This document shows positions 1 to 61,923 of a stretch of 61,923 nucleotides of DNA, in pieces; the stretch's first letter is position 1; each line of letters opens with the position of its first letter. The position numbers and the translations under genes were made by a program. This DNA is from Sulfuricurvum sp. Its GTDB lineage: Bacteria; Campylobacterota; Campylobacteria; Campylobacterales; Sulfurimonadaceae. The notes beneath the pieces were generated by a model, which saw nothing but the letters and a program-made list of their open reading frames with translations, made no database searches and was not told where the DNA came from. The stretch lies in the NCBI GenBank assembly GCA_020721585.1, contig DYMK01000004.1:96786-158708 (forward strand), given 5' to 3'.

Positions 1-56
1 CTTACGAATGCTGCTACTGAATGCAAACCCACTAAACTGCTTCTTCTCCCTCATCG

Positions 57-458
57 TTGGATTCCCATTTTCTCATCGGAAGTTCCCATTTTGTGGTGAC
101 GGGGGAACCGGATATGGTTGTGGGGATATGCGCGTTGCTCCAAAGTGTGGGGGGAACCATCGATGCGGTGGTCTCTACCACCTTTAGTGAAGTATTGCAT
201 ACGATTGAAGCCCCCACGGTGTTTGTCGGGGACTTGGAAGATGCACGGCAGTTTTTTGACAAAGCGGATATGGTCATTAGTAATTTTCATGCGGAACGGA
301 TCTTGCACAGTTATCCCAATACGGCATTGGTTCTTAGAGGATTCCCCAATTACGAAGAGTTAGGCAATCCCCTCAAAAACGATCAGCTGTATGAGGGAAG
401 TACCTATTTTTTGTTTGAAATCGCAAATCATTTACGAAAGGTCAAATATGCAGAATAA
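57..458 (+). CDS. nifN: NifN C-terminal part (FeMo-cofactor scaffold subunit); upstream frame broken or lost
   Basis: The 133 encoded residues match the last third of NifN, which with NifE forms the scaffold where the FeMo-cofactor precursor matures. Visible are LDSHF at the start (first residue coded by TTG), GEPDM, VGDLED, and a GFPNYEELGNPL...YEGS tail close to the end. NifN is normally about 430-460 residues, so most of it should lie to the left. In this frame, however, stops occur at 18-20 and 33-35, so the coding frame does not run off the window edge. The TTG at 57 is only the first possible start and is not a credible native one. Another frame is open from base 2 to 187, so a one-base shift near 45-57 could rejoin the gene. 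Overlaps nifX by 11 bases. Family is clear; intactness is not. Confidence 0.8.
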   Translation: MDSHFLIGSSHFVVTGEPDMVVGICALLQSVGGTIDAVVSTTFSEVLHTIEAPTVFVGDLEDARQFFDKADMVISNFHAERILHSYPNTALVLRGFPNYEELGNPLKNDQLYEGSTYFLFEIANHLRKVKYAE

Positions 459-930
459 CACTTCCACCCCGACAGGGGAAAGCTTTAAAATTACCGTAGA
501 GGGGAATGGAATAATGGAAAATTTTTTGAGAGTTGCGTTCGCGACCAAAAATATGGAAGCAATCAATGCCCACTTCGGCGGAGCCAAAGAATTTGTCGTT
601 TACAACGTCTCCCCAAAAGGGTATGAGGTCTCTGAGGTGATTAAAACCGATACCTCTACGTTGGAAGATGATGATAAAACCGACTTTCGGGTACGCGCCC
701 TTAAAGGGGTCAATATTATGTATTGCGAAAGCATTGGAGGCACCGCAGCCGCCAAGGTCATTCGTGCGGGGATCCATCCTATGAAAGTGAGTGAACCGAC
801 TAAAATTGAGGATATTCTCCAAACATTGGTAACGATGATCAATGGCAATCCACCTCCGTGGATCAAAAATATTATACACATGAGTACCCCTCATGATGTA
901 CGACAAGACCGATGGGCGCAAGGGGAATAA
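448..930 (+). CDS. nifX: NifX, FeMo-cofactor/NifB-co carrier protein
   Basis: A 160-residue protein of the NifX/NafY/NifB C-terminal (dinitrogenase iron-molybdenum cofactor) family. It binds FeMo-cofactor precursors and passes them between NifB, NifEN and apo-dinitrogenase in the cytoplasm. Family features are LRVAFATKNMEAINAHFGGA near residues 27-46 and the YCESIGGTAAAKVI segment near residue 94. The start is the ATG at 448, chosen because a purine-rich GAAAGG lies about 6 bases upstream and because it overlaps the end of nifN as expected of a coupled operon. An upstream in-frame start at 391 would lie deep inside nifN. The next gene starts immediately after the stop. Confidence 0.93.
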   Translation: MQNNTSTPTGESFKITVEGNGIMENFLRVAFATKNMEAINAHFGGAKEFVVYNVSPKGYEVSEVIKTDTSTLEDDDKTDFRVRALKGVNIMYCESIGGTAAAKVIRAGIHPMKVSEPTKIEDILQTLVTMINGNPPPWIKNIIHMSTPHDVRQDRWAQGE

Positions 931-1383
931 GTGGAAAACGAAAAAATAGCCAATGATTTTGGGGTGGAGTTAATCCGTCAAATTCGCGCGCTCGATCAGT
1001 TTGGCAATTGGTCACGTATGAGTGATGAAGATTTGTTGATCAAAAAATACGTCAAAACCAAAGAGGATCTTAAATTAATCCCCCTTATTGCCGATATTGA
1101 TGAGATGTTGACCAATGACATTAAGATGATTTACAAAGCCATTGCCTTGGCGTTTGAGCGTAAAACGGGGGTGGTTTGTAACGTCATCATGGAGATGAGC
1201 CATGAGGGATTTGGTCGATGTGCGGTGATCGCAGGACGTATTTGCATCGTCGATAAATATTTTAAAGACGCGCACCGTTTTGGGTTTCGTACCTTGGATG
1301 CGTTGTTTGTCGATGGAGACAAACATTTAGCCAATGCCATGGCAATCTATGAGCACTATAAACCATGTATACAGGAGGGATGA
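931..1383 (+). CDS. NifX-associated nitrogen fixation protein (DUF269 family)
   Basis: A 150-residue protein with the signature of the DUF269/NifX-associated family, small helical proteins always found beside nifX or nifE-N and of unproven biochemical role. Recognisable are RALDQFGNW, the DIDEMLTNDIKMIYKAIALAFE helix region near residue 55-75 and GFGRCAVIAGRICIVDKYFKDAHRFGF across residues 98-124. The start codon is GTG, directly following the nifX stop with no spacer, so translation is probably coupled. Length is normal for the family. Function is inferred from operon position only. Confidence 0.9.
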   Translation: MENEKIANDFGVELIRQIRALDQFGNWSRMSDEDLLIKKYVKTKEDLKLIPLIADIDEMLTNDIKMIYKAIALAFERKTGVVCNVIMEMSHEGFGRCAVIAGRICIVDKYFKDAHRFGFRTLDALFVDGDKHLANAMAIYEHYKPCIQEG

Positions 1384-1384
1384 G

Positions 1385-1900
1385 ATGGCAAAAGTAGGTA
1401 TTTTTTTCGGAAGCAGCAGCGGAGTGACACGCGGGGCAGCGGAGCTTTTAGCCGAGGAATTCAAAGGATCTGAACTCATCGATATGGAAGAAGATTTTGA
1501 TGGGATTGAGCAATTTGAGGATTTTGATGTCTTGCTCATTGGGTCTTCGACATGGGGTCAGGGGGATCCTCAACGCGATTGGGTCGATCCGTTGTATGAG
1601 CTTAGTAACGATCAGCCCGATATGAGCGGTAAAAAAGTGGCGTTTTTTGGTGCGGGGGATCAAGACAAACATGGTGAACATTTTGTAAGTGCGTTGGGGA
1701 AAATGCACGATTTGTTCACCTCATTGGGGGCAAGTGCGTATGGATTTACCTCTACCCAAGGGTATACGTATGAATTTTCGTTGGCAGAACGCGAGGGAAA
1801 ATTGTGCGGTTTGGGGATCGATGATGTCAATCAAGAAGATTTGACTCAAGAACGGGTGAGTGCATGGGCAGTGCAACTCAAAACTGAGATGGGACTGTAG
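1385..1900 (+). CDS. nifF: Flavodoxin, probable electron donor to nitrogenase
   Basis: A 171-residue long-chain flavodoxin. The FMN phosphate loop is at residues 7-13 (GSSSGVT, in place of the usual TxTGxT). The isoalloxazine-flanking loops are around SSTWGQGD near residue 56-63 and FGAGDQDKHGEHF near residue 92-104, followed by the TQGYTYEFS segment. Flavodoxins in nif operons pass electrons to the Fe protein, so nifF is the likely role, although a housekeeping flavodoxin cannot be excluded from sequence alone. The ATG at 1385 is chosen because AGGAGG lies just upstream (1374-1379); a further in-frame ATG at 1334 would overlap the previous gene. Confidence 0.9.
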   Translation: MAKVGIFFGSSSGVTRGAAELLAEEFKGSELIDMEEDFDGIEQFEDFDVLLIGSSTWGQGDPQRDWVDPLYELSNDQPDMSGKKVAFFGAGDQDKHGEHFVSALGKMHDLFTSLGASAYGFTSTQGYTYEFSLAEREGKLCGLGIDDVNQEDLTQERVSAWAVQLKTEMGL

Positions 1901-1914
1901 AGTCAAAATTGCAT
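1898..1914 (+). promoter_or_regulatory. Sigma-54-like promoter upstream of nifW (AG-N10-GC type)
   Basis: The 17-base string TAGAGTCAAAATTGCAT overlaps the flavodoxin stop codon. It has sigma-54 spacing (two bases, 10 bases, GC) but AG replaces the usual GG of the -24 element. The same form precedes rpoN, the PII gene, nifU and nifH. The predicted start, near 1924, leaves a leader of about 16 bases containing the TAAGGAG ribosome site of nifW. Confidence 0.55.
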
Positions 1915-1939
1915 ACGCAAACACAGTAAGGAGCATACG

Positions 1940-2314
1940 ATGGGAACGTTAGACGAATTTCAAAAAATTACCGATACCGAAGACTTTTTTGATTTTTTTG
2001 AGGTACCGTTTGATGAACGTCTGATTAACGCAAAACGGTTTCATATCATGAAAAAGTTTGGCGAATTGGTCGAAAAAGCGACAGGGCATGATATGGGAAG
2101 TGAGGTCAAACTCCTTGAATATTACCGTTTTGCCCTCATTACGGTCTACAAAAATTTTGAAAACGGCTACAGTCCCTCCGCAGCAGATGTGTGGGCGATG
2201 TTCGATAATCCCAGCGCGTGTGGGAGTTGCTCCACCTCCAGCAGCTGCAATGATGTAGAGGAGGTGAGTCATGGAGTCCACGCCTGCACCAGTCACAATA
2301 CCCTTAGTTTCTGA
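1940..2314 (+). CDS. nifW: NifW, nitrogenase stabilising/protective protein
   Basis: A 124-residue protein of the NifW family, which associates with the MoFe protein and helps protect it or its maturation under oxygen. The family core is DFFDFFEVPFDERLIN at residues 15-30, followed by RFHIMKKFG and LLEYYRFALITVYKNFE. The C-terminal tail is cysteine-rich (C94, C97, C103 and a later Cys near 115), a possible metal or Fe-S site; this is an observation only. A strong ribosome site (AAGGAG) lies 7 bases before the ATG. The last 44 bases overlap the start of nifZ. Confidence 0.92.
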   Translation: MGTLDEFQKITDTEDFFDFFEVPFDERLINAKRFHIMKKFGELVEKATGHDMGSEVKLLEYYRFALITVYKNFENGYSPSAADVWAMFDNPSACGSCSTSSSCNDVEEVSHGVHACTSHNTLSF

Positions 2315-2717
2315 GGAGGATATGCCCATTAACAATGAGGCACGCACAACCAACCTCTACAAAATGTCGACGAAAGATGAGATCCTCTCGGTATTTAGAA
2401 TCGGTCAGCGGGTGCGACTTATCAAAGCGATCCGTAACGATGGAACCTACCCTCACGCTCGGGTGGGGGATGTACTCATTGAAGCGGGGGCTGAGGGGTA
2501 TGTCCGTAAAATCGGCGACTTTTTGCAAACCATCCGCGTTTATGAGGTCACTTTCATCGAAGAGGGGCTTGCGTTTGGGTGTCGAGAAGCAGAACTTGAA
2601 GATGCTCTTGAAGAGGATGGATACGATGAAGTGGCGGAAGAACTTCAATGGCTCAAAGAACATCGTGCCGCTAGAGCTGCCCAAAAAGCAGCGCAATCTC
2701 AAGAAGAGGGGGAGTGA
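2271..2717 (+). CDS. nifZ: NifZ, P-cluster maturation protein
   Basis: A 148-residue member of the NifZ family, needed for full formation of the second P-cluster of the MoFe protein. The family core begins near residue 44: GQRVRLIKAIRNDGTYPHA, then GAEGYVRKIGDFLQ and YEVTFIEEG. The start at 2271 has an ideal AGAGGAGG ribosome site 6 bases upstream. A second in-frame ATG at 2322 has an AGGAGG only 2 bases away, probably too close, but would remove the overlap with nifW and yield a 131-residue protein. The C-terminal 30 residues are a charged Ala/Gln/Glu helix. Confidence 0.9.
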   Translation: MESTPAPVTIPLVSEEDMPINNEARTTNLYKMSTKDEILSVFRIGQRVRLIKAIRNDGTYPHARVGDVLIEAGAEGYVRKIGDFLQTIRVYEVTFIEEGLAFGCREAELEDALEEDGYDEVAEELQWLKEHRAARAAQKAAQSQEEGE

Positions 2718-2771
2718 TCAACCCTTTTTGGGATTTGTGCAGACTGTAGGGGAATTAAGAGGAGGTTCAAA

Positions 2772-3155
2772 ATGGTGAGTGTGATTTTTTGCGGCTTTGG
2801 CGAAAAACAAGATAAACGTGTTTTTGCCAAAACGGGCGATGTGTTATTACGAGTGGCGCACAGTAATGGTATTACCCTTGCATCCGATTGTAAAGATGGG
2901 ATGTGCGGTAGTTGTGCGGTTCGTATCGAAGAGATTTCAAATGATGAACAATTGGATTCAACCCTAGAGGATTATTCCTCCAAAGGTCAAGCGGTCTATA
3001 TGGACGATAAAGAGCTTGAAACGTTGATCAGTATGGGTGCCATCACGAAAAAAGAGGCGGAAATCGCACAACAATACAATCGTCCCACACCGGTACGTTT
3101 GGCGTGTCAATGCGCGATCAAAAATGCGTCGATATTGGTTAAACCGTATAACTAA
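2772..3155 (+). CDS. [2Fe-2S] ferredoxin, nif-associated
   Basis: A 127-residue plant/adrenodoxin-type ferredoxin. The cluster loop is C40-x4-C45-x2-C48 (SDCKDGMCGSCAV), with the fourth ligand at C112 in LACQC. Between them lies an unusually long insert of about 40 residues (residues 60-105), richer in acidic residues than typical 95-110 residue ferredoxins. It has a strong AGGAGG ribosome site 6 bases before the ATG. Its position between nifZ and rpoN suggests a role in electron supply to nitrogenase or its assembly, but partner specificity cannot be read from sequence. A second ferredoxin follows 62 bases downstream. Confidence 0.9.
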   Translation: MVSVIFCGFGEKQDKRVFAKTGDVLLRVAHSNGITLASDCKDGMCGSCAVRIEEISNDEQLDSTLEDYSSKGQAVYMDDKELETLISMGAITKKEAEIAQQYNRPTPVRLACQCAIKNASILVKPYN

Positions 3156-3217
3156 GACCAAATGGCGGAGTGGGTTTTACCCATAAAATCTATAAAATAA
3201 TACAATAAGGGGTTGAG

Positions 3218-3508
3218 ATGACAACACGTGTAGAAATTATAAATGACTTTTTGGCGATTAACGTCACAGCAGGAAAAACGATTCAAGACATCGTTGAAGC
3301 ATCCGGAAGCACACTTCCTTTTGGTTGCCGTGATGGCGAATGCGGTACGTGCGTCGTGATGATTGAATCAGGGATGGAATTTATGAGTCCCATCAATGAC
3401 AAAGAAAAAGCGGTGCTTAAAACCGTAGGAGAAACCAGCCCAAAAGCGCGCCTTGCGTGCCAAATGAAAGTGGTTGCTCCCAACGGATTGGTTCGTATCA
3501 AATACTAA
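3218..3508 (+). CDS. [2Fe-2S] ferredoxin, short form, nif-associated
   Basis: A compact 96-residue ferredoxin with ligands C37-x4-C42-x2-C45 (FGCRDGECGTCVV) and C81 (LACQM). It is related to the preceding ferredoxin but lacks its long insert, so the two are probably diverged duplicates with different partners. The ribosome site AAGGGG is 6 bases before the ATG. The spacer before it (3156-3217) holds a small hairpin (TGGGT/ACCCA at about 3171-3183) but no clear sigma-54 box, so it is probably co-transcribed with the upstream genes. Confidence 0.9.
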   Translation: MTTRVEIINDFLAINVTAGKTIQDIVEASGSTLPFGCRDGECGTCVVMIESGMEFMSPINDKEKAVLKTVGETSPKARLACQMKVVAPNGLVRIKY

Positions 3509-3616
3509 GACCAAACCTCACTACGCTCTTTCGTTTCACCTCAGGAGAGGATGGAACGAGGAAAATGCCCACTTTTTAATCATCCAAACACCCCCTTTAT
3601 CCCTATACTGTTACGT

Positions 3617-3633
3617 AAGAACAAAAAATGCAG
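3617..3633 (+). promoter_or_regulatory. Sigma-54-like promoter upstream of rpoN (AG-N10-GC type)
   Basis: The string AAGAACAAAAAATGCAG has AG, ten bases, then GC, as in the other four nif promoters; only its first base departs from their shared T. The start would be near 3643, leaving a leader of about 28 bases. If real, rpoN is autoregulated. It lies in a 162-base non-coding stretch with no other clear signal. Confidence 0.45.
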
Positions 3634-3670
3634 TTGATTGGAAACATGAACTTATTTTAGGGAAAATCTG

Positions 3671-4936
3671 ATGCAAACGACCCTTTCGTACAAACAAAAA
3701 CAACTCCCTCGATTGTCCATGCAGACGTGGTTGCCGCTGTTGCAATGCTCCTTAAATGAGTTAGAAAAACATCTCCAAGTTATTACCAATGAAAACCCTT
3801 GCCTTGAAGTCCAATCGGGATTTGAAGAGTCCAATGCCCAAGTAGGGGGAAGTTCCGCATACGGGGCGTTTCAAAATTATGTCTCCAATGCCTCCAGTGA
3901 CCAAATCGAGTGGCTGAGTATCTCCTCCGTCTCCCTCTACCAAAAGCTCGAAGAACAAATCGTTGCCCCCCTTTTCCCCACCCCCATCTCCCAAAAAATC
4001 GCTCGACAGATCATCTACTACATCAGCGATGAGGGGTATTTTGAGGGGAGTGTGGAGGAGATTGCCCTCCAATGCGATACCGATTCCCATACGGTCGAGC
4101 GGGTACGTCAACGTTTCGCCCATCTCGAACCCTCCGGCGTGGGGGCGTGCGATTACAAAGAGTCCTTTTTGTTCCAGCTCAACGATTACGATTTGGACGA
4201 TGAACTCTCTATTTTGTTGGGGGCGATGATTTTGCAATTCGATAAAATGGAAAAATTCATCAAACACCCCCGTCTTCATGATGCCAAACATATTTTGCAA
4301 CATTTTAAAAATCCCCCCGCACTGGAGTACATGGAACCTCAAGCGCAGATTATCCCCGATTTGTTTGTCGAATTTTCAGGCTCGGAGTTGACCATACGGA
4401 TCAATCACGCCTTTTACCCCGATTTGAAGGTGAGTATGATTGATAAATACGACAATTTCGCCCGCCAAAAATTCAAAGAGGCACGTGAATTGGTGAAGCT
4501 TTTGGATTTGCGCAAAGCAACGTTGTACAATATTGCCCTCGTCTTACTGGAAAAACAGTACGGGTTTTTTATGGGGGGAGAACTCAAACCTTTGCGTCTT
4601 CAAGATGTCGCCGATGAGCTAGGGTTTAACGAATCGACCATCTCCCGCGCCATTTCGGATAAGTATATTCAGACCGAACGGGGATTGTATCCGTTTAAAG
4701 AGTTTTTCTCCAATGCCATTGGGGAGGTCTCTACCTCAGAAATCAAACATTTTCTTCAACGGTTAGTCAATAGCGAAAACAAAGAAGATCCCTTTAGTGA
4801 CAAAATATTGCACGAGCGGATTGAGGGGCGTTTTGGGGTCAAAATGGTGCGCCGTGTTATTGCAAAATACCGTCAAGAACTCGATATCCCCTCCTACAAA
4901 GAGCGGGCGTTTTTATACAAGCTGGAGTTGCTGTAA
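3671..4936 (+). CDS. rpoN: RNA polymerase sigma-54 factor, nif-linked
   Basis: A 421-residue sigma-54. Region I (activator-responsive, Leu/Gln-rich: YKQKQLPRLSMQTWLPLLQCS) covers residues 7-45, followed by a short acidic linker, the core-binding domain (about 85-230) and the DNA-binding domain with a helix-turn-helix (LRLQDVADELGFNESTISR near 312-330). The RpoN box at 393-402 is VRRVIAKYRQ, versus the near-universal ARRTVAKYRE: four changes, although the Arg-Arg and AKYR core is retained. It directs transcription from -24/-12 promoters that need an enhancer-binding ATPase. Its place inside the nif block suggests a nif-dedicated copy in addition to the usual flagellar one; the second copy is not visible here. 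Convergent with the PII gene, 9 bases away. Confidence 0.95.
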   Translation: MQTTLSYKQKQLPRLSMQTWLPLLQCSLNELEKHLQVITNENPCLEVQSGFEESNAQVGGSSAYGAFQNYVSNASSDQIEWLSISSVSLYQKLEEQIVAPLFPTPISQKIARQIIYYISDEGYFEGSVEEIALQCDTDSHTVERVRQRFAHLEPSGVGACDYKESFLFQLNDYDLDDELSILLGAMILQFDKMEKFIKHPRLHDAKHILQHFKNPPALEYMEPQAQIIPDLFVEFSGSELTIRINHAFYPDLKVSMIDKYDNFARQKFKEARELVKLLDLRKATLYNIALVLLEKQYGFFMGGELKPLRLQDVADELGFNESTISRAISDKYIQTERGLYPFKEFFSNAIGEVSTSEIKHFLQRLVNSENKEDPFSDKILHERIEGRFGVKMVRRVIAKYRQELDIPSYKERAFLYKLELL

Positions 4937-4945
4937 AGCAACTTT

Positions 4946-5341
4946 CTAGCTTGATGGCGTATCCACCGCAGTGAAGTGGGTGTTGGTTTTAGTGCCGGTG
5001 CGGGGGATGGGTTGGGTTAATGCCGATTCATCTTTTTCCCCCGTACGGATGCGTTCCACCTCGACTACCGGAGTAACCCACATTTTCCCCGCACCGTGAC
5101 CCAAATCTTGGGTATTGGCACGAATCGATTCCATGGTGAGGGCTTTATGCTCCTCATCGGAGACGACAATGAGTAACATCACTTTGGGGAACAAATCGGG
5201 CGCATTGTTTTTTTCGGCGATCCCCAATGACCCTTTTCCGATCACGTCCATCACGGTGACCCCCTCAATCCCATTATCAAACAATTCTCGTAAAACATCA
5301 TTCAGACAGTGACGATTAAAAACAGCGGTAATTTGAAACAT
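4946..5341 (-). CDS. PII-family nitrogen regulator with degenerate T-loop
   Basis: A 131-residue PII-like protein (GlnB/GlnK/NifI superfamily), a trimeric sensor of 2-oxoglutarate, ATP and ADP. The beta-strand core (FQITAVFNRHCLNDVLREL, GIEGVTVMDVIGKG) and the C-terminal nucleotide region (GAGKMWVTPVVEVERIRTGE) are conserved. The T-loop (residues about 37-52) is short and lacks the usual GHTELYRGAEY stretch, so Tyr51, the uridylylation site, is absent. The C-terminus carries an extra Thr/Pro-rich tail of about 22 residues. It is divergent from nifU with its own nif-type promoter, which suggests regulation of nitrogenase or nif transcription. AAAGGA precedes the ATG. Confidence 0.85.
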   Translation of the reverse strand: MFQITAVFNRHCLNDVLRELFDNGIEGVTVMDVIGKGSLGIAEKNNAPDLFPKVMLLIVVSDEEHKALTMESIRANTQDLGHGAGKMWVTPVVEVERIRTGEKDESALTQPIPRTGTKTNTHFTAVDTPSS

Positions 5342-5376
5342 AATTGATCCTTTAATACGACAAGATATTCCACCGA

Positions 5377-5393
5377 CTGCATATCCCGTTCTA
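5377..5393 (-). promoter_or_regulatory. Sigma-54-like promoter of the PII gene (AG-N10-GC type)
   Basis: On the minus strand the string reads TAGAACGGGATATGCAG: AG, ten bases, GC. The predicted start near 5367 gives a leader of about 26 bases. It diverges from the matching nifU promoter at 5428-5444, and the palindrome at 5405-5418 lies between the two. Confidence 0.55.
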
Positions 5394-5404
5394 GCCTAAA
5401 AAGA

Positions 5405-5418
5405 TGACAAAAATGTCA
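5405..5418. promoter_or_regulatory. Palindromic operator between divergent PII and nifU promoters
   Basis: Perfect inverted repeat TGACA-AAAA-TGTCA, centred about 43-45 bases from each predicted start and thus midway between the two promoters. A similar 14-mer, TGACAAATTTGTAG, lies about 83 bases upstream of the predicted nifH start (52300-52313). The binding protein is unknown. It is not the classical NifA site (TGT-N10-ACA). Confidence 0.45.
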
Positions 5419-5427
5419 GGATGCGAA

Positions 5428-5444
5428 TAGAATAGGGTTTGCAT
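5428..5444 (+). promoter_or_regulatory. Sigma-54-like promoter of nifU (AG-N10-GC type)
   Basis: TAGAATAGGGTTTGCAT: AG, ten bases, GC. It is nearly identical in both boxes to the nifH promoter (TAGAATACCCCTTGCAT). The predicted start near 5454 gives a 25-base leader with the AAGGAG site of nifU. Confidence 0.65.
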
Positions 5445-5478
5445 TTAGAAGCGAATTATCATCCATCAAGGAGCAACA

Positions 5479-6456
5479 ATGGCACGTGACACCCTCATCG
5501 GCGGAGCATTATGGGAAGAGTACTCCAACGAAGTACAACGACGGATGAACGATCCGATTAATATGGGGGAGATTACCCAAGAAGAGGCAGATGCTGCGGG
5601 GAAACAACTCATCATCGCCGATTTTGGGGCAGAGAGCTGTGGAGATGCGGTGCGACTGTACTGGATGATTGACCCTTCTACCGATGTGATCGTTAAAAGC
5701 CGATTCAAAAGTTTCGGGTGCGGTACGGCGATTGCCAGTTCGGACATGATGGCAGAGTTATGTATGAATAAAACGGTCGATGAAGCGCTCAAAATCACCA
5801 ACATTGATGTCGAAAAAGCGTTACGGGATGAGGAAGACATTCCCGCCGTTCCGGGGCAAAAGATGCACTGTTCGGTCATGGCGTACGATGTGATCAAAAA
5901 AGCAGCTTCGATCTACAAAGGGGTCGATATGGCGGAATTTGAGACCGAATTTATCATCTGTGAATGCGCCCGTGTGAGTTTGGAGACGCTCAAAGAGGTG
6001 ATCCGTCTCAATAAGCTAGAGACCATTGCGCAAATCACCGACTACACCAAAGCAGGAGGCTTTTGTAAATCGTGTATCCAAAGCGGGGGACATGAGAAAA
6101 AAGAGGTGTATTTGGTCGATCTCCTCGCTGAAGTGAAAGAAGAACTCAAAAAAGAGGCGATCAGCAAAAAGATCAAAGAGGCCAAAGGGGATGGAAACTT
6201 CAATGCGATGAGTTTGGTACAAAAACTCCGCAGCATCGAATCAATCCTCGAAGAGTACATCCGCCCAACCCTCAAAGCCGATCATGGGGATGTCGAAGTG
6301 ATCGACCTTAAAGAAGTAGAGGGGGAACACGAACTTTATATCCAATATAAGGGGGAGTGTATGAGCTGTTCGATGAACACCACGACGACGCTTGCGGGGA
6401 TGCAGGATATGCTCAATTTCAAACTCAAAGCCAATTTACGGGTCATGGTGGTCTAA
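5479..6456 (+). CDS. nifU: NifU, Fe-S cluster scaffold for nitrogenase
   Basis: A 325-residue three-domain NifU. The N-terminal IscU-like domain carries the transient-cluster cysteines C54, C81 and C131. The central BFD-like [2Fe-2S] domain has C161, C163, C196 and C199. The C-terminal Nfu domain has the C294-x2-C297 pair (GECMSCS). It assembles [2Fe-2S] and [4Fe-4S] clusters for NifH, NifB and other nif proteins from sulfur normally supplied by NifS; no nifS is present in this window. First gene of an operon with its own sigma-54-like promoter. AAGGAG precedes the ATG, and the stop overlaps the next start (TAATG). Confidence 0.97.
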   Translation: MARDTLIGGALWEEYSNEVQRRMNDPINMGEITQEEADAAGKQLIIADFGAESCGDAVRLYWMIDPSTDVIVKSRFKSFGCGTAIASSDMMAELCMNKTVDEALKITNIDVEKALRDEEDIPAVPGQKMHCSVMAYDVIKKAASIYKGVDMAEFETEFIICECARVSLETLKEVIRLNKLETIAQITDYTKAGGFCKSCIQSGGHEKKEVYLVDLLAEVKEELKKEAISKKIKEAKGDGNFNAMSLVQKLRSIESILEEYIRPTLKADHGDVEVIDLKEVEGEHELYIQYKGECMSCSMNTTTTLAGMQDMLNFKLKANLRVMVV

Positions 6457-7577
6457 TGGCACACGCAACCAAAGAGGGGAGCTTCCGCTATTTAAAGCGA
6501 TTTGGCACCTATTCAAAAGATTTTTACCGTTTTAACGGCGAACTCTTTTTCCCCTCCTTGGGGATTGGCACCTACAAAGCAGAGCCGTACAAAGAGGATA
6601 ATTACATTATCAACTACGCTGAAGCGATCAAGACCGCGTTACGTAATGGAATCAATCTCATTGATACCGCCATCAATTACCGTTACCAAATGTCCGAACG
6701 GGAAATAGGAGAAGCCCTCAGCGATCTTTTCAACGCAGGGGAGCTGCAACGGGATGAAGTGATTATCGCCTCCAAAGGGGGATTTATCCCACTGGATTTT
6801 CCCTTTCCCGCAAATCCCTACGGTTGGATCCACGACAATCTCATCACAGCGGGACTGGCAAGGGCCGAGGAGATTATCATCGATCAGCATTGTATGAGTC
6901 CTAACTATTTGCGCTGGAGTTGTGAGCAATCGCTTCGCAATCTTGGTGTGGAGACGATCGATATTTTCTTTTTGCACAATCCCGAAACCCAATTGGGCTA
7001 CAGTGACCATGAGACCTTTTACGGACGTATTGAAGCGGCGTTTGAGCTTTTTGAGACCTTACGCTCTGAGGGGAAAATTGTCCAGTATGGGATTGCTTCG
7101 TGGAATGGATTTTTATACGAAGAGGAGCATACGGAGTATCTCTCTCTTGCCCACGTGGTTGCTATCGCCCAACGTGTTGGGGGAGAAAATCACGGATTCA
7201 AATACCTCCAAAGCCCCTTTAATATGGCAAAACCTCACGCGTACGGTTATCCCAATCAACGGTGTGGTGATGGGAACTATTACCCCCTTATGCACGCGTG
7301 TGACCATTTTGGTCTCACGATGCTGGCTTCTTCTCCAATGTTGCAAATGAACCTTTTCAAACGCCCTTTTGCCCCGAAAATCAGGGAGATACTCTCTACC
7401 ACGGAGCTTAGCGACATCGCCAGTGCGTTGCAGTTTGCCCGCAGTGCGGGAGCCATTAGTGCGATTTTCGGGGCAGTGAACCCCGCGCATGTACGTGACA
7501 ATGCGATTTTAGGGTATCTTCCGTGTGCTTCGATGGAGGGGATGACTACCTTGATGCGAGATGCGTATGCTGTATGA
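6456..7577 (+). CDS. Aldo/keto reductase embedded in the nif operon
   Basis: A 373-residue aldo/keto reductase (TIM-barrel NADPH-dependent oxidoreductase). The catalytic tetrad is visible: D70 and Y75 in LIDTAINYRY, K107 in IIASKGG, H174 in FFLHNPE. The start at 6456 overlaps the nifU stop and is preferred over an upstream in-frame ATG at 6357 that lies inside nifU. The substrate is not predictable. Tight coupling between nifU and a flavoprotein gene (next start overlaps the end by 17 bases) suggests a nif-related redox role. The family assignment is secure; the link to nitrogen fixation rests on context. Confidence 0.9.
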   Translation: MAHATKEGSFRYLKRFGTYSKDFYRFNGELFFPSLGIGTYKAEPYKEDNYIINYAEAIKTALRNGINLIDTAINYRYQMSEREIGEALSDLFNAGELQRDEVIIASKGGFIPLDFPFPANPYGWIHDNLITAGLARAEEIIIDQHCMSPNYLRWSCEQSLRNLGVETIDIFFLHNPETQLGYSDHETFYGRIEAAFELFETLRSEGKIVQYGIASWNGFLYEEEHTEYLSLAHVVAIAQRVGGENHGFKYLQSPFNMAKPHAYGYPNQRCGDGNYYPLMHACDHFGLTMLASSPMLQMNLFKRPFAPKIREILSTTELSDIASALQFARSAGAISAIFGAVNPAHVRDNAILGYLPCASMEGMTTLMRDAYAV

Positions 7578-9225
7578 TGTGATTGTCGTCGGGACGGGGA
7601 TTGCAGGGCTTAATGCCGCATTGCACGCCAAACGGACAGGACTCAAAGTAGCCGTGATCGCCAAAAGTAACCCCTTGCGCTCCAATTCAGCGGTTGCATC
7701 GGGGGGGATAAATGCCGTCCTTAAGACCACCGCGCATGACAGTTGCCGCGAACACGTTGCCGATACCCTCAAAGGGGGGGCAGATTTGGGGAAATTATCC
7801 TCAGTGAGTGCCATGGTCACAGGGGCGGAAACGGTCATTCAAGAGCTTCGTGCCATTGGGGTAGCGTTTGATCTCAATGATACCGGTACCCTTTCTCAAC
7901 GCCCCTTTGGGGGGAGCAAAGCCAAACGCACCTGCTACATCGCCGATAAAACGGGAGCTGCCATCACCCAAACCCTCTTGAACCAATGCCGCAAAGAGGG
8001 GGTAGAGATTATTCCCAATCACCAGATGTTGACCATCGCCACCTACAAAGGGAAGCTCTCAGGGATCACCCTTTTGCGTCGTCGCGATTCAACGGTTATT
8101 GCCTTTGCGTGCAAATCATTGGTCCTTGCAGGGGGAGGATATGCGGGGATGTATCGGGGTCACTCGACCAATTCTCAAGAGTCCAGCGGGGATATACTTG
8201 CCATTGCCTTACGGGCGAATATGCGATTGGTCAACATGGAGTTTGTCCAGTTTCACCCCACCACCTTGCCCAACAGTGGCACCCTCATTAGCGAAGCCGC
8301 ACGGGGTGAGGGGGCGTACATTGTTGATGAACTGGGGGAACGTTTTACCCAAGAGCTTCAGACACGGGACAAACTTTCGCGCGATATTGTTCGCCATCAG
8401 ATGGGGGGGCATAGCGTCTATTTGGATTTTCGCCATTTGGGGGAAGCACTCATCGATACCAAGCTCCCCTCTGCTCGCAAACACGCTCTCAATGGAGCAG
8501 GGATCGACATCCTCACCGAACTGCTTCCCATCACCCCCTCCGCCCACTACACCATGGGGGGAATTTGGTGCCAAGAGGATGGTTCAACCGATATGCCCAA
8601 TGTTTTTGCGTGCGGAGAGTGTGCCTATACTGGCGTGCATGGTGCCAATCGGTTGGGGGGAAACAGCCTCCTTGAAGCTGCCTATTTTGGAAAAGTCGCC
8701 GGACGCAGTGCCGCCAAAGCTGCCAAAAAAGGGATATTTCACCCCATTGACTATGCCCACGTTGCCAACGAAATGCGCTATGTGGATACGATACTAGAGG
8801 GGGAAAACCGTTTTAATATCAATACCATGCGTCGTAATTTGGGCAATATCCTCTACGGCAATGTAGGGGTCTTTCGTGAACACGATTCGTTGGTCAAGGC
8901 ATTGGAATATATTCACTATCTCATGAAGCGTTCGTCGGGATTGTGTTGTGTCAACAAAGAGCGTAGCAACAATGTCGAACTCATGTCGATCATCGAATTG
9001 CGCAACTCCCTCACCGTCGCTGAAGCGATGACGATGGCTGCCTTGGCACGCGAAGAGAGTCGCGGAAGCCATTATCGTAACGATTTTCCCGATCAACGGG
9101 ACAAAGAGTATCGGGTCAATACCCTCATTAAACGGTTGTCGGGATCGTTTTTACGTATCCAATTTGAAGGGGATCGTACGTCGCAATGGCGGTATTGGAT
9201 TTCACAGTTTTTTCACGTCCATTGA
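7561..9225 (+). CDS. FAD-dependent fumarate reductase/L-aspartate oxidase-like flavoprotein
   Basis: A 554-residue soluble flavoprotein of the FrdA/SdhA/NadB family. The FAD-binding dinucleotide fold is at the N-terminus (VIVVGTGIAGLNAALHA), with SGGIN near residue 49, the FHPTTLPNSGTLISEAARGEG substrate region near 223-243 and a second FAD segment ECAYTGVHGANRLGGNSLLEA near 351-371 (each contains the usual family residues). No membrane anchor or iron-sulfur partner gene follows, so it is not a standard fumarate reductase. A second ATG two codons later (7567) is an equally good start. It overlaps the aldo/keto reductase gene and precedes nifT, so it is part of the nifU operon. The substrate is unknown. 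Confidence 0.88.
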   Translation: MRMLYDVIVVGTGIAGLNAALHAKRTGLKVAVIAKSNPLRSNSAVASGGINAVLKTTAHDSCREHVADTLKGGADLGKLSSVSAMVTGAETVIQELRAIGVAFDLNDTGTLSQRPFGGSKAKRTCYIADKTGAAITQTLLNQCRKEGVEIIPNHQMLTIATYKGKLSGITLLRRRDSTVIAFACKSLVLAGGGYAGMYRGHSTNSQESSGDILAIALRANMRLVNMEFVQFHPTTLPNSGTLISEAARGEGAYIVDELGERFTQELQTRDKLSRDIVRHQMGGHSVYLDFRHLGEALIDTKLPSARKHALNGAGIDILTELLPITPSAHYTMGGIWCQEDGSTDMPNVFACGECAYTGVHGANRLGGNSLLEAAYFGKVAGRSAAKAAKKGIFHPIDYAHVANEMRYVDTILEGENRFNINTMRRNLGNILYGNVGVFREHDSLVKALEYIHYLMKRSSGLCCVNKERSNNVELMSIIELRNSLTVAEAMTMAALAREESRGSHYRNDFPDQRDKEYRVNTLIKRLSGSFLRIQFEGDRTSQWRYWISQFFHVH

Positions 9226-9265
9226 GCGTGAATTTCATTTAATCTTAGTAAAAAAAGGGGCTATT

Positions 9266-9478
9266 ATGGCAAAAGTTATGTTGCGTTATGATGCAAAAAA
9301 AGAGATCTCATTTTATGTGGCGAAAAAAGATATGGAAGAGACCATTATCAAAAGCGAATTTGATACCGATGAAAAATGGGGCGGCGAAGTAGAACTTTCC
9401 AATGGTGAAAAATGGTTTATCGAACCTGCACCTAAAAAGTTCCCCTCCGAAGTGGTGGCAAAACGGTTGGGGGATTAA
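9266..9478 (+). CDS. nifT: NifT/FixU family protein
   Basis: A 70-residue NifT/FixU protein (MAKVMLRYDAKKEISFYVAKKD start; GGEVELSNGEKWFIEPAP core), a small beta-rich protein found in most nif clusters with no proven biochemical role. The ATG at 9266 follows AAAAAGGGG at a good distance; an upstream in-frame start at 9164 would fall inside the flavoprotein gene. Length is typical. The last 70 bases of the gene (9409-9478) are repeated exactly at 11515-11584, beyond the darG-darT pair. Confidence 0.93.
   Translation: MAKVMLRYDAKKEISFYVAKKDMEETIIKSEFDTDEKWGGEVELSNGEKWFIEPAPKKFPSEVVAKRLGD
9409..9478 (+). repeat. Direct repeat copy 1 (3' end of nifT) flanking darG-darT
   Basis: Seventy bases, from AAAATGG to the nifT stop GGATTAA, identical base for base to 11515-11584 as far as can be read. 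The bases on either side differ. Here the repeat is the native end of nifT. Confidence 0.95.
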
Positions 9479-9489
9479 ATTCCCTATCA

Positions 9490-9507
9490 GGTGCAATGAG
9501 TTGCACC
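9490..9507 (+). other. Short hairpin after nifT
   Basis: GGTGCAA-TGAG-TTGCACC: a 7-base stem with a 4-base loop, 12 bases after the nifT stop. There is no T-run, so it is a weak terminator candidate or an operator for darG. It lies inside the inserted segment. Confidence 0.4.
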
Positions 9508-9584
9508 GATTCAAAAGCAATCCTATTAGATCAAATGTTTTTTACTTCTCTAATCTCCTTATAATTTTTTGTATCCTATCTTGC

Positions 9585-9590
9585 TATAAT
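9585..9590 (+). promoter_or_regulatory. -10 box for darG-darT
   Basis: TATAAT in an AT-rich stretch, 31 bases before the darG ATG, with GAAGAG as ribosome site. No convincing -35 box is visible, as is usual for Campylobacterota sigma-70 promoters. It gives the insert its own promoter, independent of nif control. Confidence 0.55.
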
Positions 9591-9620
9591 GCAGATAAAT
9601 TCTATAAAAAATGAAGAGCC

Positions 9621-10526
9621 ATGATCACCTATGTACGAACAAATATTTTTGAATCTAATGCCCAAGTATTAGTTAATACCGTCAATACAGTAGGTGTAAT
9701 GGGTAAAGGAATTGCGCTTAAATTTAAACAGTTATATCCTGATATGTTTAAAAGTTATCAAAAATATTGCGAAAATGGTCTAATGACTGTTGGTAAACTT
9801 CAACTTTACAAAACGTCTAATAAATGGATTTTAAATTTTCCAACCAAAAAAGAATGGCGAAATCCATCTCGATTGGAATATATCGAAGAAGGTCTACAAA
9901 AATTCATTGACTATTATCAAAAATTAGGCATTCGCTCCATTGCCTTCCCAATGCTTGGATGTGGTAACGGAGGACTTGAATGGGAGGTAGTTCGTCCTAT
10001 TATGGAACGTTATTTAAAAAATTTGCCCATTGACGTTTATATACATATTGCAGAACAAGATGATTTGACACCAGAGCATTTGCAAACTTCGGCTATGGAA
10101 TCTTGGCTAAAAAGTGAAGCCGTATATTTAAGTAATCATGAATTTGTATCTCTTGTACGCCAAGAATTCAACTCGCTTATTCCTAAAACTATTATTTCGA
10201 TAGATAGCTCGTCTATCGAAGCTTCATGGGAAAACCGTGGAGATGATGAAGGTATAAGGGTGAAAAGTGAACATTTTGAAGTGCATATGTCTACAGATAC
10301 CCTTATAAATTTGTGGTCTGAGTTGAAAGCCAATGGAATTGTTAGAAAAGCGATGTTGCCAGCACATTTGGCAGTACACAGTGACGCAGTAATGATGGTG
10401 TTAAGTTCTATTGATTTAATGACTACAACACGTATTGGAGAAGAAGGTAAACCTGAAATCGGACTAAGAATATTGCCTCATATGCAACCAAAAATTGAAA
10501 GTGATACAGGTACTTTTGCTGCATGA
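9621..10526 (+). CDS. darG: Macrodomain protein, DarG-like ADP-ribosylglycohydrolase antitoxin
   Basis: A 301-residue protein. Residues 1-155 form a macrodomain with the motifs of the DarG/TARG1 group: VLVNTVNTVGVMGKGIALKFK at the ADP-ribose binding loop (key residues N, G, GKG) and FPMLGCGNGGLEW near 113-125. In DarTG systems this domain removes ADP-ribose from thymidine in DNA and so reverses DarT. Residues 160-301 form a second, unrecognised domain; DarG proteins usually have a C-terminal region that also binds the toxin. The gene overlaps darT by 4 bases (ATGA). Gene order is antitoxin first, opposite to classical darT-darG. AT-richer than its neighbours, consistent with acquisition. Confidence 0.85.
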   Translation: MITYVRTNIFESNAQVLVNTVNTVGVMGKGIALKFKQLYPDMFKSYQKYCENGLMTVGKLQLYKTSNKWILNFPTKKEWRNPSRLEYIEEGLQKFIDYYQKLGIRSIAFPMLGCGNGGLEWEVVRPIMERYLKNLPIDVYIHIAEQDDLTPEHLQTSAMESWLKSEAVYLSNHEFVSLVRQEFNSLIPKTIISIDSSSIEASWENRGDDEGIRVKSEHFEVHMSTDTLINLWSELKANGIVRKAMLPAHLAVHSDAVMMVLSSIDLMTTTRIGEEGKPEIGLRILPHMQPKIESDTGTFAA

Positions 10527-11503
10527 GTAGGAAAGATTTTGTCACAGAATTTCAAAAGAAGCTTTTATCAGACTTTCAAAGTGGGTTCCAAAGTTGGTGG
10601 GCAAATTTTATTTTCCATTACAGTGATGTAAAGAACATAGCCTCAATACTTAATACTGGACTTCTTTATAGTCGCTCTCAAGCGATTGTAAAAGGTTTAA
10701 TGACTAATGACAATGCGAATGATGCAGTTATTAGTAGAACGGATGAAGAGCTAAAAAAATATGTAAGATTTTATTTTGGTGCTAAAACACCCACTCAATA
10801 TCGAAATGAAGGCATAAAACATAGTTCTGCAATAACTCAAAATGCTCATTGTCCAGTTCCAGTTTTTTTACTTTTTGATTTCGTAAAATTACTTTCATTG
10901 TCAGATACACGTTTCAGCAATGGAAATATTGCTGCTGAGAATCCTGAAATTTATGATGATATTGTAGATTTAGAAAAATTGGAATTCAAATATATCTATA
11001 ATAGAGAATCGCTCCCTTCTGAACCTTATAGTCGTCATATTCTTTATTGCCGTCACGCAGAAGTATTGGTTCGAGATGAATTAGCAATCGAAGAATTCTT
11101 AAAATTTATTTGCGTAAGGTCTGAAGCTGAACGTGAAACACTTTTGAGTTTGATGAATGATGATACTCGGTCACGGCATGGTGCTAAGATTAAAGTTTTT
11201 ACAAAAGATGGGATATTTTACAAAGATCGATTGTATGTAAACAAAGTTTCTCTAAATGGTCAATTGTTAATTATTGAATTAGCAAATGCAAAGAATAATC
11301 AATTTGATTTTGAAGCAACTTATACGGTCATTGATAGTGGGGAAAGTCGCAGAATTACTCATCTTAATATGGCTATTCCGTCTAAACTACATACAAATTT
11401 ACCTGAACCAATTGGACAGCAAGGGATAGTATTTGCGCTTTACCTAGATAATAATCTTGTATATCAAGGTAAATTAATCCCTGATACTGATATACCATTT
11501 TAA
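10523..11503 (+). CDS. darT: DarT-like ssDNA thymidine ADP-ribosyltransferase toxin with extra C-terminal domain
   Basis: A 326-residue protein of the DUF4433/DarT family, which ADP-ribosylates thymidines in single-stranded DNA using NAD and acts as a toxin or anti-phage effector. Supporting features: FHYSDVKNIASILNTGLLYSR (residues 31-51, the NAD-binding start), VRFYFGAKTPTQYR (81-94, matching the FNPRNPMLYR-type loop) and RHAEVLV (177-183) with the likely catalytic Glu180. Classical DarT is about 210 residues; here about 110 extra beta-rich residues follow (about 215-326), unrecognised. Coupled to darG by a 4-base overlap. The stop is 11 bases before the second nifT repeat. Confidence 0.82.
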   Translation: MSRKDFVTEFQKKLLSDFQSGFQSWWANFIFHYSDVKNIASILNTGLLYSRSQAIVKGLMTNDNANDAVISRTDEELKKYVRFYFGAKTPTQYRNEGIKHSSAITQNAHCPVPVFLLFDFVKLLSLSDTRFSNGNIAAENPEIYDDIVDLEKLEFKYIYNRESLPSEPYSRHILYCRHAEVLVRDELAIEEFLKFICVRSEAERETLLSLMNDDTRSRHGAKIKVFTKDGIFYKDRLYVNKVSLNGQLLIIELANAKNNQFDFEATYTVIDSGESRRITHLNMAIPSKLHTNLPEPIGQQGIVFALYLDNNLVYQGKLIPDTDIPF

Positions 11504-11514
11504 ATATTGAGAAG

Positions 11515-11584
11515 AAAATGGTTTATCGAACCTGCACCTAAAAAGTTCCCCTCCGAAGTGGTGGCAAAACGGTTGGGGGATTAA
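11515..11584 (+). repeat. Direct repeat copy 2 (detached 3' end of nifT)
   Basis: Exact copy of 9409-9478, encoding the last 22 codons and stop of nifT with no gene body in front. It starts 11 bases after the darT stop. Directly beyond it is the 3' end of a convergent hypothetical gene, presumably the original neighbour of nifT before the insertion. Confidence 0.95.
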
Positions 11585-11586
11585 GG

Positions 11587-12471
11587 TTATTTTCGTCCGA
11601 TAATATCGAAGATATTAACCCCATCGGGTAGTTTGGTCTCCCCATCCCGAAAACTGCGCGTGTGGGAGATGATCCGTTTGAAATGTTTGCGCAAATGGTG
11701 GGCATCGGGGACATTGGGACGGAACCAATCCCCTTTGGGACTAAAGAGCCAATCGATGGCAGCTTTGATGTCCAAGAGGGTGTATCCCCCCGTATCGATC
11801 AACAATTTAATCTGCGATCCCCAGCTCATCACGTCAAAGGGTTCTTCAAATTGGGGGTCAATGGAGGCAAGTTTACGGATAAAATATTGCGCCATCTCAA
11901 ACTCTTGGGGGGAGGGTTTAGCCTCTTCTTGGAGGGTTTTTTGGGATGTTTGAAGTAAACCTTTAGTGCTTTTTTCACGACGAATCCACCGTTCAAATTC
12001 GGCAAACCAATCAAACGATCGACGGTTTTGGGAGCGTTGATCAAAATTAAAATCATCAAATACTTTGCGTGAAATCCCCTCACGGTCACAAACACTCAGC
12101 GCATAGCCGTGCAACTCCTCGAAAAAATCGTTCGAGAGATTGAGATAATAGTTGTTATCCGTGTATTGCGAGGGGGTGGTTGACATCATATCCTGAGGAA
12201 TGGATGCTAAGGGGGTGAGTAGATAAAAAATCATCACCCCATTGGCGGTTTTGGTACGGGTGGTGGAGAGGATCTTTTTTTTCACCAACGCATCAAGCGC
12301 TTCGACCACCTCACGGGGGGAGTGGTGGAGCAGTTCAGCCAAAAACGGAGCCGAGAGAGGGTGGGGTTTATCCCCCCAACGGATACTGTGGCGGATGATC
12401 AGGGGGAGCAATGCCCGTTCCAAAAGGGATAAATCAGGTCGATCAATCAAAAAAGTGGGGATGGTAATCAT
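11587..12471 (-). CDS. Hypothetical protein with N-terminal winged-helix-like region
   Basis: A 294-residue protein that I do not recognise. Residues 1-90 look like a winged helix-turn-helix (LLERALLPLIIRHSIRW, then PLSAPFLAELLHHSPREVVEALDALVKKKIL), as seen in plasmid/phage replication-initiation-type proteins and DnaD-like proteins. The rest is mixed helical with many aromatic and charged residues (RRSFDWFAEFERWIRRE near 135-150) and a tryptophan-containing segment near 230-250. The start overlaps the upstream gene stop by 4 bases (ATGA), so the two form an operon. The 3' end lies 2 bases from the detached nifT repeat. No function is claimed. Confidence 0.75.
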   Translation of the reverse strand: MITIPTFLIDRPDLSLLERALLPLIIRHSIRWGDKPHPLSAPFLAELLHHSPREVVEALDALVKKKILSTTRTKTANGVMIFYLLTPLASIPQDMMSTTPSQYTDNNYYLNLSNDFFEELHGYALSVCDREGISRKVFDDFNFDQRSQNRRSFDWFAEFERWIRREKSTKGLLQTSQKTLQEEAKPSPQEFEMAQYFIRKLASIDPQFEEPFDVMSWGSQIKLLIDTGGYTLLDIKAAIDWLFSPKGDWFRPNVPDAHHLRKHFKRIISHTRSFRDGETKLPDGVNIFDIIGRK

Positions 12472-13067
12472 GACCGTTTTAAGACTTTTTTGGTGGACGT
12501 TGCGATGATGGGTTGGCGTGCGCGTCGCTCTTGCTCCATCAAAAGCTCCTTATACGTTTGGGTCACCCGCACCTCAAAAATCCCCCGATCAGAGGCGATG
12601 GTATCGTAAATCCACCGCTTGGTAAGGAGCCGTACTACCTCAATGTCCACACTGTCCAAAAACGGTTGCGCCTCTAATGCGGGACGTAACGAAGCAAACG
12701 CCACATTCTCAAACCGTTCTAAGGCACTTTTTTCCTCATCCCGTTTTTCGACCATCACCCGACGCAGATCGTACATGAGGGTGTAGAGTTTTGCACTACG
12801 CGCTTGGGCTTGCGCTTGGAGGGGAGAACACTGCTCGGCATCAAGCTCATTGGCGATGAGGGCAATTTTTTCAATCCCCGTTTTGTAGGGTAATTCTCGA
12901 CTGGAGAGACGATGGAGAAACGCACTGTACCAACTCGTGGGGAGAGGGCGAACGAGTTCATCGATATGGGAACGCAAAAAAACGTCCTCGTCGATTTTAA
13001 AATAGTTCATCAACGACGTGACAAACTGGGCGCGAATCTGATCTTCTGTAGGGGTGAAAGGTTTCAT
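12468..13067 (-). CDS. Hypothetical protein, helical
   Basis: A 199-residue, mostly helical, charged protein that I do not recognise. The start at 13067 (MKPFTPTEDQ) is preferred over an in-frame start at 13130, because a GAAAG-rich ribosome site lies upstream and the upstream extension overlaps the divergent promoter area. It has no signal peptide or membrane segment, so it is cytoplasmic. It forms a two-gene operon with the downstream winged-helix gene through a 4-base overlap, suggesting a joint function. Divergent from the gene at 13162, with only 94 bases between the starts. Confidence 0.7.
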   Translation of the reverse strand: MKPFTPTEDQIRAQFVTSLMNYFKIDEDVFLRSHIDELVRPLPTSWYSAFLHRLSSRELPYKTGIEKIALIANELDAEQCSPLQAQAQARSAKLYTLMYDLRRVMVEKRDEEKSALERFENVAFASLRPALEAQPFLDSVDIEVVRLLTKRWIYDTIASDRGIFEVRVTQTYKELLMEQERRARQPIIATSTKKVLKRS

Positions 13068-13161
13068 ACTGAAAGTATAACATCCCCTTTCACCTATTTT
13101 CGCTAAAATACGGCGGGCATTAGGTGACAAGGTGCTTAAGTATTACCAAAAGAGGTCTATT

Positions 13162-14277
13162 TTGCTTACCATTAACTCCACGGTCATCCCTGATGGCGAC
13201 GCTGATTTGGGGGATAATCTCCTCTATTACGATTATAATATTGGTCACTTGCGCTCACTCCAAGCCCAAGGGCAAACGATGGAAGATGAGACATTTGTCA
13301 GTGCCTTTCGCTCGTTTGAGGGAGAAGTGTACGAAAATTACATTTACGAAAAATTATTGCGTTATGCGACCAATGAACCGCAAATCAAAAGTTTCATCAT
13401 TAAAGGTCCCCACAAACACCGCACCCGCGCCCAACGGGATGCCCTCTCGGTAAGCTGGAAAGGGCAAATCGTCTACCAAGCCCGTTACAAAGAGATTGGG
13501 GAGTTTGATGGATTGTTATTCACCGACAAAGAACTCTACTTTATGGAGATGACACTGGTCAAATCGGCCAGTAACCTCAAAAAACGGCTCCGAAAAAAAC
13601 GGGCTTTATTGGAAGTTTTGTTCCCCCGTTACGACGTTAGAACCGTCTTGGTGCTCAATACGGGAGCCACAGGGGTTTCGGATTTACCCTCATACGCCTC
13701 AGTGTGGTTTACCCAACCCTACAGCGCGGCTTCTTTACTTGAAAAACTTACCACCCACGCCCCCAAACAACCGATGATTCGGATCGAAAGTACCAAAATC
13801 GCCCATGTCGATACCATTAAAATCGCCTCGTTTAAATATTACGCGACGTTGTCATGGATTGTTCGATCCCTTCGGGAGGGTGATCCGATCAACTGGAACT
13901 TTTTTACCAAAAGTACCACCCAACGGTATCATGACATTTATACTAAAATCTACATTGGGTACCTTTCGATGGAGGATTTTTTGACCCTTTTCCCCTCCGT
14001 GACTTTTGAAAATTCTCAAGCCAAACGCGCCATCCTCGCCATCGAAAAAGATCATGTCGGAGGCTATTTTTTGACCTATTTTGTCCGTCATTCGGGGAAA
14101 AAGTTGGATAACATCACCCTTACGGCTACGGGGGTTAAAGTAGTCAAAAAAGATCCGTTGGGGATTACCCTCACGGAGATGAACCATTTGGATAAGATGA
14201 TGGATGGACACTTCGCCCTGAGTTTAGCGCAACATAGTGCGATTGAAACGACCCTCTCTTCGATTAAACACGGGTAG
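13162..14277 (+). CDS. Hypothetical protein with PD-(D/E)xK-nuclease-like arrangement
   Basis: A 371-residue protein, not recognised by name. Its middle resembles the layout of PD-(D/E)xK restriction-endonuclease-like folds: an early conserved Glu helix (FEGEVYENYIYEKLL), then GEFDGLLF followed by LYFMEMTLVKSAS, a lysine/arginine-rich helix, and a hydrophobic strand VRTVLVLNTG. The canonical ExK lysine is replaced (EMT, with a Lys three residues on), so activity is doubtful. The TTG start at 13162 is chosen because AAGAGG lies 6 bases upstream; a GTG at 13132 is also in frame. The nuclease resemblance is an inference from pattern only. Confidence 0.65.
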   Translation: MLTINSTVIPDGDADLGDNLLYYDYNIGHLRSLQAQGQTMEDETFVSAFRSFEGEVYENYIYEKLLRYATNEPQIKSFIIKGPHKHRTRAQRDALSVSWKGQIVYQARYKEIGEFDGLLFTDKELYFMEMTLVKSASNLKKRLRKKRALLEVLFPRYDVRTVLVLNTGATGVSDLPSYASVWFTQPYSAASLLEKLTTHAPKQPMIRIESTKIAHVDTIKIASFKYYATLSWIVRSLREGDPINWNFFTKSTTQRYHDIYTKIYIGYLSMEDFLTLFPSVTFENSQAKRAILAIEKDHVGGYFLTYFVRHSGKKLDNITLTATGVKVVKKDPLGITLTEMNHLDKMMDGHFALSLAQHSAIETTLSSIKHG

Positions 14278-14320
14278 ATGTTTGTCCGACGTGGACGTCT
14301 CATCTCACCCTTGATAGCGA

Positions 14321-14821
14321 TTAATACGGTTTTTGTCCCACCCAGTTCCCAGCAGGGGCGTATTGACACACCCATACTTGGGTATTATCCGAACACATTG
14401 CCACACCGCATCCCACTTGGGTACTGTTTTTCCATACCAACTGAGTGTAGTGACCACACACTTTTCCCGCAGCGCACGTGTTGGTTGATGCCGTGTAATC
14501 TTTTTTTTCAGCTGCCCATGCATTAACAGGATCAGCGGAGTGAATGTCTTGCGCAGGCCCATTTGACCATGCACCCGCCCAGTAGAGATTTTCCCCATTG
14601 GAACCACTGGAATGGGTCAATCGACAATGATTGGTTGATTTAAGATGATCCGCCCACGCTTGTGCTGAGGCTGCCACTTGCGTAGAATAGGCAATCGGAG
14701 GAACCCCCACTTGGGCGCGAACCGCGTTGTGCGCAGCGACGATTTCAGAGGGGACAACCTCCGCGCAATACGCTGCACTTGAGAGCAAAATGGACAATAA
14801 GGCACTGTAACTTTTTTTCAT
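14321..14821 (-). CDS. Secreted CAP/SCP-domain protein
   Basis: A 166-residue secreted protein. A signal peptide covers residues 1-20 (KKSYSALLSILLSSAAYCA). The remainder is a CAP (cysteine-rich secretory protein, antigen 5, PR-1) domain: AAHNAVRAQVG, WADHLKSTNHC, NGENLYWA and the signature GHYTQLVWKNSTQVGC, with several cysteines for disulphides. Bacterial CAP proteins are periplasmic or extracellular with largely unknown ligands. The start at 14821 follows AAGGGG. The first 15 codons plus 64 upstream bases belong to a 110-base direct repeat whose second copy lies at 16810-16919. Convergent with the gene at 13162. Confidence 0.9.
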   Translation of the reverse strand: MKKSYSALLSILLSSAAYCAEVVPSEIVAAHNAVRAQVGVPPIAYSTQVAASAQAWADHLKSTNHCRLTHSSGSNGENLYWAGAWSNGPAQDIHSADPVNAWAAEKKDYTASTNTCAAGKVCGHYTQLVWKNSTQVGCGVAMCSDNTQVWVCQYAPAGNWVGQKPY

Positions 14822-14885
14822 GATAAACCCCTTGCATAAAATAACATTGACCCATTTTAGTGATTTCATCTAAATCACTTCTGAA
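14776..14885 (-). repeat. Direct repeat copy 1 (5' end and leader of CAP gene)
   Basis: A 110-base segment identical to 16810-16919. It contains the first 15 codons of the intact CAP gene, its ribosome site and about 64 upstream bases. The last codons of the LRR gene (Ser-Glu-Val-Ile-stop) also fall within it. Confidence 0.95.
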
Positions 14886-15619
14886 AAATAGCGTTTGAGT
14901 GCCTCTTTTCCCTGCGCAATGATCTCTATGGGGGGAATGAGAATGGGGTTGTCTTCAAGAATGATTCCCCCTGTGTCCTCATCGTCAAGATGTATCTCCA
15001 TCGCTAAATCCAAAAATTCTGAGGGAATACGGGTAATGCTATTTCCCTCTAAATCCAATGTCGTGAGCTTTTTAAGTGCCAAGAGAGGAGCAATATCAGT
15101 GATATGATTCCAATACAACTCCAACTCGGTGAGATGGATGAGTGTGGATAAGGGGGTAACCTCTGAGATGTCGTTGTTAAACACACTAAGGAAAGTAAGC
15201 TGTGTGAGAGGGGAGAGTGCGGAGAGATTCGTGATGTGATTGTGGCCTAAGGAGAGGTTGGTAAGCTGCGTGAGAGTGGATAATGGCGAAATATCGGTCA
15301 GTTGGTTTTCTTTGAGATTCAATACTCGAAGCTCTTTAAGTGTCGCAAGGGGAGAGAGGTCCTGGATAGCATTATCTTCTAACGAGAGCGTACGCAACTG
15401 TGTGAGGCGTGAGAGTGGAGAAATATCGGTGGTTTGGGTGTCATCCAAATACAGTTCAGTTAGGTGTGTAAGCTCCCAAAGGGGGAAGAGATCACCCAAC
15501 ACGGTGTGGGAAAGATGTAACGTTGTGAGCTTTTGGAGGGATGCTTTATCGTTCCAATCGACCCCATATTGGTGTTGGATAAGACCACTTAGATTAGCGA
15601 ATGACACAATTAACCCCAT
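14870..15619 (-). CDS. Leucine-rich repeat protein, C-terminus apparently cut by a recombination junction
   Basis: About 249 residues with roughly eight 22-residue leucine-rich repeats of the form LTxLxLxxNxITDISPLSxLTQL. The C-terminal ENPILIPPIEIIAQGKEALK segment resembles the LRR-to-Roc linker of bacterial Roc-COR proteins, but no Roc GTPase follows: the frame enters the 110-base repeat and stops after four codons. The start is uncertain. ATGs at 15658, 15643 and 15619 and a GTG near 15607 are in frame; the later ones overlap the end of the TPR/ankyrin gene (stop at 15594) and are more plausible. No signal peptide is clear, although residues near the start are hydrophobic. Confidence 0.75.
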   Translation of the reverse strand: MGLIVSFANLSGLIQHQYGVDWNDKASLQKLTTLHLSHTVLGDLFPLWELTHLTELYLDDTQTTDISPLSRLTQLRTLSLEDNAIQDLSPLATLKELRVLNLKENQLTDISPLSTLTQLTNLSLGHNHITNLSALSPLTQLTFLSVFNNDISEVTPLSTLIHLTELELYWNHITDIAPLLALKKLTTLDLEGNSITRIPSEFLDLAMEIHLDDEDTGGIILEDNPILIPPIEIIAQGKEALKRYFSEVI

Positions 15620-16805
15620 TACAACTGTTACGATACTCAGCATTACGTCGTGAGGCATCGGCTTTTTGCATATTTTCTAAATCCCTTTTAGCCGCATCCG
15701 CGTTCATTTGCCAATAGCCCCCACGATTTCCTTGAAGATCCGCCATATCACGGGCGTTTTGTTCGGCTTGTTTTCGTTCAATATCAGCTTGCCGTTGGGC
15801 GTATTGTTTGGCTCTAAATTCCTCATCGGTGCGTTCCTGATTGCGTCGATTCGTTTCTAACGCATCTTCTCTAAACCACTTATCCCATTCAAATGGGGTA
15901 TAGCCATGCTTATTTTTTAGGGTAGTATTCGCCCCTTTGGCAATCAGCAATTTTTCAATGGCACGGTAGTTTTCCCCTTGGTGAAAGGTCGCAATGTGCA
16001 AGGGGGTACCCCATTCAGGGTTGATGGTGTTCATATTGGCTCCATGGGCGATAAGGTACGCACTAACCTCCGTATATCCCCCCATTACCGCTTTGTGTAG
16101 AGGGGGCATTGCTAAGATACCCGAGGGGAGATTCACATCCGCACCATGGGAGACCAACAGTTTGACCACCTCCAAATTTCCTTTAAACGCCGCCCAGCCT
16201 AACGCCGTATCGCCATCGGAATAGTTAAAATTTAGATTAATGCGGACACCACTACTCAACAATTTCGTTGCTTGGGCTATATCGTTGCTGTTGATAGCGG
16301 CAAAAACCAGCTTGGACAAATTCGCTTTGGCATCATCGCGTTTGGTCGTGTAGCGTGCATTATACGGTTCCAACGCAACCGCTTTTTCCCAATCTTGGAT
16401 ACTTTCACCATACATTTTGAGATACGACCGTGCCAATGCTCGATCATCGTAATTATCGGCACGATTGGGTTGTAAAGGTATGACGATAGTGATGTCATCC
16501 AACCACCCTTGATTATCGCCTAACCACCCTTTGGCAATTCCCCGTTGTTTATACGCTTCGGCAAATTTGGGATCCAAGGCAATCGCACGCGTAAATTCCG
16601 CAATGGCTCCTTGATAATCTTTAGCATCGTGTTTTTTGATCCCACTTTTGTAGTACTCATACGCTTGGGGATGGGCTTTTTCATTCTCACTGATAGGTTC
16701 GGAAGAGACCGAGCTGACGATCGTGGATAAAAATCCGGCATGAAGGTTTGGGATAAGTGCCAACGAGGCAACTAAACACAGTTTTGGAAAAAAATAAGAC
16801 ATCAT
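15594..16805 (-). CDS. Exported TPR and ankyrin-repeat protein
   Basis: About 403 residues. A signal peptide covers residues 1-23 (PKLCLVASLALIPNLHAG). TPR-like helices follow (AHPQAYEYYKSGIKKHDAKD, IALDPKFAEAYKQRG, about 45-160). Then come three ankyrin repeats (about 185-290: GDTALGWAAFKGNLEVVKLL, PPLHKAVMGGYTEVSAYLI, TPLHIATFHQG). The C-terminus is a charged coiled-coil-like Gln/Arg/Glu-rich helix. The ATGATG at 16800-16805 is chosen as start: it lies 5 bases inside the insert and overlaps the TGA of a 17-codon leader ORF made by the duplicated CAP gene start. The gene lacks its own ribosome site. Function unknown; probably periplasmic protein binding. Confidence 0.8.
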   Translation of the reverse strand: MMSYFFPKLCLVASLALIPNLHAGFLSTIVSSVSSEPISENEKAHPQAYEYYKSGIKKHDAKDYQGAIAEFTRAIALDPKFAEAYKQRGIAKGWLGDNQGWLDDITIVIPLQPNRADNYDDRALARSYLKMYGESIQDWEKAVALEPYNARYTTKRDDAKANLSKLVFAAINSNDIAQATKLLSSGVRINLNFNYSDGDTALGWAAFKGNLEVVKLLVSHGADVNLPSGILAMPPLHKAVMGGYTEVSAYLIAHGANMNTINPEWGTPLHIATFHQGENYRAIEKLLIAKGANTTLKNKHGYTPFEWDKWFREDALETNRRNQERTDEEFRAKQYAQRQADIERKQAEQNARDMADLQGNRGGYWQMNADAAKRDLENMQKADASRRNAEYRNSCNGVNCVIR

Positions 16806-16809
16806 GAGC

Positions 16810-16919
16810 CACTTGAGAGCAAAATGGACAATAAGGCACTGTAACTTTTTTTCATGATAAACCCCTTGCATAAAATAACATTGACCCATTTTAGTGATTT
16901 CATCTAAATCACTTCTGAA
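16810..16919 (-). repeat. Direct repeat copy 2 (detached 5' end of CAP gene)
   Basis: Exact 110-base copy of 14776-14885. It carries the ribosome site and first 15 codons of the CAP gene, which run on for two codons into the insert and stop at a TGA overlapping the start of the TPR/ankyrin gene. The flanking bases differ from copy 1. Confidence 0.95.
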
Positions 16920-16943
16920 TCATCGTTATTTCACCTTAAGAGC

Positions 16944-18269
16944 CTAAGCTGTTTTTTCTATCAGAAGTTTGGCTAAATCTTCTTGGGCATTCCCCGTCAA
17001 ATGCAAATTAAATGTTTGCGCTAAAAAGTTAAAAATATCGTCATTGACAAACTGAGGAGGTTTAGGTCCTAAATAGATGTTTTGAATCCCAAGGCTAAAG
17101 AGTGCCAACAAGATGATGACTGCTTTTTGTTCCATCCAGCTTAAAACAATAGAGATCGGTAAATCGTTGATAGGGGTTTTAAGTGCGTCACTGATCGCTT
17201 TGGCGATTTCAACGGCTCCATTGGAGTCATTGCATTGCCCAAGGTCGAGGTATCGCGGTATACCCGTCCCTTCAATCTCTCCAAAATCAATATCATTGAA
17301 CCTAAATTTTCCACAACTTGAGGTGATAATGACGCAATCTTTTGGCAATGATTCTGCCATATCTCGGTAATAATTTCCCGCTTTCCCCGGAGCATCGCAT
17401 CCTGCGATAACGAAAAACTGACGAATTTTTCCTTGTTGTACGGCATCCAAAATTTGGGGTGCTAAGGTTAAAATTGTTTTGTAATGATGACCTGTAGTGA
17501 GGGTAAGGTTCTCATTCATCACCGTATCGTCACACGCTAATGTTTTTTCGATCAATGCATCAAAATTATTATCTTCAATGGGTGTTCCCCCCTCAATGCC
17601 AACAATTTTATAGGTAAAGACTCTATCGATGTAATCGGCATTTTTCTTGGGAGGGACAATACAGTTGGTATTGACGACAAACGTCCCTTTAAATTGTTTG
17701 AGAAGCTCCACTTGATCAAACCACGCTTTACCGACGTTTCCTTTGAGGTGAGGGTATTTTTTAAGTTCTGGGTAGCCGTGCGCGGGTAACATTTCGGAGT
17801 GGGTGTAGACATTGATCCCTTTACCCTCAGTTGCTTTGAGCAATGCTTCAAACATCTCTAAATTATGACCGCTAACAAGGATTGCTTTCCCCTCAACCGT
17901 GTTTTGAGGGACAACGACGGGAGTTGGGATACCGAATTTCCCTGTATGGGCATTGGAGAGTTTATCCATCACCTCTATTCCCGCACTACCCACTTTCATG
18001 AGTTGTTTGATATGGTCGTCAAAGTTGAAGTTCACATTGGTAAGGGTGAAATAGAGTGTTTCGCTCATTACATCATCGACAGCTTTGGTTTGAGTCGGCT
18101 GTAACTCATTGAGATGCTCTCGGTAGGCACTAAGACCCTTGAGACCAAAGATCATAATATCCTGAAGACGGGCAAGATTTTCATCTTTTCCACACGTACC
18201 GACAACCGCACCCGTACTGCCGCAACCATTGGGGGCACTCATTTCACATTGATAACAAAACATACTCAT
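16944..18269 (-). CDS. hcp: Hybrid cluster protein (hydroxylamine reductase), short form
   Basis: A 441-residue hybrid-cluster protein, which acts as an NO reductase and protein S-nitrosylase or reduces hydroxylamine under nitrosative stress. The N-terminal cluster cysteines are C5, C8, C16 and C26 (FCYQCEMSAPNGCG, GTCGK). The hybrid-cluster ligands lie in the C-terminal part (GHNLEMFE, NTNCIVPP, AGCDAPG, SSCGKFRFN). It is about 110 residues shorter than E. coli Hcp, as in class III Hcps that lack the second three-helix bundle. The start at 18269 follows AAAGG; an earlier in-frame ATG (18296) lacks one. A TTGA-N6-TCAA site lies upstream. Confidence 0.95.
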   Translation of the reverse strand: MSMFCYQCEMSAPNGCGSTGAVVGTCGKDENLARLQDIMIFGLKGLSAYREHLNELQPTQTKAVDDVMSETLYFTLTNVNFNFDDHIKQLMKVGSAGIEVMDKLSNAHTGKFGIPTPVVVPQNTVEGKAILVSGHNLEMFEALLKATEGKGINVYTHSEMLPAHGYPELKKYPHLKGNVGKAWFDQVELLKQFKGTFVVNTNCIVPPKKNADYIDRVFTYKIVGIEGGTPIEDNNFDALIEKTLACDDTVMNENLTLTTGHHYKTILTLAPQILDAVQQGKIRQFFVIAGCDAPGKAGNYYRDMAESLPKDCVIITSSCGKFRFNDIDFGEIEGTGIPRYLDLGQCNDSNGAVEIAKAISDALKTPINDLPISIVLSWMEQKAVIILLALFSLGIQNIYLGPKPPQFVNDDIFNFLAQTFNLHLTGNAQEDLAKLLIEKTA

Positions 18270-18301
18270 AGACTTTACCTTTTTTAGTGATTTCACAGTA
18301 A

Positions 18302-18344
18302 AGTATAATCCCTATTGAAGGAATTTTTCTTGACAAGTATCAAG
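18302..18344 (-). promoter_or_regulatory. hcp promoter: FNR/CRP-family box and -10
   Basis: CTTGA-CAAGTA-TCAAG (18329-18344) is a perfect 5-base inverted repeat of the FNR/FixK type (TTGA-N6-TCAA). A minus-strand TATACT (18302-18307) predicts a start near 18295, which puts the box centre at about -41.5, the class II activator position. A CRP/FNR-family regulator responding to low oxygen or NO is likely. Confidence 0.7.
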
Positions 18345-18477
18345 ATTCCCATGTAAAAATATCGCTAGAAAGCCCTTTGCGTTTGAGGATACCAAAATCC
18401 GTTCAGCCATTTATTAACCCTTTTAAGGTATTATTGTCGCCATTTACTCAACTCAAGAGAACTCCTAAAGGATATGA

Positions 18478-19773
18478 ATGCAGATCACAACCAACAAAAT
18501 TGACTCCGCAAATGCGAAAATTAATGCGGCAATTACCCGTAATACGATCGATGCCAACGTCGAAAAAATTGCTAACCAACTTAGTAAAGAGGTAAAAATT
18601 GCCGGTTTCCGTAAAGGAAAAGTTCCCGTTAGTGCGGTTAAAAAACAATACGGTGACCGTCTTGTCCAAGATGCTGAAGCGCAATTGCTTCGTGATGTCC
18701 TCAATGCAGGGCTAAGCGAGATGGAAATTATCGCCGATACGTTGATTGGTGAGCCTAACATCACCAAATTTGACAAAACGGAAAACGGTATCGATGTGGA
18801 AGTGACCATCGCGATGCGTCCTGCTATCGAGCTTGGCGATTACGCCGCTATGGTTTTTGATGTCGAAAAACCTTCTATTGCAGAAGAAGCCGTTATTGCC
18901 CGTATCGAAGAACTTGCCAATGCTCAAGCTCCGTTGGTCAATGTTGATGAAGATCGCCCTTTGGTCAGTGGGGATTCTGCGTTGTTGGATTTTGAAGGGT
19001 TTGTCGATGGTGAAGCGTTCGAGGGGGGAAAAGCCGAAAACTTTTCACTCCGTTTGGGAAGCGGTCAGTTCATCCCTGGATTTGAAGACCAAGTGATCGG
19101 GATGAGCAAAGGGGAGGAAAAAACCATCGATGTAACCTTCCCTGAAAACTACGGCGGAGCCAAACTTGCGGGAAAACCTGCTCAGTTCAAGGTTAAAATC
19201 AACGCCATTCAAGCCAAAGAAGCGGTCGTTATCGATGAAGCATTAGCCCAAAAAATGCTCCCCGGTTATGAGGATGCAAGCGTTGAGATGCTCAAAGAAA
19301 AAGTTAAAGAGCAACTTGAGAGCGAAGCGATGAGTGCGGTGTACAACGACGAACTCAAACCCGCTTTGATGGAAACGTTTGTGAGTGCCTTTACCATCGA
19401 TCTTCCTGCGTTTATCGTAGAGCAAGAGATGGATATGGCATTGAACAAAAAAGCTGGCACGATGAGCGAAGAAGAGATTGCAGAACTTCGTGAGAATGCC
19501 GACAAAGTGCAAGAATTGCGTGAAACATTCCGTGAGGATGCGTCTCGTGCGGTCAAAGCGACCTTTATCGTCGATGCGTTAGCAAAAGCAGAAAACATCG
19601 TGGTCAACGAGCAAGAATTGATGCAAACCATCTATTATGAAGCAATGCAAATGGGTCAAGATCCCGCAGCTGTCTACAAAAATTACCAAGAATCAGGCTA
19701 TTTGCCTGCGATCCAAATGGCGATGATTGAAGATCGTGTCTTAAGTAAATTGCTTAACGACAAAATCAAGTAA
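18478..19773 (+). CDS. tig: Trigger factor, ribosome-associated chaperone and prolyl isomerase
   Basis: A 431-residue trigger factor. The ribosome-binding N-terminal domain contains the signature GFRKGKVP (residues 41-48), which docks at ribosomal protein L23. A FKBP-type PPIase domain follows (about 155-240: [29 protein letters not shown]), then the C-terminal helical arms. Length is normal. AAAGGA precedes the ATG. It is the first gene of tig-clpP-def, a common protein-quality operon: clpP starts 6 bases after the stop. A TATTAT -10 candidate lies near 18429. Confidence 0.97.
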
Positions 19774-19778
19774 TTGAT

Positions 19779-20381
19779 ATGAGTTATATCCCTTACGTTA
19801 TCGAAAAAACGGGGCGCGGTGAGCGGTCGTATGACATCTACTCCCGTCTCCTTAAAGATCGTATCATTATGCTTAGCGGTGAAGTACATGATGGAGCCGC
19901 CTCTTCCATCGTGGCGCAAATGCTCTTTTTGGAAGCAGAAGATCCCCAAAAAGACATCTATTTTTACATCAATTCTCCGGGGGGAGTAATCACCTCGGGG
20001 ATGGCAATTTACGATACGATGAACTACATCCGTCCCGATGTGTGTACGATTTGTATCGGACAAGCCGCTTCCATGGGGGCATTTTTGCTCAGTTCCGGTG
20101 CCAAGGGCAAGCGTTACGCTCTCCCTCATGCCCGTATTATGATCCATCAACCCCTTGGCGGAGCGCAAGGTCAAGCCACCGACATCGAGATTCAAGCCAA
20201 AGAAATTTTGCGCATGAAAGCCGAACTTAACGAAATTTTGGCACGCAACTGCGGTCAAAGCGTCGAAAAATTGGAAAAAGATACCGATCGTGATAACTTT
20301 ATGTCAGCAGCAGAAGGGGTTGAATACGGTATCATCGATGAAGTATTGATCCAAAAAGAGAAAGTAGATACGAAAGAATAA
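19779..20381 (+). CDS. clpP: ATP-dependent Clp protease proteolytic subunit
   Basis: A 200-residue ClpP serine peptidase, which forms a tetradecameric chamber fed by ClpX or ClpA. The catalytic triad is S98 (GQAASMGA), H123 ([10 protein letters not shown]) and D172 (DTDRDNF). Full length, with no extra propeptide beyond the usual few residues. It lies between tig and def with 5- and 3-base spacers, so it is co-transcribed and probably translationally coupled. Confidence 0.98.
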
Positions 20382-20384
20382 CGC

Positions 20385-20900
20385 ATGGTACTACCCATCA
20401 TCACCTATCCCCACAAAACCCTTAAAATGCGTTCTAAGGCGGTGAAGCAGTTCGACCACGAACTGCACACCTTCTTGGACGATATGTACGAAACGATGAT
20501 GGCAAAAAACGGCATTGGACTGGCCGCCATCCAAGTCTCTCACCCCATTCGCGCCCTTATTTTGTCGATTCCCAACGAAAAAGGGGATCAACACAAAGAG
20601 AACCTCCTTGAGATTATTAACCCTGTGATTCATGCGACCAAAGGGTCAACACTCTATCAAGAGGGGTGCTTGAGTGTCCCTGGATTTTACGAAGACGTGG
20701 AGCGATTTGAGTCCTTGACCCTGCGTTACCAAAATCGGTATGGTCACGAAGTGACATTAGAGGCACATGAGCTTTTAGCCATTGCCATCCAACACGAAAT
20801 GGATCATCTGGAGGGGAAACTCTTTATCGAGCGTCTCTCGTATAACCGTCGTAAAAAGTTTGAAAAAGAGTACAAAAAAGCCCTCAAAGAGAAAAAGTAA
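20385..20900 (+). CDS. def: Peptide deformylase
   Basis: A 171-residue peptide deformylase that removes the formyl group from nascent proteins. The three family motifs are present: GIGLAAIQ (43-50), EGCLSVPG (93-100, metal ligand C95) and [12 protein letters not shown] (136-147, metal ligands H137 and H141, catalytic E138). Last gene of tig-clpP-def. The tail is lysine-rich. A 141-base AT-rich spacer with a palindrome ACATTAATGT (20973-20982) separates it from the next operon. Confidence 0.97.
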
Positions 20901-21041
20901 TCCGCAACGCTCTTTGGGTGGCTGTCATCTTCACTTATATAATTTATTCTTAAGCTTGTTATTATTTGATTAACATTAATGTGACACTTTTCCCCTATCA
21001 TTACATCAAAATATACCATCCCCTTTTAAAAGAGATAACCG

Positions 21042-21281
21042 ATGCAAAAAATTCAACACTTAATGTTGGAGGAGGGTACTATTGCCTTTCATCCGATGTT
21101 GGGAAACAGCTATCAACTTAATGGAACTTCCAAACGGATTCTTCAGTTGCTCAAACAGCACAAAACCAAAGAAGGGATTATCCAAACCTTATTACTCGAA
21201 TACGATGTCACCTACGAAGAGCTTTTTATAGATGTAAGTGACTTTTTTGCCAAACTCAAAGGGTATGGTCTCTCCGAATGA
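21042..21281 (+). CDS. PqqD-like RiPP recognition element protein
   Basis: A 79-residue stand-alone PqqD-family protein (LEEGTIAFHPMLGNSYQLNGTSKRILQLLKQ; DVSDFFAKLKGYGL), the fold known as the RiPP recognition element, which binds leader peptides and presents them to modifying enzymes. First gene of a six-gene operon: it overlaps the ATP-grasp gene by 4 bases. No short precursor-peptide gene is seen nearby, but the third gene product begins with a leader-like YxxPxI stretch. The family is clear by pattern; the role is inferred. Confidence 0.85.
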   Translation: MQKIQHLMLEEGTIAFHPMLGNSYQLNGTSKRILQLLKQHKTKEGIIQTLLLEYDVTYEELFIDVSDFFAKLKGYGLSE

Positions 21282-22291
21282 AAATTGCCATCAGCGGTCT
21301 AAACAATACCGACAATCCCGCCCCCGGTATCCCCGTTATCAAAAGTTTACGTCCCCAAAACACCCTCATTGGTTTGGCGTATCATGCCAATGAACCGGGG
21401 AATTATATGGGGCTGTGCCAACATATTTATCTCATGCCCTACCCCTCACTGGGGTTTGAGGAGCTAAGAGAACGGCTTCTTTATCTCCAAGAAAAAGAGC
21501 ATTTGGAGGGGATTATCCCCAATTTGGATGCCGAATTGCCCTTATACATCAAATACCAACAGGAGATTGAGGCAATGGGGATTAAACTGTGTCTCCCCTC
21601 ACTGGAAAATTTTGAGTTACGTAATAAAAACAAACTCGATACCCTTGCCCAGCAATTGCAAATCACCTATCCCAAAACGTATGAAATTTCTACCCTCAAA
21701 GAACTCGAAGCGTGTACGAAAACCTCCCCGTTTCCCCTGATGATCAAAGGCAATTATTACAAAGCTGCCATCGCTCCTAACCTAGAAAGTGCCATTGACC
21801 ACTTTTATGCCATCTCAGAAGAATGGGGCTTTCCGGTGTTAGTACAAGAGATGGTGCATGGCGAAGAGATTAATCTTGTCGGCGTAGGGGATGGAAAAGG
21901 GACGCTCACAGGGGCAGTCGCGATCAAAAAACTCACTACCACCTCCATCGGAAAAATTTGGACGGGGATCACCATTGCCAATGAAAAATTGATCCAAATC
22001 GCCAAAGATTTTGTGGCACTCACCCAATGGAAAGGCCCTTTTGAATTGGAGTGCATTGCCAATATGAATCATGTGTATCTCATCGAAATTAACCCCCGTT
22101 TTCCCGCTTGGGTCTATTTTGCTACCGAGCTTGGGGTGAATTTACCCCAAATGGTGGTCGATATTATGGCAGGCAAAACCATTGAACCCCAGTTACACTA
22201 CCCTCCCAATAAAATGTATGTTCGCTATACGGGGGAATTGGTCACCGATTTCACCGATTTTATCACATTACTCTCGACCAAGGAATTATAA
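21278..22291 (+). CDS. ATP-grasp ligase (carbamoyl-phosphate-synthase-like)
   Basis: A 337-residue ATP-grasp enzyme. The N-terminal Rossmann-like subdomain starts KIAISGLNN. The ATP-binding core includes FPLMIKGNYYKAA (lysine contacting ATP), VLVQEMVHGEEINLVGVGD and the magnesium-binding FELECIANMNHVYLIEINPRFP region near residues 253-272, with the E and NPR residues conserved. Such enzymes join a carboxylate to an amine or thiol through an acyl phosphate. Coupling to the PqqD-like gene suggests a peptide or amino-acid substrate. The stop is directly followed by the next start. Confidence 0.88.
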   Translation: MKIAISGLNNTDNPAPGIPVIKSLRPQNTLIGLAYHANEPGNYMGLCQHIYLMPYPSLGFEELRERLLYLQEKEHLEGIIPNLDAELPLYIKYQQEIEAMGIKLCLPSLENFELRNKNKLDTLAQQLQITYPKTYEISTLKELEACTKTSPFPLMIKGNYYKAAIAPNLESAIDHFYAISEEWGFPVLVQEMVHGEEINLVGVGDGKGTLTGAVAIKKLTTTSIGKIWTGITIANEKLIQIAKDFVALTQWKGPFELECIANMNHVYLIEINPRFPAWVYFATELGVNLPQMVVDIMAGKTIEPQLHYPPNKMYVRYTGELVTDFTDFITLLSTKEL

Positions 22292-23620
22292 ATGTCTAAA
22301 ATGTCTTACGAAAAACCGACCATCACTAAAATTGATTTTGCCATGGCGTCCAAATACGGCAGTCCCATGAAAGCGCAACGGGTACGAACGCACATTGATG
22401 GGGTGAGCATTCACGAATTAACCCACACCTATGGCTCTCCCCTTTTTGTCTTTTCGCAGCGTAAAATTGAGTCGTTATACACCACCTTACACACCGCTTT
22501 TGCCTCACGCTACCCCAATGTTACCTTCGGATGGAGTTATAAAACCAATTACCTCAATGCCATTTGCCGCATTTTTCACTCCTTGGGTTCCATCGCCGAA
22601 GTGGTGAGTGAGTTTGAGTACCAAAAAGCCCGTTCCTTGGGGATTGAGGGGCGAGATATTATTTTTAATGGCCCGTATAAACCGTATGACGCGTTAAAAA
22701 TAGCCGTCCAAGAGGGGGCAAAAATTCACGTCGATAATCTCTTTGAGATCAATGATTTGGAAAAAATTGCCGATGAATTGGGGGTGCATATCCCCATTGC
22801 CATTCGGATCAATATGGATACGGGGATTTATCCCCAGTGGAGCCGATTTGGGTTTAATTACGAAAATGGTGAAGCGTATGAAGCGGTGGGACGTATCTAT
22901 ACGGGGGGGAAACTCTCTCTTGTGGGGATTCATACCCATATTGGAACTTTTATGCTCGATCCCAACGCGTATAAAATCGCTACGACCAAAATCATGCGGT
23001 TAAAAGAGGAGGTGGAACGGGATTTTGGTGCGATCATCGATTACATCGATTTGGGAGGCGGATTTGCCAGTAAAGCCAATCTCAAAGGGATGTATCAATC
23101 CGCCGATGTGATCGTCCCCACCGCGGATGAGTACGCGCACGCCATTACCGATACCATCCATCTCATGAACAAAAGTGAGCATCTCCCCAAGCTTTATTTG
23201 GAAACCGGTCGCGCGCTCATTGATGAAGCGGGGTATCTTATCACTTCGGTGCATGGCTACAAACGGTTCCCCGATGGGAAAAAAGGGTATATTTTGGATG
23301 CGGGGGTCAATATTTTGTACACCTCCTCATGGTTTAATTTTACCGTAGAGCTTGATAGAGCGTATCACGGTCTTAATGAACCTTCAGTACTCAATGGGCC
23401 GTTGTGCATGAACATCGACGTGATTGAAGAGAGTATTATGCTTCCCCCTTTGGATCGGGGGAGTTGTTTGATCCTCTCCCCTGTGGGTGCGTACAATTAC
23501 ACCCAAGCGATGCAATTTATCCGTTATAAGCCTTCGGTTGTGTTGATTGATAACGTAGGGCAAGCCCATTTGATCAAAGCCATGGATGATTTGGCTACTG
23601 TGACCCATAAAGAGTTCTAG
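22292..23620 (+). CDS. PLP-dependent amino-acid decarboxylase (DapDC/ODC fold III) with leader-like N-terminal extension
   Basis: A 442-residue alanine-racemase-fold (type III) decarboxylase, related to diaminopimelate, ornithine and carboxynorspermidine decarboxylases. PLP lysine K84 (WSYKTNYLN), the phosphate-binding LGGGF loop near residue 250, LETGR near 301, and the GPLCMNID cysteine region near 369 are visible. About 33 residues precede the enzyme core. They include Y6-E-K-P9-T-I11 and KYGSPMKAQR, resembling RiPP leader peptides (YxxPxL/I) that bind PqqD-like proteins. This gene is coupled to exactly such a protein. Substrate unknown. The stop codon shares a base with the GTG start of the next gene. 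Confidence 0.85.
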   Translation: MSKMSYEKPTITKIDFAMASKYGSPMKAQRVRTHIDGVSIHELTHTYGSPLFVFSQRKIESLYTTLHTAFASRYPNVTFGWSYKTNYLNAICRIFHSLGSIAEVVSEFEYQKARSLGIEGRDIIFNGPYKPYDALKIAVQEGAKIHVDNLFEINDLEKIADELGVHIPIAIRINMDTGIYPQWSRFGFNYENGEAYEAVGRIYTGGKLSLVGIHTHIGTFMLDPNAYKIATTKIMRLKEEVERDFGAIIDYIDLGGGFASKANLKGMYQSADVIVPTADEYAHAITDTIHLMNKSEHLPKLYLETGRALIDEAGYLITSVHGYKRFPDGKKGYILDAGVNILYTSSWFNFTVELDRAYHGLNEPSVLNGPLCMNIDVIEESIMLPPLDRGSCLILSPVGAYNYTQAMQFIRYKPSVVLIDNVGQAHLIKAMDDLATVTHKEF

Positions 23621-25641
23621 TGGGATATAAAACGCTCTTACTCACGTTTCTACGCCCTTACAGTGCGGTTGTGTTTACGGACAATCCGTATGTAGGAATT
23701 TTGATTGTGGGAATGACCTTGTTAAACCCTTCAGTGGCATTAAGTGGGGTGATTGCCCTTGGGTTTGCGGTTGGGTTTTCCCTACTCATTGGATTTCGAG
23801 CCGCCCTTACCCAATCGTTTTATCTCTACAATCCCCTTTTGGTGGGGATGGGGGTTGGGTACCTTTTTTCCCTTTCGTGGGGGAGTGTTCTGTTAATCGC
23901 CATTGCTTCGGTCTTTACCTTTATCCTCTCCTTTATCCTCAATCGCTTCCTGAGTCCCTCTAAAATTCCGGTTTTATCGCTCCCCTTTTCGATGGTGACG
24001 ATACTGGTCTATTTTGCTTCGCTACAGTATTCAGGACTCTTATCGAGTTTAGTGCAACACCAATACCCCAATGAGACCTTACTACCAGCGATACTCATCC
24101 CTTTTTTGAACGCTTTAGGCACCATCTTCTTTTTACCCATGAGTGGTGCAGGACTCATTATTTTTATGATACTCCTTTATACCTCCCGTATTATGGCGAT
24201 TATGGCACTCGTTGGGTTTTATTTTGGGATTATGATCCACAGTATATGGATAGGATCGCGTATGGAAGCGTTCGCTGACCCCTATGCGTTTAATTACCTC
24301 TTGGTCGCTGTTTCGTTGTGCGGTATTTTTTTACTGCCGACCCTTAAAAATTTCGTCTTGGCATTAATGGGTGTGGCGGTGAGTGTCCTCCTTACCGATG
24401 CGTTGAGTGTTTTTTTGGGCTATTATTCCCTCCCTGTTTTGACGTTCCCCTTTGCCCTTACGGTCATCGCTTTCCTTTTTATGTTATCGGTGATCGATTA
24501 TCCTGAATTTAATCACTTCATGAAAGCTACCCCCGAAGCTTCGCTTTCCCACTATCTAAGTACCCTTTTTCGCTTTGGGAAAATTACCACCAAAATCTCC
24601 CCCCCTTTTTCGGGGACATGGCGTGTTTATCAAGGGTTTAATGGGGAGTGGACGCACAAAGCCAATTACCAATACGCCTACGATTTCATCAAAACCGTTG
24701 AGGGAAAAAGCTATCAAGGGGAGGGGAAATATCCCAAAGACTATTATGCCTTTGGAGAATCGGTTCTCTCTCCTGTGAGTGGGTACGTTGTTGATATGCG
24801 CCATGATCTGGTCGATAATCCCATTGGAGAGAATGACCGTGTCAATAATTGGGGCAATTACCTCATTATTCGCAGTGATGCAGGCTTTTTTGTCGAGATT
24901 AGTCATTTGATGCAATATTCCATCAAAGTCGCCATTGGGGATTATGTCGTGGTGAATAGCATCCTTGCAAACTGCGGTAACAGTGGCTATTCTCCCCAAC
25001 CCCACATTCATGTTCAAGTGCAAGAGGTGGGGTTTATCGGTGGGTTTACCAAAGAATTTTGCTTTAGCGACTATCTTCAGGGGGGGAAACTACACCTTAA
25101 TGGTCTACCCGATCACAACGAAGCAATAACCTCCCTCATCAACGATAAAAGTATCGCTTCGCGCTTTATTTTCATTCTTGATGATGCGTTTACCTATGAG
25201 GTTTTTGAAGACGATCTTAAAATTAAGGAGGTAACGTTCAAGGTGAAAATGGATAACAATGGGGAATTTTATCTTCACGATGAGCATCTCAATCGACTCT
25301 ATTTTTACAACGATGCCAAGCAGTTTTATTTTTACCACTATCAGGGGAAAGCGTCTCCGTTGAAATGGCTCTTTATTGTAGCACCTCGACTCCCTTTTAT
25401 CGGGGGACAAACCCTTGAATTTACCGATTACCTCCCGGTCTATTTGGTCAAAACACCATGGCAACGTTGGGGAATTGAATTGGTGTCAACACTCCAAAAG
25501 TCGTTTTATAAAATAGGGTGTTCGTACCGTTTTGATGGTATCACCCTCACCTCCCACTACGGAACCGTATCGCTTAAACCCTCCCAAAAAGGGTTTGAGA
25601 CCATACAGTATAATCACACACAATTAAGGAGAATTCTATGA
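23620..25641 (+). CDS. Urea-transporter-family membrane domain fused to M23 (LytM-like) metallopeptidase
   Basis: A 673-residue fusion. Residues 1-300 are a multi-pass membrane domain of the urea transporter (UT) family, with about ten hydrophobic helices and NPLLVGMGVGYLF as the family-type pore segment. Residues about 330-470 form an M23 peptidase domain, normally a zinc peptidoglycan endopeptidase: HKANYQYAYDF (HxxxD-like ligands), WGNYLIIRSD, and PHIHVQV (HxH ligand). A beta-rich tail follows. The start is GTG overlapping the decarboxylase stop. Topology suggests the peptidase faces the periplasm. Activity is not proven; transported solute may not be urea. Confidence 0.85.
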   Translation: MGYKTLLLTFLRPYSAVVFTDNPYVGILIVGMTLLNPSVALSGVIALGFAVGFSLLIGFRAALTQSFYLYNPLLVGMGVGYLFSLSWGSVLLIAIASVFTFILSFILNRFLSPSKIPVLSLPFSMVTILVYFASLQYSGLLSSLVQHQYPNETLLPAILIPFLNALGTIFFLPMSGAGLIIFMILLYTSRIMAIMALVGFYFGIMIHSIWIGSRMEAFADPYAFNYLLVAVSLCGIFLLPTLKNFVLALMGVAVSVLLTDALSVFLGYYSLPVLTFPFALTVIAFLFMLSVIDYPEFNHFMKATPEASLSHYLSTLFRFGKITTKISPPFSGTWRVYQGFNGEWTHKANYQYAYDFIKTVEGKSYQGEGKYPKDYYAFGESVLSPVSGYVVDMRHDLVDNPIGENDRVNNWGNYLIIRSDAGFFVEISHLMQYSIKVAIGDYVVVNSILANCGNSGYSPQPHIHVQVQEVGFIGGFTKEFCFSDYLQGGKLHLNGLPDHNEAITSLINDKSIASRFIFILDDAFTYEVFEDDLKIKEVTFKVKMDNNGEFYLHDEHLNRLYFYNDAKQFYFYHYQGKASPLKWLFIVAPRLPFIGGQTLEFTDYLPVYLVKTPWQRWGIELVSTLQKSFYKIGCSYRFDGITLTSHYGTVSLKPSQKGFETIQYNHTQLRRIL

Positions 25642-26516
25642 AAAAAATCGTTTTAAGTGCCCTCGTGGCTAGCAGTGCTTTGATGGCAGAAGTTATTACC
25701 GTTTTACCCTATGCAGGAACGGTTCATTATGATAAAGACAATGCCAAATCGGTTAAAAATACCGCAACGGTCGTCGGTGGGTATGCCAGTGTGGGTAATT
25801 TGAATTATTTGTTGGAGATGGATTATGCCCATTTCGATAGTCAATACAAAGATCCTACCCTCAGCAATCTCAAACAAGACGATATTACCCTTGCCTACAG
25901 TCGCTATTTTGAAAACTTTATGGTCAAAATTGGTGACCACTATATTAGCAGCAGTGATGCGCAATTGGGCAATGGAAACACCATTATGACCGCGGTTGAA
26001 GGGTATCAATGGAGTGGCTATAACAAGCTTAGTGTAGGACTGGAGGGGTATTATTCCCGTTTTGCTAAAGGTCATGATGAAAATTATCTCACCGAAAAAT
26101 CCATCAGTATTACCCAATTGACTCCGTATGTCTCTTGGTATCAAGGGATTGATCACAACTGGTACAATACCCTCGGGGCAAAAATCAATTATGAAATGGC
26201 AAACGATTATGTTAAAGGTCACTACTTCTCCTACGAACTAAGCGATACCCTTGGCTACCAAAATATGTTTCTCAAAGTGGGGATGCAAGGGGGAGAAATG
26301 CGTACAGGGGTGACCAATGGTGGATTAACCCTTGTCAATACGTTGGATTTAATGAAACGGGAATACAACGCGAAGTTGGGGTATTATGTGACCAAAAACA
26401 GTGTTCTTAGTCTCACCTATACCCAAAGACGGTATCAAGAGTACGTCCAAGGGGTTGGATTAGCTCCCCAGGGAACCAGTTCTGCCCTTATTGCCAGTGC
26501 CAGTTATAGTTTTTGA
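25638..26516 (+). CDS. Predicted outer-membrane beta-barrel protein
   Basis: A 292-residue exported protein with a signal peptide (KKIVLSALVASSALMAEV, cleavage after MA). The mature part alternates aromatic and polar residues in strands of about ten residues separated by tight turns, and ends in ASASYSF, with the C-terminal Phe typical of Bam substrates. I recognise no specific porin family. It overlaps the UT/M23 gene by 4 bases (ATGA) and the TPR gene by one base, so it belongs to the PqqD/ATP-grasp operon and may be the outer-membrane partner. Confidence 0.75.
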   Translation: MKKIVLSALVASSALMAEVITVLPYAGTVHYDKDNAKSVKNTATVVGGYASVGNLNYLLEMDYAHFDSQYKDPTLSNLKQDDITLAYSRYFENFMVKIGDHYISSSDAQLGNGNTIMTAVEGYQWSGYNKLSVGLEGYYSRFAKGHDENYLTEKSISITQLTPYVSWYQGIDHNWYNTLGAKINYEMANDYVKGHYFSYELSDTLGYQNMFLKVGMQGGEMRTGVTNGGLTLVNTLDLMKREYNAKLGYYVTKNSVLSLTYTQRRYQEYVQGVGLAPQGTSSALIASASYSF

Positions 26517-27127
26517 TGATGAAAATTTTTCTATTTTTGGTATGGACGTGGTCGATGGTCTATGGGGGGGATGACTCCAAAAGGATACAAGACCTCTACG
26601 CCCAATCGTATATGTATGAACAAATGGGAAAATACCACGAAGGGATCAAAGTACTGATCCCTTTGTATGCACAATATCCCAAAGGCTATGCGCTGAATGT
26701 ACGGTTTGGTTGGCTTTCGTACCAAAACAAACGGTACAACGATGCCAAATACTATTACACCATTGCCTCACGCCTAAAACCCACTGCCCTTGATCCTCGA
26801 TTGGGTTTGATCCGCATTGATCTGGATACGGGTTCGTTTGATCACGCCCAAACCCTCTCGTATGCCCTTTTGAAACGGGACTATTATAATTACTATGCCA
26901 ATTTGTATGCCATCCAATCGTTGATTGCGCAACAAAAATACGACATAGCCACGGCCATTCTTTTCAAAATGTTGGCACTTTATCCCACCGATGTCCCCTA
27001 TCTGGAGCAACTCGCACGGGTCTATCACGCAACGCATAATCGCGCCTTTGCCCCATTGTGTGCCGATATTTTGACCTTTGATCCCAATAATATTTTCGTA
27101 CGAAGCCTCCCAATAGGGGTCAAATAA
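26516..27127 (+). CDS. Exported TPR protein
   Basis: A 203-residue protein with a signal peptide (IFLFLVWTWSMVYGG) and about four TPR-like helix pairs (AQSYMYEQMGKYHEGIKVLI, GWLSYQNKRYNDAKYYYTIA, AQTLSYALLKRDYY, AIQSLIAQQKYDIATAILF). Probably a periplasmic scaffold for the preceding gene products. The start codon ATG at 26516 shares a base with the preceding stop (TGATG); another ATG follows immediately. Last gene of the operon that begins at 21042. Unrecognised beyond the repeats. Confidence 0.75.
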   Translation: MMKIFLFLVWTWSMVYGGDDSKRIQDLYAQSYMYEQMGKYHEGIKVLIPLYAQYPKGYALNVRFGWLSYQNKRYNDAKYYYTIASRLKPTALDPRLGLIRIDLDTGSFDHAQTLSYALLKRDYYNYYANLYAIQSLIAQQKYDIATAILFKMLALYPTDVPYLEQLARVYHATHNRAFAPLCADILTFDPNNIFVRSLPIGVK

Positions 27128-27179
27128 AAGCCCAAACGTGTTAGAGTCCCTTTTTGATCCCTATTACAAGTGAGTGCCA

Positions 27180-27764
27180 ATGAAAACCCCCACCAACCAA
27201 CCCTTTTTGGATGCGGTCAAGACCATGATTACCCATGTGGGTGAAGATGTGACGCGGGAGGGGTTACTCAAAACTCCCCAGCGTGTGTTAAAAGCATACG
27301 AATTTATGTTCGGCGGTTACCAAGAAGATCCCCAAGCAATCCTCAATTCTGCGATGTTTGCAAGCTCCAATGATGAGATGGTACTGATCAAAGACATTGA
27401 ATTTTATTCCACCTGTGAACACCATTTGCTCCCCATTATCGGACGGGCGCACGTAGCCTATATCCCCGATGGTAAAGTCGTTGGTCTCTCAAAAATTCCC
27501 CGTGTGGTGGATGTTTTCGCCCGACGGATGCAGATTCAAGAGCAACTCACCGAACAAATCGCCGATGCGTTGATGCACTCCATTGCGCCCAAAGGGGTCG
27601 CTGTGGTGATCCAAGCGCGTCATATGTGCATGGAGATGCGCGGGGTGGAGAAGATCAGTTCAACGACCACCTCCAGTGCATTACGGGGATTGTTCAAACG
27701 GGATGAGAAGACCCGAGCAGAGTTTTTTAGCCTTATTAATTCTTCTGGCGGGCATCGCTATTAA
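27180..27764 (+). CDS. folE: GTP cyclohydrolase I (type IA)
   Basis: A 194-residue GTP cyclohydrolase I, which converts GTP to dihydroneopterin triphosphate at the start of folate biosynthesis. Zinc ligands are in [11 protein letters not shown] (C and two H) and [11 protein letters not shown] (C). Other signature parts are [19 protein letters not shown] and SSALRGLF. The ATG at 27180 is preferred to a GTG two codons earlier. A hairpin GGAGGGG/CCCCTCC (27801-27823) follows about 40 bases after the stop without a T-run. Single gene, same direction as its neighbours. Confidence 0.97.
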
Positions 27765-27857
27765 TCAACGTTTTACATAAATCCCCTTTTTTCCCACCTT
27801 GGAGGGGGAATGTTCACCCCTCCTCATCACTTAAACCATCCTTAACCTTATAGTAGA

Positions 27858-27863
27858 TATAAT
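27858..27863 (+). promoter_or_regulatory. -10 box of typA
   Basis: TATAAT, 36 bases before the typA GTG start, in the AT-rich downstream part of the folE-typA spacer. No clear -35 box, as is common in Campylobacterota. Confidence 0.5.
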
Positions 27864-27898
27864 CCGCGAAAATTATTGCCACCCTACAAGGATATTCA

Positions 27899-29704
27899 GT
27901 GCAAAAAATTCGTAATATTGCCGTCATCGCCCACGTTGACCATGGTAAAACGACTCTAGTTGATGGATTGCTTAAACAATCCGGAACGTATGGCAGCCAC
28001 GAGCAAGTCAATGAAAGAGCGATGGACTCTAACGCCCTTGAAAAAGAGCGTGGGATTACCATTCTTTCTAAAAATACCGCGATTCGCTACGGTGATCATA
28101 AAATCAACGTTATCGATACTCCGGGTCACGCCGATTTCGGTGGAGAAGTAGAACGCGTCTTGAAAATGGTCGATGGTGCGTTGATTCTTGTTGATGCGTA
28201 CGAAGGGGTTATGCCTCAAACCAAATTTGTGGTTAAAAAAATGTTGGCGCTTGGACTCAAACCCATCGTTGTTATTAACAAAATCGACAAACCTTCCGCT
28301 GATCCTGAGCGCGTAGTCGACGAGGTATTTGACCTTTTCGTAGCGATGGATGCAACCGAAGATCAACTTGATTTCCCTATCATCTATGCCGCAGCGCGTG
28401 ATGGTATGGCAAAACTCAATATGACTGACCCTGATGGTGATTTCACCTGTTTGTTTAACACTATCTTAGAAAAAGTGCCTGAACCTACGGGTGATGCTGA
28501 GAATCCAACCCAATTACAAGTCTTTACCCTTGACTACGATAATTATGTGGGAAAAATCGGTATTGCTCGTATCTTCAACGGACGCATTTCAAAAGGGGAT
28601 AATATCCTCCTTGCAAAAGCGGATGGCGAAATGGTTAAGGGTAAAATCTCTAAATTGATCGGATTTATGGGTCTTAACCGTACCGAAATCCAAACCGCAG
28701 AAGCAGGTGACATCGTTGCCCTTGCAGGTATTGAAACCGTAGATGTTGGGGACACTATCTGTGATCCTAACAATCCTATGCCACTTGATCCGATGCACGT
28801 TGAAGAGCCTACATTGAACGTATTCTTTTCGGTTAATGATTCTCCCCTTGCAGGTCAAGAAGGGAAACATATCACGTCAAACAAAATTCGTGAGCGTTTG
28901 GAAGCAGAGATGAACACCAACGTTGCAATGCGTTGTGAAGTGATCGGTGAGGGTAAATTCCAAGTTTCAGGACGGGGTGAGCTTCAAATTACGATTCTTG
29001 CAGAAAATATGCGTCGTGAGGGTTTTGAATTTGGTATCGGTCGTCCGGAAGTTATCATCCGTGAAATCGAAGGGGTCAGATGTGAGCCATTTGAGCATCT
29101 CGTAGTGGATCTTCCTCAAGAATTCGCAGGAAGCATCATTGAGCGTTTGGGTCGTCGTAAAGCAGAAATGACCGCGATGGTTCCTATGGGTGAGGGCTTT
29201 ACACGCGTAGAGTTCGTTATCCCTGCACGTGGATTGATTGGTTTCCGTGGACAATTTTTGACCGAAACCAAGGGTGAGGGTGTTATGAACCACTCTTTCT
29301 TGGAGTTCCGTCCCTACAGTGCAAGTGGTGTTGAGAGCCGTCAGTACGGAGCATTGACTTCTATGGAAGACGGTGTTACCTTGGCATTCTCCCTTGCAAA
29401 CTTGCAAGAGCGTGGCGTATTGTTTGTTAATCCTCAAACCAAAGTGTACAAAGGGATGATCGTTGGTGAGCATAGCCGAACCAATGACCTTGATGTTAAC
29501 CCCATCAAAGGAAAAGCACAATCCAACGTCCGTTCATCAGGAGCGGATGAAGCAATTAAGCTTGTTCCGCCACGTGATATGAACCTTGAGCGTGCCCTAG
29601 AGTGGATCGAAGATGATGAACTTCTTGAAGTAACACCTTTGACTATCCGTATCCGTAAAAAATGGTTGGATCCAACCGACCGTAAACGTTACGCGAAAAA
29701 GTAA
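27899..29704 (+). CDS. typA: Ribosome-associated GTPase TypA/BipA
   Basis: A 601-residue translational GTPase of the EF-G/LepA superfamily, which binds 70S ribosomes and affects assembly and stress or cold adaptation. G motifs: [10 protein letters not shown] (P-loop), RGITI (switch I), DTPGHAD (G3), NKIDK (G4). The C-terminal TypA-specific domain ends in RKRYAKK. Start codon is GTG with ACAAGGA upstream. Length is normal. A 94-base internal piece (29381-29474) is duplicated at 31785-31878. A dRS3-like hairpin 8 bases after the stop may act as terminator. Confidence 0.98.
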
Positions 29705-29711
29705 TTCTTTT

Positions 29712-29739
29712 CGTCATTCCCGCGTAGGCGGGAATCCAG
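29712..29739. repeat. dRS3-like palindrome after typA
   Basis: Core ATTCCCGC-GTAG-GCGGGAAT (29716-29735) with flanking GTC and CCAG. The pattern ATTCCC-N8-GGGAAT matches the dRS3 repeat known from Neisseria and seen in many proteobacteria. Related cores are at 31960-31979, 47556-47575 and near 51256-51275. Confidence 0.75.
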
Positions 29740-29796
29740 TCTTCTCCTCTCGCTTCAAATATAATTGATTCCATCTCCTGTTTCACTTGCTTTTGT

Positions 29797-29802
29797 TATA
29801 AT
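29797..29802 (+). promoter_or_regulatory. -10 box of the nucleotidyltransferase gene
   Basis: TATAAT with a TTTTG extension just upstream, 30 bases before the ATG at 29832; AAGG lies about 9 bases before that ATG. Confidence 0.5.
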
Positions 29803-29831
29803 ATTCAAAGTTATAAACCCAAGGTTTTAAA

Positions 29832-30146
29832 ATGATCACCAAAGAAGCCATTTTAGAGTATCTTCGCAGTATCAAACCTAGCCATGAAAAAGAGGGGATT
29901 GTAATCCACGGAATTTTCGGATCATTTGCGAGAGATGAAGCGAGTGAAAACAGTGACATCGACGTTTTAATCGAAACAACTCCGCGCTTTGTAGAAGATA
30001 CCGATCCCCTGAGAGCATTTAGTATCTTACAAGCACTTCGTGAAGAGATTTCACACCGTTTTGCGTGTACTGTCGATCTCGCTGATAAGACAGGTTTATG
30101 TGGGCGTAGCAGTGAACATATCCTCAAAAAGACTATCTATGTTTAA
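29832..30146 (+). CDS. MNT-type nucleotidyltransferase, apparently orphaned
   Basis: A 104-residue minimal nucleotidyltransferase (MNT). The motif GSFARDEASENSDIDVLIE (residues 29-47) holds the GS and DxD catalytic residues. MNT proteins are usually the antitoxin half of HEPN/MNT pairs and AMPylate the HEPN toxin. Here the reading frame expected for the partner opens at ATGTTTAATGAGG, overlapping the MNT stop, but ends after about 16 codons. Both copies of this junction (30155 and 31913) diverge after the same GAAGC, so the HEPN gene appears lost through rearrangement. Own TATAAT promoter. Confidence 0.85.
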   Translation: MITKEAILEYLRSIKPSHEKEGIVIHGIFGSFARDEASENSDIDVLIETTPRFVEDTDPLRAFSILQALREEISHRFACTVDLADKTGLCGRSSEHILKKTIYV

Positions 30147-30237
30147 TGAGGAAGCGACAGTGGAACGAGTGGTTAATTTGGCATCATAGTCACTATCTTA
30201 CCTAGTTTCTCTTTTTGTGATGGGGAAATTCAAATCA

Positions 30238-31398
30238 TTAATAGTTTTCCTCTACAACTTTTGCAATACAAATTTCTTCGAAATGTTTACTTGATTTGTA
30301 ACGTAATAAACCAGTTAGTTCATTGGATGAAAATTGTAAATAGACTTTGCCTTGATACATTACAGGAGATGTATTCTTTGGCATATCAATTGTTTTTTTG
30401 ATAGTATTTATTCGTAGTCTTTCAGGGTTTTTATTAGCACCCCATGATTCTGGGATAGATGGAGTAGTGGCTTCTAATCGTTGTAAAAAATTGGTAAATT
30501 TTCTTTCATGCTCTCCTGTAACTTCTCGTTCAATGGGTAATGCATCGTATTGTGCGTCAATTTTTATGACATTATTGACATCTGTAACATATAAGCGGCT
30601 ATATTCAAAACGCCCCCATCGTGAGTCCATGTAAACGGTTTCAGTTTTACCATCATTGTTAATATCAAAAGACATTTTATCTAATTGATTCGCGCTATAA
30701 TCGAGACTTCTTGAAGGTTTTATCCATGTGAACAATTTAGCAGCATCTTTATGAGCAAATGCTTGACAGACAGGGTTGTCAGAACCATATTGTAATATTC
30801 TTGTGCCAGCAGGAATTTTAGTCCCTAAGAGAGGATATTCAATTTTATCTATTGGTTGATTCATGTCGATTGGTTTGCTGGTGCATGAGACTTTATTTTT
30901 ATTGATCTTTAGGGTAATATCATCTCCTGAGGTTGCATAGCTACAGGTTGTAACGGTATTATTTTGAATTTTTATGGACTTAATATTAGATTCGTAGTTA
31001 CATCGTTGCATATAGGTTGCTTTTGATAATATTTTCTTTTTATCAATCCATAAACTAAAATACTCAGGTGGTTTAGCTCCACATTCTCCATATGCTAGTC
31101 CGCCGTCTGAACCTATGCGTAATCGAATTTTTTTACCATTATTAAAAGTACATTCACCATCATGATATACTAATAAAGAGATGGGTTTTGTTTCAGTTGA
31201 ACTAAAAATATGTGTTTTAAAAGCATAATCTTTTTCACTAGGAGCTTTATTCCACTGATCAATATTTTTTAAGGTAACACTCTTGGATGTAGGATCGCAT
31301 GCCATCTCAAAATAGTTGTAGTATTCATCGGCACTTAAAAAACTAGTAATCAAGCCAAAGGAGAATAAAAAACGAAACAAAGAACAGAAAATTCTCAT
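30238..31398 (-). CDS. Hypothetical secreted protein with a calcium-loop-like motif
   Basis: A 386-residue protein with a signal peptide (FCSLFRFLFSFGLITSFLSA). The mature protein is rich in Lys, Asn and Thr, with several cysteines. It contains FDINNDGKTETVYMDS near residue 255-270, which resembles the calcium-binding loop of FG-GAP/dockerin-type repeats. Otherwise unrecognised. The gene is much AT-richer than its neighbours and lies on the opposite strand inside a segment bounded by duplicated typA-MNT sequence, so recent acquisition is likely. No partner gene is evident. Confidence 0.7.
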   Translation of the reverse strand: MRIFCSLFRFLFSFGLITSFLSADEYYNYFEMACDPTSKSVTLKNIDQWNKAPSEKDYAFKTHIFSSTETKPISLLVYHDGECTFNNGKKIRLRIGSDGGLAYGECGAKPPEYFSLWIDKKKILSKATYMQRCNYESNIKSIKIQNNTVTTCSYATSGDDITLKINKNKVSCTSKPIDMNQPIDKIEYPLLGTKIPAGTRILQYGSDNPVCQAFAHKDAAKLFTWIKPSRSLDYSANQLDKMSFDINNDGKTETVYMDSRWGRFEYSRLYVTDVNNVIKIDAQYDALPIEREVTGEHERKFTNFLQRLEATTPSIPESWGANKNPERLRINTIKKTIDMPKNTSPVMYQGKVYLQFSSNELTGLLRYKSSKHFEEICIAKVVEENY

Positions 31399-31449
31399 TA
31401 GAAAACCTTAGAAAAATTATTTAGGAGTGCTATTTTAACAAAATTTCTT

Positions 31450-31784
31450 TTATTGTGTTGTTTTCGCCATCTTCTTCCCCGCGATCATTCCGCTAGCCCA
31501 CGCAAAATTAAAATTATAACCTCCACGCTTTCCGACAATATCCATAACTTCACCCGCAAAATAAAGACCACTTATTAGTTTTGATTCCATCGTTTTGTTA
31601 TTAATTTGTGCCGTAGAGACATCGCCGCTGCTTACTTTGGCGTGTTTGAATCCGTGAGTGTCAATCACCTCAAATTTCCATTCCACCTATCAAGTGAGCT
31701 AGTTTTTTGACATCTTTTGGGCTTAGGGTAGATACGGATGTGTTTTGTGGGATAGCGGCATCTTCGAGGAGATAGGTGGTGATT
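31450..31784 (-). pseudogene. Remnant of an HI0933/BaiN-type flavoprotein (C-terminal end only)
   Basis: Two adjacent frames on the minus strand together encode the C-terminus of an NAD(P)/FAD-dependent oxidoreductase of the HI0933/BaiN family: first [18 protein letters not shown]...LSPKDVKKLAHLIGG (31784 to about 31690), then EWKFEVIDTHGFKHAKVSSGD and the family end SKLISGLYFAGEVMDIVGKRGGYNFNFAWASG (shown in parts; 31686-31450). A one-base frameshift lies near 31683-31690. The N-terminal FAD domain is missing: upstream sequence switches directly to a typA fragment. Non-functional remnant of recombination. Confidence 0.8.
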
Positions 31785-31913
31785 TTGGCATTCTCCCTTG
31801 CAAACTTGCAAGAGCGTGGCGTATTGTTTGTTAATCCTCAAACCAAAGTGTACAAAGGGATGATCGTTGGTGAGCATATCCTCAAAAAGACTATCTATGT
31901 TTAATGAGGAAGC
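31785..31913 (+). pseudogene. Fused fragments of typA (94 b) and MNT gene end (39 b)
   Basis: Bases 31785-31878 equal 29381-29474 of typA. Bases 31875-31913 equal 30117-30155, the end of the MNT gene and 9 bases beyond. The two pieces share the four bases CATA at the join, so an original longer copy has lost 642 bases between two CATA sites, or the pieces were joined through that microhomology. It is the right boundary of the segment holding the secreted-protein gene. Confidence 0.9.
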
Positions 31914-31955
31914 TGTCCAGTTTCACCACGTTGTACCCATCCCCATAAAGCGAAG

Positions 31956-31983
31956 CTGGATTCCCGCCTTCGCGGGAATGACG
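31956..31983. repeat. dRS3-like palindrome
   Basis: Core ATTCCCGC-CTTC-GCGGGAAT (31960-31979) flanked by CTGG and GACG, in the opposite orientation to the copy after typA. The rest of 31984-32156 is non-coding apart from a possible TAAAAT -10 for tamA. Confidence 0.75.
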
Positions 31984-32156
31984 AAAGAAAAGATGACTTT
32001 CTTGAGCTTAAATTGACAAAGTGCGTAATATCAGTCAATAAGTTCATTGGATACTAGCAAATTTTCATCGGGATTTTGTCCCGATTCCCCCCTCTTTTTT
32101 TAATCACACGCACAAATAGGGTAAAATGGTCTCTTTGATTCAAGGAGCTTCAGCGC

Positions 32157-33839
32157 GTGCGGCACACTCTACTGGTTTTGCTACTCTCTGTTCTCCTTTA
32201 TGGAACTCCTTTACGGTTGGTGGGGAATACCCATTTGGCTTCACGCGAATTGTACGATGTGCTTGGTTTACATCTCCCCTATACGTTGGAAGTGTGGCGT
32301 GATCATCCCACCATGGAAATGGCGTTGGTCTCCCAAAGCATCACGGCATTAGAGAGTTATTACCGTGCCAAAGGGTACTTCCAAGCCAAAGTGACCATGA
32401 CCTCTACGGACAAAGAAATCCTCTTTACCATCGCAGAGGGGGAGCCGATCATCGTTTCGGATATTACCATCAACAGCCCTTTGGATATTGAATTGGATAT
32501 TCTCCTCCATCCCAACGACCTTTTTACCCAAGAAAAATTTGCCACTTCCAAGACCAAAATCAAAAAACGGTTTCACGATGCGGGGTATTGCAACAGTACG
32601 TTTAACACCAAAGCGTGGGTTGATCTACAGGAGCATAAAGCCCATTTGGTCTTTGAAGCTACTCCTCACCAGCGGTGTACGTTTGGTACTATCTTAGTCC
32701 AATCAACCCCCAATTTGGAGGGAACCTTGGTCACCTCATTGTTACATATAAAAGAAGGAGAACCCTACTCCCCCACAATGATCCAAAAAAGCTATGAAGC
32801 CCTCTATGCCCAAGAGGCGGTGGGGAAAGTCTCTCTCAACGATACCCAACGGGAGGGGAGTGTCGTCCCCTTAATCGTGACCGTGGAAGAGGGGGAAAAA
32901 CCGATCCGTTTTACTCTAGGATTGGGGGTGAGCAGTGATCAAGGATTTGGGGGACAATTGGGGCTTAAACACCGCAATCTTTTGGGAAATTTTAGAACCC
33001 TTTCACTGGAGGGAAAATTCACCCAAATCAAGCAAAAAGCGTCCGGTCTTTTTTCTACGCCGCTGAACCACCACTTTTTGGGGTATGGGGAGGTGGGGTA
33101 TTCCGATGAGATTATGAGTGGGTATCGCTCCAAAAGTGTTTTTGAAAAAATTACCCTCAAGCATCTTGATACCCCGCAATCGGTATTGTTATCCCTGTTG
33201 TTTGATGAAGCGACGACGTATGATAGTACCAATACCGCGGTATTTCCCAATTCGCACCTCTTTATCCCCTCCCCCATGGCAGAGATCAATATCGATACCC
33301 GTGACCATATCTTAGAACCCACCCAAGGCAATTGGATCAATGTCAAAGGGCAAGGATCGCTTCGTTCGAGTATCTCAGATGCTACCTATTTTAAGACCCT
33401 TTTGATGGGGGCGCATCTCCAAAGTTGGGGTGAATATACCCTTGCCACCCGCGCTCAATGGGGGGTTTTACGGACGTATGACAATCAAGTCCCCAGTGCC
33501 TATCGTTTTTATGCGGGGGGGATGAATTCCAATCGTGCCTACCAATACCGTCAATTAGGACCCAAAGACATCAATGGCAATCCCATAGGCTTTAATTCCC
33601 TTGTCGAGGGGAGTGTTGAGTTTCGCTTTCCCCTTTCGGATGCGTTGCGGGGGGTACTTTTTACCGATTTAACCTACGGTTCGGATAATTATCTCCCCGA
33701 TTATACCCTCCCTTATTGGGGGGTAGGTGTGGGGATACGGTATCGCACCCCTGTGGGACCCATCGCTGTGGATTTGGGCGTTGATCCCAACGATCCACGT
33801 CAATACGTCCTTAATTTTCGGATTGGAGAGCTGTTTTGA
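32157..33839 (+). CDS. tamA: TamA-like outer-membrane protein (BamA/Omp85 superfamily)
   Basis: A 560-residue Omp85-family protein. A signal peptide (TLLVLLLSVLLYGTPL) is followed by POTRA-type domains to about residue 250 (for example YYRAKGYFQAKVTMTSTDK and GYCNSTFNTKAWVDLQEHKA). A 16-strand barrel follows, with the Omp85 motifs FYAGGMNSNRAYQYRQLGPK and VGVGIRYRTPVGPIAVDLG and a C-terminal Phe. With TamB it assembles or delivers certain outer-membrane proteins or lipids. Start is GTG at 32157 with AAGGAG upstream. It overlaps tamB by 4 bases, which supports TamA rather than BamA. Confidence 0.88.
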   Translation: MRHTLLVLLLSVLLYGTPLRLVGNTHLASRELYDVLGLHLPYTLEVWRDHPTMEMALVSQSITALESYYRAKGYFQAKVTMTSTDKEILFTIAEGEPIIVSDITINSPLDIELDILLHPNDLFTQEKFATSKTKIKKRFHDAGYCNSTFNTKAWVDLQEHKAHLVFEATPHQRCTFGTILVQSTPNLEGTLVTSLLHIKEGEPYSPTMIQKSYEALYAQEAVGKVSLNDTQREGSVVPLIVTVEEGEKPIRFTLGLGVSSDQGFGGQLGLKHRNLLGNFRTLSLEGKFTQIKQKASGLFSTPLNHHFLGYGEVGYSDEIMSGYRSKSVFEKITLKHLDTPQSVLLSLLFDEATTYDSTNTAVFPNSHLFIPSPMAEINIDTRDHILEPTQGNWINVKGQGSLRSSISDATYFKTLLMGAHLQSWGEYTLATRAQWGVLRTYDNQVPSAYRFYAGGMNSNRAYQYRQLGPKDINGNPIGFNSLVEGSVEFRFPLSDALRGVLFTDLTYGSDNYLPDYTLPYWGVGVGIRYRTPVGPIAVDLGVDPNDPRQYVLNFRIGELF

Positions 33840-36568
33840 AAACCCATCTCCTCCGTACGTTACGCCATCTGCTATTAACGTTTTATGGGGTGATGGTCGT
33901 GGCAGTCATTATCGTCTCTTTTGCCCTTTATATCGCCTTTCGTCCCGATGGATTGTACCTTTTTAATACCTACGTACTTAAACCCTTGGGGGTGAGTTAT
34001 ACCGCCTCGGAGGGTTCTTTGTCCCAAGGGGCAACATGGCATAATCTCCACCATGAGACCATCGATATACAAACCCTTACCCTTGATTACAACCTCACCG
34101 CAATCATTCAGGGGAAACACGTCATTGATGCCCTAAAAGTGGATGGGGTGCAGATCCATTTGGACGATTTTATCCATAGCACGCACCAACACAGTACTTT
34201 TCCTCTTCCTCGTTTCCTCATCAATGATCTTCAACTCACCCATCTTCAGCTACTAAGTTCGTATCCCATTGAGCTGGATATGGTGGGAAAAAATGGCTCT
34301 TTTGATGGGAAAAGCCTTTCGATGAAACAGCTTACGGTCACCTTGCGTTCCCGCTACGCTGGGGCAAAGTTGCACGCGACCATCACCCATAATCTCCTCA
34401 AAGCCCAAGGGGAGATTTCGCCCAACCTAAACGCCTTTGATCCCGCCGTTTCTGCGCTACTTCAACCCCACTATCCCCTTGAGGAACTGCGTATCTCTCC
34501 TACGTTGATTCACCTCAAAACCCACTATCGCTTAACCCATGATACCCATTCCCTGCAGATGGAACAAACCTTTGGTTACGGATTTAAAGGGGATGTGACC
34601 ACCCACTTTCGAGGGGAAATTCTCTCTCCCTCGTTAGGGTTCCCCTCTCGCTACTTCACAGGGGAGGGGAGGGGAAGTGGTCAAGGATTGAATCTTGATG
34701 TGACGTTGGATCGTACCCATTGTCACATTAGCACATCCGATTATGACCATTTTCAGTGGAATTTTTCGACCCAAAACCCCCATTTAGCGTTTATGCCTAC
34801 CCTCCCTGACGCGATTGGCACCACCCCTTTAATCGGGCATGGTCAGGGGGAGTATCTCCACAGTGACCATCATGCGACGGGAACATTTGCCTTTCATCAC
34901 ACCCATGCCCATAGCAATGGATCGTTCCAACTCCAAAACGACCGCTTTACCCTCCACGGGGAAGCGACACTCCCACCAGATGCAGCGATGTGGAAAAACT
35001 GGAGCCTCAAACCTCCTCCCCATCTTCGTGTGAACATGACCTCGACCCAAGACCAAACCCATGTCACTGTGGAGGGGGAAAAACTCGCTTTTTCGGGAGC
35101 CATTGAGGGCAATACTCTGCACGGATCGGGACACTATTTGGCGACGGGCTTTGAGATTAATGGGAGCGATCGGAGTGTTTCCCTTGCTACAACGACGTTG
35201 TCATTGCGTACAATAGCCACCCTTTTTCCCATGCTGGCCCTTCCCAATGAAGGTTCGTATGATGGCGAATTACACACCCTAAGCCACTGGAACTACGATA
35301 AGGATTTTCAGGGACATACCACCTTTACCCTCCCATGGTACGCCATTAACCTCGATCCCAAACGCGTGTACCGTGGTAAAAATACGACGTTTGATGTCCG
35401 TTACGATGCCCATCATCTCACCCTCAACCACTACGCAGTCGAAATAGCCGATCACCTCATTGTTTCGCAACGTCCTTCCCATCTTCATTGGGATGAATCA
35501 GGTATCCTCTCCCTTGAGGAACTGTGGCTTTTTGATACGTTAGCCGTGAAGGGGATGATTAATGCCCATACCTTAGAGACCAATCTCTCTTTGGTGGCGA
35601 ATGATTTTCACTACCATGGACCTGAGGGGGATGCCCACGCTAAAATTGATTTACAGTTTGTACGCGATGCCAATGAGACCCAAAAATTAGCGGGGAACAT
35701 CACCTTTTTGAGTGGGAACATCACCTATTTACCCCTTCAGAAAATCAAAGTGATGGATGATGATGTCATTATTGTCCAAGAGATCACTCCCCCCAGTACG
35801 TCATCGTTGTCGATGGATGTGAGTGTTGATGCCCAAAAACCACTCTCTTATCATACCCCTGAGGTGGACATTACCCTTTCCCCCAATTTTACGTTGTGGA
35901 AAGACCCCAATCGTGATGTTGAAGTGTTGGGGATGGTCACCTTCCCCAGTGGCACCATTACGGCCAATAAAAAAGGGTTTATTCTCCGTCCCAGTCATCT
36001 CTATTTTGGGGGAGAACTCCCCTTTAACCCTTATTTGGATCTACGCCTTGACCATGAGGTCGATTATAAAAAAATTCAGATGTATCTCACCAACCGTCTG
36101 GACTCACCGATCTTCATCTTCGGATCGGATCCCATCATGAGCCAAAATGAGATTATGAGCTATATCCTTTTTGGGAGCTCGTCGCTGGCTTCTACCGATA
36201 CCACTACCACACGCAATGTTACTGCCCGCGCCGATGCCACCAATTTTATGTTGGGGGCGGGATTAAAAGAGCTTATTGGGGGAGTGACCAAACTTAACAT
36301 CGATACCATGAATATTTTGACCACCAAAGAGGGGGGAATGGGCTTTGAAGTGGGGGCAAGATTGGCCAAAGATTTTCGGATTCTCTATAAAAATGATGCC
36401 ATTTCCAGTGTGTTAGTCCAATATCGGATTAATCAATGGCTTCGACTTGATGCCGATGTCCATACCCTTGGACAGGGGATTAATGCTATTTACATCAAAG
36501 ATTTTTACGATCTTTTACCGCATAATGAGATACATCCACTCAAAAAGGTAGACAAACCATTACAATGA
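33836..36568 (+). CDS. tamB: TamB-like inner-membrane/periplasmic translocation protein (DUF490)
   Basis: A 910-residue protein with one N-terminal membrane anchor (LLTFYGVMVVAVIIVSFALYI) and a long beta-rich periplasmic region of the AsmA/TamB bridge type. The DUF490 domain occupies the C-terminal 300 residues (PLSYHTPEVDITLSPNFTLW; LDLRLDHEVDYKKIQMYLTN; NEIMSYILFGSS; LRLDADVHTLGQGINAIYIKDF). TTG start inside the last codons of tamA. TamB probably forms a groove that carries lipids or substrates between membranes with TamA. A terminator hairpin overlaps the stop codon. Confidence 0.9.
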   Translation: MKTHLLRTLRHLLLTFYGVMVVAVIIVSFALYIAFRPDGLYLFNTYVLKPLGVSYTASEGSLSQGATWHNLHHETIDIQTLTLDYNLTAIIQGKHVIDALKVDGVQIHLDDFIHSTHQHSTFPLPRFLINDLQLTHLQLLSSYPIELDMVGKNGSFDGKSLSMKQLTVTLRSRYAGAKLHATITHNLLKAQGEISPNLNAFDPAVSALLQPHYPLEELRISPTLIHLKTHYRLTHDTHSLQMEQTFGYGFKGDVTTHFRGEILSPSLGFPSRYFTGEGRGSGQGLNLDVTLDRTHCHISTSDYDHFQWNFSTQNPHLAFMPTLPDAIGTTPLIGHGQGEYLHSDHHATGTFAFHHTHAHSNGSFQLQNDRFTLHGEATLPPDAAMWKNWSLKPPPHLRVNMTSTQDQTHVTVEGEKLAFSGAIEGNTLHGSGHYLATGFEINGSDRSVSLATTTLSLRTIATLFPMLALPNEGSYDGELHTLSHWNYDKDFQGHTTFTLPWYAINLDPKRVYRGKNTTFDVRYDAHHLTLNHYAVEIADHLIVSQRPSHLHWDESGILSLEELWLFDTLAVKGMINAHTLETNLSLVANDFHYHGPEGDAHAKIDLQFVRDANETQKLAGNITFLSGNITYLPLQKIKVMDDDVIIVQEITPPSTSSLSMDVSVDAQKPLSYHTPEVDITLSPNFTLWKDPNRDVEVLGMVTFPSGTITANKKGFILRPSHLYFGGELPFNPYLDLRLDHEVDYKKIQMYLTNRLDSPIFIFGSDPIMSQNEIMSYILFGSSSLASTDTTTTRNVTARADATNFMLGAGLKELIGGVTKLNIDTMNILTTKEGGMGFEVGARLAKDFRILYKNDAISSVLVQYRINQWLRLDADVHTLGQGINAIYIKDFYDLLPHNEIHPLKKVDKPLQ

Positions 36569-36588
36569 CCCTAAAAGAAGGGTCTTTT
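36567..36588 (+). terminator. Rho-independent terminator of tamA-tamB
   Basis: GACCCT-AAAAGA-AGGGTC followed by TTTTAT: a 6-base stem, 6-base loop and a short T-run, beginning on the tamB stop codon. Confidence 0.75.
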
Positions 36589-36745
36589 ATACATAAGGAG
36601 GAGGAAAAATCACCCTCGGAGGGGGAAAACCGAGGGGAAAGTGTACTTAAGGAGTGTCGAAAGAATGAAAAATCCCCTTTGACTGCTGCTACCAACTGGG
36701 ATAGTGGCATTATGAAATACATTAGTAAACCAACAGTAATAAAGC

Positions 36746-36751
36746 TATAAT
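36746..36751 (+). promoter_or_regulatory. -10 box directly before the RDD gene (possible leaderless mRNA)
   Basis: TATAAT separated by only six bases (TTCACC) from the ATG at 36758. Normal -10 to start spacing would put transcription initiation at or next to the A of the ATG. No Shine-Dalgarno is present. The rest of 36590-36745 shows only a purine-rich repeat-like stretch (CCTCGG/CCGAGG arms). Confidence 0.5.
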
Positions 36752-36757
36752 TTCACC

Positions 36758-37261
36758 ATGAAAACACAAAAAATTGCCCAGAATAGCCCCAAAGCTCCTA
36801 CCAAACGCCCTATTCGCTACGCCTCTTTTGGAGCAAGAGCATTAGCCTTTGCCACTGACTTGTTTATGATCGGATTGCCCGTTACTTTGATCATTATCGC
36901 CCTTTTTGGGTACGATCAGATGCACACTGCAGGGGGGATGGATGTCATTGTCCATAACCAAAAAGCCCTCTCCCACCCCCCAAGCCCCCTGGTCTCTCTC
37001 ACACAATTGGGGTTATTTATGGTCATTACCCTAGGTTTTTGGCGGTATACGGGGCAAACTCCGGGGAAAAAATTAGCCCATATTCGGGTTATTGATGTTT
37101 CCAATGGGAAAAATGCCCCCTATTGGAAATTGATCGTGAGATTTTTGGGCTATTTTCTCTCTTTGATTATCGTGATAGGATTTTTTAGTGGATTACTGCG
37201 CAAAGATAACCGAACCTTTCACGATTGGCTCAGTGGTACGGCTGTAATTCAAACGGCCTAA
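36758..37261 (+). CDS. RDD-family membrane protein
   Basis: A 167-residue inner-membrane protein with three to four hydrophobic helices. The RDD-type Arg/Asp residues appear in FGARALAFATDLFMIGLPV near residue 23-41, and GQTPGKKLAHIRVIDVSNG and RTFHDWLSGTAVIQ are the typical loop and end. RDD proteins have no agreed function; some are ion antiporters. The MFS gene starts one base after the stop, so they form an operon. Confidence 0.88.
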   Translation: MKTQKIAQNSPKAPTKRPIRYASFGARALAFATDLFMIGLPVTLIIIALFGYDQMHTAGGMDVIVHNQKALSHPPSPLVSLTQLGLFMVITLGFWRYTGQTPGKKLAHIRVIDVSNGKNAPYWKLIVRFLGYFLSLIIVIGFFSGLLRKDNRTFHDWLSGTAVIQTA

Positions 37262-37262
37262 A

Positions 37263-38369
37263 ATGCCCTCCTTAATCGCCCTTTTTTACGGATGTTATTT
37301 TGCCCTTATTGGGGTGTATGTCATTTTTGTCCCCAAAATTCTTGCCATGGAGGGGATGAATGGATTGGAGATAGGGTTTATCCTCTCTAGCGCACCCTTA
37401 GTACGCTTTGTTGTCCCGTTTTTGTTTGTACGGGGATTTCACCTGACCAAAAATACGTTTTATCTCTCGTTGTTTTTGATGGTACTGGGGGGAATAGGAT
37501 TTTATCCCGCATTGCACCATTTTTGGGGGTTAATGGGGGTAAATATTGTTTTTGGGATCGGTATTGCCCTTATTCTCCCTTATGTTGAGGTGATTGCCTT
37601 AGAGTGTATTGGACGGGAAAAATACGGGAAGATTCGACTTTTTGGCTCCATTGGCTTTATCGCCGTTGCGCTGCTGTTGGGAAAATGGCTCACAGAGGGA
37701 AAAATTGGGATCTATTATCTCATTGTTATGGCGTTGACCACTGCATTTTTTGGGATGCTGATTGGACGAAAACACCCTAAAACCCATTTTTCGCACACCA
37801 ACGACAATCCACTTGCCTTCACCCCCCTACATCACCCCTATTTGTGGATAGGGTTTTTGTTGATGCAGGTGAGCTTCGCTGCGTTTTACAATTTTTTCAC
37901 CCTCTACACCGCTGACCATGGATTGCCCTTGGATACCATTGTGTGGTTATGGAGTTTTGGGGTGATCGCAGAGATTATCATGTTTTATTTTCAAGGGGCG
38001 TTACTGCGGCGTAATCTTTATACTATTTTATGGGTAACGTCTCTACTTACCACGTTGAGATGGCTTTTGGTCGCTTTTTTCCCCGATTCGATCCCCCTTT
38101 TACTCCTTGCCCAAAGCCTCCATGCGTTTGGGTTTGCCCTCTTTTACACCGCTTCCATCAGTGTTCTCTTTGCTTTGTATCCTGCGCGCCATTTGGCACA
38201 ACAATTTTTCTTTGGAATCTCGTATGGATTGGGGGGATTTGTGGGGGCATTGGGAGCTGGCTTTATGTATCACGCATTTCCTCAGTATCTTTTTTGGGGG
38301 GCTAGTGTGGTGGCACTGGGGGCGACCTTGGCGTTTTATGCGCACACAAAGGTTACAAAACCCCTTTGA
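37263..38369 (+). CDS. MFS transporter, 3-phenylpropionate/HcaT-like group
   Basis: A 368-residue major-facilitator protein with about 11-12 helices. It resembles the MFS_1-like group (HcaT and nucleoside-type): GLEIGFILSSAPLVRFVVP near residue 35-53, KYGKIRLFGSIGFIAVALLLG near 115-135 with the G-x-x-R/K-L-W/F-G-S signature, and a mirrored second half (SLHAFGFALFYTASIS). The substrate is unknown. It starts one base after the RDD stop, with no obvious ribosome site of its own, so translation is probably coupled. Confidence 0.85.
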   Translation: MPSLIALFYGCYFALIGVYVIFVPKILAMEGMNGLEIGFILSSAPLVRFVVPFLFVRGFHLTKNTFYLSLFLMVLGGIGFYPALHHFWGLMGVNIVFGIGIALILPYVEVIALECIGREKYGKIRLFGSIGFIAVALLLGKWLTEGKIGIYYLIVMALTTAFFGMLIGRKHPKTHFSHTNDNPLAFTPLHHPYLWIGFLLMQVSFAAFYNFFTLYTADHGLPLDTIVWLWSFGVIAEIIMFYFQGALLRRNLYTILWVTSLLTTLRWLLVAFFPDSIPLLLLAQSLHAFGFALFYTASISVLFALYPARHLAQQFFFGISYGLGGFVGALGAGFMYHAFPQYLFWGASVVALGATLAFYAHTKVTKPL

Positions 38370-38432
38370 TAAAACAATGGCTTACTCTACGGTTTTACCC
38401 TTTATGGATTATAATTCGCAAAAGGAGTTTTT

Positions 38433-38930
38433 ATGCACACTAACCATCATCACTACGGATACTTATCTCACCTCAAACACCCTTTTTTAGGTGGGGTAAT
38501 TATCCTTTCATTATCGCTCTCTTCACTTTATGCAGGAGCTGGTTCAGCCAAATCAGCGACCCCTCCAGCCACAACAAAAACAGATGCCAATGGGATTAAT
38601 GCCAAAGCCAACAGTAGTGCTATTGGGGTAAACGGTGCTAATAATACGACCGTTATTAATAAAACCATTATTATTAACAATTATGGTCCTGCGAAAGGGG
38701 GAGGTCATACCGCAAAAGAGACCAAAAAAACACCTCCCAAAAAAACAATCACCACCGCTAAAACACCTGCAAAACCACTACCTAAAACTCCCGTAAAACC
38801 GCTCCCCAAAACACCCACTAAAGTTGCTGTAAAAGCGGTTACCCCTCAACCCGCCGTAAAAAATGATTGTTTAGCAAGCCATTCCAAGGATTACTGCAAT
38901 ACCACAGGAAAACTGCTCAATAAGCATTAA
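38433..38930 (+). CDS. Low-complexity exported protein
   Basis: A 165-residue protein with a His-rich start (HTNHHHYGYLSHLKH), a signal peptide (GGVIILSLSLSSLYAGA), a Thr/Ala/Asn region (NTTVINKTIIINNYG) and a Lys/Pro tail with the near-perfect tandem unit PLPKTPVK/PLPKTPTK. Two cysteines lie near the C-terminus (residues about 147 and 154). AAAAGGAG precedes the ATG. Not recognised; possibly envelope-associated or DNA/polyanion-binding because of its basic tail. Composition alone gives no function. Confidence 0.65.
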   Translation: MHTNHHHYGYLSHLKHPFLGGVIILSLSLSSLYAGAGSAKSATPPATTKTDANGINAKANSSAIGVNGANNTTVINKTIIINNYGPAKGGGHTAKETKKTPPKKTITTAKTPAKPLPKTPVKPLPKTPTKVAVKAVTPQPAVKNDCLASHSKDYCNTTGKLLNKH

Positions 38931-38945
38931 CTCCCCTGACAAACG

Positions 38946-39827
38946 TCAGGATACCTTATCCGGACGAATATGGACATCCATTTTTGGGAAAGGAAACGTG
39001 AGTCCCTCTCTATCAAACGTTACTTTTATCTGTTCAATCAACTCAAAGCGTATATCCCAATATTCTTGCGTTGGAACCCATGGTCGGACGTACACTTGAA
39101 CGGCATTATCCCCCAATCCCCCTACCACAACCGCATACGCAGGCTCAGCTAAAATACGGGGATGTTCTTCCAAGATTTGGCTAATCACCTCTTTTACCCT
39201 TTTTAAATCGTCTTTATAGTCAATATCAAAAACGAGATCGATACGACGTGATAGGTTTTCGGTATTGTTGATAATATTTCCTTGGATAAGGGTGCTATTG
39301 GGGATGATAATAGAGCGGTTATCAGGGGTTAGGAGGGTTGTGGAAAAAAGGCTAATCGCTTTAACGGTTCCCTCCACGTTTGAAACTTCGATAGTGTCAT
39401 TGATCTTAAAAGGGCGAAAAAAGATAATCAATACCGCAGCACCCACATTGCCCAAACTGTCTTTAAGTGCCAAACCAATCGCCAAACTTGCTGCCCCAAA
39501 GACGGCCACAAATAACGAAGTATTAATCCCCAAATTACTTGCTGCTATCATCAAGAGAGCAATAATAAGTGCCAAGTAGATGACATTAAGCAAAAAGGCG
39601 ATGAGGGTCTCATCCACATTGGCAGTCTCCATCCCTTTGCGGATGAGTTTTAAAAACTGCTGGACAAACCATTTACCAATAAAGAAGATGAGCAAAGCGC
39701 CCACGATCTTGAGACCATACACGACCGCAAAATGAACCACTTTATCGGCAAAATCCTGCACTTTATCACTGTAGTGCATCACACTTTTTTCAATGATAGG
39801 GGGAGGGGTCATTTGATTCATGTTCAT
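38946..39827 (-). CDS. mscS: MscS-family small-conductance mechanosensitive channel
   Basis: A 293-residue MscS. Three N-terminal helices end with the pore helix TM3 (FGAASLAIGLALKDSLGNVGAA, Gly/Ala-rich, about residues 120-141), followed by the FFRPFKINDTIEV beta domain and the C-terminal vestibule (YVRPWVPTQEYWDIRFELIEQIK). It releases solutes on hypo-osmotic shock. The 3' end is 15 bases from the convergent low-complexity gene; the start overlaps the nitroreductase stop by 4 bases. Confidence 0.95.
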   Translation of the reverse strand: MNMNQMTPPPIIEKSVMHYSDKVQDFADKVVHFAVVYGLKIVGALLIFFIGKWFVQQFLKLIRKGMETANVDETLIAFLLNVIYLALIIALLMIAASNLGINTSLFVAVFGAASLAIGLALKDSLGNVGAAVLIIFFRPFKINDTIEVSNVEGTVKAISLFSTTLLTPDNRSIIIPNSTLIQGNIINNTENLSRRIDLVFDIDYKDDLKRVKEVISQILEEHPRILAEPAYAVVVGGLGDNAVQVYVRPWVPTQEYWDIRFELIEQIKVTFDREGLTFPFPKMDVHIRPDKVS

Positions 39828-40444
39828 CGATATTCCACCATATCCTTAAGAGGAAGACGCATTTGGGGACTTTGGGGATTAACACGGTACCCAAAAGCGC
39901 ACATCACTGCCACACTGTGACCGTAGGGGAGATCCAAAATCGCTTCAACCCCCTCTTTATCGAATCCTTCGATGGGACAACTGTCAATTTTTAACGTTGC
40001 GGCAAAGGTCATTGCATTGCCAAGGGCGATATAACACTGTTTTGCCGTCCAATTTTCCAATAACACTTCATCTTCTTCGATGGAGGAGAGATACGTGGCA
40101 TAGACCCCCATGTACGCCTCAACGGCGTCATTGGGGAGACCGCGACGCGCAAACATTTTACGGACATAAGGGGAGTCGCTTCGTACCGCATCATTATCGG
40201 TCGTAAAGACCAACAACTCACTGGCTTCGACAATTTGGGCTTGGTTCCAACAGGATGATTTAAGGGCTTGACGGACTTTGGGATCCTCAATCACCAACAC
40301 CCGCCATGGTTCCATCCCAAACGACGAGGGAGAAGTGCGGATAACCTCCAAAAGAGCTTCAAATTCTTCTGTAGGAATGGTTTTGGTCGTATCAAAATGT
40401 TTGCACGCGTGACGAAATGCCATCGCCTCTAAGAAAGTAGACAT
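39824..40444 (-). CDS. Nitroreductase family protein (FMN-dependent)
   Basis: A 206-residue FMN oxidoreductase of the nitroreductase/NfsB group. Signatures: FRHACKHFDTTKTIPTEEF, SPSSFGMEPWRVLVIEDP (FMN contacts), NAMTFAATLKIDSCPIEGFD and LPYGHSVAVMCAFGYR. It reduces quinones or nitroaromatics with NAD(P)H. It overlaps the DUF309 gene by 16 bases, so it is in the same operon. Physiological substrate not predictable. Confidence 0.93.
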   Translation of the reverse strand: MSTFLEAMAFRHACKHFDTTKTIPTEEFEALLEVIRTSPSSFGMEPWRVLVIEDPKVRQALKSSCWNQAQIVEASELLVFTTDNDAVRSDSPYVRKMFARRGLPNDAVEAYMGVYATYLSSIEEDEVLLENWTAKQCYIALGNAMTFAATLKIDSCPIEGFDKEGVEAILDLPYGHSVAVMCAFGYRVNPQSPQMRLPLKDMVEYR

Positions 40445-40767
40445 ACGTTCCTCCGATGTTGAATAAGTTGTTCCATTTTAACGTAGATTTCATAATGGTC
40501 ACTTTCAATGGTCTCTAAAAGGGTATGGTATTTACGGTAGGTTTCCCACACGCGATGGGAAGGTTCTACGCGACCGCGCATGAGTAACTCACACGAGACG
40601 GCACCATTAATAAACCGTTTCCACAACCGTACTTCAGCATCATCTTCATGCCGTCTGGGAAACCAAATTGCCTCTAAATCTTCGTGCGCATCGTAATAAC
40701 GCCCCGCTTCCATCGACGTGCAAAACGCCTCGCACGCCTCTTTTATACTGATAGATTGGTGCGCCAA
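40429..40767 (-). CDS. DUF309 family protein
   Basis: A 112-residue helical protein with the DUF309 signature YYDAHEDLEAIWFPRRHED (H-E-x-x-E-x-x-W type motif near residue 24-42), possibly metal binding. Function unknown. The start codon appears to be TTG at 40767, overlapping the rhodanese-like gene by 25 bases. A shorter protein from an internal ATG would lose the conserved helix, so the TTG start is preferred. Confidence 0.8.
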   Translation of the reverse strand: MAHQSISIKEACEAFCTSMEAGRYYDAHEDLEAIWFPRRHEDDAEVRLWKRFINGAVSCELLMRGRVEPSHRVWETYRKYHTLLETIESDHYEIYVKMEQLIQHRRNVCLLS

Positions 40768-41051
40768 TAGCCACGTCCCCCGATTAAACTAATGCATACA
40801 TACCCCGGCAAACGCACCCGAAAGGCAGGTAATCGATTGAGAGTCCCTTTTCCGCTATCGCAATAGAAGACAAACACGCTCCCTTTAGGCAGTTCACGCA
40901 ACACAGGGGGATCGTACAGTACGGTCTCTGCCCCCTCTATGGGTTGTAAAATCGTATCGACAAGGACGACTTTTACCCCTTGCGCTTCGAGTATCCGCTT
41001 ATTGGTGAGGTATTCCCGTTGCGTCCATTCATTGACACTCAAATCTATCAT
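40743..41051 (-). CDS. Rhodanese-like protein
   Basis: A 102-residue protein with a rhodanese-like end: VFVFYCDSGKGTLNRLPAFRVR, where the Cys of the CDSGKGT loop would be the sulfur-carrying residue, then GYVCISLIGGRGYW (matching the GG-x-x-x-W end of rhodanese domains). The N-terminal half (KRILEAQGVKVVLVDTILQP) is shortened compared with canonical domains. The role may be sulfur transfer or may be degenerate. First gene of a three- or four-gene minus-strand operon. Confidence 0.65.
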   Translation of the reverse strand: MIDLSVNEWTQREYLTNKRILEAQGVKVVLVDTILQPIEGAETVLYDPPVLRELPKGSVFVFYCDSGKGTLNRLPAFRVRLPGYVCISLIGGRGYWRTNLSV

Positions 41052-41159
41052 TGGCTCTCCCTTTGGGCTTGAGTCTACGCATCTGGTGACGCGAAATGCG
41101 CTTTTTGCTATCCTGCGCTAAAAAGTCACTGTTTTACCCTCTTTTTGCTTAAAAAAGGT

Positions 41160-41165
41160 TATACT
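41160..41165 (+). promoter_or_regulatory. -10 box for the Sel1 genes
   Basis: TATACT, about 58 bases before the first Sel1 gene ATG. The region 41052-41223 is otherwise empty apart from a GCG-rich short hairpin near 41090. Confidence 0.4.
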
Positions 41166-41223
41166 TTTTAAATCAAAATTTTATCACCAAATCGCATATA
41201 CGCAAACATTTTAGGAGTTAACT

Positions 41224-42015
41224 ATGGATACGAAGGTTCTTTTGTTCTTATTGGCTATCTTAACTCCCCTTTTTTCCCACGAAATTTCCCACGAAAAAGC
41301 CCTTATGAAACAAGCCAAAACCGCTTACCATGCCGATCATTACCCCAAAGCCCTGATGCTTTACACTCAAGCGTGTAACGAAAAAGTGGGAAAAGGGTGC
41401 TTTAAAGCAGGGAAAATGATCGACAGTGGGGAAGGGGTCAACAAACCCAATACGGCTAAAGCACTCAAATTGTACGTTAAGGGGTGTGATTATGGTCATT
41501 CTCGTGCGTGCTTAAAATTAGCCGAAAAATACCATGAGGGGGAGGGGGTAAAACGCAATGCTGTAAAAGCCAAAAATTTTTATGCCAAAACATTGACCCT
41601 CTCAACGCAAGCGTGTGAGAGAGGAAAAGCCTCGGCTTGTCTTAATCTGGGAATGCTCTACGCCCAAGGGAAGGGAGTCCCCAAAAATCCCCAAAAAGCC
41701 AAACAATTGTATGGTAAAACCATGTCTCTCTATCTCCAACAATGCATCGAGGGAAAAGGGAAAGAGTGTACCAAATTAGGGGATATGTACACATACGGTA
41801 ACGGAATTCCCCAAGACTACCATCAAGCTCTTCCCCTCTTCCAAAAAGCGTGTGACTTGGGTAACCCCAATGGGTGCTTTAGTTTAGGTTTTGTTTATGA
41901 CGTGGGGCATGGTGTCCCCAAAGATAAAGCCAAAGCCAAACAAATCTACCAAAAAGCGTGTACCTTGGGGGATGAATTTAGTTGCAACGTTATCCATGTA
42001 CACCATCACCCCTAA
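41224..42015 (+). CDS. Exported Sel1-like repeat protein (cysteine-paired, Helicobacter Hcp type)
   Basis: A 263-residue secreted protein. A signal peptide (KVLLFLLAILTPLFSH) is followed by six Sel1-like alpha/alpha repeats (units such as ALKLYVKGCDYGHSRACLKL and KGEGVPKNPQKAKQLYGKT). Most repeats have two cysteines eight residues apart, as in Helicobacter cysteine-rich proteins, where they form an intra-repeat disulphide. AGGAG precedes the ATG. It is a tandem paralogue of the next gene, with the same repeat order and the same CFSLGFVYDVGHGVPKDKAK block. Role: periplasmic or secreted binding protein of unknown ligand. Confidence 0.9.
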   Translation: MDTKVLLFLLAILTPLFSHEISHEKALMKQAKTAYHADHYPKALMLYTQACNEKVGKGCFKAGKMIDSGEGVNKPNTAKALKLYVKGCDYGHSRACLKLAEKYHEGEGVKRNAVKAKNFYAKTLTLSTQACERGKASACLNLGMLYAQGKGVPKNPQKAKQLYGKTMSLYLQQCIEGKGKECTKLGDMYTYGNGIPQDYHQALPLFQKACDLGNPNGCFSLGFVYDVGHGVPKDKAKAKQIYQKACTLGDEFSCNVIHVHHHP

Positions 42016-42047
42016 TTTTTTTACCTACTCTATAAGGAATCATAACC

Positions 42048-42848
42048 ATGCGTAAACTGTTCACATCGATACTAGTAGTGGCTTCTTTAGGTACCCTTGC
42101 CGTTTTAGGGGAAGATACCAACTCCTTTCAAAAAACAATGGAGAGAGGCAATGTTGCCTATCAAGTTCAGGATTATCCCAAAGCCATTACCCTTTTTACC
42201 CAACTATGTGATGGGGGAGATGGTCGAGGATGTTCTAAGCTGGGGGAGATTTATGAAGATGGGGATGGTGTACCCCACAACATTGCCCAAGCCATAAAAC
42301 TGTATGTCAAAGGGTGTGAACTCAAAAATGGGCGGGGATGTTCGGAGTTGGGAGATTTATACCTACAAGGAGAAGGGGTTAAAAAAGACCTAACGCACGC
42401 CCAAATACTGTATACCAAAGCAATTGAATTTTCAACTACCGATTGCCATGAAAAACACAGACCCTTAGCGTGTTTGGATTTGGGGTTAATGTATGCTAAG
42501 GGTAAAGGGGTAAAAAAGGATGGTGCTAAAGCCGAACAGTTGTACGCGACTGCGGTAGGTATCCACCAAGAATCGTGCGATAAAGGGAATGCCGAACGGT
42601 GTACCATTTTAGGGGATATGTACAATGATGGGAAGGGGATTGCCCAAGATTACACCAAAGCCGCCCCCCTTTTTGTCAGAGCGTGTGAGTTGGGGAGTCC
42701 TGAGGGGTGTTTTGCGATTGGATTTATGTACGATGTGGGGCATGGTGTTCCCAAAGATAAAGCAAAAGCCAAAAAAATCTATCAGCACGCGTGTGAATTA
42801 GGCGATACCTTTAGCTGTGATATTTTACAACCAAAAGCACACCCCTAA
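42048..42848 (+). CDS. Exported Sel1-like repeat protein, tandem paralogue
   Basis: A 266-residue paralogue of the preceding gene: signal peptide (LFTSILVVASLGTLAVLG) and six cysteine-paired Sel1 repeats ending in CFAIGFMYDVGHGVPKDKAK and CELGDTFSCDIL. It starts 32 bases after the first Sel1 stop, with AAGGAAT as ribosome site. The two proteins align over their length without gaps of note, so they derive from a tandem duplication and have then diverged. Confidence 0.9.
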   Translation: MRKLFTSILVVASLGTLAVLGEDTNSFQKTMERGNVAYQVQDYPKAITLFTQLCDGGDGRGCSKLGEIYEDGDGVPHNIAQAIKLYVKGCELKNGRGCSELGDLYLQGEGVKKDLTHAQILYTKAIEFSTTDCHEKHRPLACLDLGLMYAKGKGVKKDGAKAEQLYATAVGIHQESCDKGNAERCTILGDMYNDGKGIAQDYTKAAPLFVRACELGSPEGCFAIGFMYDVGHGVPKDKAKAKKIYQHACELGDTFSCDILQPKAHP

Positions 42849-42861
42849 ACGAGTCGTAATA

Positions 42862-43749
42862 GTGGAACAGTTCGTTTTTATCATCCTCTTACTCTTCATT
42901 GGGATCGCCCTTCAGCGGATGAATCCCCCGGAAGATTTTGCCAAAAGTCTCAATTTTTTTGTTATCTATGTCTCCCTTCCCTCTACGGTGTTGCTCCAAA
43001 TTCCTAAAATAACCTTTGATCTTTCCCTCATTGCCATTATTCTCACCCCTTGGTTGTTGGTTCCGTTTGTGGTCGTAGCGGTCATGGCTCTGACCCGCCA
43101 CCATCCCCAAAATGTCCGCGCTGCACTGCTGTTGGTGATCCCTTTGGGAAACACCTCTTTTTTGGGTATCCCCCTCATTACCGCGTTACTGGGGGAAAAA
43201 GCCCTTGGCTATCTTATGATGTACGATCAATTGGGAACATTTTTAATCCTTTCGCTTTACGGTGCGGCGGTCATTGCTCGGTACGAAACGGGGATCTTTC
43301 ACCCCAAAATGGTGCTTAAAAAATTGCTCCTTTTCCCACCATTTGGTTTTTTGCTCTTTGCCTTAGCGTTTGGTCAACTCCCGCAACCCATGCTCCCCTA
43401 TATCCAAAATCTCTCAGGAACCCTAGTCCCATTAGCCCTTATCTCGGTGGGGTATTCCCTCCGACTCAAAGGAAATTTTGACTATGCCCTCCTCTCCAAA
43501 GCCCTCGCCCTTAAACTCCTCCTTATGCCCTTATTGGCTTTTGGATTTTTGAGCGCCCTTGGGGTCTCCCCCCTGCCGCTTAAAACCGCCGTTTTGGAAT
43601 CGGGAATGCCCTCGATGATCACCGCAGGGGCATTGGCCATTGCTGCTGGGTTTGCTCCGGAACTCAGTGCTGCGTTAGTGGGGTATGGATTGCTCATTTC
43701 GTTGGTGACACTACCGCTGATGGCAAAATTATTAGCGATGTTTTGTTAA
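42862..43749 (+). CDS. AEC-family transporter (auxin efflux carrier type permease)
   Basis: A 295-residue membrane protein with about ten helices in two inverted halves, typical of AEC/MdcF-type permeases for malonate, malate or similar anions. Family points: NFFVIYVSLPSTVLLQI, IPLGNTSFLGIPLITALLG near residue 95-113, and PSMITAGALAIAAGFAPELSAAL near the end. The GTG at 42862 is preferred to an in-frame start at 42817 that overlaps the Sel1 gene and adds a charged, non-membrane segment. The substrate is not predictable. Confidence 0.88.
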   Translation: MEQFVFIILLLFIGIALQRMNPPEDFAKSLNFFVIYVSLPSTVLLQIPKITFDLSLIAIILTPWLLVPFVVVAVMALTRHHPQNVRAALLLVIPLGNTSFLGIPLITALLGEKALGYLMMYDQLGTFLILSLYGAAVIARYETGIFHPKMVLKKLLLFPPFGFLLFALAFGQLPQPMLPYIQNLSGTLVPLALISVGYSLRLKGNFDYALLSKALALKLLLMPLLAFGFLSALGVSPLPLKTAVLESGMPSMITAGALAIAAGFAPELSAALVGYGLLISLVTLPLMAKLLAMFC

Positions 43750-44136
43750 ATGCGATTGAAATTTTCACTCCCATGGATCCTTCTTGCGTCGTTGGGTTGG
43801 GGCGAATCGCTCCCGCTTGAATCCCATCGACTCTGGTCACTTGCCTCCACCGCACACCAACATCGTTGGGTCATTATCCATACGCATACGGAAAATCTCT
43901 ATCATATTGAGGTGATTGGTCGCGGTAAACACGATCCTGTGTGGAAAATTGTCCATCTCTCCCCCCATATCGCCATCACCGAAACCGCTTTGGCGCGTAG
44001 CGTGATTGCCCCTTTGACCCAAGGGGATGTCTATCCTGAATCCTTTGAAAATGGATACGCCAAATGGCAACAAGAAAATAATGGTACAGGGGGAGAGGTG
44101 TGTCAACGTACGGTCATAAGGTGTTTGGAAAAATAG
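43750..44136 (+). CDS. Hypothetical exported protein (possibly DUF5086-like)
   Basis: A 128-residue protein with a signal peptide (KFSLPWILLASLGWGESL). The body has HRWVIIHTHTENLYHIEVIGRG, HIAITETALARSVIAPL and VYPESFENGYAKWQQ, then a Cys pair at the C-terminus. The pattern reminds me of the small exported DUF5086 family, but I cannot confirm that. It starts immediately after the AEC transporter stop (TAAATG), so it is co-transcribed. Convergent with the VIT/vWA gene. Confidence 0.6.
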   Translation: MRLKFSLPWILLASLGWGESLPLESHRLWSLASTAHQHRWVIIHTHTENLYHIEVIGRGKHDPVWKIVHLSPHIAITETALARSVIAPLTQGDVYPESFENGYAKWQQENNGTGGEVCQRTVIRCLEK

Positions 44137-44182
44137 CTTTGGTACAAAATACCCCCCCCTCAAGAAGGGTATGCACGGATTT

Positions 44183-47008
44183 TTAGTGTACCTCAAACTC
44201 TCCGATAAATACGGTCTCTCCCCGCTCTTTGAGGCGTAAGGTTACCCCTTGATGCTTCGCCATACTGGTACCAAAATGGGTAATGAGGTTGAGTTGCAAC
44301 GTGGTGGAACTGGCAACATTTTGTTGACGATTCCCATAAAAATTGGCTTCCACACGGTATTTTCCTTTTTTAGCCACCCGTAATGAAAACTCTTCAGGAC
44401 CATACCCTCCGGTGAAATCACGCGACATCCGCCCCCCTTGGTAGGTGAAACGGTGACCGTAATAACATTTCTCCCCATTGGGATCGGTCACCCACAAATC
44501 CATATCGCTATTATCGGCATCCCACGTCAACACCGCACGCAGGTCAAGGGGCATATTTTTGAGAAACTCAGGATCAATGGCACTAAGGTCAAGGGGGATT
44601 TTCTCCTCTGAAGCTTGGGCAATGATGGCGTTCATCTCCGCAAGGGCAATGAGTTCAATCTCCGCAAAACGACCATCCCATGGACGCTCCACCACGGTAT
44701 TAAGCTGGTCAATCGCCTCTTGATATTTGCTTGCTTGGGCGTATGCTAAGCCCAAATCACGATACGTTTGGGGTTCTTCGGGGGAGAGGGAAACCACTTT
44801 TTGGAATACCTCAATGGCTTGGGGATAGGCTTTGAGCTGGAGGAGTCGATACCCTAAAATACGCAAAAGATGGGCGTTGTCCAGTTCCATTTCCACCAAA
44901 TTGGAAAGTACTCTAAGGGCCAAATCGTTTTGACCTTTGTCGATAAGCATATCCGCAGCATCGAGGAAAAAAGCGCTGCTGTTTTCGTAACTGGGTTTTT
45001 CATCCAAATAGATGGGATAGATCGTATCGGATGTGGCACCCTGCATACGGGCGATGTAGGGGGCATCGGAACGCCATTTTTTGAGTGCGATACCAATAGT
45101 CGTAGTAGCCGTAGCGGTTGGGGCTTGGGGTGCGCTAGCGGACTCATTCATGCTGACCGCTACGGGGGCGGGCATCGCCATAGTGACCATGGGGACAGCA
45201 CTTCCCACCATTCGATCCATCATGACTGCATCACTTTTGACCATCTCTTTGGGTTTGGGTGGGGTATCTTTGGGATAGGTTTTTTCCCACCACGCCACTT
45301 TTTCGTGAAACATTGCCAACACGTGGTCATGGTGTGAAAGACGTTTAGTGTTTTCAGTGACCATACGGGCGTTTTTGAGGGCGGTAAATGGCTCCATCTC
45401 CCCAGCTGGTGGGGTGAGGTCATACCGAAGATAATCTTCTAACGTATCAAGGACGATTAAGGAGGTCTCCTCTGTTGCGATCCCAAAACGTTCGCCAATG
45501 CGACGTATCTCCCCTTTGTTAAGGGTAGTGTTTTCGTAGAGGGTTTGGAGCTGATAGCTTGCCCACAGGTACGCACCCAACGCATTTTGGGGGGCAGTAG
45601 AGGAGAGGGGGAGGGTGATGGTCTCTTTTGTACCGCCATTGGTGATATGTAACGTAAGTTCCCCGTGTGGGGCGGTAAGTTTACCCGCGACACGAAGCCA
45701 CTCCCCCTCACGCATATCCATGACGACCTCTTTTGCCCCGTGCGCGCGGAGGGATTCCACGCGTATCCCCTCATACAGCAGTGCAGTCATAGCACTCTTT
45801 TGGGTCGTTAGGGGGATAAAGGTGCCGTGATTGCGCGCGGTGATAGCACGTAAAAAGGGGACATTCGCACTCAAAGAACCACTCACAGCGTAGAGGCGTT
45901 GTGCAGCGGTTAGGGTTGGGAAAGGGGTGCTTCCGTAATTTTGGATCCCATCACTAAAAAGAAGATACTCTTGGACATCGGCTTGCGGAGCCCAGTGGGA
46001 TAATGCACTGGCACCATCATAGTGGGTGTTTTGGAGTGCTTGGCGTAGGCTATCCCAGTTTCCATTGACGATGGTAAACTCCTCCACCGCTTCAGGGCGA
46101 TCACGCAATCGGGTGAGACGGACGTGACCGTTTTGCATGGTTTTGAAATAGCGATCCAAAAGTGCCAACTCATCCTCCACAGCGCGCGTACGCATCGAAC
46201 CGGAACTGTCCCACAATACCCCTACGACTCTGGGCAAAGGGCGTGGCTTAGGATTGGGGTGGAGGGGGATTTCACTGACAAAATAGGTTTCACCCTCATA
46301 GACCGTGGTGGTGGTTTTGGGTTGAGGGGATTGGGGGATGAGGAGGGTCACTTTCCCTGTTGGGGTGAGAGTATTTTTGGTAATGGTCGCACTATAGTCG
46401 TGATGGTTTTTGGTAAACGTAATCGCCCCTAATGCCCCCAACGCCTTGGGAGGGAGTAAAGTGCCATTGACCCGCATCGTGAGAGTAAACTGGTGGAGAG
46501 AATCACCATACCCCAAGGGGAGGGTATACAACCCCCCACCTTTTGTTTGCGTCAACGATTGCATATAGGTAATTTCAACGGTGCGTGTCCGTTTGGCTTG
46601 GATAGGGTAAACTCGAAGGGTAAAATTGTTCCCTTGATTTTTTTCCAATAACGCAGGATCGGCATGGGTGCGTTCGATCGCTTCAAAAATGGCTTTTCCT
46701 CGATTTTTTTCCACAGGAACTGCGGGACGCATTTTTCCCTCAAAATCCAACGCAAAGCCGATCACGTGCGCCCCCTCTGGGAGGGGAAAATGGAGATTGC
46801 CCTCCAACTGACGCGCATTGGGGTTATAAAATGCCATCCGCAGAGTTGTTTTTGCCATACTACTGCTCACATCGGTCGTGATGCTAAGGGTTTGAAGGGT
46901 GATAGGTTTTTCACCCCCGATGGTCTCCATAAGGGTGGAATGCGCGGCATACGCCATGTCCGTGATGGTCATACACCACAACACTAAGAACACAAAATGC
47001 TTAATCAT
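44183..47008 (-). CDS. VIT and von Willebrand A domain protein with TPR and DUF2135 regions
   Basis: A 941-residue exported protein. A signal peptide (HFVFLVLWCMTITDMAYA) is followed by a vault/inter-alpha-trypsin (VIT) domain (about 25-150), a von Willebrand A domain with the MIDAS motif DSSGSM (near residue 267), and a Pro/Ala/Thr-rich linker (about 590-650). Next come TPR-like helices (RLLQLKAYPQAIEVFQKVV, about 720-790) and a C-terminal DUF2135-type domain (LTWDADNSDMDLWVTDPNGE, about 830-941). Likely a surface or periplasmic protein-binding protein. AGGAGG precedes the ATG. Single gene. Confidence 0.9.
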   Translation of the reverse strand: MIKHFVFLVLWCMTITDMAYAAHSTLMETIGGEKPITLQTLSITTDVSSSMAKTTLRMAFYNPNARQLEGNLHFPLPEGAHVIGFALDFEGKMRPAVPVEKNRGKAIFEAIERTHADPALLEKNQGNNFTLRVYPIQAKRTRTVEITYMQSLTQTKGGGLYTLPLGYGDSLHQFTLTMRVNGTLLPPKALGALGAITFTKNHHDYSATITKNTLTPTGKVTLLIPQSPQPKTTTTVYEGETYFVSEIPLHPNPKPRPLPRVVGVLWDSSGSMRTRAVEDELALLDRYFKTMQNGHVRLTRLRDRPEAVEEFTIVNGNWDSLRQALQNTHYDGASALSHWAPQADVQEYLLFSDGIQNYGSTPFPTLTAAQRLYAVSGSLSANVPFLRAITARNHGTFIPLTTQKSAMTALLYEGIRVESLRAHGAKEVVMDMREGEWLRVAGKLTAPHGELTLHITNGGTKETITLPLSSTAPQNALGAYLWASYQLQTLYENTTLNKGEIRRIGERFGIATEETSLIVLDTLEDYLRYDLTPPAGEMEPFTALKNARMVTENTKRLSHHDHVLAMFHEKVAWWEKTYPKDTPPKPKEMVKSDAVMMDRMVGSAVPMVTMAMPAPVAVSMNESASAPQAPTATATTTIGIALKKWRSDAPYIARMQGATSDTIYPIYLDEKPSYENSSAFFLDAADMLIDKGQNDLALRVLSNLVEMELDNAHLLRILGYRLLQLKAYPQAIEVFQKVVSLSPEEPQTYRDLGLAYAQASKYQEAIDQLNTVVERPWDGRFAEIELIALAEMNAIIAQASEEKIPLDLSAIDPEFLKNMPLDLRAVLTWDADNSDMDLWVTDPNGEKCYYGHRFTYQGGRMSRDFTGGYGPEEFSLRVAKKGKYRVEANFYGNRQQNVASSTTLQLNLITHFGTSMAKHQGVTLRLKERGETVFIGEFEVH

Positions 47009-47150
47009 ACTATCCTCCTAAAGGGCTTTGGAACGTTTTATAATTATAACCTGATGTTACGCAGAACATTGCACGTCAAGAGAAATAATTTTGAGAAAAT
47101 TAAGTGAAGATTTTAGGATGAGAAGGTATAATTTCGTTCTCCTAATCAAT

Positions 47151-47238
47151 GGACAGTTGGCCGAGTGGTCGAAGGCGCACGCCTGGAACGCGTGTATAGG
47201 GCAACCTATCTAGGGTTCGAACCCCTAACTGTCCGCCA
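47151..47238 (+). tRNA. tRNA-Ser (anticodon GGA)
   Basis: Acceptor GGACAGT pairs with ACTGTCC, followed by G and an encoded CCA. The anticodon arm CACGC-CTGGAAC-GCGTG gives anticodon GGA. A long class II variable arm (TATAGGGCAACCTAT region) and a T-arm with GGTTCGAACC complete a serine tRNA. Total length 88 bases including CCA. Confidence 0.97.
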
Positions 47239-47346
47239 TCTATCCCTTAAATCCTCTAAAAATCCCCATTACCTACTTTGAGCGGCACGTATATTTTTTC
47301 ATGAAAATCTTCATAGCGTGTATTAAAAAAGTGTTTATTGGCGTTT

Positions 47347-47535
47347 TTACGAAAGCGGGGTCGTTTTTACCACGAAATAGAGTTCGTCTTTGAGGGTATT
47401 GAGGTGTTTGATGACGTTGTCACGGCGGATTTCATCCATCACAAAATGCTGTTCAATGGAGTCGTAAATGCGGTCGATATTGGCATAAATCTCGACTAAA
47501 AGTTCTGCTTTGATTTTTTCGTGAACACTTGCCAT
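47347..47535 (-). CDS. Small hypothetical protein downstream of nifK
   Basis: A 62-residue acidic/basic helical protein (VHEKIKAELLVEIYANIDRIY...DEIRRDNVIKHLNTLKDELYFV) with no cysteines or signal peptide. It lies on the nifK strand, 192 bases beyond the nifK stop, with a composite palindromic repeat in between. AAGGAT precedes the ATG. It may be a nif accessory or unrelated. Coding is supported by a clean frame and ribosome site only. Confidence 0.55.
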   Translation of the reverse strand: MASVHEKIKAELLVEIYANIDRIYDSIEQHFVMDEIRRDNVIKHLNTLKDELYFVVKTTPLS

Positions 47536-47552
47536 AAATCATCCTTAAAGCC

Positions 47553-47622
47553 GTCATTCCCGCGAAGGCGGGAATCCAGCTCTTTTTTTAAGATGGTTCC
47601 CCAGATCAAGTGCGGGAATGAC
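47553..47622. repeat. Composite palindromic element (MITE/dRS3-like), 70 bases
   Basis: Begins GTCATTCCCGC-GAAG-GCGGGAATCCAG and ends with GATCAAGTGCGGGAATGAC, so the two ends form inverted repeats around a short AT-rich middle. A related 68-base element, in the opposite orientation, lies at 51211-51278. It sits between nifK and the 62-residue ORF and may act as terminator. The remaining bases 47623-47727 hold nothing recognisable. Confidence 0.7.
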
Positions 47623-47727
47623 GAAATTTTTTGACTCAAAATTCCTAAGAATATTCAACCAAAAAAATCCCCAAGAGGGGAAAATGACGAGAAACAAAGA
47701 CATTTTGTCCCGCAAGGGGACAAAGGT

Positions 47728-49272
47728 TTAGCGTACGAGATCGAAGAAATAATCCGTCGTTGCGATGTTTTTTGTCTCTTCATCCAATTGGTCAAGAACT
47801 TTGTTCGTGATCCATGTCAAAAGATTCAATGCTCCATCGTATCCGCTGATAGAGTAACGGTGTAAGTGGTGACGGTCGAAGATTGGGAATCCGATGTAGA
47901 TCAACGGAGTACCCGTATCACGCATCAACTCTTTACCATAACTGTTACCGATCATGAAATCCACCGGCTCGGTGAACAAGAGTGAACGCATTGCCCACAA
48001 ATCTTTACCCGCCCATACATTGAGACTATCTTTTGCTGGAGAGGTATCCAACAATTCGCGCATCTCTGCTTCCCAACCATTAGGGGCATTGTGACATAGG
48101 ACGTGCGTTGGCTCTGCACCCATCTCTAACAAGAAGGAAACAAGACCCAAAAGGAAGTCCGGATCACCCCAAATCGCGAATTTTTTGCCGTGCATGTACG
48201 GGTAGCTATCTTGCATTGCATCGACCAATCGTCCGCGCTCAATTTTGAGTTTTTGGGGAACGTCGGTTCCGGTGAGTTCTGAAAGTTTCATAACGAACTC
48301 ATCGGTTCCTTTGAGACCCACAGGGTTGCTAAATCCACCGGCGTGTTTCCAACGTTTTTGAACCATTTTCATCGTTTTAGCCGTAGCGTATTTTTGCAAT
48401 GAGATGGTTGCACTGGAATTGATACAATCTTTAGCATCGTCCAATTTGGTTCCACCTTGGAACATTTCGTAGTTACCCGCTGGCATATCCCATTGATCCG
48501 AGTGGTCACCCAACATAATGTAGTCTGCGCCGAACGCTTCTACGATACTTTTGACTGAACGAAGGCTTCCGATATACGTTTCAAAACCGGGGATGATGTT
48601 GATACGTTGCGCAGTTTCGCCTTTGTTTCCTTCAGTAAGCTGAGACATGATACCGTGCATCATGTTGTCATATCCTGTGATATGGCTTCCAACGAACGAA
48701 GGGGTATGCGCATACGGAATGGGATAGTCCATAGGCAAGAACTCTCCGCCATCTTCTTCTTTGGCAGAGGTGATAAACGCCATCAAGTCATCTCCGATAA
48801 CTTCTGCCATACAGGTTGTTGAAACCGCGATCATTTTGGGTTTATAAACCGCTGCGCAGTTTTTAAGACCCTCTTTCATATTGACCAAACCACCAAATAC
48901 CGCAGCATCTTCGGTCATCGAATCCGATACACACGGTGTCGGCTCTTTGAAATGACGGGTAAAGTAGGATCGGAAATACGCAACACATCCATGAGAACCA
49001 TGGACGTAGGGCATAGTACCCTCAAACCCAAGGGCGACCATGACAGCACCCAAAGGCTGACACGCTTTTGCAGGGTTAACGGTGATCGCTTCACGAGCAA
49101 GGTTTTTCTCACGGTAATCCCATGATTTCGTCCACTCTGCCACTTCATCCACCTTTGCAGGGTTAATCGCCAGCATGGAAGATTCAAATTGTTTTTTGTT
49201 TGCGAGTACCTCTTGGTACTCTGGGCGTTTAAACAGGTCTTTCCCGTTTACGATTTTTTCTACTTCTTGCAT
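47728..49272 (-). CDS. nifK: Nitrogenase MoFe protein beta subunit
   Basis: A 514-residue NifK, half of the alpha2beta2 dinitrogenase, holding P-cluster ligands C71 (KACQPLGA), C96 (HGSHGCVAYFRSYF) and C154 (STTCMAEVIGDD). The C-terminal signature GFPIFDRHHLHRYSISGYDGAL is complete. Length is typical for the molybdenum enzyme. It starts 4 bases after nifD stop, with AAGGAAGG as ribosome site inside the end of nifD. Last structural gene of nifH-ORF-nifD-nifK. Confidence 0.99.
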   Translation of the reverse strand: MQEVEKIVNGKDLFKRPEYQEVLANKKQFESSMLAINPAKVDEVAEWTKSWDYREKNLAREAITVNPAKACQPLGAVMVALGFEGTMPYVHGSHGCVAYFRSYFTRHFKEPTPCVSDSMTEDAAVFGGLVNMKEGLKNCAAVYKPKMIAVSTTCMAEVIGDDLMAFITSAKEEDGGEFLPMDYPIPYAHTPSFVGSHITGYDNMMHGIMSQLTEGNKGETAQRINIIPGFETYIGSLRSVKSIVEAFGADYIMLGDHSDQWDMPAGNYEMFQGGTKLDDAKDCINSSATISLQKYATAKTMKMVQKRWKHAGGFSNPVGLKGTDEFVMKLSELTGTDVPQKLKIERGRLVDAMQDSYPYMHGKKFAIWGDPDFLLGLVSFLLEMGAEPTHVLCHNAPNGWEAEMRELLDTSPAKDSLNVWAGKDLWAMRSLLFTEPVDFMIGNSYGKELMRDTGTPLIYIGFPIFDRHHLHRYSISGYDGALNLLTWITNKVLDQLDEETKNIATTDYFFDLVR

Positions 49273-49276
49273 GTTC

Positions 49277-50743
49277 TCAACCTTCCTTTTCCCATGGTGC
49301 TTTTGAGTGCGCCCATACCGGTGAATTAATTGCTAAATCCATATCTTGTGCGAAAATCGCAAATCCATCGTATCCGTGATACGGTCCACTGTAATCCCAT
49401 GAGTGCATTTGGCGATACGGAAGACCCATTTTTTGGAATACGTATTTCTCTTTGATCCCAGAAGCGACTAGGTCAGGTTGAAGTTTTTTGACAAACGCTT
49501 CAAGCTCATACTCATTGACATCATCGTAGATAACGGTTGAGCGGAAAATTTCCTCTTTGGTACGTTTGTAGTCATCATCATGGGCAAACTCATACCCTGT
49601 TCCGATCACTTCCATACCCAAATCTTCATACGCACCGATAACGTGACGAGGACGAAGACCACCCACGAACAGCATAACGGTTTTACCCTCAAGACGCGGT
49701 TTGTATTTTGCAACGACCGCATCGATCATCGGTTGGTATTTCGCGATCACTTCTTCACATTTAGCCTGTACACTTTCGTCAAAGAACGCTGCGATTTTAC
49801 GCAATGATTTGATCGTTTGTGATGGTCCAAAGAAGTTATACTCGATCCAAGGAATTCCGTACTCTTTTTCCATATGTCGGCTGATGTAGTTCATTGAACG
49901 GTAGCAGTGAAGCAAGTTCAATTTTACTTTGGGTGTCAATGCCATCTCTTTAAGCGTCGCATCTCCAGACCATTGTGCTACAACACGAAGACCCATCTCT
50001 TCCAAAAGGATACGGCTTGACCACGCATCTCCACCGATGTTATAGTCCCCGATGATTGCTACGTCGTAATCCGTCGCAACAACATCACTGGTATCTACGT
50101 TTACTTTAGCGTCAAACACAAAGTCACGAACCGTATCATTAGCGATGTGGTGACCCAAAGATTGAGAAACCCCACGGAAACCCTCACAGTTAACAGGGAC
50201 AATGGTTGTATCCAATTCTTTCGCTTTAACACGCGCAACTGCTCCAATATCATCCCCGATCAAACCAATCGGACATTCGGATTGCACTGTAATACCATTG
50301 TTAAGCGGGAAAAGGGTTTCGATCTCATCAATCGCGATGCCCAATTTTTTGTCTCCCCCAAAAACGATGTTGTTTTCTTGGAAATCGGTACTAAAGTTCA
50401 TCGTAACAAACGTATCCACACCCGTCACACCGATGTAGTAGTTACGACGACCGGCACGGCTGTATTGTCCGCATCCAATAGGACCATGAGAGATATGGAT
50501 CATATCTTTGATCGGTCCCCATACCACCCCTTTTGACCCTGCATACGCACAACCACGTTGGCTCATAACCCCCGGGACGGTTTTTTTGTTGGAGCGGACA
50601 TCCCCGCAGGTTTTTTGGTTTTCGTCATTGGGAGTCCCCACACCAAGGTGTTTTTCACGGTTTTTTGCCGCTTTTTGGGGATAAACTTTTAAGATCTCTT
50701 CAATGGCCGCTTGTTGTTTGGCTTCTAGTGATTCTGGTCCCAT
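49277..50743 (-). CDS. nifD: Nitrogenase MoFe protein alpha subunit
   Basis: A 488-residue NifD. P-cluster ligands: C65 (RGCAYAGS), C91 ([10 protein letters not shown]) and C157 ([12 protein letters not shown]). FeMo-cofactor ligands: C280 ([10 protein letters not shown]) and H447 ([17 protein letters not shown]). These residues identify the molybdenum enzyme and argue that it is functional. The alpha subunit binds N2 at FeMo-co. It lies 14 bases after an unrecognised 119-residue gene that separates it from nifH, which is unusual because nifH and nifD are normally adjacent. Confidence 0.99.
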
Positions 50744-50757
50744 AGTACACCTCTTCC

Positions 50758-51117
50758 TTACGCGACTTCGATACGGAATTGTTCCATACTATCGAGGTTG
50801 TGACACAATTTCATTGTTTCATCATCGGCTGCATCAAGACGTTTAGAGATAGCCGACATTTGATAACGGTTCATGTAAATCATGTATTTTTGCAATCCAT
50901 CGGGATTTTCTTCTTTGAAGTAATGCACCATAGCTTTGAATAAAAACGTCTCTGTGTTGGTGTAGCTCAACCACTCTTTATCTTTGTCTTTGGTACCCAT
51001 CAACAATTTGATCTCTTTGATGCCACTGACATCAACACCGGCAATTTTTTCTGCAACCAATTCGTCTGGAATGATATTCCCCATGGAAGCTGGGAAGTGA
51101 AAACCTAATACAAACAT
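50758..51117 (-). CDS. Unrecognised 119-residue protein between nifH and nifD
   Basis: A soluble protein, not recognised. It begins [20 protein letters not shown], has a mixed middle ([21 protein letters not shown]) and a helical second half ([30 protein letters not shown]; split here). A single Cys lies near the end. AAAAGGAG precedes the ATG. Between nifH and nifD and in the same operon, so a role in nitrogenase protection, assembly or regulation is likely by context. It does not look like CowN, NifO, NifI-type PII proteins or DraT/DraG from what I can see. Confidence 0.75.
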
Positions 51118-51210
51118 CTAATCTCCTTTTTCTGTTCTTTTCTTTTCATTTAAGATGTTATTTGTCATTTTCATGACGGTCATGGAAGATTCCTCAAAAG
51201 AGGTTTCCTC

Positions 51211-51278
51211 GTCATCCTCGGACTTGATCCGGGGATCCATTTAAAATCAAGCTGGATTCCCGCCTTCGCGGGAATGAC
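51211..51278. repeat. Composite palindromic element between nifH and the next gene
   Basis: GTCATCCTCGGACTTGATCC... to ...GCCTTCGCGGGAATGAC: two hairpins (one centred on GGACTTGATCC, one the dRS3 core ATTCCCGC-CTTC-GCGGGAAT) with inverted ends. Same build as 47553-47622 but reversed. Inside the nifH-nifD transcript it could cause partial termination or mRNA processing that yields more nifH than nifDK. A further GTCAT/ATGAC hairpin lies at 51164-51177. Confidence 0.7.
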
Positions 51279-51284
51279 AACGAT

Positions 51285-52250
<966 letters not shown>

Positions 52251-52299
52251 AGGTTTTGGGTGACATTTTCTCTACGACGGCGACAAAAGAAGATTTTGA

Positions 52300-52313
52300 T
52301 GACAAATTTGTAG
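52300..52313. promoter_or_regulatory. Operator-like site upstream of nifH
   Basis: TGACAAATTTGTAG contains the palindrome ACAAATTTGT and is closely similar to the perfect TGACA-AAAA-TGTCA between the PII gene and nifU. It is centred about 83 bases upstream of the predicted nifH start, within the normal range of sigma-54 enhancer sites. The rest of 52314-52383 shows nothing clear. Confidence 0.4.
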
Positions 52314-52383
52314 GAATGGGGGATGCAGGGGTCAAACAAGGGGCTAAATCAAAATAAATTTTCTTTTTGCTATACTTTTCTCT

Positions 52384-52411
52384 CGTTCCCACTCTCCGAG
52401 GGGGAATGCAT
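52384..52411. repeat. REP-like palindrome downstream of the transposase gene
   Basis: CGTTCCCACTCTCCGAGGGGGAATGCA: an imperfect hairpin of the GTTCCCAC...GTGGGAA REP type. Sister copies lie upstream of the transposase gene at 53440-53703. Confidence 0.7.
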
Positions 52412-52416
52412 AGCCT

Positions 52417-52950
52417 CTACCAAAACTTCTCAATCTCGATTAGCCCTACATCCCCCTCATAATCTCGTGCACTGCTGTATCTCCAATGTTTTGCTTCATC
52501 GACGTAGCCTCTCTTGATGGGGTTCTGATGGATATAGTTGATCCGCTCCACCATCATCGCATCGTTTTGAATTAACTTAGGAGCTATCCCCTCTTGCCAG
52601 AGTTGATATTCACGGTCATCTTTATGGGCTTTTTTATAAAATGAAAGTTGATCGAGTATGGTAGTGACGTTTCGCATTTTGAGGAGATCGAGTATCTGTC
52701 GCGCGGTATATTTTTTAAAACTCTCCATACTTTTGGAGAGATCATCACTTTGGACGATTAGATGCAAATGGTTTTCGAGGATAACGTAAGCGTAGAGTTT
52801 GAGGTTATCGTGTTGTTGGAGATATTTCAGAGAATTAAAGATGATGTCGGTCGTTTCGGTACGGGTAAAAATCGGTATCCAGTGTAATACCGTGCAGGTG
52901 ATAAAATGAGGATAGGTCGGTTCGTGTATTTTGTATCTGCTTCTGCCCAT
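52417..52950 (-). mobile_element. REP-associated tyrosine transposase (RAYT, Y1/HUH family)
   Basis: A 177-residue Y1-type transposase of the RAYT (TnpA-REP) branch. The HUH motif is in VILENHLHLIVQS (H-L-H, near residue 61-68). The catalytic Tyr lies in the SMESFKKYTARQIL helix near residue 85-98. The WIPIF and YIHQNPIKRGYVDEAKHWRYSS segments are typical. RAYTs are single-copy domesticated relatives of IS200/IS605 transposases that process REP sequences; the gene is flanked by REP-like hairpins. No tnpB. A partial copy of its 5' end lies at 53517-53628. Confidence 0.92.
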
Positions 52951-52972
52951 GGGGTATTATAGCGAATTTTTG
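52861..52972 (-). repeat. Transposase 5' region, copy 1 of a diverged direct repeat
   Basis: The first 30 or so codons of the RAYT gene and its upstream edge. About 112 bases are shared with 53517-53628, with one mismatch in the first 90 and three more in the last 22. Confidence 0.85.
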
Positions 52973-53044
52973 TTCCATACTCCCCTGCGTTGGAATGGCA
53001 TAGGAAATCTTGTATAAATTATTGAAGTAGCTACAAATCTTATG

Positions 53045-53398
53045 TTATTTATTTTTTTTAGAGTACATACCGTCAATATTAAATCCACAAATATTGCTGT
53101 TATTTGAATTTACTGATATTGTTGAATTATTTTCATATAATTGAATGTTAAAATAATCAAATTTAATTATATTGTTTTTTAATATGCCTTTATCAGTCCA
53201 TATACAATCATGAGTCGCAGTACGAGCATTGATATCAAGTTCTATAAAGTCATTACCTCTGTTAATAAAACTTATAGTTGAAATTACTTGATTATTTTTT
53301 AATTCATAATCCATAAATCCATAAATTTTATCAGCAAAAAGTGGATTTAAAATACTAAACATAATCTGGGTAATGAATAGATATTTAAATCTCAACAT
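53045..53398 (-). CDS. Small hypothetical secreted protein, AT-rich
   Basis: A 117-residue protein with a signal peptide (LFITQIMFSILNPLFA). The mature part is Asn/Ile-rich and beta-like (NNQVISTISFINRGNDFIEL), with cysteines near residues 65 and 108. Unrecognised. The gene is strongly AT-rich compared with its surroundings and lies between two copies of the RAYT 5' end, so it is probably acquired. Weak ribosome site. The coding call rests on the signal peptide and clean frame. Confidence 0.6.
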   Translation of the reverse strand: MLRFKYLFITQIMFSILNPLFADKIYGFMDYELKNNQVISTISFINRGNDFIELDINARTATHDCIWTDKGILKNNIIKFDYFNIQLYENNSTISVNSNNSNICGFNIDGMYSKKNK

Positions 53399-53439
53399 CT
53401 TAATTCCTTATTCCGTATAGTTTATTATTCTCTCACGCC

Positions 53440-53703
53440 TACTCTCCTGAGTTGGAGCGCACCGGGTCCCTTCTGTCTGCGTGTATGCATTCCCACTCGG
53501 AGAGTGGGAACGAGGGACGGGTAAAAATCGGTATCCAGTGTAATACCGTGCAGGTGATGAAATGAGGATAGGTCGGTTCGTGTATTTTGTATCTGCTTCT
53601 GCCCATTGAGTATTATATCTTTTTTTCTGTCTCGCTCCAACTCTCCTGAGTTGGAGCATTTAGTTTAACACATGCATTCCCACTCAGGAGAGTGGGAACG
53701 AGG
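53440..53703. repeat. REP cluster with a transposase remnant (53399-53755 has no gene)
   Basis: Four REP-like hairpins of two alternating types: CTCTCCTGAGTTGGAG (53443-53459 and 53641-53656) and ATTCCCACTC...GAGTGGGAAC (about 53488-53511 and 53675-53700). Between them lies the partial RAYT copy at 53517-53628. Together with the unit at 52384 they bracket the transposase gene. I see no protein-coding gene in 53399-53755. Confidence 0.75.
53517..53628 (-). pseudogene. Detached 5' end of a RAYT transposase gene, copy 2
   Basis: Diverged duplicate of 52861-52972: same first 30 codons and upstream edge, with an A-to-G change within the gene and three changes before the start. The gene body is missing; the sequence breaks off into a REP hairpin at 53516. 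Confidence 0.85.
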
Positions 53704-53755
53704 GAAAAATAAACATATCGGTGCATCTCTAACCGCTTCCAACGAAGCTGCGTGA

Positions 53756-55342
53756 TTACCCTTTTTTAGCCCCCTCTACGGTAAAGGTCAGTTGGATCGT
53801 AACCGTATTTCCCCCCTCTTTGCCCCGTAAAAAAAGTGTAGGATGTGATCCTTCAGTAGGGGTGGTTACACCCAGCTTTTGGGTGCATTGCGCCATCATC
53901 AAAATCTCGTGCGATGCCATGGGGATAAAATTCACACGGATGATTTTACGTTCCCCCCCATTGGTGAGGTAGCATTGTTCGTGATCCTGAAGTGGATGAT
54001 CAAGGGTTTGAAGGAGAAATTGGTGTTCTAACCACGCATCTGAGGGGATAATGGTCTCAAGCGAATGACCCATAAGGGCGTTTGCGCTATACCCTAACAG
54101 CCCCTCCCATACGGTGTTAATCACCACCAAGCGATGATGCTTATCGAGGATGGCGATGGCGTGCGAGGTATGGTCAAGGATCATCTCCAAATGGTTTTTG
54201 GAGATTGACAACGTTGCGTGTTGCTGGTACGCTTGATCCAATAACGCTTGGATACTTGTCGTTAGCTCCCCGATCTCCCCACTGTCCATGACCGTGAGTT
54301 GTCCTTGTTTATTATTCTTATGAAAGGTGATAATATGCTCTTTCAAACGTTGGATGGGGGAGAGAATCCGTCGTGAAACCAACATTCCTACCACGATAAT
54401 GGCGATAAAAAAGAGGCAGCTTAAGATAATAAAGAGGTTACGATTGTCCAACAACACCAAATCATGTTGGTCAAAAAAGGTCACTTCATACAGCTCTACT
54501 TCGGGTGAGTAGGCGATCCCCACCAGATTTTTCTCCCCATGCACATTCATCCAAAAGGTTTGGATACCATTGGGGGTATAGGATAAGGTCTCCATGGCTT
54601 CTTTTATTTTGGCAATATCTTTTGAGTCATTAATCACCCTAGCAAGGCTCTTATGACCATCGCTTGTGTTGGCGATCCCATTGTCATTCATCATATGGGT
54701 ATCATTACTTAGCTGTATGGAGAGATCTTTTTTGATAAAAAAGCTTTTAATTTCCGTATGCTTGGATTGGGATTTAACCAGAGTATTAAGGCTGAAGCTT
54801 GTCCCCACGACCCCTATAATACGACCATGATCTTTGATCACGTAATTGACCCATATTTTCCTAATGCCCATTTCGACATTGAGGGTAAACGCACTGCCTG
54901 AGGTGATCGTCGCACTAAACCATTGGTCGGAGGGTGTATGGGGATCAAGGGTATACAAAGACCCCTCGCCTTTGGCAGAGTGAGGGTTATTGCGGTACTG
55001 ATGGAGGGTTTTGACAAACGTTGCTGCGTAACTTTTATCGTGAAACTCAAGACGATACCGTTCCAAAATTTTTAGCCCTTCTGTTTGTTTACGGGGGTCA
55101 AACTCATCGTGTGCCATGGCAATAAGGGCGGGTTCTTGGGAGAGCTTTTTAAGCAACGCAATCTCTTGGATAATGGGGTGGAGGGTTTGTTGCTTTTTGA
55201 GTTCCAAATCGGATTGAATCAGTTTTTTCCCCCACGTTTCATTGGCACTTTTGCTTTGAAGATTGCTTAACAACCATGCCGTTGTGATAAAAACGATAAA
55301 AATACCACTCATAATAAGGAACAGTGTCTCTTTAAGCTTCAT
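53756..55342 (-). CDS. Membrane sensor: Cache-HAMP-PAS without output domain (paralogue 1)
   Basis: A 528-residue protein. TM1 (LFLIMSGIFIVFITTAWLL) is followed by a double-Cache-like periplasmic domain (about 30-290), TM2 (LFIILSCLFFIAIIVVGMLV), HAMP (RRILSPIQRLKEHIITFHKNN), a helix and a PAS domain (HLEMILDHTSHAIAILDKHH; LVVINTVWEGLLGYS). The C-terminal tail has no kinase, GGDEF, EAL or methyl-accepting domain. The start at 55342 follows AAGGGG and overlaps the upstream paralogue by 11 bases. Probably a ligand or redox sensor that signals through a partner. Confidence 0.85.
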   Translation of the reverse strand: MKLKETLFLIMSGIFIVFITTAWLLSNLQSKSANETWGKKLIQSDLELKKQQTLHPIIQEIALLKKLSQEPALIAMAHDEFDPRKQTEGLKILERYRLEFHDKSYAATFVKTLHQYRNNPHSAKGEGSLYTLDPHTPSDQWFSATITSGSAFTLNVEMGIRKIWVNYVIKDHGRIIGVVGTSFSLNTLVKSQSKHTEIKSFFIKKDLSIQLSNDTHMMNDNGIANTSDGHKSLARVINDSKDIAKIKEAMETLSYTPNGIQTFWMNVHGEKNLVGIAYSPEVELYEVTFFDQHDLVLLDNRNLFIILSCLFFIAIIVVGMLVSRRILSPIQRLKEHIITFHKNNKQGQLTVMDSGEIGELTTSIQALLDQAYQQHATLSISKNHLEMILDHTSHAIAILDKHHRLVVINTVWEGLLGYSANALMGHSLETIIPSDAWLEHQFLLQTLDHPLQDHEQCYLTNGGERKIIRVNFIPMASHEILMMAQCTQKLGVTTPTEGSHPTLFLRGKEGGNTVTIQLTFTVEGAKKG

Positions 55343-56888
55343 AAGCATCCCCTTGTGGTGTGATAGTGAGGTGAAGGGTGACACCTTGGCTCTCCCTTTG
55401 GGTACGAGGAGTGCGCGCAATCATCAAAATTTCGTGCGATGCCATGGGGATAAAATCAACGTAAACCACGTTAATCTCCCCCTTTTTGGTGAGATAATGG
55501 TGGTGCGGACGATGGGATGGACGATCAAGGGTGCGCAAAAAGGAGAGATGCTCACGCCAATCATTTGCGGGGAGGATATTTTTGACCTTTTTGCCGTGAA
55601 GCTGTGAGGGGGTATACCCTAACATTGCCTCCCACGCACGATTGACCACGACCAATTTGTGATGTTCATCGAGAATCGCGATGGCCTCCTCCGTTTGGTC
55701 GAGGATCACCTCCAAATGGTTTTTAGAGAGGGCTAAAATGGTCTGCTGATGGGAGGCTTGATCCAATAACGCTTGGATGCTGTGGGTGAGCTGACCAATC
55801 TCATTGTCTACCATAACCGTTAATTTCCCCCGTTCATGGTTTCGATGAAAGGTGGCAATATCCTCTTTGAGTTGTTTAATGGGGGAGAGGATATGCCCTG
55901 ATGTCCATACCCCCACAATGAGAATCGCAAGGATAAACAAAAGGGTCAAGACCACAAAAAGGTTTCGATTATCGAGTAAGACCAACGCTTTATTGTTAAA
56001 AAACGTAATATCATATAACCCTATTTCCGGTGAATAGGTAATACCTACCAGATTTTTTTCCCCTTGTACACTCATCCAAAACATCTTGATGGTATTAGGC
56101 TCATATTCCAAGGTCTCCACCGCATCCTTGATTTGTTCAATATCGGAGGGTTTATCAATCATCTTCATAATTGTTTTATGCTCATCCGAATCTTTAAAAA
56201 CGCTGTTGTAATCAATCATTTCGTGGTCACTTGCCAGTTGAATCGAGAGATCTTTTTTGATAAAAAAGCTCCTAACCGCTCCAGCAGTAGAAGACGAGGG
56301 GGGATGGATTAGATCATTCAAATTAAATCCTGTCCCAATCACCCCCACAATACGACCGTGATCGTGAACCACATAATTGATCCATATTTTCGTCACATTC
56401 ATGATGCGTTCGGTTTGAACATTGATTTCAAACGGTTTTCCCGAAGCAATCGTGGCATAAAACCACTGATCTTGAGGCTCTTTGGGATTGAGGGTATAGA
56501 GGGGATTTTTCCCTTTATTGGAGTGGTTGTTATCCTCATAATAAAAATTACGCCCTTGGGTAAACGCCGCAAAATAGCTTTTATCGTGAAACTGGAGGCG
56601 ATAATGTTCCAATACTTCAAGCCCTTTGGCGCGCTTAAGGGGGTCAAACTCATCGTTTGCCATGGCAATGATGGCAGGTTCTTGGGCAAGGTGTCGAATT
56701 AAGGCAATCTCTTGGATGATGGGGAGGAAGGTTTGCTGTTTTTTGAGTTCCAAATCGGTTTGCATCAATTTGATCCCCCACGCTTCATTGGCACTTTTAC
56801 TTTGGATGCTCCCCAAAAGCCATATCGTTGCGATAAAAAAAAGAAAAATAATCCCCATAATGGAGAAGAGTGTCCATTTAAATTTCAT
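55332..56888 (-). CDS. Membrane sensor: Cache-HAMP-PAS without output domain (paralogue 2)
   Basis: A 518-residue tandem paralogue of the preceding entry with the same order: TM1 (LFSIMGIIFLFFIATIWLLG), Cache region (EIALIRHLAQEPAIIAMAND), TM2, HAMP (HILSPIKQLKEDIATFHRNH), PAS (HLEVILDQTEEAIAILDEHH) and a short tail. The two share long identical stretches, for example GEKNLVGI-YSPE and NFIPMASHEILM-like segments. The start at 56888 follows AGGGATGG. Also lacks any recognisable output domain. The pair probably arose by tandem duplication and may act as a heteromer. Confidence 0.85.
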   Translation of the reverse strand: MKFKWTLFSIMGIIFLFFIATIWLLGSIQSKSANEAWGIKLMQTDLELKKQQTFLPIIQEIALIRHLAQEPAIIAMANDEFDPLKRAKGLEVLEHYRLQFHDKSYFAAFTQGRNFYYEDNNHSNKGKNPLYTLNPKEPQDQWFYATIASGKPFEINVQTERIMNVTKIWINYVVHDHGRIVGVIGTGFNLNDLIHPPSSSTAGAVRSFFIKKDLSIQLASDHEMIDYNSVFKDSDEHKTIMKMIDKPSDIEQIKDAVETLEYEPNTIKMFWMSVQGEKNLVGITYSPEIGLYDITFFNNKALVLLDNRNLFVVLTLLFILAILIVGVWTSGHILSPIKQLKEDIATFHRNHERGKLTVMVDNEIGQLTHSIQALLDQASHQQTILALSKNHLEVILDQTEEAIAILDEHHKLVVVNRAWEAMLGYTPSQLHGKKVKNILPANDWREHLSFLRTLDRPSHRPHHHYLTKKGEINVVYVDFIPMASHEILMIARTPRTQRESQGVTLHLTITPQGDAYEA

Positions 56889-57043
56889 TCCATCCCTTTG
56901 GTCACGAGCGCTCACAGGGAGGCTGATAAAAATACGCGAGGGTCATTTTAACAAAAAACGTTAAGAATAGACACTAAAATCCCTCAATGACTAAGCTATA
57001 ATGCCATTTCACCCAAAAATTCATCTATCAGGGACTCTTGAGT

Positions 57044-58033
57044 ATGCTAAAAATCGTAGTACTGTGGCTCTTTCCCCTTATGATTTGGGCTAATAATGCC
57101 CCCTTAGGTGTCATCAAACTTCCCCCCTCGAAAGTTTTTGTCGGAGCCTATATCAACCAAATTTCCAACATCAATCTCAAAACCAATAACTTCGATGTCG
57201 ATATGTATCTGTGGTTTCGGTGGGATAATCCTAAATTAACCCCCGATAAAACGTTTTGGATCGTGGGGGGAAACATCACGTCCAATCGGGTAAGCACCGT
57301 AAAACTTCTACCCAATGGGGTTCACTACGTGTGTCTTCATGTGGTCGCAACCATCAAACACAGCTGGAATGTCACCCATTTCCCCCTCAATGACAATACC
57401 CTAAAAATTTCCATCGAAGATGAGTTTTCCACCGCCAAAGAGCTAGAATATGTCCCCGATGTTGAAAGTTCCGGTTTTTCAGAGTTACGCGATGCGGAAG
57501 GATTTAACTTACAAAAATTTTTTATCCAACGGTATGACTACACCTACGGAACCAATTACGGAGATCCCTCCCCCTTTATGGAACCCAAATCCGATTTTTC
57601 TCGGGTAAGTTTTAATGTTTTTATCCCCGGAGGGGGATTAAACGATTTTTTTAAAACTTACTGGAATTTATTTCTCTCTTTTTTGGTCGGTTTTATGGCG
57701 GTTTTAACCAAACCTGAGCAACTGGATCAACGCTTTGCCCTTGCCATTGGGGCGATTTTTGCTACTTCCGCATCCGCCATTGTCATCTCGGGGTCACTCC
57801 CCCCCTCAAGCCATTTTGTCCTTGCCGATAAGCTCAATTTTCTCACCATTTTGTCTATTTTGTTTATCGCATTTTCCTCGGCTATTATCGTTAATTTGGA
57901 AGAAAAACAGCACCTTTTCATTGCCCGATGGATGAACCGATGGTCATTTCCGTTCATCTTCATTTTTTATTTTGGTACGGTCATCTACTTGAGTTTTATG
58001 GATGAGATTGATTGGGCGGAATTATTCTTTTAA
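57044..58033 (+). CDS. Pentameric ligand-gated ion channel homologue (Cys-loop superfamily, bacterial type)
   Basis: A 329-residue protein with a signal peptide (LKIVVLWLFPLMIWAN) and a beta-sandwich extracellular domain (about 20-205) holding FDVDMYLWFRWDNP and the loop HSWNVTHFPLNDNTLKISIED. That loop fits the Cys-loop pattern without its cysteines, as in GLIC and ELIC. Four membrane helices follow: YWNLFLSFLVGFMAVL, ALAIGAIFATSASAIVIS, FLTILSILFIAFSSAIIV and FPFIFIFYFGTVIYLSF. ATG at 57044 is chosen over a TTG at 57038 because AGGGA then lies 9 bases upstream. The ligand is unknown. Confidence 0.82.
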   Translation: MLKIVVLWLFPLMIWANNAPLGVIKLPPSKVFVGAYINQISNINLKTNNFDVDMYLWFRWDNPKLTPDKTFWIVGGNITSNRVSTVKLLPNGVHYVCLHVVATIKHSWNVTHFPLNDNTLKISIEDEFSTAKELEYVPDVESSGFSELRDAEGFNLQKFFIQRYDYTYGTNYGDPSPFMEPKSDFSRVSFNVFIPGGGLNDFFKTYWNLFLSFLVGFMAVLTKPEQLDQRFALAIGAIFATSASAIVISGSLPPSSHFVLADKLNFLTILSILFIAFSSAIIVNLEEKQHLFIARWMNRWSFPFIFIFYFGTVIYLSFMDEIDWAELFF

Positions 58034-58103
58034 GAAAATGCCCAATCAAGCCATACGTGCAACCCCTATGCTTTTTAGCCTGCGTCTAAAGTCGGTTGCG
58101 CCC

Positions 58104-61100
58104 TTACTGCGGGAGTCGTAGCTCCATGCGCAAACCTACCCCTCGGGTATCTTTAAAGCTGGCAGGTTCCTCTGTCCCCACAAACACACGGTTGTTCAGT
58201 TCAGGAAACTTTTTGAGATACTGGAAAATCACAGCGGTTCGTTGGGTCGCTAGGGTTTTCCACTCATCGGGGGTGATCTCTTGCAAGGGGATTAGCTTTT
58301 CTGCTAACGCTTGGGCATAATAGTAGTGGTATTGCGCCTCTTGCGGATACTGAGCTTTAAGCTGTTCTTGCAAGGCAAAAATCTCTTTTGAATGCAACGA
58401 TTTTTGAGCGAACTCTTCGATATACGGGAGCGATAACGCATCGTTGGGGGTTTTGAGTTTGGGGTATTTGCGTTGTATTTGGCTAACGATATGGCGCAGT
58501 GCCAGTGCGTGTCCATCGTGCGTGGTATTTACTCCACTGTGTACATAGAGGGAGAGTTGGGGTCGTTTGAGCAACAACGCGGGTACTTTATCCAATTTTT
58601 CTTGGGTACGGGGGAGAAGCTTGGTAGTACCTTCCTCAAAAAAGAGCTTGCTGGCGGTTGTGGGATCCCCTGATAACCCCATCATGGAACCAAGGAGGTG
58701 AAAAGGGGCGGTGGCGGCTTTGGTAAAAAGATTCGTGAGTACTTGCCATACCGCTTTTCCATAACGAAATTGGGGATCGGTCACATTGCCTTCAATGGGA
58801 AGATCGACATTAATCACCCCTTGTGCATCTTCGAGTAACGCTACGACCAGTTTTAACGGGAAGGGGGCAGTAGCATTGCTCTCTTTGCCCAGTTCGATCC
58901 GTTTGATCACGACGTTATTGCGACTTTGTAACTGACCATGGTCGATGTGGTACCCCAAATTGAGCAAGAGTTTTCCATTAAGAATAGGATAGCCCAAAAA
59001 TTTGAGGGCGTAAGGGGTATAGTTTTTGAGTTCCAAATTGCTAAAACTCACATTCATATCGGTCATTTGGGTGGGGGCATGGGTATTGAGATGACCCTGA
59101 ATATCGGCTAATCCGTACCGGTCAATCACCCCTTTCAGGAGTACAAGGGTATCGCTTTCATGCGCGGTGGAGATCCCAATAATCTTCCCTTCCAAATCGT
59201 GGGTAAGGGTTTTAAACGGTAAGGGCAAGGAGAGATCACTAAACATCGCACTACTTTGGGTGAGGGTCAGCGCATCGATACTCAGACCAAAAGGGTTATT
59301 TGCGGGTTTGGATGCAGTCGTGTTTTCCTCCGTTTTGCCCCCTTTGCTCAGCGTTGAGAGGTTCATGGTCTTGTTGTGATCGATCAAAATACTGGTATAG
59401 ACCCCCATCATGGAGAGTTGTTTGATCCGTAACTGATTGTCAGGATAGGCGTAGCTAAAAGGGGTCACACCGATACGATCCCAGCTTAGGAGAACGGTTT
59501 TATCACGACTATCCCGAATAACCCACCCTTTGAGGTTTAATTTCCCCTCAACATGGGCTTTGTGTGGGGCAAACGTATAGTGACCCCCCACACTGAGATT
59601 CCCCTCATCGATACGAGCATAGGTAGAGGGTTCCAGATACGGAGCAAGTAAGGGAACGTGCAATTTTTTGAGCTTAAAATCCCCCTCCCCTTGCACACTG
59701 GGGGTGAGTTTAAGATGGGAATCAAGGGTTAAGCGCGTTACCCCATTAAGCACCGTAGAGAGGGTTGCTTCAAGGGTGCTATTGGGGTGACTGTAGAGGT
59801 GTTTGAGGGTAAAATCAAGGGGGTTGAGATGCCATGTTACGGGGACATTGGGGAGTAAATCATCCACGTTTACCTCCCCGTGTGTGGAGGCAATCGTCCC
59901 AATCCCATACGTCCAAGCAGCAGAGGGTTTGGTGGGTTTTGGGGTATCTTGAGAAACGTACAACAGATTTTGCAGATCAATCGTCCCCTCTTTGAGCCGT
60001 TGCGCAAAGAGCTGAAGGCGGTTTAGGGTCACGTGGGCAATGGTCACATTGTGGCGTGCCGGTTCAAAGATAATCCCCTCTATCCCAAGGTTTTCCCACC
60101 CTCCAATTTTACGATGATTGGCAAGGGTGTAGAGGTCTAATATTCCGGTTTTGATACGGGCAGTGAGGGGAACGTTGGGATCGTTGGTGATGTTTTTTAC
60201 CCCAATGGAGCAATTCTCCAGCGTTGTTGCGTAGGGGGTTTTGGTGGCATGATCACGCCATGTAAGCCCCAGTTTTTCGATAGAGAGATTTTCTAACGCC
60301 ACGCTCCAAGGAACCCTAGAAGCGTTATGCTCCTCTTTTACGGTGGGTATGTTGGAGGTATAGAGCATATCGTTTAGATCAAGGGTACCATTGGCACGTC
60401 GTTGTACTGCGATAAAGGGATGTTGGAGGGTTACATTACCGACAGTGACCGTGTGGCTCTCTTGCCCTAGGGTCATCCCCTCCATGCGCAAGGTTTCCCA
60501 TCCTCCGATGGTTTGGTGAGCCGCATAGATACCCAGTTTACCCACGGTCAAAGTGGCAGTTAGGGGGATGATAGGATCACTGCTGAGATCCTTGGCGTGC
60601 AACGCTATCTTCTCTAATGTGGCATAATAGGGGCGTTTGGGGGCATGATCGTCCCACCTGACCCCAATATCCTCAGCGTCCAAGGTATGGAGGGTAAATT
60701 TCCAGGGTACTTTGGTCTCATTCTCCTCACTGGGGAACGCTTTGTCAATTTGATCGAGATACCAAACCCAATCAATGACCCCCGTTTGGGAACGCAATGC
60801 CCTAAGGTCAAGCCCCTGAAGCTTCACCGCATTCACCTGTGCGTGTTTACGGAGGGGAAAAATGCTAGGGGCATTTAGGGAGAGGGTCTTAAGCCGCACA
60901 AGAGGCGTTGTCTCCCCTTTGGGATTAAGGGTGAGATTCTGTACTCCCATGACAAGATGGGTGAGTTGGGTGGTATTAAGATCAGCGGTATTAAGGGCGT
61001 AATCAAAACGGCACTGCGCAATTCCCCCCCGTACTTCGATGGGCATTTTGGGACGCACATACCCAAAGGGGGAGGACAATGCCCCCGAATCAAAGGTAAA

Positions 61101-61757
61101 CGTCCCCTTAAGGAGGGTATCAACGAGGTTTCCGTGAAGCTCCAATACCCCTCCATTGTTGATTTTCATCGACACGTCAAGCTTCCCGTGGGTGTGACTA
61201 TGGTCACCTATGGCAATGTTATGGAGGGTTATGGCGATGGTTTGAAGGGATTGGGTGTAGTTTTTCCCCTCACTCACATCGTGGTATTGGATATTCCCTT
61301 GGGAGAGACTTAAGGTATTAATAACCACACCAAGGGGTTTGGATTCCTCTTTTTGGGTGCTATTATCCTCTTTGAGCAACCACCCAAAATTCATCTTCCC
61401 TTGGGAATCTTTGGCAAGGGTGATGTGGGGATGGTGAATGGCGATGGTCTCAAACACCACTGCCCCCTTTTGAAGATAATCGATGGGATTGACATTGATG
61501 GTGAGATGGTCAAAATGGAGTAAATCCCCTTTTTGAGGGGTTTTAAACGCACAATTATCCAACGTAAGGGTAAAGGTAAAAGGGTTAAATGCAGCAGATT
61601 CAAGGGAGAATTTCCCCCCGTGCGTCGCGGTTGCTACCTTAGAGGGTACGACATGGGTCAGCAGATAGGGAACGGCGAAAAATCCTCCCAACGCATACAA
61701 AACGATAAGAGAAAAGGTTGCTATAGCGGTGATGATCCCGATCTTTTGACGTGTCAT
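58104..61757 (-). CDS. Very large AsmA-like/DUF748 protein
   Basis: A 1217-residue protein with a single N-terminal membrane anchor (IGIITAIATFSLIVLYALGG) and a long periplasmic beta-rich part. It shows repeated modules (LTWRDHATKTPYATTLENCSI-type units near residues 380, 500 and beyond) and a DUF748 region near 880-1010 (FSNLELKNYTPYALKFLG, LNGKLLLNLGYHIDHGQL). An OmpA-like tail follows around 1080-1180 (TKLLPRTQEKLDKVPALL). Such proteins are thought to form bridges for lipid or substrate transport between membranes, like TamB. Single gene, convergent with the channel gene. Confidence 0.88.
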   Translation of the reverse strand: MTRQKIGIITAIATFSLIVLYALGGFFAVPYLLTHVVPSKVATATHGGKFSLESAAFNPFTFTLTLDNCAFKTPQKGDLLHFDHLTINVNPIDYLQKGAVVFETIAIHHPHITLAKDSQGKMNFGWLLKEDNSTQKEESKPLGVVINTLSLSQGNIQYHDVSEGKNYTQSLQTIAITLHNIAIGDHSHTHGKLDVSMKINNGGVLELHGNLVDTLLKGTFTFDSGALSSPFGYVRPKMPIEVRGGIAQCRFDYALNTADLNTTQLTHLVMGVQNLTLNPKGETTPLVRLKTLSLNAPSIFPLRKHAQVNAVKLQGLDLRALRSQTGVIDWVWYLDQIDKAFPSEENETKVPWKFTLHTLDAEDIGVRWDDHAPKRPYYATLEKIALHAKDLSSDPIIPLTATLTVGKLGIYAAHQTIGGWETLRMEGMTLGQESHTVTVGNVTLQHPFIAVQRRANGTLDLNDMLYTSNIPTVKEEHNASRVPWSVALENLSIEKLGLTWRDHATKTPYATTLENCSIGVKNITNDPNVPLTARIKTGILDLYTLANHRKIGGWENLGIEGIIFEPARHNVTIAHVTLNRLQLFAQRLKEGTIDLQNLLYVSQDTPKPTKPSAAWTYGIGTIASTHGEVNVDDLLPNVPVTWHLNPLDFTLKHLYSHPNSTLEATLSTVLNGVTRLTLDSHLKLTPSVQGEGDFKLKKLHVPLLAPYLEPSTYARIDEGNLSVGGHYTFAPHKAHVEGKLNLKGWVIRDSRDKTVLLSWDRIGVTPFSYAYPDNQLRIKQLSMMGVYTSILIDHNKTMNLSTLSKGGKTEENTTASKPANNPFGLSIDALTLTQSSAMFSDLSLPLPFKTLTHDLEGKIIGISTAHESDTLVLLKGVIDRYGLADIQGHLNTHAPTQMTDMNVSFSNLELKNYTPYALKFLGYPILNGKLLLNLGYHIDHGQLQSRNNVVIKRIELGKESNATAPFPLKLVVALLEDAQGVINVDLPIEGNVTDPQFRYGKAVWQVLTNLFTKAATAPFHLLGSMMGLSGDPTTASKLFFEEGTTKLLPRTQEKLDKVPALLLKRPQLSLYVHSGVNTTHDGHALALRHIVSQIQRKYPKLKTPNDALSLPYIEEFAQKSLHSKEIFALQEQLKAQYPQEAQYHYYYAQALAEKLIPLQEITPDEWKTLATQRTAVIFQYLKKFPELNNRVFVGTEEPASFKDTRGVGLRMELRLPQ

Positions 61758-61805
61758 GGTAGATACCCTTAGGTGTAATGGATGGCTTATTGTAGCTTAT
61801 TTTTT

Positions 61806-61829
61806 AGACCCTGAAACCAGTTCAGGGTG
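61806..61829. repeat. Palindromic repeat (CCCTGAA...TTCAGGG)
   Basis: ACCCTGAAACCAGTTCAGGGTGAC forms a 7-8 base stem. This type of hairpin is dispersed in many proteobacterial genomes. It lies between two minus-strand genes and could end the upstream (right-hand) transcript, although no T-run follows. Confidence 0.5.
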
Positions 61830-61837
61830 ACGAGAGA

Positions 61838-61923
61838 TTACGGATTTTTGGGGATAAACGTCTCCATTACATCCCCTTTGCGTTGTAAGACAATCACATT
61901 ATTTTCCAACGCTTTTTCTTTTA
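61838..61923 (-). CDS. C-terminal end of an unidentified gene (partial, cut by window edge)
   Basis: On the minus strand an open frame enters from the right edge and ends at the TAA at 61838-61840. The last 27 residues read KEKALENNVIVLQ...KGDVMETFIPKNP. Too short to identify. It is listed because the frame is open to the edge and the composition is protein-like. Confidence 0.5.
   Translation of the reverse strand, partial: KEKALENNVIVLQRKGDVMETFIPKNP

Follow-up and report, generated by a model that had tools for sequence, protein, structure and literature searches.

Candidate sigma-54 promoters in the nif blocks of the window

The window analyzed here is a stretch of 61,923 nucleotides from a Sulfuricurvum genome (G000). 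It encodes nifW (1940..2314, forward strand; Pfam NifW, 4.3e-18), a nif-specific sigma-54 paralogue, rpoN (3671..4936, forward strand; Pfam Sigma54_DBD, 4.6e-45), the PII-type regulator glnB (4946..5341, reverse strand; Pfam P-II, 3.2e-19), nifU (5479..6456, forward strand; Pfam NifU_N, 1.3e-38) and nifH (51285..52199, reverse strand; Pfam Fer4_NifH, 8.6e-116). The original prediction stated that five transcription unit starts in the nif blocks share an AG-N10-GC layout, and all five sites were located: predicted sigma-54 promoters of the AG type lie upstream of nifW (TAGAGTCAAAATTGCAT, 1898..1914, forward strand), rpoN (AAGAACAAAAAATGCAG, 3617..3633, forward strand), glnB (TAGAACGGGATATGCAG, 5377..5393, reverse strand), nifU (TAGAATAGGGTTTGCAT, 5428..5444, forward strand) and nifH (TAGAATACCCCTTGCAT, 52234..52250, reverse strand). 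The gaps between the end of the site and the start codon are 25, 37, 35, 34 and 34 bases, respectively.

All five sites have the -12 GC and the ten-base spacing between it and the second G of the -24 element, which is also found at the orthologous sites; none has the GG-N10-GC core of sigma-54 promoters, since each reads AG-N10-GC. The base following the GC (position -11) is A in all five, whereas it is T in flagellar promoters. The pattern AGARY-N5-WTGCA matches the window exactly five times, at these sites and nowhere else; 100 dinucleotide shuffles gave a mean of 1.06 and a maximum of 4 matches, so that none reached five. With the stricter AGAAY-N5-WTGCA, which leaves out the nifW site, four matches compare with 0.56 expected. 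Among the five, the nifW site is weakest, since its AG is constrained by coding: its first letters, TAG, also serve as stop codon for the flavodoxin open reading frame upstream (1334-1900). Even so, six congeners keep it almost letter for letter.

The glnB and nifU promoters diverge, and the interval between them contains a palindrome, TGACAAAAATGTCA (5405..5418, no strand assigned), which is present in L068 and L070 as well and might be a regulator site. A search for the NifA-type TGT-N10-ACA gave no match upstream of the five window promoters, and dyads upstream of AG sites were weakly enriched (7 observed, 3.95 expected). One strong sigma-54 activator match was obtained; judged by eye, its sequence has GAF, AAA+ (GAFTDA) and Fis-like features.

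The nif-specific RpoN paralogue

All three RpoN domains of the window protein, the activator-interacting (PF00309), core-binding (PF04963) and DNA-binding domain (PF04552), scored above the cut-off. In the tree the protein falls into a nif clade apart from flagellar RpoN (support 100/100). Its separate clade, its location in the nif cluster and, in congeners, its coexistence with a flagellar RpoN characterize it as a specialized paralogue. The RpoN box region, VRRVIAKYRQE (residues 393-403; 4847..4879, forward strand), retains both arginines, R394 and R395; in a published structure, RpoN-box residues R455/R456 read the CTGGC element (PMC9770992). Compared with the canonical VRRTIAKYR, nif RpoN proteins have VRR[VLS]IAKYRQE; the window protein carries V in place of T396, and Q402 and E403 are clade-specific. 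The exchange of T396 for V was rejected as a full explanation of AG: S occupies this position in Sulfurimonas-like AG users, and G136 and G059 combine S with TGG promoters.

The nif copy is the only rpoN match in the window genome, where neither a canonical or flagellar RpoN nor FliM was found. G000 has lost flagellar RpoN and FliM.

Nif and flagellar promoter classes in related genomes

Unbiased scans for intergenic GAAY-N5-WTGCA sites within the nif loci of 26 Sulfuricurvum genomes gave A at position -25 in 57 cases, C in 2, G in 1 and T in none; the corresponding counts for Sulfurimonas-like nif loci were 12 A, 2 C and no G. Position -26 is unrestricted (T, A, G or C), and T at -25 occurs only at doubtful sites. 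Within the genus, 24 out of 25 further rpoN loci of the window type carry AG, the nifH promoter reads TAGAAC...TTGCA in every congener examined, and AG is present in the glnB orthologues and in most nifU orthologues, with AGGAAT in congener L066 as an exception. At some nif promoters A is replaced by C, as in TCGAAC upstream of a nifS-like gene. Counted genome-wide, the AG form had 244 matches against 119 for the reversed control in 27 genomes with a nif rpoN, and 27 against 23 in the six congeners in which only a canonical rpoN was found (G014, G018, G021, G022, G031 and G033). On contig C15, two AG matches fall within coding sequence. Together, the shuffles, the reversed-control counts and the base counts at nif loci rule out chance as the origin of the sites.

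Flagellar promoters of Sulfuricurvum read TGGAAC-N5-TTGCT, whereas the nif promoters read NAGAAY-N5-WTGCA. Both classes occur in a single genome: in G029, sites with A after the GC have A at -25 in 9 cases, C in 2, G in 1 and T in 1, and sites with T after the GC have G in 5 cases, flagellar genes among them, and A in 1. A single RpoN with sloppy promoters was ruled out, since congeners have two RpoN types and two promoter types. The nif sites share the G-N10-GC spacing and the AAC-N5 core with the Campylobacter-type flagellar promoter TGGAAC-N5-TTGC, which is found at Sulfuricurvum flagellar genes; they differ from it in that -25 is A (or C), -26 may be any base, and the GC is followed by A, not T.

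The proposal of a modified recognition rule specific for nif held in part. A at -25 marks a class of nif promoters that recurs throughout Sulfuricurvum and in most Sulfurimonas-like genomes with nif genes; flagellar promoters lack it, and it accompanies a nif-specific RpoN paralogue. A strict rule that reads A alone did not hold: it is contradicted by the TCGAAC site, by GG at nifH in members of the same RpoN clade, and by the window genome itself, where nifB has TGGAAC and a neighbouring gene AGGAAC. Six orthologues of each have A at -25, and at both promoters A was found in every congener examined.

Probable insulation of the nif promoters from flagellar sigma-54

Judged from sequence comparison, the five sites are probably nif-regulon promoters of the dedicated RpoN, and the change at -25 probably insulates them from flagellar sigma-54. 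The five sites would be read by the RpoN paralogue whose gene lies in the nif cluster, and a NifA-type enhancer-binding protein would activate the nif sigma-54 promoters. In this lineage the leading G of the -24 element (position -25) has given way to A in nearly all cases and occasionally to C; combined with A for T at -11, this sets the nif promoters apart from the flagellar ones. Where two sigma-54 factors share a cell, selection would remove the TGG that the flagellar RpoN needs, and the nif RpoN, with its changed RpoN box region, would tolerate this loss.

The comparison across Campylobacterales is consistent with such insulation. An intact TGG-N10-GC at nifH was found in 20 of 31 genomes with one RpoN and in 1 of 34 genomes with two, in which the motif is broken at bases that differ by lineage (Fisher p 6e-8; genomes are clustered by family, so this is not a phylogenetic test). 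GG at nifH also occurs with members of the window RpoN clade whose genomes lack flagellar RpoN (G413 with three relatives, as well as G338 and G235), which count as one event because they form one subclade. Flagellum loss itself was not accepted as the driver of GG: G345 combines FliM with a single RpoN and TGG. Whether a flagellar RpoN is present is the better fit. Against insulation stand G059, which has two RpoN and still TGG at nifH, and G258, G319 and G181, which have FliM and AG promoters in assemblies that yielded only the nif RpoN.

A changed recognition code, in which the nif RpoN would actively prefer A at -25 through substitutions within or close to the RpoN box (candidates are T396 to V/L/S, Q402, E403, Y/F409 and F414), appears rather unlikely. 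A is favoured over C and T more strongly than a mere non-G would demand, and in the C-terminal part 15 substitutions fixed by clade, several of them beside the RpoN-box arginines, split AG-using from GG-using nif RpoN; but the G413-type, G338 and G235 proteins, with their GG nifH promoters, carry these clade-fixed residues too, GG stands at two nif promoters of G000, and one nif promoter stably retains C. It is improbable that -25 simply drifted because the nif RpoN depends less on the -24 element, with A being common through an inherited, frequent G to A mutation. The altered RpoN box region, the unrestricted -26 and the common ancestry of the nif promoters would fit drift, but it would not hold a near-invariant A over a dozen unrelated nif promoters in at least two genera, with C remaining rare and T confined to doubtful sites. 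The idea that the motif is another conserved nif operator of similar layout is very improbable: the G-N10-GC spacing and the distance to the start codon match Arcobacter-like nifH promoters (TGGAAC-N5-NTGCA), some genomes have GG at the orthologous position, and rpoN sits in the nif cluster itself. Since GG promoters also occur within the nif RpoN clade, A at -25 looks more like insulation than like a reading rule without exceptions. The best fit would be avoidance of G at -25 where flagellar RpoN coexists, with a nif RpoN that tolerates A, C or G.

Specialization of paralogous sigma-54 factors is a known phenomenon, of which the nif form with its altered -24 element is a variant. In Rhodobacter sphaeroides, two paralogues are likewise divided between nitrogen (RpoN1) and flagellar genes (RpoN2), and their promoters are distinguished by few bases (PMC3162934, PMC12316311); there the reported difference lies at -11 only, whereas in Sulfuricurvum the -24 GG is changed and -11 differs as well. 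Bradyrhizobium japonicum and Bradyrhizobium sp. DOA9 resemble Sulfuricurvum in having two rpoN copies, and two promoter consensus sequences were reported for B. japonicum (PMC3162934), but the reported difference in the Bradyrhizobium systems is at -12, outside the -24 element. The nif RpoN of Arcobacter-like Campylobacterales belongs to a related clade, and their nif promoters likewise have TGCA at -12; in contrast to Sulfuricurvum, these promoters retain TGG from -26 to -24, and the genomes show only one RpoN.

Tentatively, the two factors could form an orthogonal sigma-54 pair without cross-use, in which the nif RpoN, with a changed -24 contact, would read AG-N10-GC and its flagellar counterpart TGG-N10-GC; other lineages with two RpoN would have escaped by C at -26, or by A or G at -26 together with T at -12. 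If true, such a pair would be a handy tool for nif engineering. The system would offer a natural case of two regulator copies with a conserved DNA contact that are kept apart. Some relatives have the second factor and others lack it, so that the question can be tested with few mutations. GG at -24 is the most reliable hallmark of sigma-54 promoters, near-invariant and built into promoter-search matrices; the nif regulon of these common sulfur-oxidizing diazotrophs would therefore be overlooked or scored low by matrices based on GG.

Promoters of the AG form in Sulfuricurvum

The -24 element is numbered here so that its two G bases fall at -25 and -24; the change reported is then a G-to-A substitution at -25. 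The five AG sites were found where the original prediction had placed them, and the downstream genes encode NifW, RpoN, P-II, NifU and NifH according to Pfam. The pattern AGARY-N5-WTGCA matches five times in the whole 61.9-kb window, each time at one of these transcription-unit starts, whereas 1.06 matches are expected by chance and 100 shuffles of the window gave at most four. The TAG with which the nifW site opens doubles as the stop codon for the preceding flavodoxin gene, so the AG of this site is not free; even so, the site is almost unaltered in six congeners (other Sulfuricurvum genomes). A palindrome, TGACAAAAATGTCA, occupies 5405-5418 in the interval that separates the divergent promoters of glnB and nifU, at some 20 bases upstream of either one; it recurs at two other loci (L068 and L070) and is possibly a regulator site. 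Directly upstream of the nifH promoter lies an open reading frame for a Y1-type (IS200-like/REP-associated) transposase (52417-52950).

In nif loci from 26 Sulfuricurvum genomes, including the window's own genome G000, intergenic GAAY-N5-WTGCA sites upstream of genes carry A at -25 in 57 cases, C in two, G in one and T in none; elsewhere in the same DNAs the counts are A 29, C 10, G 7 and T 4. C at -25 is seen in the nif promoter TCGAACAAATCTTGCA upstream of a nifS-like gene (L165 10450, L373), identical in four Sulfuricurvum genomes. A 485-kb portion of the congener G029 contains two promoter classes: sites ending on TGCA have A 9, C 2, G 1 and T 1 at -25, those ending on TGCT have G 5 and A 1, the G ones including flagellar genes (A or C versus G, Fisher p = 0.004). 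Counting both forms across relatives, as originally proposed, revealed an excess of the AG form in the 27 genomes with a nif rpoN (244 matches versus 119 in the control) and none in six congeners in which only a canonical rpoN was found (27 versus 23); a wider comparison set (37 versus 43) took in two genomes of unchecked RpoN content and two with no RpoN found. TGGAAC-N5-TTGCW is above control across the genus, with individual sites recurring; G000 has three matches only, none of them at these recurrent sites.

Two types of RpoN

Sigma-54 promoters are opened by enhancer-binding proteins, and the -24 element is read by arginines of the RpoN box. Most congeners have two rpoN genes; the RpoN box of one type reads VRRTIAKYR, the nif-linked type has VRR[VL]IAKYRQELD[IV]P(S/P)YKER, and the position occupied by V or L in Sulfuricurvum is S in Sulfurimonas-like nif RpoNs. 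A maximum-likelihood tree places every nif RpoN of the order in a single group (100/100) that excludes the flagellar type; within this group the RpoN of the window belongs to a subclade of 30 sequences (100/98). Named records 85-91% identical to it are nearly all Sulfuricurvum MAGs, with one Sulfurimonas MAG at 75%. Fifteen positions from residue 300 onward, including 398, 402, 403, 409 and 414, distinguish this subclade from GG-using nif RpoNs. In the sigma-54 closed complex two RpoN-box arginines contact the CTGGC element (PMC9770992), and both are retained in the nif RpoN. Specialised RpoN pairs also exist in Rhodobacter sphaeroides and Bradyrhizobium japonicum, but there the promoter difference is at -11 and -12, respectively (PMC3162934; PMC12316311). 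We found no report of a -24-element change accompanying a nif RpoN, nor of Sulfuricurvum or Sulfurimonas nif promoters, in the open-licence literature, which is weak evidence of absence.

nifH promoters across the Campylobacterales

Among 399 genomes searched for nifH, 90 have the gene, and a recognisable promoter could be read for it in 65; in f15 and f17 genomes the sites were not recognised. TGGAAC-N5-NTGCA is present without exception in one-RpoN Arcobacter-like and related genomes, in 12 genomes of f9 and in seven of f6, the eighth (G333) having GGG. Two-RpoN f20 genomes carry CGGAAC, or AGG/TGG with GT replacing GC. AGG or GGG with GT is the form in Sulfurimonas-like genomes that encode the other nif RpoN (this label, like Arcobacter-like, being our reading of genome placement), and NAG is the form in two-RpoN genomes that carry the RpoN type of the window. 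Intact TGG-N10-GC is found in one of 34 two-RpoN genomes versus 20 of 31 one-RpoN genomes (Fisher p = 6e-8, each genome counted regardless of descent); G059 keeps TGG despite two RpoNs. The escape bases vary by lineage, a pattern that insulation of nif promoters from the flagellar sigma-54 would yield.

Nif promoters where the flagellar RpoN is absent

The window (G000:C22:96786-158708) comes from a 2.29-Mb assembly with a single rpoN, the window copy, and one strong sigma-54 activator. FliM, present in 14/14 congeners tested, was not found in G000, and the flagellar RpoN is absent as well; G000 has apparently lost motility recently. Read by eye, the activator combines a GAF-like region with a GAFTDA-bearing AAA+ domain, and its C-terminus is Fis-like. 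Its gene, of the NifA type, lies outside the window and is divergent from tpx, a peroxiredoxin-like gene preceded by an AG promoter (L152 6056-7672 and 5365-5913, respectively; G000:C22 ~45.4-47.7 kb). The tpx AG promoter is kept in Sulfuricurvum and one Sulfurimonas-like genome, and the nif regulon may therefore take in oxidative-stress protection. An AG promoter with its surroundings occurs twice, about 600 bases apart (L153 2068 and 2667; G000:C22:62053 and 62652), ahead of a conserved 70-aa gene and of a start codon followed by a near-immediate stop, as if duplicated by an insertion.

In G413 and its relatives as well as in G338 and G235, all from the window's RpoN subclade and without FliM, the single RpoN goes with GGGAAY at nifH and with mixed AG and GG at other nif promoters. 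If congeners are a guide, the flagellar system was lost more recently in G000, in which the nifH, nifU, glnB, rpoN and tpx promoters are still AG. The G000 nifB promoter is TGGAACATCTTTTGCA and that of the adjacent gene AGGAACAAAAATTGCA; the congener orthologues have A at -25 in 6/6 each. By our count of one promoter table, G at -25 is present in 2/10 G000 promoters versus 0/63 congener promoters (p = 0.017); nifU of the congener locus L066, outside this table, has GG. The two G000 promoters argue against a nif RpoN that needs A. Of the modified recognition rule originally predicted, the AG class tied to nif stands, and it goes with the RpoN paralogue; a strict requirement for A is not supported. 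Three genomes flagellated by FliM (G258, G319 and G181) have AG promoters and only a nif RpoN was found; G258 and G319 (L250, L251) are 99% complete. Any of three explanations would account for this: a gap in the assembly, a recent loss, or flagella that do without sigma-54.

At the level of sequence the sites and their association with nif are shown, as are the separate clade of the paralogue and the division into two promoter classes. AG promoters would be transcribed by the nif RpoN and probably not by the flagellar RpoN. With A so much commoner than C or T at this position, the nif RpoN may have a preference for A beyond mere tolerance, and A at -25 may be favoured by selection since it would prevent cross-use by the flagellar RpoN.
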